DNA of 30,972 nt. It comes from a virus. Location: positions 1 through 30,972 of IMG/VR virus record IMGVR_UViG_3300020435_000022. The stretch is one strand, 5' to 3'. Below are positions 1 through 30,972 of the stretch, piece after piece. The notes beneath the pieces were generated by a model. That model saw nothing but the letters and a program-made list of their open reading frames with translations. It ran no database searches and was not told the DNA's origin. The position numbers were made by a program, and so were the translations under genes. The stretch's first letter is position 1. Each line of letters begins with the position of its first letter.

Positions 1-1869
1 GATGAACAGGGTCAAGTAATTCAAAAATTTGAAAATCCCAATGTAGAAGAGCCTGTTACCACATGGATGGATGAGTTAGGAGACGAAGCAGAAACCACAA
101 TGAAGAAAACCAAGACTTATTCTACTCGTGGGGGAACATGGAGTTGGGAGAGTCCTACTCAAGCAACAATATGGAAGGATTATCCAGGTCAGATATACTG
201 GTCAGAGCAAGTTGATACTGGTCTTACACCTTCACAATGGGTAAATACTCTTGATGTTGCAGAAACACCTAAAACTGCGTTAACAACGAATCTTCTTGCT
301 GCACAGCAACATGCATATGGTATGCAAAGTCCACATTCTGTTACTACAGATGCCCTTAAGGAATTTGTTAAGCCTAAAGCAGAATTTGATGTTGTAAGTG
401 GAGAGAAAATTGCTGCTGTTGCACCATCTGTTGATACTGACCAGCATTTGGATCGAACTAACTTGCTTATGCAGCAAGATATGGAAAACATCTCTGAAGT
501 TGCAAAGCAGGGATTTAAACCTGGAGGTAAAACTCTGTTAACTGCATTTGACGCTGGTAAAGTAGGACAAAGTGTTGATCCAGAAAGTCCGATTAAACCG
601 ATAAGTGAAATACGCACTCAAGTGATGGAAATACCTGGTACATTGTCAGTTCGTGTAGTTCCAGATCAATCAGAAGGTATATTCCAGCCTACATATGAAG
701 AACGACAACAAATGGCGAAATTCAAAGAGGATACTCAAGCTAATCGGGAAGCATGGGATAGACAGGTTGCTAGGAAAATTCAAGAATTTGAAGCAAGAGG
801 CAGAAAGCCATATGTAGCACCAAAACCAGTACAAGGTCAGACTATTGCTCATTTGGGCAAAGGAGATAAGAAGTCAACACTTATTAACAGCCTTGCAGAG
901 CTTGCTGCTAAACGTAAAGGTGGTGGTGATCTAGGAATTCCAGGAGCTACAACATCTAATACACCGCCTATAGAATCCGAATGGTTCAGTAATTTAAAAG
1001 CAGCAAGAATGTACCATGATGGAGTTCCAGAAGATTTTCCAAGCAATGTATATGAGGGAGGCTCGCAAATGAGTGCAAACGAACTACTGATGGATGATCA
1101 GTTAGAAGAAATGAAAGCTCAGAATGCGAAGAATGAGGCAGCAAAAAATGCACCTAAAATCCCTCAATTCAAATCTGGTGATGTAGTCAAATACACTAAT
1201 AAAGAGGGTCAAAGTTACTCAATGACAGTTTCTAAAGGTGAACATATTCATGGTATTAATATAGTTTATCATAAAGCACCTAAAGGTTGGGCTTCATCCG
1301 AAGTCAGTACTGGTAGAAGAATGTTTACTGGTGGAACACGCAAAGATGTTATTGCAAAGACTCAAAAATTCTTATCCGATCCTAAAGAAGCCACTAATGC
1401 TCTTAAAGTCATTAAGGAGGTACGAGCAAAGAATGCTAAAGCTGGCATAGGTCCATCTGGAGAAACTATTGAATTGTTTAAGAGCCGTGTAACAGGGGAA
1501 TACACTACAAAGAAAGGAGTCCGTAAGGCAGGAGTAAAAGCACTTGCTAAAGCAGCTAAACCAGTTGGTTCTACTACATTAAATGCCTTAACTGCCTTTT
1601 CATTAATATCTCCATTTGTTGGAGCATTTGGTGCTGTTGTACAAGAACAAAAGCGTGATGAAGAGAGCAAAGCTGCATATCCGCTGCATCCACCTAAGAA
1701 GAAGTCCCTTTTAACAAGATTTAGTGAAATGAAGAAGGAGGATTATTACCAAGCATTGAGCCATAGATTTTTCCCTGAAGAAGTTTATGGTGAACATGGA
1801 TATTCATCCCTAAAAAGGGTAAAAGATTTTAGACGAAAAGGCGGAGTACACTGGAGCGACCCAATCTAA
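1..1869 (+). CDS. Unrecognised large protein, 5' end cut by window edge
   Basis: The reading frame is open from the first base (reads DEQGQVIQKF before the first ATG at 67), so the gene starts upstream and at least 622 residues are present. I do not recognise the family. The protein is hydrophilic and rich in Lys, Glu and Ala. There is one hydrophobic stretch near the C-terminus (about 1570-1635, around LTAFSLISPFVGAFGAV) and then a basic tail. The middle holds a short beta-rich segment (GDVVKYTNKEGQSYSMTVSK). Only one base separates its stop from the start of the next gene, so it is probably co-translated with the HNH-like gene and terL. A large virion-associated or packaging-related protein is possible by position, but this is inference only. 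Confidence 0.8.
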   Translation, partial: DEQGQVIQKFENPNVEEPVTTWMDELGDEAETTMKKTKTYSTRGGTWSWESPTQATIWKDYPGQIYWSEQVDTGLTPSQWVNTLDVAETPKTALTTNLLAAQQHAYGMQSPHSVTTDALKEFVKPKAEFDVVSGEKIAAVAPSVDTDQHLDRTNLLMQQDMENISEVAKQGFKPGGKTLLTAFDAGKVGQSVDPESPIKPISEIRTQVMEIPGTLSVRVVPDQSEGIFQPTYEERQQMAKFKEDTQANREAWDRQVARKIQEFEARGRKPYVAPKPVQGQTIAHLGKGDKKSTLINSLAELAAKRKGGGDLGIPGATTSNTPPIESEWFSNLKAARMYHDGVPEDFPSNVYEGGSQMSANELLMDDQLEEMKAQNAKNEAAKNAPKIPQFKSGDVVKYTNKEGQSYSMTVSKGEHIHGINIVYHKAPKGWASSEVSTGRRMFTGGTRKDVIAKTQKFLSDPKEATNALKVIKEVRAKNAKAGIGPSGETIELFKSRVTGEYTTKKGVRKAGVKALAKAAKPVGSTTLNALTAFSLISPFVGAFGAVVQEQKRDEESKAAYPLHPPKKKSLLTRFSEMKKEDYYQALSHRFFPEEVYGEHGYSSLKRVKDFRRKGGVHWSDPI

Positions 1870-1870
1870 T

Positions 1871-3274
1871 ATGTCTAGAAAAAAAGAAAGAGAATTATCA
1901 AGATTATTAGACCTTACCAGGCATAAGCCAGGTGGTTCTAAGAAAAAGCAAGGTCAGGTAGCTGCTGCATTTGTTCAGGAGGATCTGTTGCCACAAACTA
2001 AAATAGTAGTAAAGGAGAAAGCACCTAATCTCGTCAAACCAAATAAAAGAGTTACTAATAATGACACGAAAACAATTCTAACTCGTGGACCTACTGGAGA
2101 AGGTGGATTTAAGACACGAGAAGAATTTTGGGGTGGGTTTGATACAAGATGGCGACAAAGTAGAGAATTAGTAGCTGCAAGAGATACTCCTGATCCTAAA
2201 ATAAAAACAGAGAAAAAATGGGGTGGAGAATTAATTACAACGCTAGACTTAGATAATCCTCCAATTGACCAAATTAGTGGAAAACCAATAACTGGTCCAT
2301 ATCAAACTGATCACCCTGTTCCTCAATCTATATTAAAAAGAAGAACTACTCATCCAGTTGGAGCAAATAAATGGCCTAAATGGGTACTTGATAAACATGG
2401 TCCAAGCATTACCATGAAACAAGCACGAAATATTAAAAATGAAAGGCGTGTACTTCAAACTACTTCACCTGAAAGTAACCAGCTTAAATCAAATAAGGGG
2501 TTAATGGATTATGACTCAGAGTTTGGTTGGGGTAATAAGGATAACCCATTGAATTATAAGCCGAAAGTACAAGCACAAAGATATCATGATGCTTTAAAGT
2601 ATGCAGCGGAACAGACTGGTAAGCACATGATGACTAGAGAAGAGGGCCAAAAATATATTCAAATGACTGGTAAACAGCCTACAGTTCCAGGTTGGGATAA
2701 TCCTGAGTTCAGTCCTCCTGCATACTTTCCTCCTACAGTTGGCAAAGATGCACCAAAAAAAATTACATCTCGCTCTGCTTCTATTATAACAAAACAAAAA
2801 TTAGTTTCGACTGAGACTAATGTATTACAAGCATCAGATCAAAGTAATACTAAGCCTAAGTCAACTATCCAGCCCAAAACAGAAGCTGCACCTTCAACTG
2901 CAAAATCTCTGGATAATAAGTCTGACTATGAATATTCAGCAAAAAAGCAATGGCGCAGAAAAGTGGGTACTAAAACATGGGAGAAAGTTCCACCAGTTAA
3001 GAAAAAGACAGATACAAAGAAAACGACTACTGGTGAATATGAGTTCTCAAAAAAAGGAGAATGGCGCAGAAAAATAGGAACAAAAAATTGGGAAAAAGTA
3101 CCTAAAAAATCTAATAAAACAACTGGTCAATCTTATTTACAAAAGAAGTTTCCAGGTATTAATGCACCTAAACTTGTAAAAAATGATAAAGGAGTCCTAG
3201 TTACTGAACGAGTTAAAACGACAGAAGAGAATCGTAAAAAGAAAATAAAAATTGATGAAGAAGATATATGGTGA
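1871..3274 (+). CDS. Putative HNH endonuclease-like protein upstream of terminase
   Basis: 467 residues, very basic. Residues 146-209 read like a beta-beta-alpha-metal (HNH) core: TDHPVPQSIL at 146-155 (D147, H148), then N190 in NERRVL, then SNQLKSNK at 202-209. This DH-x-VPQS / N-x-x-VL / N-x-x-K spacing matches the HNH pattern. The usual zinc-binding CxxC pairs are absent. HNH proteins beside the terminase are common in tailed phages, and in some they are needed for cutting at packaging. The rest of the protein is Lys-rich and low in complexity, with a duplicated 24-residue unit near the C-terminus (listed separately). It starts 1 bp after the upstream stop and ends 3 bp before the terL start. 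The nuclease call rests on motif reading alone. It could instead be an inactive structural protein. Confidence 0.6.
   Translation: MSRKKERELSRLLDLTRHKPGGSKKKQGQVAAAFVQEDLLPQTKIVVKEKAPNLVKPNKRVTNNDTKTILTRGPTGEGGFKTREEFWGGFDTRWRQSRELVAARDTPDPKIKTEKKWGGELITTLDLDNPPIDQISGKPITGPYQTDHPVPQSILKRRTTHPVGANKWPKWVLDKHGPSITMKQARNIKNERRVLQTTSPESNQLKSNKGLMDYDSEFGWGNKDNPLNYKPKVQAQRYHDALKYAAEQTGKHMMTREEGQKYIQMTGKQPTVPGWDNPEFSPPAYFPPTVGKDAPKKITSRSASIITKQKLVSTETNVLQASDQSNTKPKSTIQPKTEAAPSTAKSLDNKSDYEYSAKKQWRRKVGTKTWEKVPPVKKKTDTKKTTTGEYEFSKKGEWRRKIGTKNWEKVPKKSNKTTGQSYLQKKFPGINAPKLVKNDKGVLVTERVKTTEENRKKKIKIDEEDIW
2921..3103 (+). repeat. Diverged tandem duplication coding a 24-residue unit
   Basis: Residues 351-374 and 388-411 of the HNH-like protein are two copies of one unit. 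Both follow the plan YE[YF]S-K-x-WRRK-[VI]-GTK-x-WEKVP (for example WRRKVGTKTWEKVP and WRRKIGTKNWEKVP). A short Lys/Thr-rich linker separates them. At DNA level the copies match best around atggcgcagaaaa. The aromatic and basic make-up suggests a small nucleic-acid or protein-binding module, but no family was recognised. Confidence 0.85.
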
Positions 3275-3277
3275 GAG

Positions 3278-4732
3278 TTGGATGTGAGTAACGCAGAACG
3301 TGCTATATCAATTGCAGAAGCAATAGTAGAGGCAGAAGAAACTAATAAACTTCTTCAGTATGAGCCTTATGAATATCAAAAAAGATTTCATAATGCAAAA
3401 GACAATACTGGAAAGTTAGCTCGACAACGCCTTTTAATGGCAGCTAATAAGACAGGGAAAACATATTGCGGAGCCGTTGAACTTGCAATACATTTGACAG
3501 GGATCTATCCAGACTGGTGGACAGGAGCTAGATTTAATAGACCAGTTACAGTATGGGCTGCTGGCAACACTACAGGTAATACAAGAGATATAGTGCAAGC
3601 AGAGTTATTAGGAGAACCAGGTGATCCTGAAGAATATGGTAAGGGTGCAATACCTAGAGAACTTATTGTAGGTACACCTTTAAGATTACCAGGTATCCCA
3701 AATGCTGTGCAAAGCCTAGTTGTTAAACATAAATCTGGAAAGAACTCAAAATTAATGTTTAAATCTTATGAGCAGGGCAAACAGCAATGGATGGGTAAAG
3801 CAGTAGATGTTGTCTGGTTGGATGAGGAACCTCCACAGGATATATACTCTCAAGCACTTCGGGCATCTTTGAAGTCTGGTGGACTTGTGTATATGACTTT
3901 TACTCCAGAAACAGGGATGACTCCAGTAGTTACTCAGTTTATGACAAAGCTAGGTAGCTCACAGGCATTGTTCTCTGCGACATGGGATGACGCACCTCAT
4001 CTGAATGAGGATATCAAGGAAGAGATACTTCGAGCGTTGCCTCCACATGAACGTGAAATGCGTTCTAAGGGTGTCCCTGTTTTTGGTTCTGGATTAGTAT
4101 TTCCTAATATGGAAGATGAGATCCGATGTGAGCCATTTGCTATACCAGAGTATTGGCCTCGTATCTGTGGTATAGATTTCGGTTGGGATCACCCTACTGC
4201 TGCCGTGTGGCTTGCATGGGATCGTGATACTGATGTGGTATATGTTTATGATTGTTATCGTCAATCTTCTGCCACACCAGTTATACATGCTGCTGCAATT
4301 AAAGAAAGGGGTGCATGGGTTCCTGTAGTATGGCCTCATGATGGTTCACAGCATGATAAAGGATCAGGTCAGTCTCTTGCAGATATATATAGAAAGCAGG
4401 GAATTAAGATGTTAGGAACACATTTTAAGAATCCTGGTGGTGATATTGCAATTGAACCTGGTATTATGGAAATTCTTCAAAGAATGGAAACTGGAAGATT
4501 TAAAGTATTTAATTACTTGAATGACTGGTATGAAGAAGTCCGAATGTATCATCGTAAAGATGGTAAAATTGTCGCAAACATGGATGACTTAATGAGTGCA
4601 ACCAGATATGCAACACAATCATTACAATTTGCTTCTTTAAACAAGGAGAGTAAAAAACGAACTAGGAAAGCTATAGGATCTGGACCTGGTGAATGGAACT
4701 ACTTCCCAATTGAAAAACATGTTTATGCATAG
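3278..4732 (+). CDS. terL: Terminase large subunit (packaging ATPase-nuclease)
   Basis: 484 residues. It should power DNA translocation into the prohead through the portal and cut the concatemer. The N-terminal ATPase has a Walker A AANKTGKT at 55-62, a Walker B VDVVWLDEEP at 176-185 with D182 and E183, and a motif III-like TFTPETG near 207-213. The C-terminal RNase H-like nuclease shows GIDFGWDHPTA (D300), an acidic stretch WPHDGSQHD (D355/D360) and NMDDLMSATRYA (D436/D437), the usual three acidic positions. T7 gp19 is 586 residues, so this one is compact. The start used is TTG at 3278, 3 bp after the upstream stop. GTG at 3284 is an alternative that removes two residues. No strong Shine-Dalgarno is visible, so coupling to the upstream gene is likely. 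No small terminase subunit was recognised in the window. Confidence 0.95.
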   Translation: MDVSNAERAISIAEAIVEAEETNKLLQYEPYEYQKRFHNAKDNTGKLARQRLLMAANKTGKTYCGAVELAIHLTGIYPDWWTGARFNRPVTVWAAGNTTGNTRDIVQAELLGEPGDPEEYGKGAIPRELIVGTPLRLPGIPNAVQSLVVKHKSGKNSKLMFKSYEQGKQQWMGKAVDVVWLDEEPPQDIYSQALRASLKSGGLVYMTFTPETGMTPVVTQFMTKLGSSQALFSATWDDAPHLNEDIKEEILRALPPHEREMRSKGVPVFGSGLVFPNMEDEIRCEPFAIPEYWPRICGIDFGWDHPTAAVWLAWDRDTDVVYVYDCYRQSSATPVIHAAAIKERGAWVPVVWPHDGSQHDKGSGQSLADIYRKQGIKMLGTHFKNPGGDIAIEPGIMEILQRMETGRFKVFNYLNDWYEEVRMYHRKDGKIVANMDDLMSATRYATQSLQFASLNKESKKRTRKAIGSGPGEWNYFPIEKHVYA

Positions 4733-4740
4733 GAGATATT

Positions 4741-5343
4741 ATGAAATTTAGTCTTGGAGGCTCATCAGGTGATTGGTGGGGTAAATTTGCAAAGAATTTT
4801 ACTGATAGAGGAGGAGAAATCGGAAAATTTGGCAAGGGATTCACTACTAGCTTAAGCAATACTAGAGACTATCTTAGTGATCGAAGAACTGTTAGTGGAG
4901 ATATTGGTGATATGTTATTTCATCAAAAGAATCCAACTGGAAGATTAAGTGGTGGACTTGACAGACTAAGCGATAATACGATGGGATGGTCAAGACAACT
5001 AAACCCACTATGGGAAGGTGGCTTAACAAAATCAGGTGGTACATTTAAAGATATATTTGGGAATGAAGAAGAAGGGGGTTTGTTGGCTATGTGGTCTGCC
5101 CGAGCAGGACATCATTTGTTTGGAAGGGATGTTTATGCTGATAAGGGAGGTGGTGGTTCTGGTGGAAGCGGAGCTACAGTCGATGATTCAGAAGATCCAA
5201 GTTTAATCAATCAGGGTAATTGGACTGCAGCTGCTCAGATTGGAAAGATAGATAGGAGGAATCTTGCAGAAATAAAAGCTGGTGGATACCATGATCGTGC
5301 AAAGACACAACGTGGTCGCCTTAATGTTAAAGATATATCATAA
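4741..5343 (+). CDS. Unrecognised Gly-rich protein between terL and portal (A)
   Basis: 200 residues, rich in Gly, Asp and Arg, not recognised. The start ATG at 4741 follows gagatatt closely, 8 bp after the terL stop. It has DWWGKF at residues 11-16, a Gly/Ser linker near 136-144 (GGGGSGGSG) and PSLINQGNW at 153-161. The following gene product carries a closely similar motif at its C-terminus and a comparable DWW-x-K segment, so the two may be distant paralogues or may bind the same partner. T7 encodes small virion proteins (gp6.7, gp7.3) just before its portal gene, and by position these two may be counterparts. No membrane segment or enzyme motif is visible. Confidence 0.85.
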   Translation: MKFSLGGSSGDWWGKFAKNFTDRGGEIGKFGKGFTTSLSNTRDYLSDRRTVSGDIGDMLFHQKNPTGRLSGGLDRLSDNTMGWSRQLNPLWEGGLTKSGGTFKDIFGNEEEGGLLAMWSARAGHHLFGRDVYADKGGGGSGGSGATVDDSEDPSLINQGNWTAAAQIGKIDRRNLAEIKAGGYHDRAKTQRGRLNVKDIS

Positions 5344-5363
5344 ATTTATCATAAGGAGATAAT

Positions 5364-6476
5364 ATGGGATTATTTGGAAGTGGAGGAGGAACATTAGGTT
5401 TAGGTGGTACAAAATATGATCCTACTACATATGGTGGTACTCTTGGAGATGTAACAGGCAGTCTTCAAGATACATATGAAGGTGGTGTTGATTCTGCAGC
5501 TGCTACAGCAGCAATTATAAAAGAAAAAACAAATAAAGCCTGGACTGGAATGCAGAATATGGCGAGTGACTGGTGGGATAAAGGAGCCGTAGGTCTTACA
5601 GATCTTTGGGCAGGGACTGGAATGGAAGATATGGCTGCAAGATGGACTGACCCTGAAGCAATGAAAGCAGCATGGATGCCTGGTAAATGGGCAGCTGATT
5701 CGTCTTTTCAATCTAAATGGATGATGGGTTTTGATATGCTGAAACATATGGAAGGTTTCAGTATGGGGGATTTCCAACAGTATCGGCAGAATTTATATTC
5801 AGAATATGATAAATGGAAAGCAGGATATGATACAACTGTAGGTGATTTATCAGATGCTGCAGGAGATGCCGAAGATAAGATTAATGAAAATATTGCTGAT
5901 ATAAATGAGGATATTGAAACAGGTATTGATGAAAATACTGATACTCTCAATCAGATGGAAGACACAATCAATAGTAATGTTGCAGATGCTAATGTAGCTC
6001 TCGACAATTTAAACGCTGTTGTTAATGATACAAGCACTATAATAAATCAAGGTCTTGATGCATCTATTAATATTAACAATCCTAATGCTTTAATTACGAA
6101 TCCTCAAGGCTGGTATGATGCAAATATTGAGGGGTTGCGACAAGGACCAGGTAAAGTTTGGTATGATTGGGTAACAGGAAAAGATGAAGATGCCATAATA
6201 GAACATGGTGCAACAAATATAGGTAATCTATTTCAAGATTATGGTGAGGATTTAGGTAATATGTTCGGGGGCCTTATGGATTATGCCTTTGATTGGAGTG
6301 ATGATGGAGCAAGTGACGAATTGAGAAATAGAAGACGCCCGACTAATGCTGGAGATCCATTTGGTCTTGAAGGTACATCACGAAGATTAGTTGAATCACA
6401 AGATACTTTCCAATCAAGACAGAATAGAAAGGCGCAAATGGCTCCTTCTATGATAAACAAGGGTAATTACGCATAG
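5364..6476 (+). CDS. Unrecognised Gly-rich/coiled-coil protein before portal (B)
   Basis: 370 residues, acidic, not recognised. It is preceded by a good ribosome site (aaggagataatATG). The N-terminus is glycine-rich (GLFGSGGGTLGLGGTKYD). DWWDKGAVGLTDLW lies in the first quarter. About residues 150-230 are predicted helical with a heptad-like run of Asp, Glu, Asn, Ile and Leu (INENIADINEDIETGI), suggesting a coiled coil. The protein ends PSMINKGNYA, almost the PSLINQGNW motif of the upstream product. With the portal gene starting 8 bp downstream, a minor head or connector-associated virion protein is the likely role, by position only. Confidence 0.85.
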   Translation: MGLFGSGGGTLGLGGTKYDPTTYGGTLGDVTGSLQDTYEGGVDSAAATAAIIKEKTNKAWTGMQNMASDWWDKGAVGLTDLWAGTGMEDMAARWTDPEAMKAAWMPGKWAADSSFQSKWMMGFDMLKHMEGFSMGDFQQYRQNLYSEYDKWKAGYDTTVGDLSDAAGDAEDKINENIADINEDIETGIDENTDTLNQMEDTINSNVADANVALDNLNAVVNDTSTIINQGLDASININNPNALITNPQGWYDANIEGLRQGPGKVWYDWVTGKDEDAIIEHGATNIGNLFQDYGEDLGNMFGGLMDYAFDWSDDGASDELRNRRRPTNAGDPFGLEGTSRRLVESQDTFQSRQNRKAQMAPSMINKGNYA

Positions 6477-6484
6477 GTAAAATT

Positions 6485-8146
6485 ATGGCACAATATGGGG
6501 AGAAAGATCCTTTAGGTTCAAGGATTGACAAACACTACGAATATTTAAAAGGTAAGCGTACTACCTGGGAACGCCATTGGCAGGAACTTGCAGAATATGT
6601 GTTACCTCATAGATCAGACTTTACTTCAAAACGTTCACTAGGTGAAGAACGCTTAGAGATGGCATTTGAAGGTACAGCCATGAGAGCATTAAAACGTTTT
6701 GCATCACAAATCCATAATGTATTTACTCCTATGGGTGCTGAATGGTTTAAACTAACAACTGGTGTTACAGAGGTTGATAAACAAAGAGATGTCCAACTAT
6801 GGTTAGAAAATGCTACAAAAATTGTTAAACATCATATATCACGCCCATCCTCTAATTTCCATAGCGCAGTATATCAGTACTATCTCGAAGCGGGTGCTTT
6901 TGGGACTGGTATCATTTTTGTTGAAGATATTCCTGGTCTTGGTCCTCGTTACCGCAACTTCCCTCTTTCTGATTGTGTATTGGCTGCTGGAGGTGAAATG
7001 GAAATTGACACGATCTACAGACTCTACAAACAAACTGCGAAGGATTTAGTAAGTCGGTATCCTGCAGAGAGTCTTCCTGAAGATATACTTAAAAAAGGCT
7101 TTGGGGATAAAATGCTGGAAGATGAAGATGTAGTGCATTTAGTAACACCATCATGGACTTTAATGGAGTTCCTACCTGAAAAATGGGAGAAACAATATGT
7201 TGCAATTACTTATTTAAAAGATAAAAAACATGTAATTCAGGTTGGTGGATATGATGAGATGCCATATATCTGTGCAAGATGGGAGAGATCAGATAGAGAA
7301 ATTTATGGCAGAGGTCCAGCATGGGAAGTATTACCTGATATGCGTTTAATGAATGAAGTTGAGAAAGTATATCTAAAAGGTGTACAAAAAGCTATTGCAC
7401 CTCCTATGTTTGTTCCAGATTCAGGACTCCTTGATCCACTTGATACAACGCCTGATGCAATTAACTATTACAATGTAGGTATAGGTGGTAAAGATATGAT
7501 ATTTCCAGTACCCAATGCTGGTAAGGTTGAATATGCAATGGATTTAAGTGCTAAACTTACAGGCTCTATAAAAGAAGGGTTTTTCCTTGATGTCCTGGAA
7601 TTACCTGGTCCAACTGCACCAGATGGAGATGTAATGAGGTTTTCTGCAACCGAAGTATCAGTCCGTATGAGACAGAGAATGCCTGTACTTGGGCCACTTT
7701 TAGCACGTCAGGAGAATGAATTTCTTGATCCTCTTATCAGAAGAACAGTAAATATACTAATGCGATCAATGATGCTTGGTCCTTTACCGCCTGTATTAGA
7801 ACAAATTGGCTACAGGATTGAATATCTGAATCCAATATCTATTTCATTGAGGAGTGGTGAAGTAAATTCAATGGTACAATTGTTTGAAATGATAATGCCT
7901 CTGGCACAGATAGATCAAACTATTCCAATGTATTTTGATACTCAAAAAATATTAAAGAATACAGCTGAAGTCCTGCAAGTACCTCCTTCTAACTTGAGAT
8001 CAGAAGAAGAAGTACAGGAGATTATTAAGAGACAACAGCAACAAAAGCAAATGCAGATGGAACAACAGCAAGCACAAGTGATGGCACAAGTAGATGAAAG
8101 TCAGGCTAATGCTGAAGCAAAAAGGTCACAAGCTAGGGCAGCATGA
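6485..8146 (+). CDS. Portal (head-to-tail connector) protein, T7 gp8-like
   Basis: 553 residues, close to the 536 of T7 gp8. This family forms the dodecameric ring at one capsid vertex, through which terminase pumps DNA and to which the tail attaches. Typical features are the N-terminal LKGKRTTWERHWQELAEYVL helix followed by LPHRSDF, the FEGTAMRALKRFASQIHNVF segment, the YGRGPAWEVLPDMRLMNEV helix (about residues 274-292), and a C-terminal Gln-rich coiled tail (about 515-545). The C-terminal barrel end of podovirus portals often looks like this. Gene order terL, two small proteins, portal, scaffold and capsid supports it. The stop overlaps the next gene by 4 nt (ATGA). Confidence 0.95.
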   Translation: MAQYGEKDPLGSRIDKHYEYLKGKRTTWERHWQELAEYVLPHRSDFTSKRSLGEERLEMAFEGTAMRALKRFASQIHNVFTPMGAEWFKLTTGVTEVDKQRDVQLWLENATKIVKHHISRPSSNFHSAVYQYYLEAGAFGTGIIFVEDIPGLGPRYRNFPLSDCVLAAGGEMEIDTIYRLYKQTAKDLVSRYPAESLPEDILKKGFGDKMLEDEDVVHLVTPSWTLMEFLPEKWEKQYVAITYLKDKKHVIQVGGYDEMPYICARWERSDREIYGRGPAWEVLPDMRLMNEVEKVYLKGVQKAIAPPMFVPDSGLLDPLDTTPDAINYYNVGIGGKDMIFPVPNAGKVEYAMDLSAKLTGSIKEGFFLDVLELPGPTAPDGDVMRFSATEVSVRMRQRMPVLGPLLARQENEFLDPLIRRTVNILMRSMMLGPLPPVLEQIGYRIEYLNPISISLRSGEVNSMVQLFEMIMPLAQIDQTIPMYFDTQKILKNTAEVLQVPPSNLRSEEEVQEIIKRQQQQKQMQMEQQQAQVMAQVDESQANAEAKRSQARAA

Positions 8147-8412
8147 ACTTCCCTTTCGCTGAGAGGAAAATAGAAGCAGAATTATTTAGAAATGTATTTG
8201 GTAGTGAAGAAGGAAAAGAACTTCTTGCAATACTTGCTAAAAATTTTCATGTTTATAAGACAGTACAAACTCCTGATCCTTATATCTCCGCCTATCAAGA
8301 AGGTCAAAGATCAGTTGTTATTAAAATGATGGAGATAATAAATACAGATCTGGATGCTGTAAAAAGGCGTATGGATCAAATTGAAACTGAACGAATTAAA
8401 AGGAGACAATAA
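8143..8412 (+). CDS. Small Bbp19-like phage protein
   Basis: 89 residues. It resembles the small family typified by Bbp19 of Bordetella phage BPP-1, found next to portal genes of podoviruses. It has the usual run FRNVFGSEEGKELLAILAKN, then a DPY motif, then YQEGQRSVVIKMMEII. The molecular role of the family is not established as far as I know; a virion or assembly role is inferred from its constant position. The start overlaps the portal stop (ATGA at 8143) and its stop overlaps the scaffold start (TAATG at 8410-8414), so it is translationally coupled on both sides. Confidence 0.7.
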   Translation: MNFPFAERKIEAELFRNVFGSEEGKELLAILAKNFHVYKTVQTPDPYISAYQEGQRSVVIKMMEIINTDLDAVKRRMDQIETERIKRRQ

Positions 8413-9251
8413 TGGAAGAAATGACTACTGAAGCTACCCCTGATGAGTCAGGACAAGTTGCTTCTGGATCAGGTGTTGGGACACCCGAATCATCTCACTT
8501 TGATAGAATGCAATTCGATCCAACATCTTTGCCTGAAGGTTTAAGGAATGAACCTAGTCTTCAGACATTTACATCTGTAGATAACTTAGCTAAATCCTAT
8601 GTTAATGCAGTTAAGAAAATCGGTGGAAACCCTGACCATCTTGTACAGTTACCACAAGAAGGAGAATCAAGGGACAATTTCTACAACAAGATCGGTAGAC
8701 CAGAAACACCAGAAGGTTACGATTTTGGTGAGGATGACGGTAGATTAGACTTTTATCGTAATGCAACTCACCAACTCGGTCTTACTCAAGATCAAGCGGC
8801 AAATATGCTAAAGCTATATGCTTCTGTCGAAGAAGAGCAATCCAAAGCAGCTGACAAGCAAAATGCAGATTTTGCAGTTAACAGTCAGATCAATCTCAAA
8901 AGAGAATGGGGAACTAACTACGACAGTAATATTGATATGGCTCAACGTGCATTTGCACAATTTGCATCACCTGAATTTAGTAAATTAATGGATGAAACTG
9001 GTTTAGGTAATCATCCTGAATTACTAAAAGCGTTCTCTAAAGTAGGACAAATGTTAGGTGATGACCAATTAGTAGTTGGATCTGGTATTGGAGGACAAGC
9101 ACAAAGTCCACAAATGGCAAAGGAGGAGATTGAGAGTCTTTATCAAGATAAAGAATTCTCCAAGTCATATTTGGACAGAACTGATGTCAACCATAAAGCA
9201 GCATCCTCAAGAATGGATAAGTTGTTTAGAACAGCTTACCCTGGTAGATAA
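8412..9251 (+). CDS. Capsid assembly scaffold protein, T7 gp9-like
   Basis: 279 residues, acidic, preceded by an aaggagacaata ribosome site. Scaffold proteins of this type direct capsid shell assembly and leave before DNA fills the head. The diagnostic run is LPEGLRNEPSLQTFTSVDNL followed by AKSYVNAVKKIGG (about residues 39-75), then LPQEGESRDNFYNKIGRPETP, as in podovirus scaffolds. A Gln-rich helical middle and a short basic C-terminus (SSRMDKLFRTAYPGR) fit a scaffold that binds the coat protein through its C-terminal helix. It sits between portal and major capsid genes as in T7. T7 gp9 is 307 residues. Confidence 0.9.
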   Translation: MEEMTTEATPDESGQVASGSGVGTPESSHFDRMQFDPTSLPEGLRNEPSLQTFTSVDNLAKSYVNAVKKIGGNPDHLVQLPQEGESRDNFYNKIGRPETPEGYDFGEDDGRLDFYRNATHQLGLTQDQAANMLKLYASVEEEQSKAADKQNADFAVNSQINLKREWGTNYDSNIDMAQRAFAQFASPEFSKLMDETGLGNHPELLKAFSKVGQMLGDDQLVVGSGIGGQAQSPQMAKEEIESLYQDKEFSKSYLDRTDVNHKAASSRMDKLFRTAYPGR

Positions 9252-9369
9252 ATTAAGCCAAATAAGAGATTTAGAAGAAGATAATCTAATGACCTTCCAA
9301 TAAATTATCTGCGACCCATTTGGATAATCGCTAGGCTATTGAACCTTTTTTAACCTTATAGGAAACAAT
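9252..9369 (+). promoter_or_regulatory. 118-bp leader before the capsid gene
   Basis: This non-coding gap lies between scaffold and capsid genes, where T7 has its strongest late promoter. It holds an inverted repeat, AGATAAT at 9279-9285 and ATTATCT at 9304-9310 (7 bp, 18-nt loop). A duplicated aacctt follows within aacctttttt and aaccttatagg, just before the start. I could not identify a convincing sigma-70 promoter or a known phage promoter consensus. A control role is inferred from its position and its unusual size in an otherwise packed gene block. Confidence 0.3.
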
Positions 9370-10383
9370 ATGCCAACATTTAGTGATATCGAAACCAGTT
9401 ATGTCCAGCGTTATGCGCAGGATGTACAGCATATGTTGCAGCAGAAGACCACTAGATTAAGGAATATGGTAAGCCAGAAACTTGATTGTTCTGGTATTGC
9501 GGAATTCATTGATCGCATTGGTGGTGTTACTGCCGAAAACAAGAATGCTCGTTTCGCAGATTCTCCTGTTCAAGCCATCGCTCATCAGCGCAGGAGAGTG
9601 ACAGCACGACCTTACCATGCAGGTTTTTTTGTGGAAGGATTTGATCAACGTCGTATGAATTACGATGTTTTTCAGCCTTATGCAGAAGCAACTAGTATGG
9701 CTATGGCTCGTAAAATGGATGAGATCATCGTTGATGCTGCTTTTGGTACTGCATATCAGTCTGAAAGTGGAGCAATGGATGGAGCAACGCCTGTTTTATG
9801 GACTACTTCGAGTACTGAAACAACTCTCTCTGGTAAAGTTATTGGAGATCAGTTTATCGGTGTTCAGTTTGCCTATGGCTCATCGCCTGATGCACGAACC
9901 AAAGGTATGGTGAATGCAGGAGGTGATTATACTCTATCTATTGACAAACTTCTTCGCGCAAGACGAATACTTGCTCAGAACGAAGCGGATCAATACGATG
10001 AAGGCGGGAATCCGTTATATGTATGTGTATGTTCACAGTCACAGATAGAAGCTCTGCTTCATTCTCAAGCTGTGCAAAGCATAGACTACAATAATATTCG
10101 TGCATTAGTAGAAGGTGAAACAAACTTCTTTGCAGGATTCCAATTCATTAAGTATGAGAGTCTTCCAACAAATGTAACAATGACAGGTGGTGATACTGGT
10201 GAGCAAGTTCTTGCTTTCCATCCTGCTGGTCTTTCGTTATGTGTGTGGATGGACCCGATTACTAAAATTGAACCCCGAGCAGATAAAAGTTTTACTCCGT
10301 ATGCATATTTTGAAATGGATATGGGTGCAACTAGAATCTGGGAGGAAATGGTTGTTCAAATTGATTGCCTCAAAATGTCCTAA
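9370..10383 (+). CDS. Major capsid protein
   Basis: 337 residues (T7 gp10A has 345). The sequence reads as a phage capsid protein of the podovirus type with an HK97-like fold. It has an N-terminal helix (FSDIETSYVQRYAQDVQHML), then RRRVTARPYHAGFFVEGFD and YAEATSMAMARKMDEIIVDA, the long-helix (spine) segment that aligns among podoviral coat proteins. The C-terminal part is beta-rich and ends in a Trp-containing segment (RIWEEMVVQIDCLKMS). It follows the scaffold gene and precedes a small putative decoration gene. The start is supported by an aggaaacaat ribosome site. It is probably the most abundant protein made from this region. Confidence 0.93.
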   Translation: MPTFSDIETSYVQRYAQDVQHMLQQKTTRLRNMVSQKLDCSGIAEFIDRIGGVTAENKNARFADSPVQAIAHQRRRVTARPYHAGFFVEGFDQRRMNYDVFQPYAEATSMAMARKMDEIIVDAAFGTAYQSESGAMDGATPVLWTTSSTETTLSGKVIGDQFIGVQFAYGSSPDARTKGMVNAGGDYTLSIDKLLRARRILAQNEADQYDEGGNPLYVCVCSQSQIEALLHSQAVQSIDYNNIRALVEGETNFFAGFQFIKYESLPTNVTMTGGDTGEQVLAFHPAGLSLCVWMDPITKIEPRADKSFTPYAYFEMDMGATRIWEEMVVQIDCLKMS

Positions 10384-10442
10384 TTTATTAGGTTGAGTCC
10401 TTTAAAATGAACGCTTAACTTTTAATTAAATAAGGAGTTAAA

Positions 10443-10883
10443 ATGGCAACATATAATGCTGTCGATTATGCTGCAAACGAAGTAACACTACCTATGAAGA
10501 TGAGCGATGCTCATTCTAAGGGTGGTCGTATGCGTGTGTTGCATGATACTTATACACAATCTGGTACTGGTGCTGTAAGTTCAGTTATCAATTTTGGTAG
10601 ATTACCAGCAGGAAGCAGAGTATGGGAGGCAACAGTCTCTACATCAGCTTCTTTACATGGATCAGGAACTGCGGTTCTTGCATGTGGTGCTATTACTTTA
10701 ATTGCTGCTGGAACATACAATACCACACGTTGTCGAGTATTAGAGCAAGGCTCTGCTACTGCTGCGTCTGCTGCACCTATAGCTTTAAGTGCAGGAGGAT
10801 TGGTTACAGTAACAGGTAATAGCTCGTTAGCACAAGTTGCTGACACCGTTATTACAGTAACGATTAAGTATACAATCGACTAA
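10443..10883 (+). CDS. Putative capsid decoration / head-fibre protein
   Basis: 146 residues, mostly small residues (Ala, Thr, Ser, Gly, Val), and predicted all-beta. An aaggag site lies 5 nt before the ATG. The order of polar and hydrophobic residues, the NFGRLPAGSRVWEATVSTSA segment and the central run of Ala-rich beta strands fit small proteins found immediately after capsid genes in many podoviruses, which are described as capsid cement, decoration or head-fibre proteins. No family-specific motif was recognised, so the role rests on size, composition and position. A strong terminator follows 8 bp after its stop, so it may be made at levels similar to the capsid protein. Confidence 0.7.
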   Translation: MATYNAVDYAANEVTLPMKMSDAHSKGGRMRVLHDTYTQSGTGAVSSVINFGRLPAGSRVWEATVSTSASLHGSGTAVLACGAITLIAAGTYNTTRCRVLEQGSATAASAAPIALSAGGLVTVTGNSSLAQVADTVITVTIKYTID

Positions 10884-10890
10884 CCATAAT

Positions 10891-10973
10891 AGGGGTGTAG
10901 AACTTATTATGCTAATAAGGCTGGATGGTCCAGTCTTCCAATCCATGGTCAATAAGTTCCTACACCTCTTTTT
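10891..10973 (+). terminator. Rho-independent terminator after the capsid block
   Basis: A long stem forms from 10891-10908 and 10951-10969. The core is GGTGTAG (10894-10900) with CTACACC (10960-10966) and AACTTATT (10901-10908) with AATAAGTT (10951-10958), with a bulged C at 10959. TTTTT follows at 10969-10973. The loop contains a second hairpin, CTGGA-TGG-TCCAG (10921-10933). The left arm can also pair with TAATAAG at 10913-10919 instead. The position between capsid and tail genes matches T7 T-phi, which partly stops transcription there. Confidence 0.85.
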
Positions 10974-10984
10974 AAAGGAAAATT

Positions 10985-11617
10985 ATGAATAGAGTTAGTA
11001 TTGCAAATTTAGCTTTATCGAATCTTGGTGAAGGACCAATTCAGAATTTAACAGATGATAATGCCAGGGCAAGAATATGTAATGCAAGAATAGATGATGT
11101 AATTCGTACTATATTACGGATGCATGATTGGAATTCTGCAATGAAAAGAATTGCCCTAACAAGTATTGGAGAACCTTTATTTGGATTTAATACAACATTC
11201 CAATTGCCAGTAGATTTTATAAAAATTGTTGATGTATATCCTGTATCAAGGTTTAGGATACAATCTGATACATTATTATCAAATGAAACAGAGATTAATA
11301 TTTTATATGTGCATGAACCTATAGATATAAATACTTTAGATGTATTATTGGGTGAAGCAATAGCATTAAAACTTGCAGTTGAGGTTTCAGAGACTCTAAC
11401 TGGTAAAGACGGATTAAAAGACCGAATGATGCAAAAATTTATAATGGGGTTACAAGAAGCTAGATCGGCTAATTCCAAAGATAAGACACCAGAACACAGA
11501 GAAGATTCTACATTCTGGAATGCAAGGCGTAGAGAGACTACACCAGTACATAGAACATTTAACTATCCAAAAACAGGTAACGCAGTAGCTAATAACTTTA
11601 CACCTCCAGCGTCATAA
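10985..11617 (+). CDS. Tail tubular protein A, T7 gp11-like (adaptor)
   Basis: 210 residues (T7 gp11 has 196). Twelve copies of this family sit between portal and nozzle and close the head-tail channel. The N-terminal signature is typical: IANLALSNLGEGPIQNLTDD, then RICNARIDDVIRTIL, then HDWNSAMKRIALT and FQLPVDFIKIVDVYP. Later come the helices that carry the remainder of the adaptor domain. It begins 11 bp after the terminator T-run, with aaaggaaaatt as ribosome site, and ends overlapping the nozzle gene start (TAATG at 11615-11619). This pairing with a gp12-type gene is constant in T7-like phages. Confidence 0.93.
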   Translation: MNRVSIANLALSNLGEGPIQNLTDDNARARICNARIDDVIRTILRMHDWNSAMKRIALTSIGEPLFGFNTTFQLPVDFIKIVDVYPVSRFRIQSDTLLSNETEINILYVHEPIDINTLDVLLGEAIALKLAVEVSETLTGKDGLKDRMMQKFIMGLQEARSANSKDKTPEHREDSTFWNARRRETTPVHRTFNYPKTGNAVANNFTPPAS

Positions 11618-14600
11618 TGCCGACATTTGAGTTTCAGCAATCTAGGTTTACTGAAGGAGTACTCGCTAAAAGCCTTCATGGGCGTTCTCCTGAAGAGTTT
11701 TACTCTTATGGGGTAGATTCAGCCGAAAACATGATTCCTTTGATTGAGGGGCCAATGGTGAAGCGACCAGGCACACTCTATGTAGCAGAGGCAAAATCGG
11801 TTCGCTCTAAGCTGATCCCTTTTTATAAAGGTGGGACTGAGGCTTATGTTATTGAAATAGGGTATGATGAAGATGCTACCGATGATACTTTTGATTGCAC
11901 ATTTAATGGAACAACTACTGTTACTGCATCAGCTATAAATGTAGCTAAAATAAGTGTTGGTCAGCATTTATGGCAAAGTGAAGATGCAGATATGATGACA
12001 ACATCTACAGCATATCCATCATCTGATACAAGTGCGACTGTTGTTTCAATAGATTCAACAACTGAATTTACAATTTCGGAAACTGCTATAGGTACTGGAA
12101 CTAAAGAATGTACATTCAGCAATAAACCCTATATCAGAATATTCTCCCAAGATAAACTAATGGAATTTGGTGGAGCTTCAACTGATCCATATATAATAAA
12201 ATCGCATAGATGGTTTACATATACACATCCAAGTGACTCTACAAAAAACATTGACGAAATAGCTTCTTTATCTTGGACACAGAGTGGTGATGTATTGTTC
12301 TTCACATGTCCTACTAGAAAACCATTCCTCTTAGAAAGAACAATTGATTCTACTGCCTCATTAGTTAGAGCAGAAGACAATTCAGTATGGACAATAGCAG
12401 ATTATATCCAAGAAGACGGCCCTTATGAAAATGTTAATGCTGATCCTGATAAGTCTTTCGTTGCACTAAATTCAGTTAATACTTCATTGGAAGTTGATGA
12501 TGAAATAGCCTTTTGTCAGTTTGATGTTGTCAATAATGTAATTATACTTGCAAATCATGGTATGCAAGTTGGTCAAAAGATAAATTTACATTGTGCAACA
12601 TTAACAAGTAATACTCAGATTATAATAAAGGATGGTACTGTTGATCCTGCTGATAATGGTGATCCATGTTTAGGAGGGCATATTCCTGCTTATCATACTG
12701 GTGATCCAGGAACACATTCAGCAGACAATTTTTTCTATGTAGTATATGCAACCTCAGTTTCATTCCAAGTATCTGATAAACCAAATGGTGCTGCATTTGA
12801 TATTGGATACATAAATAAAGATGATGCTTCTCCAACTCCAACACCTGGTAATCAGTTTACAGGTGAGATAATGGTTAACAGGAGAATTTACGAAAGAGAA
12901 GCAGTTATTAGTATAGATTCTAAATATAGATATAATACAAATCCTGATAGTTGGGCTACAACTATTTCTGCTGGTCCATTATCTATTAGTTGTACTACTC
13001 AAAGTACCACTACAGTATTAGTACCTGGATCTACAACAGGAATGCTAGTAGGACAAGTCGTATCTGGTGTAGGTATCCCTACTGGTGCAACAGTTGAATC
13101 AATCGTAACTGATACCTCTTTTGTTTTATCAAGTGCTGCTACTGCAAGTGCAACAGTAACATTATCCTTTGTTGGAAATGGATATGGAGGACATTATTTT
13201 ACATCTGATGACATAGGTAGATTAATTAGATTAAATCCTATTGCAGATACTACAACTAGAAGAGGTGGTATTAGATGGGCATGGGGTAATATTAAATCAT
13301 TAACTAGCGAATCGAGAGTAACAGTTACATTATCGACAGACTTATCAGTATATGCAGATGATGGATACAATAGTACAACTGGTGCGGGTTCAAGTGAGTG
13401 GAGATTAGGCGCATTTAATGGGTTTTGGGACTATACTAGTTTAACTTCAGGTATGGATGCATTTACTGGTAATGGATATCCAAGACAATCGCAGATATAC
13501 CAACAAAGATTAGTATTTGCTGCAACATCATTTGAACCTTCTACAGTTTGGTTATCTCGATCAGGTAACTTCTATAATTTTGCACCAACTGAATTAGGTG
13601 TCCAGGATTCACCCTTAGTTTTGACATCAGGAGTAACAACAGAAGTTATTAGTGCAACCAATGGATTATATTTTACTATAGATTCTGACACTCTTGATGA
13701 AATACTTTGGCTTCTTGATTCTAAACGATTAGCACTTGGAACTTCTGCTGGTGTATATTTTTTATATGGTTCAGAAACAAATCTTACTGTAACTCCTACC
13801 AGATTTACTATTAACAGAGAAACATCATATTCTGCAACAGATGTTGAACCTGTAATTGTATCAAATGTTATTATTTATCCCCAAAGAGGAGGTAGAGAAA
13901 TACAGGAGCTAGAATTCTCTGGTTCAGAAGATCAATGGTTACAAACTCGTATTTCAATGAAAGCCTATGATCTTATTTCTGAAAGTAATATTACAAAATT
14001 AGCATGGCAGGAAAGACCTAACCCTATTATTTGGATGATAATGGATAATGGGAAGGTATTATCATTAAGTTATGATAGAGCAGTTAAATTCAAAGCATGG
14101 GCAGTACATACTATTGGAGGAACTGATACTGTAGTTAATGACATAGCAATTATACCTAAAAGTGATTTTGACCAGGTATGGTTCCAGGTTAGCAGAACTA
14201 TTGATGGTAGTACAAAACGTTATGTTGAAAGATTAAGTAGATTCCCTTCAGAAAATGTTACTACACGAAATGAATTAGTATTCTTAGATTCTGCAAAGAT
14301 ACATGCATCTTCTGATCTAGTAACAGGAACACCTTTAGTTAATGGAGCTAGTCAAACTGGAACTGCTCTTACTGTAGATGGTTCTACTTCTATTCCTGCT
14401 GTGGGTACAAGATTTGTAATAATGAAAGCTGATGGTACAGCAAGTACAGATACAACAATTTATGAAATAGCAACTACTCCATCAAGTACATTAACTTCTT
14501 GGAAACTTAACCAGGCATTAGTATCTGCTCCTGCAAATAATGCAGTTATTGAGTTAAGACTAGAAGATTTGACAGTTGCACATTTGGAAGGAGAATCAGT

Positions 14601-15021
14601 AGGATTATGTACAAATGGGATGGAACATGCTAATAAAACAGTTGCTAGTGATACTCTTACACTTGATCATCAATTAGCAACTATTGCAGTTTCTGGAATG
14701 TTTTATGATGCTTCAATGACAACTTTAAATCCTCCAGCATTGGATAACCAGTATAATTGGAATAAAAGATTATTAACTTTAACAGCATTGATACAAGACA
14801 GTCTTGGAATCAGACTTGAATATAATGAGTTAACAGAAGAATTATTGTTTAGATCAACTCAACAAAATACTGGTGAACCTATACCATTATTTTCAGGATT
14901 CAGAAAACAAACTTTATCAGGTATAGGCTGGACTGTACATAATGTAAAAATTAATAGTATTAGCCCATTACCTATGCAAATTAACGGATTATCTATTGAA
15001 CTAGAGACAGGCGGACCATGA
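11617..15021 (+). CDS. Tail tubular protein B (nozzle), T7 gp12-like, enlarged
   Basis: 1134 residues, against 794 for T7 gp12. Six copies normally form the tail nozzle below the adaptor ring. The N-terminus is typical (RFTEGVLAKSLHGR, then PLIEGPMVKRPGTLYVAEA), as are the central SQIYQQRLVFAATSFEPSTV followed by WLSRSGNFYNF (625-654) and GREIQELEFS (759-768). The extra length comes from beta-rich inserts of a kind often seen in phage tail proteins, at about 94-168, 305-400, 452-518 and 900-980. The 452-518 insert shows the pattern GMLVGQVVSGVGIPTGATVE. There is no good ribosome site, and the start overlaps the gp11-like stop, so translation is probably coupled. The 3' end overlaps the next gene by 4 nt. 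Confidence 0.93.
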   Translation: MPTFEFQQSRFTEGVLAKSLHGRSPEEFYSYGVDSAENMIPLIEGPMVKRPGTLYVAEAKSVRSKLIPFYKGGTEAYVIEIGYDEDATDDTFDCTFNGTTTVTASAINVAKISVGQHLWQSEDADMMTTSTAYPSSDTSATVVSIDSTTEFTISETAIGTGTKECTFSNKPYIRIFSQDKLMEFGGASTDPYIIKSHRWFTYTHPSDSTKNIDEIASLSWTQSGDVLFFTCPTRKPFLLERTIDSTASLVRAEDNSVWTIADYIQEDGPYENVNADPDKSFVALNSVNTSLEVDDEIAFCQFDVVNNVIILANHGMQVGQKINLHCATLTSNTQIIIKDGTVDPADNGDPCLGGHIPAYHTGDPGTHSADNFFYVVYATSVSFQVSDKPNGAAFDIGYINKDDASPTPTPGNQFTGEIMVNRRIYEREAVISIDSKYRYNTNPDSWATTISAGPLSISCTTQSTTTVLVPGSTTGMLVGQVVSGVGIPTGATVESIVTDTSFVLSSAATASATVTLSFVGNGYGGHYFTSDDIGRLIRLNPIADTTTRRGGIRWAWGNIKSLTSESRVTVTLSTDLSVYADDGYNSTTGAGSSEWRLGAFNGFWDYTSLTSGMDAFTGNGYPRQSQIYQQRLVFAATSFEPSTVWLSRSGNFYNFAPTELGVQDSPLVLTSGVTTEVISATNGLYFTIDSDTLDEILWLLDSKRLALGTSAGVYFLYGSETNLTVTPTRFTINRETSYSATDVEPVIVSNVIIYPQRGGREIQELEFSGSEDQWLQTRISMKAYDLISESNITKLAWQERPNPIIWMIMDNGKVLSLSYDRAVKFKAWAVHTIGGTDTVVNDIAIIPKSDFDQVWFQVSRTIDGSTKRYVERLSRFPSENVTTRNELVFLDSAKIHASSDLVTGTPLVNGASQTGTALTVDGSTSIPAVGTRFVIMKADGTASTDTTIYEIATTPSSTLTSWKLNQALVSAPANNAVIELRLEDLTVAHLEGESVGLCTNGMEHANKTVASDTLTLDHQLATIAVSGMFYDASMTTLNPPALDNQYNWNKRLLTLTALIQDSLGIRLEYNELTEELLFRSTQQNTGEPIPLFSGFRKQTLSGIGWTVHNVKINSISPLPMQINGLSIELETGGP

Positions 15022-15611
15022 GTTATGCAGCAGCAGGACTAGCAATTTTATCCATGTATCAGGGATATATGGGAGCGAAAGCGAATAAAAAAGGCTTGGG
15101 CATGAAAGCAGATGAATATGAATTAACTGCTGATGAAGCTATTATAACTCATCATTTTAATACTGATCAACGTAATAGAAGAACTACTTTATTAGCATAT
15201 CAAACTCTGCAACAAGGAATGGATGAAGCTGGAGTTATGGGGTTATCAGGTATGAAAACTGTAGAAAATATGAAGTCAGAGATTGGTGGTAGCGGAGCGC
15301 AAATAGGTGAAGGAACTACACATGAAATAGTAATAAACCAACATCTGCAAAATGCAAATACCCAATTGAAGCTGATGGAGGACACAGGACAAAAATTAGA
15401 TAATATCCGAGAAAATGCTATTGCAGTCAACCAAATGGAAGACCACAAAGTAAAAATGCGTGTAAGACAACTTAGACGAGCAGCAGCTACAACCAGATCA
15501 GGAGCAGATTCTGCATTCTTTGCTGGAATGATAGGAGCAATGACTAGTAGCGGATCTACATATATGACTGCTGGTGGAAAATGGTCAACAGAAGAATTTA
15601 AATGGAGTTAA
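15018..15611 (+). CDS. Internal virion protein, T7 gp14-like
   Basis: 197 residues, almost the length of T7 gp14 (196). In T7, gp14 is stored in the capsid core and ejected at infection, forming the outer-membrane part of the DNA channel. The N-terminus begins with a small-residue hydrophobic helix (AAAGLAILSMYQGYMGAKAN), followed by long charged helices (aa 50-150), an RRAAATTRSGADSAFFAGMI segment and a Gly/Ser-rich end. This is the typical layout of the gp14 group, including the C-terminal hydrophobic patch. Its position between nozzle and a gp15-sized gene agrees. Sequence identity could not be measured, so the call combines length, order and composition. Confidence 0.8.
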   Translation: MSYAAAGLAILSMYQGYMGAKANKKGLGMKADEYELTADEAIITHHFNTDQRNRRTTLLAYQTLQQGMDEAGVMGLSGMKTVENMKSEIGGSGAQIGEGTTHEIVINQHLQNANTQLKLMEDTGQKLDNIRENAIAVNQMEDHKVKMRVRQLRRAAATTRSGADSAFFAGMIGAMTSSGSTYMTAGGKWSTEEFKWS

Positions 15612-15614
15612 TAG

Positions 15615-18212
15615 ATGGCTGAGTTACAAACATCTTCATATGCAAGCAAAGCAAAACCATCTCAAGTTTTAGATGTTAAAGCAGTTCAACGAACTACAAG
15701 AGATCCCTATGAAGGAGCAGGGGATACAGCATTCGCTGAAGGGAAAGTATGGGATGCTTTACAGGGATTTACACATGAAGTCTTAGCAAAAGCAGCTTTT
15801 CAAATTAATGATCAGGCAGATCAGGCTGCTGCTGATGATGCTGTAGATGATATTAGAGCAAAGTTTATACAGAATGAAAAATATATTGAAGAAGAATTAA
15901 GTAAACTTCCATCCTCACAAATTAAACCTGATGAAGTATTAAGTAAATTTGAAAATGGTGAGATTGAAGGATTTGGATATGATAATCCAGAGGAAATGGA
16001 GGGATACGAAAAATTAGGTTATAAATACCAAAAACAAGTAAAAGATCAATATCGTGCAGCAAAAGAAGAAACTGGAGAAGCAATAATGAAAAAGATGGCA
16101 AAGTTGTCATCAGAACATACGATGAGACGACTCAATAAACAGTCTCTTGAAAGTCAAACAGAAATACAAGAAATATTAAATAATAAAGAAAATATTATTG
16201 TTGCTGAAGAACCTAAAGATTATGTAAAAGCCTGGAGTAAGCATAAAAACAGTAGAGGTGGAACTAATGATAATAGTTATGAAAATTATATGAAATACGA
16301 GTTATCTCAAGGGAGACTAGGTAACTTAAGAGGACAATTAACAACAGAGGCTAAACCAGAGGACATAGGAACAGAAGGTGGATTAACTGATGATGCTAAA
16401 AGACGTATAGATCAAATTCTTAATCGGTTTTCAGATAGAGCTTTTGATGCTATGTCAAGGAGAGTTATTACTATGAAAGATGTTGAGGATATGCATAATA
16501 CATTAATGGGTGGTGTTCTTAAACAACATTTTTTAGCTCAGAATCGTGTTGATCCTCTTACTGCAATTAGGAAAGCTGAGAATGGAGAATATAGATATAA
16601 AAAAGAATTTACTGGTTATAGTGGCGAAGGTGAACAAGTAGATTATATTCTCAATCCTGATTTTACTCAGCCATATATTGAAAAATACCATGTTACAATG
16701 TCTAAACCTCCAAAAGCTGATCCAATGGCTGTTTTGAACTTAACACAAAAGCTATTTGAAGCTGATGGTAAAATGACAAGTGATGAAATGGCACATCTTG
16801 CAGGACTTCATCCTGGAATAAAAGGCGATCCAAATGCAATATCTCAATTAGCAATGATGGCTTTGAAGATGAATACAAAAGAAACTGATGCATTAACTGC
16901 AGCTGATCATTCAGATATTGTAAGACGTATAGGAGTTGATATTGAAAATAATCCTCATAATATAGAAAATTATTTTAATGAAGTTAATGGGGAATGGGTA
17001 TTGAAGCCACCTGAAGAATTAGCAAAAGTAATTCCTGATTTAGTAGAAGAAAGTCGTAAACTAGAATGGAAATATGGTGATAGTGGATACGAATGGAGAG
17101 CAGATCCCGAGCAAAAAGTCACTAAGGGAGCAAATCGAAGCGGTGTAAAGCTAATAAAAGAAACAGATTTTACTAATATTGTACAGAAATATAGTGCTTC
17201 TCGAAGAAAGATTATTACAGAAAAATATATTGCAGCAGGAATTAATAGAGTTAAAGTTGATGATGTAGGTGCAAGAAATTTTCTTGAATTATGGACTGAT
17301 CCTGAATTACCAAAGCAATTGGATCGTAAAATGATTGAAAAGGCATGGCATGATAAAAAAAGTTATCATGGACAAATGTTAGCACTTACTTTTAAAACTA
17401 TTGATGAAGCAGAAGTAGGATTACAAAAAATATTAGCTGCTGCAAATAATAAAATGAAAGGTAAACCGCCAAATAAAAAGTGGCTTGAAGGAACTGATGA
17501 AAATCTAAAGGCTTTTTGGAGTGCATTAAAAGAACAGCATACAATTGATATAACACATATGCGTAATATTTCTGCAAATGTGAATCCTGCTGATATTGAT
17601 AATGCAACTATGGAATATAATCCTTTGGCAATGTTAGAAAGTAGAATGATAGAAGAAACTGGTAAAGGATTTGATGATCAGCAAAAAGAATATATAAAAT
17701 TTTATCAAACAGCACAAGAGAAATTACAAAATATACAATCAGACTTATTAATACATAATTTCAATGAGATAGAAGCATATATTGTTGAGTTAAAAGGAAC
17801 TGCTGTTAATCGTGGAGACTCAGTTAAATATTTTATGAATGCTGAATTGGCAACATTAATAGAATCACAATTATCATTGCGTAAAAGAGTATTGTCAGAC
17901 CCAACTACTGCTCTAGAAGCAATTAGGTCAGAAATGGCTCAAGGGACTTATTGGATAGATGAATTTCCTTTGTTGGATACTCCTGAAGAGAACAGGGAAG
18001 TAAAAAGAGCGCAATTAATTGCTGAAAGGTTAATGGTGCCTGTAAGTATTACAGATGGATCAATTGATACAAGTGGTGTAACAAATTCAACAGCACCTCC
18101 AGGACCAAAAAGAAAATCTCAAGCAGAGCTTTTGAATGATATAAAAAAGGCAGAAGAAAATGTAAATAATAGAATGCATATGAAACATAATTATCATCGA
18201 GACTCAGAATGA
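15615..18212 (+). CDS. Internal virion protein, T7 gp15-like
   Basis: 865 residues (T7 gp15 has 747). By position and length it is the second ejection protein, which in T7 forms the periplasmic tube with gp16. The N-terminus is a disordered lead (AELQTSSYASKAKPSQVLDV) followed by an Ala-rich helical domain (FQINDQADQAAADDAVDDIR). The rest is almost entirely charged helix, with no membrane segment or enzyme motif seen. The start ATG at 15615 lies 3 bp after the previous stop, with GGAG about 9 nt upstream. The stop overlaps the next start by 4 nt (ATGA at 18209). Homology to T7 gp15 itself is inferred from context rather than from a diagnostic motif. Confidence 0.78.
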   Translation: MAELQTSSYASKAKPSQVLDVKAVQRTTRDPYEGAGDTAFAEGKVWDALQGFTHEVLAKAAFQINDQADQAAADDAVDDIRAKFIQNEKYIEEELSKLPSSQIKPDEVLSKFENGEIEGFGYDNPEEMEGYEKLGYKYQKQVKDQYRAAKEETGEAIMKKMAKLSSEHTMRRLNKQSLESQTEIQEILNNKENIIVAEEPKDYVKAWSKHKNSRGGTNDNSYENYMKYELSQGRLGNLRGQLTTEAKPEDIGTEGGLTDDAKRRIDQILNRFSDRAFDAMSRRVITMKDVEDMHNTLMGGVLKQHFLAQNRVDPLTAIRKAENGEYRYKKEFTGYSGEGEQVDYILNPDFTQPYIEKYHVTMSKPPKADPMAVLNLTQKLFEADGKMTSDEMAHLAGLHPGIKGDPNAISQLAMMALKMNTKETDALTAADHSDIVRRIGVDIENNPHNIENYFNEVNGEWVLKPPEELAKVIPDLVEESRKLEWKYGDSGYEWRADPEQKVTKGANRSGVKLIKETDFTNIVQKYSASRRKIITEKYIAAGINRVKVDDVGARNFLELWTDPELPKQLDRKMIEKAWHDKKSYHGQMLALTFKTIDEAEVGLQKILAAANNKMKGKPPNKKWLEGTDENLKAFWSALKEQHTIDITHMRNISANVNPADIDNATMEYNPLAMLESRMIEETGKGFDDQQKEYIKFYQTAQEKLQNIQSDLLIHNFNEIEAYIVELKGTAVNRGDSVKYFMNAELATLIESQLSLRKRVLSDPTTALEAIRSEMAQGTYWIDEFPLLDTPEENREVKRAQLIAERLMVPVSITDGSIDTSGVTNSTAPPGPKRKSQAELLNDIKKAEENVNNRMHMKHNYHRDSE

Positions 18213-19849
18213 GTGATTTACAAGATACACCATTGAATATTTTAAAAGCTAATGTAATGGATTACCATCGTAAAGCAATGCAATGGTCTGTTACTGAAAC
18301 TGGTGAACATGATCCTATTAAATTTCAAAATAAAATAATGGATCTTGTCCATGATGAAAATATAGCAAATCCTGAATATAAAAGAGGAGGATATTTTTTA
18401 TTACCTGGTGCATTTGAAAGTAATCCAGCAGAAGATGCTAGAAAACAGATGTTGTTATTAGGTGGCGAAGGGACAAAAGGTACTTTAACTGTTCCTGATG
18501 CAACAGAAGATGGTGCATTTAAAAGAAGTTATGATCAAAAAATTAATCTTGCGATGGAAAACAATTATCCCACTATATTTAGAGTATATGGTACTCAGCG
18601 TGGGAATGATATGCTTGATCGTACAAAAGAATTTTTAGAATATACTGTATCCCAGATAGGCTATACAGGGATTCAATCATTAAATAAAGCTATTGAAGGA
18701 GCAACTAAACTATTATGGGGTGACTATTATTTACAAAAGAAAGGTGGATACAGTAATCCTAATGGCATAGGAACAGTATATAAAAGGTCTAAATTAAAGC
18801 AATATGGACTTCTTGATAACATAGATGCCCTTGAAACTAATCAATTTAATACCTGGTATAGAGCCTTTAATGTTCATGGTAAGAAATTAAGATTCTTTCT
18901 TGATCCTGACTTTGTAGGAAGGAATCCTACACTTAATTCATCTACTGTAAGTGCAGTTGTTGATGAAATAATGAAAAATGATGGAAATATATGGATTGCA
19001 ACAATTAATGATCTTACATTAGGTGGATATAGAAATGTATTGATGGGTCAAATGGGACCAGCTGGTGCAGATAGAGAAGACGCAATGCATTATATGAATT
19101 TTAGTGAATTCCAAAGTAATCCAAATGTTCGTGTTTTAGCAAATTTGTATGAACAACCTGAAGATCCGAATGCTGAGTGGAAACCTTTGAATATATCAGA
19201 AGATGAACAAATGCTTGCATTAGCAGAACCTGAAGCATATAAACATTTAGATGCCCATATGGACCCATGGGATCAATGGAGTTTCTTTTTTAACCAGACA
19301 AAGAAAACTGTAAGTATGTTAGGTATTGAAAATCCTTGGCCTATTTCATTACTTCCATATATACCGAGTTCAAATTTCTGGTCTAATGCTAAGTTAATGA
19401 TGGAAGACATGGGTTTAATGACTCCAGGTTATGATATGAGTAGAAAACGTGTTAAACACTATATAGATAAATTTGGTCCTGGTTCAGAATTATATGGATC
19501 AAAAGAACAACAAGGGCTTGCAACTAATCTTTTAGGTTTTGGACATGATTTTAGTGATCCTAAACAAGTTGAAATGGATTTAGTATGGATACCAGTATGG
19601 GATATGATTCAAGAATGGGAAGCACGACAACGTAGAGAAGGGAAAATGGATGAAGCTCCTGATGCTATAATTGCATCTTTATTTGAACAAAGAAGACGTG
19701 AAATGTTTAGTGGAAGAGTAGGTACTAAAGAGAAAAGAGTATTTTCAGTTTATGATGCAGTAGAGTTTCGAGGCGGTCAAGGACCTCTTTATCATGGTCA
19801 TCTTCCATCAACATATTTTCATTATAATCCACCACCAGGCGAGTTTTAA
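18209..19849 (+). CDS. Putative ejection protein, first part of a gp16-like block
   Basis: 546 residues, not recognised by motif. It lies where T7 has gene 16 (1318 residues) and is the first of three ORFs joined by TAATG overlaps, 1707 residues in total. T7 gp16 starts with a lytic transglycosylase domain. I see no such motif here (no Glu-containing SLT core), so if this is the counterpart, that activity is missing or elsewhere. The sequence is mixed helix and aromatic-rich, with a segment PWPISLLPYIPSSNFWSNAK (about residues 374-393) and an unusual Pro/His/Tyr-rich C-terminus (HLPSTYFHYNPPPGEF). An independent minor virion protein is the main alternative. Confidence 0.65.
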   Translation: MSDLQDTPLNILKANVMDYHRKAMQWSVTETGEHDPIKFQNKIMDLVHDENIANPEYKRGGYFLLPGAFESNPAEDARKQMLLLGGEGTKGTLTVPDATEDGAFKRSYDQKINLAMENNYPTIFRVYGTQRGNDMLDRTKEFLEYTVSQIGYTGIQSLNKAIEGATKLLWGDYYLQKKGGYSNPNGIGTVYKRSKLKQYGLLDNIDALETNQFNTWYRAFNVHGKKLRFFLDPDFVGRNPTLNSSTVSAVVDEIMKNDGNIWIATINDLTLGGYRNVLMGQMGPAGADREDAMHYMNFSEFQSNPNVRVLANLYEQPEDPNAEWKPLNISEDEQMLALAEPEAYKHLDAHMDPWDQWSFFFNQTKKTVSMLGIENPWPISLLPYIPSSNFWSNAKLMMEDMGLMTPGYDMSRKRVKHYIDKFGPGSELYGSKEQQGLATNLLGFGHDFSDPKQVEMDLVWIPVWDMIQEWEARQRREGKMDEAPDAIIASLFEQRRREMFSGRVGTKEKRVFSVYDAVEFRGGQGPLYHGHLPSTYFHYNPPPGEF

Positions 19850-20907
19850 TGTATTTTTGGGAAGAAGATTATTTAAATTACGGAAATAAAAGACTCGAAG
19901 ATGCTATTGGTAGATGGCGACCAGGAGCATTTGAGACATTTAAATCCGCAGCAGAAGAGTCATTTCTTCAATATAATACTTTAGGTTATTTAGGTGCAGG
20001 ATTAGCAGCATGGACTGCTCCAAACCAGACACCTATTGAAGAAGATTCTTGGAATGAGGAACATCTTTCTTATAGACCAGGAATTAATTATCAGGAAGAT
20101 ATGACTGAAGGTGAAGCTCTAGTACTTGCAACTCAATGGGATCAAAAAACACGATTACAGAATATTCGTAAAAATGTAGATTTCTGGAGTTTACCGAATC
20201 TTGCTGGCACAATGCTTGGAGCATTACCTGATCCAGTTAACTTAGCAGGATTTGGAGGATTTGTTGGAAGAATGGGAACAGTATCTAAAATAGCTAAAAC
20301 AATGCCAGTAGTTAAATACACAGCACCAGTACTACAGGGAGCTTCAGATACAGCATTAGCAGAATCTTTATTCCAATTTACAAGAGCTACATATGAACAT
20401 ACTCATGGAGGGAACTTAGATCAATTCTCAATATTTGGAGAGATTGCATTAGCAACAGCATTTGGTGGGATATTTGGAACACTACCAATGGCATGGCAAA
20501 TTGCTAAGAAAATACCTCCTGCTATGCATTTTACTTATTTAGATGAAGCAATGCATAGAATAGGGAGACAACAAAAATCAAATGATACCTTTGGAGATGT
20601 AGGAATACATGCAGATGATATTGATGTTGATGCAGGAACTGCACTTGGTAGGAATTCTGACAGACAAGCAGATACAGAATTAGAGGGACAACTGGCAGAT
20701 GTTGATGAGGCTGGTGCTGAAATATATGATTTTGAAAGATATGATTTTGATGAAGTTCCTGAAGTTGAAGGGAAAGGCATCTTAGCTGAAGCAGCTGATG
20801 ACATACATACTACGTTAACACACCCTAAAGAGACAAAAAGAAATATTGCAGAAAAATTAGTGGAATGTGTCAGATTCTTTGGTCGTGCTGGTAAGAAAGG
20901 TATTTAA
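19849..20907 (+). CDS. Putative ejection protein, middle part of a gp16-like block
   Basis: 352 residues. The start ATG overlaps the previous stop (TAATG at 19847-19851), and no other ribosome site is apparent. The central segment has two small-residue hydrophobic helices (LAGTMLGALPDPVNLAGFGG and IALATAFGGIFGTLPMAWQI). This kind of sequence, with GALPDPVNLAGF, is common in the large internal/ejection proteins of phages, which insert into the host envelope. The last third is acidic (AEIYDFERYDFDEVPEVEG). The ORF ends in GRAGKKGI and overlaps the next start. It may have been part of a single gp16-sized protein that split, or the three may always act as separate subunits. Confidence 0.7.
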   Translation: MYFWEEDYLNYGNKRLEDAIGRWRPGAFETFKSAAEESFLQYNTLGYLGAGLAAWTAPNQTPIEEDSWNEEHLSYRPGINYQEDMTEGEALVLATQWDQKTRLQNIRKNVDFWSLPNLAGTMLGALPDPVNLAGFGGFVGRMGTVSKIAKTMPVVKYTAPVLQGASDTALAESLFQFTRATYEHTHGGNLDQFSIFGEIALATAFGGIFGTLPMAWQIAKKIPPAMHFTYLDEAMHRIGRQQKSNDTFGDVGIHADDIDVDAGTALGRNSDRQADTELEGQLADVDEAGAEIYDFERYDFDEVPEVEGKGILAEAADDIHTTLTHPKETKRNIAEKLVECVRFFGRAGKKGI

Positions 20908-23336
20908 TGGCTACATGTAAACAAGATGCTATAAAAGGCGGACTCGACGAGTTAACAGTTGATAAACTCATGGAGGATGTTGAAATATCTGATAAGAGTG
21001 CAAAGGAATTAGTAGAGGATCTAGTTAATGAGCAAGTAGAAGCAGGATTCCAGGAAAAATCAAATGCAGTTAATATAGGTCGTGGAAGGAGATTTATTGA
21101 TAATGCTCGTAATACGGCAGAGAAATTAAAAAGACCTTATAAGAAATTTTGGAAGTTTTTCTTTGATGATAAGAATTCTGTTGGAGTTAGAGTTACAACA
21201 CGAATACAAAGGAGGTTAGCTGATATAGCAGCTGAAACCAATATAGGGATACATGACTTTTTCAAATTAATAGAAGGACATATAATTGATAGAGTTAATG
21301 ATAGAAGATTTAGAGATGCATTTATTAGTGAGATGATGTCTGAAGGTGAAACTATGGTATCAGGTAATAAAATTGCATTCCAAGTTGCATCAGCAGTTAA
21401 AAGACAGCAAGCGACTCAGTTAGCAGAATCAAGAAAATATGGATCTGGACTATATATGAAGAAGGGATGGGTAACATCTCAATGGCATGATCCAATTAAA
21501 ATTAAGAATGTAACAGTAGATAAATGGGTAGATGACATTATTAGTCATATTGATGTTGCTGCAACTAAAAAGAATATTAGATTAGCACATCCAGAAAGAA
21601 GTAATATTCCTGCAAATAAGTGGGATACAAGAGAATACTTAAAAAATGTTTATGAACAAATAATTGATCCTAAATTAAATGGTCAAGGTGTATTACTAGA
21701 AAATGTTAAGAAAATGAGGATTCTTGAATTTAAGGATTCAAATCATTTATTAAAATATAATGATAAATATGGACATGACAACTTAGCACATGCAATATTT
21801 CAAAACATGGATGCTATGGATCATTACCTGGAAATAGGCATGGTAATGGGTTATGGACATAAAGAACGTAAATTAAATACAACCTTCATGGAAGGAGGTC
21901 CAAGAACACGAATAGAAATTTTTGATCCTATTGCAGATTTAAGAGCATTATGGAATGACCTTAGATCACAAAATAAGCTATCAGGAAGGGAATGGAGAAG
22001 TCTTAATGCAGGATTAAAAGAATTAGTAGGAGATCATTCTTTAGCTGGTAATCCTAAAATATCTCAGTTAACAACAGCTTTTATAGCTCAACAAGCTATG
22101 TCAAAGTTGGGAAAAGCAGTTTTCCAGGCAACAGCAGATTTAGGTAGTGCAGGGATATTATTACATCATCAAGGTATTAGACCAGATAAAGGTTATTATG
22201 GAATGATTAAGAATATGGTTAGGATCGCTACTGATCAACTACATCCTATGGAGAAAAAGTTAGTACATATGGCATTAGGAACAGGAATGGATGGGATGAT
22301 AGGACAAAATTATAGTAGATTTGTTGGTAAATGGGGTGGAAAGGCAGGACAATTATCGAAATTAGCTAACCATTATTTTTGGATGAATGGGTTAATAGGA
22401 TGGACAAATGCTTCACGAACAGCATTTTCTATTATGTCATCTAATCAATTAGCTAATTCATTGAATTCTTCATGGAAATCATTAGGTAAAAACCAACGAA
22501 ATAATATGATTCGTTATGGTCTTACAGAAAATGATTGGACACAATTACAAAAAATTGGTAGTTTTAATGCAAGAGAATGGAACCCAAATGCAAGTACATT
22601 AGAAAATTATATTACTCGTGATTGGATTTTAGAACAAGGAGGAAATGCTTCATTAGCTAATAAATTAGATAATTTCTTTATCCAGGAATCTCGTTCTGCT
22701 GTACCAGAAGCTAAGATTGGTGATCGTATTATAATGTATGGGAACCATGATCCAGGTAGTACTTTTGATGTAATTAGAAAATTAGCTGGTATGTTTCGTA
22801 CATATCAGTTACAACAAGTAAGGACTTTATATCCACGAGTATATGAATTAGGATTACCAGCAATAGTTCATGCTCTCCCAATAGTAGGTGTTGGTTATGC
22901 ATCAGTATTGTTTAAGAATCTTGTAGCAGGAAAAGAACCTCCAGAATTTGACGATCCAGACTTATTCATTGATGTAATGGTAAGAAGTGGATTTGCACCA
23001 TTAGTTGGTGATTATCTTGCAGGAGAATATGGTAGATATAACCATACTTGGGATGAAGCAATTGGAGGTGCAGCTTATAGTCAATTTAAAGAATGGGGTG
23101 AGCTATGGATTGGACTAGCAGACGGAAGTAAAGATGCATCAGATGCATGGAAAAGTTTAAGATATAATACTCCTTTTGCAAATCTGTTTTATACAGAAGC
23201 AGCTTTGAATTATGGATTACATTATGCAATGATGGAGAGTCTAAATCCTGGCTATTTATATCGTATAGAAGCACAAGCAGAAGGAAGAGGTTCGCCATTT
23301 CTTTATGAACCAAGCAATTTATACGGAGGATATTAA
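20907..23336 (+). CDS. Putative ejection protein, C-terminal part of a gp16-like block
   Basis: 809 residues. It begins at a TAATG overlap (20905-20909). The C-terminal half reads like the end of T7 gp16-type and other large phage ejection proteins: WMNGLIGWTNASRTAFSIMS, then RNNMIRYGLTENDWTQLQKI (about 540-552), then MFRTYQLQQVRTLYP and a hydrophobic LPAIVHALPIVGVGYASVLF near residue 650. That last segment could cross the inner membrane. The N-terminal third is charged helix (VEISDKSAKELVEDLVNEQV). The gene is followed directly by the tail fibre gene (TAATG at 23334-23338), the same order as T7 genes 16 and 17. Confidence 0.78.
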   Translation: MATCKQDAIKGGLDELTVDKLMEDVEISDKSAKELVEDLVNEQVEAGFQEKSNAVNIGRGRRFIDNARNTAEKLKRPYKKFWKFFFDDKNSVGVRVTTRIQRRLADIAAETNIGIHDFFKLIEGHIIDRVNDRRFRDAFISEMMSEGETMVSGNKIAFQVASAVKRQQATQLAESRKYGSGLYMKKGWVTSQWHDPIKIKNVTVDKWVDDIISHIDVAATKKNIRLAHPERSNIPANKWDTREYLKNVYEQIIDPKLNGQGVLLENVKKMRILEFKDSNHLLKYNDKYGHDNLAHAIFQNMDAMDHYLEIGMVMGYGHKERKLNTTFMEGGPRTRIEIFDPIADLRALWNDLRSQNKLSGREWRSLNAGLKELVGDHSLAGNPKISQLTTAFIAQQAMSKLGKAVFQATADLGSAGILLHHQGIRPDKGYYGMIKNMVRIATDQLHPMEKKLVHMALGTGMDGMIGQNYSRFVGKWGGKAGQLSKLANHYFWMNGLIGWTNASRTAFSIMSSNQLANSLNSSWKSLGKNQRNNMIRYGLTENDWTQLQKIGSFNAREWNPNASTLENYITRDWILEQGGNASLANKLDNFFIQESRSAVPEAKIGDRIIMYGNHDPGSTFDVIRKLAGMFRTYQLQQVRTLYPRVYELGLPAIVHALPIVGVGYASVLFKNLVAGKEPPEFDDPDLFIDVMVRSGFAPLVGDYLAGEYGRYNHTWDEAIGGAAYSQFKEWGELWIGLADGSKDASDAWKSLRYNTPFANLFYTEAALNYGLHYAMMESLNPGYLYRIEAQAEGRGSPFLYEPSNLYGGY

Positions 23337-25705
23337 TGCTTACTTCTACAACAAATATAGTTGAAGTAACAGGTAGTTCTGCTACAGACTATACTTTTAA
23401 TTTACCTATTCATAAACCTACTGATCTTGTTGTATATGTATCTGCTGTTGTAGTACCATCAACTGGAGGTTCAAATCCACATACTGTAACTGTTGCAGCA
23501 AATAAACAATCTGCTACTATTGCATTTAATGATGCACCAGGTGCAGTTCCGCTAAAATTTGTAAGAACAGTAGCATATATACAAGAAACTGATCTCGCCA
23601 ATAATTCCCTCTTTGATGCGGAGTCATTAGAAACTTCCTTAGACAATATAGTAATGCAGACTCAGCAAGCTAGTAAGTTACAAACAGCTGGCTTTGGTTT
23701 TGATCCAGGTATTGCTGAAGGTGATTTTGATAGTGATGCTGAAACTGCTTCTACATTAAATAAGACAAAAACACAACGAGCAAGTAAAGCATTAGCATTT
23801 GATGCAGATGGTGATATTACTGTATCTGCAGAAAATATTGATGCTCAAATTGCTGCTACTGGTGCGTCAGCTGATGATGCTGAAGATGCAAAAGATGCTG
23901 CGGAAGCAGCACAGGCATTAGCAGAAGCTGCATTAGCTAGTTTTACTGGTATATATCATGGGGCGCAGACTGCAACACCTAGTTCTGGTGTAACAGATGG
24001 TGATTTATGGTTTGATACAAATACTGGTATCAATGTAATGAAGGTTTATAATGCTACTGGAACTGCATGGGAACAACTTACACCTTCTTCAAGTAATCAA
24101 ACTGCAATTAATGCTGTAAATGCTGATGAAGTTGATATTGGTGTTGTTGCTGGTCTTAATACTGAAATTGGGTTATTAAGTGTTTTAAATACAGAAATAG
24201 GGTTGATCGGTACGGCTGGAATGGCACACGCAAGTACTGGAGACATTAAATTAGTTGCTGATATAGCTGCTAATGTAACTAAAGTAGCAGATATTGATTC
24301 TGATGTAACTGCTGTTGCTAGTCTTGGAACTAATGGAGTTGATGTAACTACGGTTTCAAATATTGGGACTGATGGGGCAGATGTTACTACTGTTGCAGGA
24401 AAGGCTACAGAGATTGGTAGGATTGGTACAGGTGCTATGGCAGCAAGTATAGCCTTAATTGGTACAGATGCTTATGCTAATGCATCTACAGGAGATATAA
24501 AACTGGTTGCAGATAATGCCGCAAATGTTACAAAAGTTGCTGATGTAGATACTGAAGTAGGTTTGCTAGGAGCTTTAGATACAGAAATTGGTCTATTGGG
24601 TACTTCAGCAATGGCACATGCATCTACAGGACATATTAAAAAAGTAGGAGATGCAGCAACAGAAGTAGCCAATTTAGGTACGGCTACTGTTGTAGGTTAC
24701 ATAACTGCTCTTAATGGTACTAATGTAATTACGCATATGGCAAATCTAAATGCCACTAATGTAATTACACATATTGGAAACTTAAATGCATCTGGTGTAC
24801 TTACTAATATAGCGAATTTAAACGCAAGTGGTGTCATTTCTAATATTGCTGCTCTTAATGCTAGTGGAGTAATTGCTGATATTGCTGATGTAGCAGATGT
24901 AGATGCAGAAATTACATTACTCGGTACAAGCGCAATGGCTACAGCATCAACTGGTCATTTAGCATTACTTGGAACTTCAGCTATGGCTCATGCATCAACT
25001 GGTTATTTAAAATTAGTTGGTGATATAGACGATAAAGTAACAATAGTTGCAAATAATATTAGTGATGTTGATAACTTTGCAGATTTATATCAGATACATG
25101 ATTTTGCATCTACTCCTACAACTGATGGTGGAGGAAATGCAATTGCAGAAGGAGATATGGCATATGATTCTACTGCAAATGTGCTTAAAATATGGAATGG
25201 CTCTGCTTTTGCTACTGTTTCTACTGTAACACTTCTAAGTACTGATACTACACCTATACTTGGTGGGAATTTAGATGTTAAAGATAAACTTATTACAACA
25301 ACAACTACAAATGGACATGTTGCATTTGATAAAGGAATTACTGAAAAGATTGGTACTTCCACAGTATCAGGAACTACAGTAACAGTAGATTTATCAACTG
25401 GTAACTTCTTTGCTATGGATTTGGAGGGACTGTCTGGTAATGTAGTTACATTTACAATTTCAAATCCTGATGCTACAGCAAATCAAGTATCCAACTTTAT
25501 TGTAAAAATTACTCAAGGTACTACTACAAGTACAAGAAACTTTACTTGGGCTACAGTAGTAAGTAATGGAACAAATATTGATTGGGCTGGTGGTGCTGGA
25601 CCAGATATAACAACTGGTAGTGATAAGATAGATATCCTAAGTTTTACTTCATATGATAATGGAACGACCTGGTATGGAGCAATTGTTGGACAAGAATTCA
25701 GTTAA
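23336..25705 (+). CDS. Tail fibre protein with T7 gp17-like N-terminus
   Basis: 789 residues. The first ~115 residues match the T7 tail fibre N-terminal (virion-attachment) domain: TDYTFNLPIHKPTDLVVYVS, then RTVAYIQETDLANNSLFDAE and LETSLDNIVMQTQQASKL. An Ala/Asp/Glu helix follows (176-202), then a WFDTNTGINVMKVYNATGTAW module (225-245). The shaft is built of degenerate repeats: five copies of AMAHASTG-type units (from 295, 380, 424, 535 and 549) and five 12-residue LNASGV units (459-518). A second MAYDSTANVLKIWNGSAF module (608-625) precedes a beta-rich C-terminal tip (675-789, ending DILSFTSYDNGTTWYGAIVG). Such fibres bind the host surface. The stop overlaps the halogenase start. Confidence 0.9.
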   Translation: MLTSTTNIVEVTGSSATDYTFNLPIHKPTDLVVYVSAVVVPSTGGSNPHTVTVAANKQSATIAFNDAPGAVPLKFVRTVAYIQETDLANNSLFDAESLETSLDNIVMQTQQASKLQTAGFGFDPGIAEGDFDSDAETASTLNKTKTQRASKALAFDADGDITVSAENIDAQIAATGASADDAEDAKDAAEAAQALAEAALASFTGIYHGAQTATPSSGVTDGDLWFDTNTGINVMKVYNATGTAWEQLTPSSSNQTAINAVNADEVDIGVVAGLNTEIGLLSVLNTEIGLIGTAGMAHASTGDIKLVADIAANVTKVADIDSDVTAVASLGTNGVDVTTVSNIGTDGADVTTVAGKATEIGRIGTGAMAASIALIGTDAYANASTGDIKLVADNAANVTKVADVDTEVGLLGALDTEIGLLGTSAMAHASTGHIKKVGDAATEVANLGTATVVGYITALNGTNVITHMANLNATNVITHIGNLNASGVLTNIANLNASGVISNIAALNASGVIADIADVADVDAEITLLGTSAMATASTGHLALLGTSAMAHASTGYLKLVGDIDDKVTIVANNISDVDNFADLYQIHDFASTPTTDGGGNAIAEGDMAYDSTANVLKIWNGSAFATVSTVTLLSTDTTPILGGNLDVKDKLITTTTTNGHVAFDKGITEKIGTSTVSGTTVTVDLSTGNFFAMDLEGLSGNVVTFTISNPDATANQVSNFIVKITQGTTTSTRNFTWATVVSNGTNIDWAGGAGPDITTGSDKIDILSFTSYDNGTTWYGAIVGQEFS
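24710..24889 (+). repeat. Five tandem 36-bp units in the fibre shaft
   Basis: Five in-frame units encode 12 residues each (459-518). The first reads LNGTNVITHMAN, and the third and fourth LNASGVLTNIAN and LNASGVISNIAA. The consensus is LNAS-G-V-I-x-x-I-A-x. At DNA level the units keep the cores cttaatgcta/cttaaatgcat and atattgc but have diverged in third positions. The regular alternation of hydrophobic residues fits a beta-helical or triple-stranded fibre shaft whose length can change by unit gain or loss. Confidence 0.85.
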
Positions 25706-26859
25706 TGAAAATCACAATAGTAGGTGCAGGAAATGCTGGAGTAATTACCGCATTACATTATGCATATTATACTAGGGATTTTGGGAACTATGAAATAGAA
25801 TTAGTATATGACCCTAATATCTCTGTAGTACCAGTTGGACAAGGGACTTTAGTAGATGTACCAAATTTATTATGGGTTGCTTTATGTACTGATTGGTACA
25901 CAAATAAGATAAAAGCTACACCTAAATTTGGTATTCTATATGAAGATTGGGGTAAAAAGAACAAAAAGTTTTTTCATGAATTTGCATTTCCAAATACAGC
26001 AATACAATTTGATCCTGAAACCTTACATGAATATATATTAAATTCAGGACTATTCAAGGTAAGACATGAAAATATTGATGACCTTGATAAAATTGATGCT
26101 AATGCAATATTTGATTGTAGAGGAAATCAAGATATTGAGGATTCTAACTATGATAATGTTATAAATCCTTTAAATGCATGTTTATTAGCAACGAGTAAGG
26201 GGAAAGACCTCACTCAGTTTTGGACTAGAGCAGTAGCTACTCCTGATGGATGGACATTTGTAATACCAAATTCTACTGATACTACATCGTATGGATACAT
26301 ATTTAACTCAGATTATACCACTCAAGATGATGCAGAGTCTAATTTCAATGATATGTTTGGAAAAGATTTTCCAGATGGAATAGATTCAAAAAAGCTAGAT
26401 TTTAAATCATATGTTGCTAAAGAACCAATAACAAAAAAAGATGGTAAAGTAATAATATTAAATGGAAATAGATTAGCTTTTATCGAACCATTAGAAGCAA
26501 CAGCTATGTCACTTTATTTGAATCAAGCAAGAAATACGTATGATTATCTTGTAAATAAAGAAGCAGATATTAATTATTTAAATCTGAAGATTAAACAAAC
26601 AATCAGAGAACAAGCTACATTTATATTATGGCATTATCTTAAAGGTTCTACATATGATACTCCATTTTGGGAATATGCTATGAAATTAGCAGAATTCGGT
26701 ATTGACGAGTCAGATACAAGATTTTATAATGTTATTAATACAGTTAAGAATACAGATGAGCTTAATATCAGAGATCATAGTAAATTTATAGAACAAGCAG
26801 CATATGGAACATGGCCTCATTGGTCATTTAAAAACTGGTATGAGAATGTAATATGTTAG
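25705..26859 (+). CDS. Flavin-dependent (tryptophan-type) halogenase-like protein
   Basis: 384 residues. These enzymes use FADH2, O2 and halide to make HOX, which a lysine passes to an aromatic substrate. An N-terminal Rossmann motif reads VGAGNAG (6-12). VGQGTLVDVPN (44-54) stands for the family's GEATIP segment. K74 in ATPKFGILYEDW aligns with the catalytic lysine (K79 of PrnA). GWTFVIP (182-188) is the WxWxIP motif with the second Trp replaced by Phe, and IEPLEATA (260-267) aligns with the EPLE-[SA]-TG halide/Glu motif, with Ala for Gly. It is shorter than bacterial tryptophan halogenases (about 500-530), mainly at the C-terminus. VirX1 of a cyanophage is a known viral member. The gene overlaps the fibre stop and the adhesin start. 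No flavin reductase is seen nearby. The substrate is unknown. Confidence 0.88.
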   Translation: MKITIVGAGNAGVITALHYAYYTRDFGNYEIELVYDPNISVVPVGQGTLVDVPNLLWVALCTDWYTNKIKATPKFGILYEDWGKKNKKFFHEFAFPNTAIQFDPETLHEYILNSGLFKVRHENIDDLDKIDANAIFDCRGNQDIEDSNYDNVINPLNACLLATSKGKDLTQFWTRAVATPDGWTFVIPNSTDTTSYGYIFNSDYTTQDDAESNFNDMFGKDFPDGIDSKKLDFKSYVAKEPITKKDGKVIILNGNRLAFIEPLEATAMSLYLNQARNTYDYLVNKEADINYLNLKIKQTIREQATFILWHYLKGSTYDTPFWEYAMKLAEFGIDESDTRFYNVINTVKNTDELNIRDHSKFIEQAAYGTWPHWSFKNWYENVIC

Positions 26860-28139
26860 TACGAAATCTTAGAGGATTAAGTTCAGGAGGTCAAGAACTT
26901 GAATTCACTTATACAGCTGATGAACAACATGCTAACTTACAGACTAAAGCTGTTGGATTAGGTTGGGATGTTTCTAAACCAGGAACAGTTACTGCATATG
27001 TTGGTAATGGTTCTGCCCATACAGCATTATATACTTCAACTGGAAGTGGTAGTGCTTATGGTCTTTCTTTTGGTTCTGGTTGGGCAGCAGATACAGAAAT
27101 AAACTTAATTGTAAGAAATAATGGACATATTCTAGGAACTGCTGGCACAGGAGGTGCTGGTAATACTTCTGGCGGTTCAGGTGGAGGCGTTGGAAGTGGT
27201 GGTAGTGGCCAAGCTGAATCTTCTGGTTGTGGATCAGCTACCTCTCAATGTGGGGGTTGGTATTCTGATGAACCTGGATGTCCTGGTCAAAGTGGTAGCT
27301 CAGGGTCTGGTGGTGGTACTGGAGGTGGTGGTAATGCAGGGACTGCTGGTTCTAATGCAATGAATATGAATTTTACTGGTGGAGTTGTTACTATCACCGT
27401 TGATTCTGGAGGTGAAATCTCTGGAGGAGGTGGTGGCGGTGCTGGCGGTGGTTCAGGTGGTGGTGCTGGCGGTGGCGGAGGCGGTGGCAGCGGAGGAGAA
27501 TCTGGTAGAAGAAGCTGCAATACAACATATTATGGATCATGTCAATTACTATGTTGGGCTATTATGGGTAATGAAGGAGGTAATGGTGGTGCTGGAGGTA
27601 CTGGTGGTGTTGGTGGCAACGGAGGTGCAGGAGGTAAGGGTGCTGGTTGGACTAATGGTTGTACTACCAATTTTGCCAGTTGTTATTCTAGTTCAGCAAA
27701 TAGTGGATCAAGTGGATCATCTGGTTCAGGGGGTGCAAGTGGATCATCTGGTGCAGGAGGAGATACAGGCGGAAGCAATCCGCATAGCTGTTGTGATACT
27801 CCTTGCACTCCTACAGGAGGAACAGGAGGTTCAGGGGGAACAGGTGGAACAGGAGGTTCTGGAGGTGCTGGTGGTAATGGAGGAGCATTATCAGTAGGAG
27901 GTTCAGGATCAAGTGCAGGATCATCAGGGCCAAGTGGAAATAGTGGTAGTACTGGATCTACAGGTGGTACTCAATGTGGGGGTACTGGAGGAAGTGGTGG
28001 ATCAGGAGGAGGAGCAGGAGGAGGAGGTTCAGGAGGAGGTTCAGGAGGAACATCTTCAGCAAGTAACTCAATAGTTAATGGTTCTCATGCCTCTGTAACA
28101 TTAGTAAATAATGGTTCTATTAATGGAGCAATAACATAA
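26853..28139 (+). CDS. Glycine-rich putative receptor-binding adhesin
   Basis: 428 residues. About 95 N-terminal residues are beta-rich and carry GLGWDVSKPGTVTAYVGNGS, ending in INLIVRNNGHILGTAGTGG. A very Gly/Ser-rich body follows (about 95-400) with long GG-x repeats, and the C-terminus is SVTLVNNGSINGAIT. The pattern 'I-x-V-x-N-x-G-x-I-x-G' before Gly-rich runs is typical of T-even gp38-type adhesins, whose glycine strands pack as polyglycine-II helices at the fibre tip. Cys-rich, aromatic loops interrupt the glycine (GCGSATSQCGGWYSDEPGC; CNTTYYGSCQLLCW; SCCDTPC) and are good receptor-contact candidates. The start ATG at 26853 overlaps the halogenase stop by 7 nt. A role at the tip of the fibre is inferred. 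Confidence 0.8.
   Translation: MLVRNLRGLSSGGQELEFTYTADEQHANLQTKAVGLGWDVSKPGTVTAYVGNGSAHTALYTSTGSGSAYGLSFGSGWAADTEINLIVRNNGHILGTAGTGGAGNTSGGSGGGVGSGGSGQAESSGCGSATSQCGGWYSDEPGCPGQSGSSGSGGGTGGGGNAGTAGSNAMNMNFTGGVVTITVDSGGEISGGGGGGAGGGSGGGAGGGGGGGSGGESGRRSCNTTYYGSCQLLCWAIMGNEGGNGGAGGTGGVGGNGGAGGKGAGWTNGCTTNFASCYSSSANSGSSGSSGSGGASGSSGAGGDTGGSNPHSCCDTPCTPTGGTGGSGGTGGTGGSGGAGGNGGALSVGGSGSSAGSSGPSGNSGSTGSTGGTQCGGTGGSGGSGGGAGGGGSGGGSGGTSSASNSIVNGSHASVTLVNNGSINGAIT
27130..28070 (+). repeat. Low-complexity GGN-repeat tract in the adhesin gene
   Basis: The coding strand is a long run of GGT/GGC/GGA and GCN/AGT codons. The 5' part (about 27150-27650) favours GGT and GGC, while the 3' part (about 27790-28070) favours GGA, as in ggaggaggagcaggagg. 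GG doublets are dense enough (for example 27420-27490) for two-layer G-quadruplexes to be possible. Such tracts readily gain or lose units. Confidence 0.8.
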
Positions 28140-28149
28140 GAGAAAAATT

Positions 28150-28452
28150 ATGGCAGAAGAATTAACAGAAGTGTGGTGTGTATTCTTTCAAAAGGATGGG
28201 AATGGTCAAGATTTAGAAGATCCAACCAAACCTAAAAGATTATACCTATTTGATAATACAGATGGTGTTGTTTGGCACGATATTAATGAAACTGATTCAG
28301 AAGACATGAAAGCAATGATAGGACATTTGCAAGAAGAGGGTGGTCCATATGCAATGATGTTAATTCCTCAGTCTGCATGTACATCAGATGAAAATGGAAT
28401 ATTAAATGGTATAACCTTTCCATCAGAGTTTACTGGATTTGCTGGATCATAA
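28150..28452 (+). CDS. Unrecognised small protein after the adhesin
   Basis: 100 residues, acidic, not recognised. It starts with AEELTEVWCVFFQKDGNGQD and includes RLYLFDNTDGVVWHDINETD and PYAMMLIPQSACTSDENGIL. The alternating strands and turns suggest a small alpha/beta fold. There is no signal peptide or membrane segment. It begins 10 bp after the adhesin stop with only a weak gag/aaaa upstream region, and its 3' end overlaps the next ORF by 14 nt. By position it could be a fibre chaperone or a tail-associated protein, but nothing in the sequence shows this. Confidence 0.8.
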   Translation: MAEELTEVWCVFFQKDGNGQDLEDPTKPKRLYLFDNTDGVVWHDINETDSEDMKAMIGHLQEEGGPYAMMLIPQSACTSDENGILNGITFPSEFTGFAGS

Positions 28453-28651
28453 GACAGTATTAAAACGCTTACGAGGTAAGATTAAAAATAGTGATGCTAG
28501 AGTAGCCTCTAGGTTAGCTATATGTAAAGAATGTGAGCATTATTTTGAACGTACAGGAACATGTAAGAAATGTGGTTGCTTTATGAAAATAAAGTCAAGA
28601 ATACCAGGAATGAAATGTCCTATAGGTAAATGGGATGTAGACACGAAATGA
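28439..28651 (+). CDS. Small zinc-ribbon-like protein (DUF6171-like)
   Basis: 70 residues from a TTG start. Six cysteines lie in the order C29-x2-C32, C42-x2-C45-x-C47 and C60, with CKECEHYFERTGTCKKCGCF followed by MKIKSRIPGMKCPIGKW. This 'CKKCGCFM..K....CP.GKW' pattern is widespread in small phage proteins, grouped as a domain of unknown function (I believe DUF6171), and should bind one Zn. No ATG is available near the N-terminus, so the TTG at 28439, inside the 3' end of the upstream gene, is the best start. The stop overlaps nothing, but the next ATG follows immediately (tgaatg at 28649-28654). Role unknown. Confidence 0.75.
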   Translation: MLDHKTVLKRLRGKIKNSDARVASRLAICKECEHYFERTGTCKKCGCFMKIKSRIPGMKCPIGKWDVDTK

Positions 28652-28966
28652 ATGAAGAAAGTAAACCACTCATTACTTGGTGGAGCAGGGAGTCCGCTTG
28701 AAAACAGGAAACTTCTTAACTTTTGGGCCAGATTCGTCATATCAATTGCCAACGCATTTACGTTCCTGGTTCTACTTTACTTATTGTTCTATGCGGATGT
28801 TAAAGAAACGAGTCGTGATCTGGTTAATATCCTTATGGGAGCATATGTTGCAGTCCTTGCAAAGTCTACCGATTACTGGTTTCGTGAGAAGAAGGATCAT
28901 GAACATGAGGAAGAAATGGAATCAAGTAAGGCAAAATATAAGCTAAAGAAAGGAGAGAATATATGA
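28652..28966 (+). CDS. Small membrane protein, holin candidate
   Basis: 104 residues. A clear hydrophobic helix lies at about residues 25-48 (FVISIANAFTFLVLLYLLFY), and a weaker one at about 56-75 (DLVNILMGAYVAVLAKSTDYWF). A highly charged C-terminal tail follows (EKKDHEHEEEMESSKAKYKL). Two membrane segments plus a charged tail fit a class II holin-like protein, which would open the inner membrane for the endolysin at the end of infection. The position just before spanin and endolysin candidates supports this, but holins share no sequence signature, so it is inference. The ATG lies directly after the previous stop, and its own stop overlaps the next start (ATGA at 28963). Confidence 0.65.
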   Translation: MKKVNHSLLGGAGSPLENRKLLNFWARFVISIANAFTFLVLLYLLFYADVKETSRDLVNILMGAYVAVLAKSTDYWFREKKDHEHEEEMESSKAKYKLKKGENI

Positions 28967-29184
28967 GTTTTGTGCAGAAATTCAAAGATTTCTTTTTTAA
29001 ACCTTCTTCTTCTGATCATGAGAGAATAGAAAGATGGAAAAATGAAGTTGATGAAGCAGATAGATTAAAGGAACTTCATCGTAAAGCCAGGAAACAGGAT
29101 AAGAAAGCATTGACTGTTGAAGATTTTGAACGTGCAAAGCAATCTAAAAAACAAAAGAATAAAACTCTCAGTTCAAACTTCTAA
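28963..29184 (+). CDS. Unrecognised basic protein in the lysis region
   Basis: 73 residues, very rich in Lys, Asp, Glu and Arg, with a Phe-rich N-terminus (FVQKFKDFFFKPSSSD). It continues as a single long charged helix (RIERWKNEVDEADRLKELHR). The ribosome site is good (aaaggagagaatat before ATG). It overlaps the holin-candidate stop by 4 nt and the next gene start by 1 nt (TAATG at 29182-29186). No membrane segment or enzyme motif was seen. It may be a cytoplasmic partner of the lysis proteins, but no function can be given. Confidence 0.75.
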   Translation: MSFVQKFKDFFFKPSSSDHERIERWKNEVDEADRLKELHRKARKQDKKALTVEDFERAKQSKKQKNKTLSSNF

Positions 29185-29438
29185 TGGCTAATGGATCAAT
29201 ACAAGCGGTAACTGAACACACGCTTGTAAAAACTTTTACTCCTCTTGTAGTTGCTGGTTTAATGGGCATTGTTGGATGGTTATTTGCAACAGTCATGGAT
29301 GTAGAGAAACTGGCTAGAGACAACAAATTGCATATAGAGCATCTTCATATGGCAGAAGAGACATTTGGGGAACAAATGGAAGAAGTAGAGAAGACATTAA
29401 CTGACCTTAGAATTAATGTAGGTAGACTTGCTCATTAA
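29184..29438 (+). CDS. Putative inner-membrane spanin (Rz-like)
   Basis: 84 residues. A single hydrophobic helix at about 19-37 (TPLVVAGLMGIVGWLFATVM) is followed by a charged helix with heptad character (KLARDNKLHIEHLHMAEETF, then EQMEEVEKTLTDLRINVGRL). This N-terminal anchor plus periplasmic coiled coil is the i-spanin layout. The next ORF is a tiny lipoprotein whose possible TTG start lies inside the end of this gene, the usual Rz/Rz1 arrangement. A single-span (class III) holin is the alternative, in which case the 28652 gene would need another role. Very short for an i-spanin. Confidence 0.6.
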   Translation: MANGSIQAVTEHTLVKTFTPLVVAGLMGIVGWLFATVMDVEKLARDNKLHIEHLHMAEETFGEQMEEVEKTLTDLRINVGRLAH

Positions 29439-29586
29439 ACTTATGATAATTGCATTTTTATTAATTGGATGTTCAACTAAGCCTGAATCACCAGGAGTTG
29501 GATATTGGGTAGATACATACTTTAGTAATGAATCACAATGGCAATGTATAGAGCCATTTACACCACACAGGAATAAGGAGTGTTAA
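29428..29586 (+). CDS. Tiny lipoprotein, putative outer-membrane spanin (Rz1-like)
   Basis: From ATG at 29443 the frame encodes 47 residues starting MIIAFLLIGC-STKPESPG. LIGC is a good lipobox, so cleavage and lipid attachment at the Cys are expected, leaving a mature peptide of 38 residues. An in-frame TTG at 29428 would give MLIKLMIIAFLLIGC, adding the Lys expected before a signal-peptide core; this longer form (52 residues) is given here. There is an in-frame stop at 29419, so no longer form exists. The mature part is Pro/Trp/Cys-containing (GVGYWVDTYFSNESQWQC). Rz1-type spanins are short lipoproteins encoded at or inside the end of the i-spanin gene, and they fuse the envelope membranes at lysis. 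The next ATG follows directly after the stop. Confidence 0.7.
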   Translation: MLIKLMIIAFLLIGCSTKPESPGVGYWVDTYFSNESQWQCIEPFTPHRNKEC

Positions 29587-29880
29587 ATGAAAAGACCAAT
29601 TTATAGGAAATTTTCAGATATGAAACCTATACCGATGCAAGTTCATTTAGATATTAATAGTGATGATAGGAGTTATGTTGATATTGAAACGAGAGAAGGA
29701 TATGAGGATTACTTTGTTGAATTGGATAGAATTAAAGATGATTCTGAAATATTGCATTGGGTTAATCATTTATGCGGTAAAAACTGGATGACACCAGGTA
29801 AAATTCAAGATTTTATTAATACAATGCAAGGATATAATAAAACTCTTAGAGAAAGTAAGGAGGTAAAATGCCTTTCCTAA
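29587..29880 (+). CDS. Unrecognised small protein before the endolysin
   Basis: 97 residues, not recognised, without a membrane segment. It starts at the ATG touching the lipoprotein stop, with aataaggag 5-11 nt upstream as ribosome site. The sequence is acidic in the middle (LDINSDDRSYVDIETREGYE and YFVELDRIKDDSEILHWVNH) and ends with a helical region (KIQDFINTMQGYNKTLRESK). The 3' end contains the aaggaggt ribosome site and the start of the next small gene (13-nt overlap). No function can be supported. Confidence 0.75.
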   Translation: MKRPIYRKFSDMKPIPMQVHLDINSDDRSYVDIETREGYEDYFVELDRIKDDSEILHWVNHLCGKNWMTPGKIQDFINTMQGYNKTLRESKEVKCLS

Positions 29881-30047
29881 TTGCAGGAGTAGTTAAAAGC
29901 ATGGCTTTTAGTATGCTTGGAAATAGTAAAGTGATTGAAAAGGTGATCATTTTGCTTTTGGAAACTTTAGCAAAGAAGACTGACTCCGATGTAGACGATA
30001 AATTAGTAAAACTGCTAAAGGAATCTTTAGATAAGTCGAACAAGTAG
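29868..30047 (+). CDS. 59-residue small protein with strong ribosome site
   Basis: ATG at 29868 is preceded by taaggaggtaaa, the best Shine-Dalgarno on the + strand of this region, so translation is likely although the product is only 59 residues. It begins MPFLIAGVVKSMAFSMLGNS, continues with an amphipathic helix (KVIEKVIILLLETLAKKTDS) and ends in a Lys-rich tail (DDKLVKLLKESLDKSNK). Similar short amphipathic proteins occur beside phage lysis genes. A holin-related or antiholin role is conceivable but unproven. The stop lies in the loop of a hairpin (30034-30054). Confidence 0.75.
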   Translation: MPFLIAGVVKSMAFSMLGNSKVIEKVIILLLETLAKKTDSDVDDKLVKLLKESLDKSNK

Positions 30048-30054
30048 TTCGATT
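30034..30054 (+). terminator. Hairpin at the end of the small ORF
   Basis: TCGAAC (30036-30041) and GTTCGA (30047-30052) form a perfect 6-bp stem with a 5-nt loop AAGTA. It can be extended by a G-T pair and an A-T pair to 30034-30054. The following sequence is taattta, not a clean T-run, so termination would be weak. It may instead protect or process mRNA before the endolysin gene. Confidence 0.4.
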
Positions 30055-30059
30055 AATTT

Positions 30060-30073
30060 AACCCATGTGGGTT
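30060..30073. repeat. Perfect short palindrome upstream of the endolysin
   Basis: AACCCA-TG-TGGGTT is a perfect inverted repeat with a 2-nt centre. The right arm sequence tgggtt recurs at 30094-30099. It lies in the 71-bp gap before the endolysin start. A protein-binding site is possible, or an RNA stem that competes with the hairpin just upstream. No known operator was recognised. Confidence 0.4.
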
Positions 30074-30105
30074 GGAAATAGACGACAATTCAATGGGTTA
30101 GTAAT

Positions 30106-30111
30106 AGGAGG
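30106..30111 (+). promoter_or_regulatory. AGGAGG ribosome site fixing the endolysin start
   Basis: AGGAGG lies 7 nt before ATG 30119 and 10 nt before ATG 30122. This identifies the start at 30119 instead of the earlier in-frame ATG at 30065, which has no ribosome site and would add 18 residues outside the peptidase domain. Confidence 0.8.
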
Positions 30112-30118
30112 ATTAGCT

Positions 30119-30514
30119 ATGATGCTAACTAAAAACTTTTCTAGTGCAGAAATGATGTGCAGCTGTGGCTGCGGAGAAGATGCAATGGACCCAGACTTCA
30201 TGTCTATATTGCAGAATATAAGGGAAGATATGAATAGACCTTTAAGGATTAGTAGCGGAGTACGTTGTGCGAAGAGAAATTCTGAGGTTAGTTCAACAGG
30301 AAGTAATGGACCGCATGTTCCTAGAACTAATGGTACAATGGCAAGCGATATTCTGATCGCTGGCGCAGATGCACTCAGGCTTGTGGATGTTGCGAGGAAA
30401 CATGGTATAAGTGGAGTTGGAATCTCTCAGAGAGGTACTCATGCAAAAAGATTCATTCACATTGACACACTCTCTGATGAGAAACATCCTAGACCAACTA
30501 TGTGGTCTTATTAG
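30119..30514 (+). CDS. M15-type zinc peptidase, putative endolysin
   Basis: 131 residues from ATG 30119. It matches the M15 (D-Ala-D-Ala carboxypeptidase-like, peptidase M15_3) domain that occurs alone in small phage endolysins, cutting peptide bonds in peptidoglycan. Features are NFSSAEMMCSCGCGE near the N-terminus (F/S/x-E-x-x-C pattern), LRISSGVRCAKRN (42-54), the zinc ligands H66 in GPHVP and D77 in ASDI, and H114 in FIHID after GVGISQRGTHAKR. The segment between H66 and D77 (VPRTNGTMAS) is a little longer than the usual GxAxD spacing. No signal peptide is seen, so release through a holin is expected. Its 3' end overlaps the convergent minus-strand gene by 17 nt. Confidence 0.9.
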   Translation: MMLTKNFSSAEMMCSCGCGEDAMDPDFMSILQNIREDMNRPLRISSGVRCAKRNSEVSSTGSNGPHVPRTNGTMASDILIAGADALRLVDVARKHGISGVGISQRGTHAKRFIHIDTLSDEKHPRPTMWSY

Positions 30515-30770
30515 GAGGGACTGCTTTTACAACTAAATGGTCATCAAGAGTTACTTTCCATCTGTCATTAATTTGGAAAACCAAAGTATAAGTAAGTTTC
30601 TTTAAATCATCGGCTTCTTCCTCATTTTTACATTGGAAAGTAAATATTTTCCTTTCATCGATACAATCTCCGAGTATTGACCAGTATAACTTTAATCTGT
30701 GCTGTTCAATACCAGGAGACTCACTCATATCAAAGTAGGTTTCTCTTTCTGTTAAACTTTTAAATTCCAG
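30498..30770 (-). CDS. Unrecognised small protein on the opposite strand
   Basis: The minus-strand frame contains ATG at 30728 (76 residues, MSESPGIEQHRLKLYWSILG...). A perfect AGGAGG at 30781-30776 lies 5 nt before an in-frame CTG at 30770, while the ATG has only a weak site. I therefore give the CTG form (90 residues, starting with LEFKSLTERETYFD), with ATG 30728 as the alternative. The protein is mixed charge with a plausible alpha/beta order (DERKIFTFQCKNEEEADDLK, then LTYTLVFQINDRWKVTLDDH). No family was recognised. It lies in the same frame as the upstream minus-strand gene, separated by one TAG. Its 3' end is convergent with, and overlaps, the endolysin gene. Confidence 0.6.
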   Translation of the reverse strand: MEFKSLTERETYFDMSESPGIEQHRLKLYWSILGDCIDERKIFTFQCKNEEEADDLKKLTYTLVFQINDRWKVTLDDHLVVKAVPPNKTT

Positions 30771-30775
30771 GTTAA

Positions 30776-30781
30776 CCTCCT
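30776..30781 (-). promoter_or_regulatory. AGGAGG ribosome site on the minus strand
   Basis: The minus strand reads TAGGAGGTTAACCTG. The Shine-Dalgarno AGGAGG overlaps the TAG stop (30782-30780) of the upstream minus-strand gene, and CTG at 30770 is the only start-like codon at proper distance. No ATG, GTG or TTG follows within useful range in any frame before 30728. Confidence 0.7.
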
Positions 30782-30972
30782 AGTAATTAGTCTCAAGAGA
30801 CTCTTCCAGGTAATAAAATTCAGCAGAATCAGAATATGAACCTAAATCTCTTATTCCTACTGATCTTACCTTTCCATTGGGAGAATTGCTCTGATACTGT
30901 ATCTTATTTGTTTTAAGATACTCGATTGTCGCATTTTTAACATCTCTTCGTAGTTTCTCTTTATCTACTGAA
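30780..30972 (-). CDS. Unrecognised minus-strand gene, C-terminal part only
   Basis: An open minus-strand frame enters from the window edge and ends with TAG at 30782-30780. 63 C-terminal residues are visible. It begins SVDKEKLRRDVKNATIEYLK and ends with SDSAEFYYLEESLETNY. The N-terminus and start are beyond the window. Charged and helical in its first half, it matches no family I recognise. It is followed by the minus-strand gene at 30770-30498, and the two probably form one transcription unit running against the late region. Confidence 0.65.
   Translation of the reverse strand, partial: SVDKEKLRRDVKNATIEYLKTNKIQYQSNSPNGKVRSVGIRDLGSYSDSAEFYYLEESLETNY

Follow-up and report, generated by a model that had tools for sequence, protein, structure and literature searches.

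The closest described systems to the locus reported here are two-component spanins and a group of small exclusion lipoproteins. A 2018 survey of phage spanins covered 528 two-component spanins; in 507 of these the pair contains one or more periplasmic Cys, in 196 the o-spanin gene was unannotated, and combined periplasmic lengths are 62-300 aa (PMC6139136). The commonest Cys combination is none in the i-spanin and two in the o-spanin, as in PseT.3/PseT.2 of T4, where both o-spanin Cys are essential; an 8-nt overlap is classed as separated architecture, and some families contain overlapped as well as separated pairs (PMC6139136). In lambda, the i-spanin Rz and the lipoprotein Rz1 are encoded within the holin-endolysin cassette, with the Pro-rich Rz1 embedded in Rz. 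The exclusion proteins Llp and Rtp45 are small periplasmic outer membrane (OM) lipoproteins with an intramolecular disulphide that lock the receptor, and Rtp45 is about 6 kDa with a beta hairpin (PMC9586334, PMC12685063).

We analysed a virus record of 30,972 bases, here called the window. Its portal is about 30-31% identical to the portals of Pelagibacter phages, and the nearest cultured relatives of the phage group, judged by portal, include Pelagibacter phages. The subject of this work is a small lipoprotein gene that we call lipA; related contigs and loci carry labels of the form L001. As listed below, it is surrounded by lysis genes, and the tail-region ORFs are about 1.3 kb upstream of it.

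28652-28966, plus strand: holin candidate with two hydrophobic segments (phrog_4237 holin, E 0.0072)
28963-29184, plus strand: 73-aa basic soluble ORF between the holin candidate and iORF; its C-terminus, KNKTLSSNF, recurs in relatives
29184-29438, plus strand: iORF, 84 aa, i-spanin candidate and core cassette member; one TM segment near the N-terminus, then a coiled coil
29428-29586, plus strand: lipA, small lipoprotein gene, 52 aa from TTG; predicted signal peptide MLIKLMIIAFLLIG, mature part CSTKPESPGVGYWVDTYFSNESQWQCIEPFTPHRNKEC of 38 aa
29587-29880, plus strand: 97-aa soluble ORF downstream of lipA, with relatives in L006 and L036
29868-30047, plus strand: amp, a conserved 59-aa ORF before the endolysin (phrog_402, function unknown, E 3.8e-11)
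30065-30118, plus strand: in-frame leader of the endolysin with twin-arginine motif MWVGNRRQFNGLVIGGLA; ATG at 30065
30119-30514, plus strand: M15 peptidase endolysin, core form (phrog_894 endolysin, 1.1e-22; PF08291, 6.3e-14), with SD AGGAGG at 30107-30112

Between the tail-region genes and this cassette, the window also encodes a tryptophan-halogenase-like protein (25705-26859; PF04820, E 1e-32), and a 428-aa glycine-rich protein with scattered Cys (26853-28139) adjoins the tail region.

Like Rz and Rz1, iORF and lipA are an i-spanin candidate and a lipoprotein gene within a holin-endolysin cassette. In contrast to the lambda genes, the two overlap by only 11 nt (29428-29438) and stand apart in relatives, and lipA is not Pro-rich. 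T4 PseT.3/PseT.2 resembles the pair in its Cys-free i-spanin with one TM segment, in an o-spanin lipoprotein whose two Cys are 11-12 residues apart and in genes that are not nested (PMC6139136). However, in T4 these genes are located away from the lysis cluster and no sequence homology between them and lipA or iORF was found; lipA is also shorter than PseT.2, and a hairpin is predicted for it as opposed to the C-terminal helix predicted for PseT.2. With Llp, Cor and Rtp45, lipA shares the very small size and the Cys pair of an OM lipoprotein, whereas the Llp gene of T5 sits beside the receptor-binding gene and lipA, for which no sequence match to these proteins was found, sits among lysis genes. 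Neither the holin candidate nor iORF had a relative in 50,697 phage records (INPHARED), and no match there counts for lipA. No lipA relative was found in a bacterial genome collection, and a PDB sequence search with lipA returned nothing useful.

A bare lipobox is weak evidence for a gene, because a loose lipobox filter gives a mean of 0.42 matches per random window. A strict filter, which required an uncharged hydrophobic stretch, a lipobox, an n-region of net positive charge and ATG, GTG or TTG 11-29 codons before the Cys, returned lipA as the single match on either strand of the whole window and no match in 40 first-order Markov windows of equal composition. It is conservation that decides the matter. 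The counterpart of lipA in L001, the closest phage contig, and in L025 is 90% identical; pN/pS is 0.24 between the window and L001 and 0.32 for six independent pairs taken together, and stops interrupt the other two frames across lipA. The gene is under purifying selection. That lipA is a chance ORF with a lipobox, a reading for which the rate of loose matches speaks, is extremely improbable given its retention in dozens of contigs, its invariant Cys and Trp, the pooled pN/pS and the stops in the other frames.

Our first impression was that the lipobox is not conserved, as only one of the 23 contigs found with iORF as query, L001, has a lipobox ORF directly after iORF. This was dropped when a lipobox scan combined with a profile located the lipoprotein elsewhere: L007-L010 and L021 have it one gene later, and L011-L020 have it in a longer form that precedes the holin candidate. 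An HMM of lipA finds family members in many contigs, and these preserve the lipobox Cys and the two mature Cys. In a 24-member alignment the lipobox Cys, G25, W27 and Cys40 are invariant and P32, W38 and Cys52 are more than 90% conserved, giving a family motif of an invariant lipobox Cys followed by GxW...WxC...C. An alignment of all lipA types is too divergent for a pattern search. The upstream and window types nevertheless form one family, because in L042 and L043 the insert of the upstream type occurs together with the NKEC end that marks the window type. The ORF is thus confirmed as a real, conserved and selected lipoprotein gene of a previously undescribed family, with a recognisable motif, found in lysis cassettes of uncultured phages. 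A sequence-only reading of the window had called the lipobox and proposed to look for the LIGC site and the gene overlap in related phages; the lipobox is indeed kept and relatives have proper signal peptides, while the overlap is local.

The positions within lipA that bear on its start and its conserved residues are as follows.

29428-29430, plus strand: TTG, start candidate, 14 codons before the lipobox Cys, the same distance as the ATG of L007-L009
29434-29436, plus strand: ATT, alternative start candidate, 12 codons before the Cys
29443-29445, plus strand: ATG of the 47-aa form
29461-29472, plus strand: lipobox L-I-G-C; Cys15 codon TGT at 29470-29472, Cys invariant in the family
29545-29547, plus strand: Cys40 of the mature domain (WQC motif), invariant in the family
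29581-29583, plus strand: C-terminal Cys52 (NKEC-stop), more than 90% conserved
29584-29586, plus strand: stop codon

An AGG at 29420-29422 lies 5 nt upstream of the TTG. Starting at the TTG places a Lys among 14 residues ahead of the Cys, a length identical to that of MKYFIFMFTLILIGC in L007. Initiation at the ATT would give MKLMIIAFLLIGC, in exact alignment with MKILLLIIVLSGC of L010. The ATT aligns with ATG AAA in L010, L031, L032 and L036 and also with ATT or ATC followed by Lys or Arg in L026-L029 and L039-L042; in several relatives ATT or ATC is the sole candidate at the aligned place, and in L039-L041, where the stop lies further upstream, the run AAGGAAGGGG immediately precedes the ATT. 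By these alignments TTG 29428 and ATT 29434 appear to be equally good alternatives. The 47-residue form from ATG 29443, with only nine residues ahead of the Cys and zero positive charge, seems unlikely and is the least likely of the three. Re-derivation reproduced the coordinates and the lengths (52 aa from TTG, 47 aa from ATG) given by the sequence-only reading, which was also right that the TTG supplies a Lys in the signal peptide. It had further placed the start inside the upstream gene as in Rz/Rz1; the 11-nt overlap is there, but it is a junction and lipA is not embedded. The overlap is seen where an intervening gene is absent and does not represent a nested Rz/Rz1 design.

To describe the position of lipA across relatives, we use a search with the holin candidate, which gave 67 loci, 54 of them distinct. 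iORF lies within 400 nt after the holin candidate in 47 of the 54, and lipA is near the lysis genes in 29. Among these 29, lipA is found upstream of the holin candidate (9 loci), between the holin candidate and iORF (3), between iORF and the endolysin (13, of which 7 have the small gene stm intervening and 6 do not), after the endolysin (2), or after a holin candidate with no iORF match (2). It adjoins a portal gene in L038 and L097. In 18 of the 38 cassettes that are complete in our data iORF is present and lipA absent, and lipA occurs without iORF in at least seven loci (L026, L027, L028, L029 and L039-L041). In L026, L027, L029 and L039-L041, a 143-aa protein stands before lipA in place of the holin candidate and iORF; two hydrophobic segments, the first of them N-terminal, are present in this protein, and its C-terminal region looks helical. 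In L022, iORF is split over two frames (3001-3132 and 3098-3271 within 3001-3271), which reflects a frameshift or a sequencing error.

The gene is retained while it moves, since 22 of the 24 members of the window's clade on the tree of holin candidate and iORF have lipA, across all of these cassette places. Its presence changes 6 times on that tree as opposed to 14.8 times when shuffled, where some clustering is expected from sequence kinship. Strictly independent assortment of lipA and iORF is therefore unsupported, as the presence of lipA tracks the tree. Relocation inside the cassette by a gene that is nonetheless retained is unusual, and lipA offers an example of it; it is likewise an example of a very short gene that, with TTG or ATT as its start candidate, is a real, selected part of a cassette. 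The idea that each cassette has exactly one lipoprotein was dropped, because many cassettes that lack lipA have none nearby. Two long contigs of 51 and 41 kb that lack lipA yielded no convincing other lipoprotein, only implausible candidates.

Several properties point to a spanin. lipA has the LIGC lipobox, an n-region Lys from either the TTG or the ATT start and a Cys that is invariant in relatives, as an o-spanin should. Its C-terminus is polar and has no TM segment, so it is not a unimolecular spanin, and a small beta hairpin is predicted for the mature domain (pLDDT 71). iORF, from its sequence and predicted helix, has the one N-terminal TM segment and the periplasmic domain of an i-spanin: a single hydrophobic segment at about 19-38 is followed by a coiled-coil helix of about 46 residues, and the predicted structure is one continuous helix from 3 to 83 (mean pLDDT 81). 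Lys16 before the TM segment and acidic residues after it suggest an N-in/C-out orientation. The iORF profile resembles coiled coils, and its matches in a PDB sequence search are coiled-coil proteins. The combined periplasmic length of the two would be about 46+38=84 aa, within the range of 62-300, and the two conserved Cys in lipA with none in iORF make up the commonest known combination. The best recurring PHROG for iORF is the Rz-like spanin family phrog_739 (5 of 19 members, best E 0.0031), which also matches stm, all at E 0.001-0.1, a range that coiled coils and TM segments can reach by chance; five Rz-like spanin PHROGs recur for lipA, all weakly (best E 0.013). The embedded or overlapped Rz/Rz1 architecture is lacking, the overlap being 11 nt.

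We therefore favor the reading that lipA is the o-spanin of a two-component spanin with iORF as its most likely inner-membrane partner, to which we give a probability of about 0.55. The broader statement, that lipA is an o-spanin partnered by either iORF or stm, is likelier still and we regard it as probable. The spanin reading is plausible, not proven, and a new o-spanin family is the most likely identity of lipA. In this model, translation from the TTG or ATT would yield a signal peptide that is cleaved before Cys15, and the lipidated Cys15 would tether the mature domain of 38 residues to the outer membrane, at its inner leaflet. iORF, with one TM segment in N-in/C-out orientation and a coiled coil of about 46 residues, would be the partner in the inner membrane. 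Holin and endolysin would act first; lipA and iORF would then join across the periplasm in a complex, stabilised by disulphides of Cys40 and Cys52, that fuses or disrupts the outer membrane. The sequence-only reading had lipA completing a spanin pair with the ORF just upstream. What stands of this is a conserved lipoprotein in a cassette of holin candidate, TM protein and M15 peptidase; the pairing itself is less certain, given at least four lipA places in the cassette, often with another one-TM gene intervening, the 18 of 38 complete cassettes with iORF only, the loci that have lipA without iORF, the presence of lipB, a second secreted or lipidated protein, after the endolysin in many relatives, and the marginal Rz-like PHROG matches of both proteins.

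That intervening gene, stm, is a small gene with one TM segment between iORF and lipA in L007-L010 and L021, and where it intervenes it may be the true partner of lipA. An o-spanin paired with stm (or with another cassette protein), leaving iORF to do something else such as aiding the holin, would fit the ATGA-type overlap of stm and lipA in L007-L010, L031, L032 and L036, the better phrog_739 match of stm (E 0.001) and the tendency of iORF to keep beside the holin candidate even in loci missing lipA. However, the window, L001, L035, L042-L044, L087, L088 and L101 have lipA and iORF with no stm match, and most stm members leave about 25-30 residues beyond the TM segment, and we consider this arrangement improbable. 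A different role would make lipA a superinfection-exclusion lipoprotein like T5 Llp, Cor and Rtp45: made late and placed on the periplasmic face of the OM, it would lock the receptor such that progeny and debris do not re-adsorb. A mature part of 38 residues that has two conserved Cys, with a putative disulphide, and is predicted to form a hairpin suits such a protein, as do the absence of lipA from many cassettes and its changes of place, which are expected of an accessory gene; in L014 and its kin, lipA is just upstream of the holin candidate, beside tail-side ORFs. Yet in almost every locus lipA remains close to the lysis genes, and it is retained almost throughout the window's clade (22/24), and no match to a phage exclusion family was found in PHROGs, Pfam, NCBIfam or PDB sequences, a match to EexN (0.046) falling mostly over the signal peptide. 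We regard exclusion as unlikely, though a stronger contender than pairing with stm, and retain the spanin formed with iORF as our preferred reading.

The endolysin ORF extends upstream of ATG 30119, which has its own SD, into the twin-arginine leader. RRx[FLY] is present in the leader of 54 of 55 distinct relatives, and the motif is conserved as protein because 18 different Arg-Arg codon pairs encode it. NCBIfam places the endolysin of the window near MepK/YcbK with an E of 1.2e-5, which falls short of the cut-off of that model. MepK/YcbK is a Tat-exported enzyme in E. coli. The leader suggests either Tat export or an endolysin with two starts; Tat export is a proposal only, because Tat signals have longer hydrophobic stretches than the one here, whose GG(I/L)A part is also where the internal SD falls. 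The proposal of a Tat-dependent endolysin can be tested.

Thirty-four of 54 endolysin leaders contain no ATG, GTG or TTG, and most of these have AAAGGT-ACT-ATT or similar at a fixed distance. Such M15 leaders occur in L005, L012-L015, L026, L029, L039, L042 and others, and lipA likewise starts without ATG, GTG or TTG in L026-L029 and L039-L042; in both genes AAAGGT or AAGGAAGGGG is followed at a fixed position by ATT, ATC or ATA, a hint that lysis genes may use AUU-type initiation. An unusual lysis module that combines a Tat-exported endolysin, low-expression AUU-type starts and a relocating lipA for the OM step or a receptor block is a speculative and rather unlikely extension of these observations.

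In many relatives the endolysin is followed by lipB, a secreted or lipidated protein. We considered lipB as a universal o-spanin and rejected it, as its lipobox is not conserved (there is none in L010) and nothing after the endolysin of the window matches it. After the endolysin, 64 loci (e.g. L014, 4056-4406 / 4070-4312) have two overlapping open frames in the same +2 relation. The lipB frame, secreted or lipidated with a CDC motif, has a pooled pN/pS of 0.35; the overlapping soluble ORF has a pooled pN/pS of 0.76 and may or may not be a gene, and neither member of this pair has a match in the window. Where lipB is missing, an acyl-carrier-protein-like ORF follows the endolysin in L008 (1800-2141) and L032 (4906-5247).
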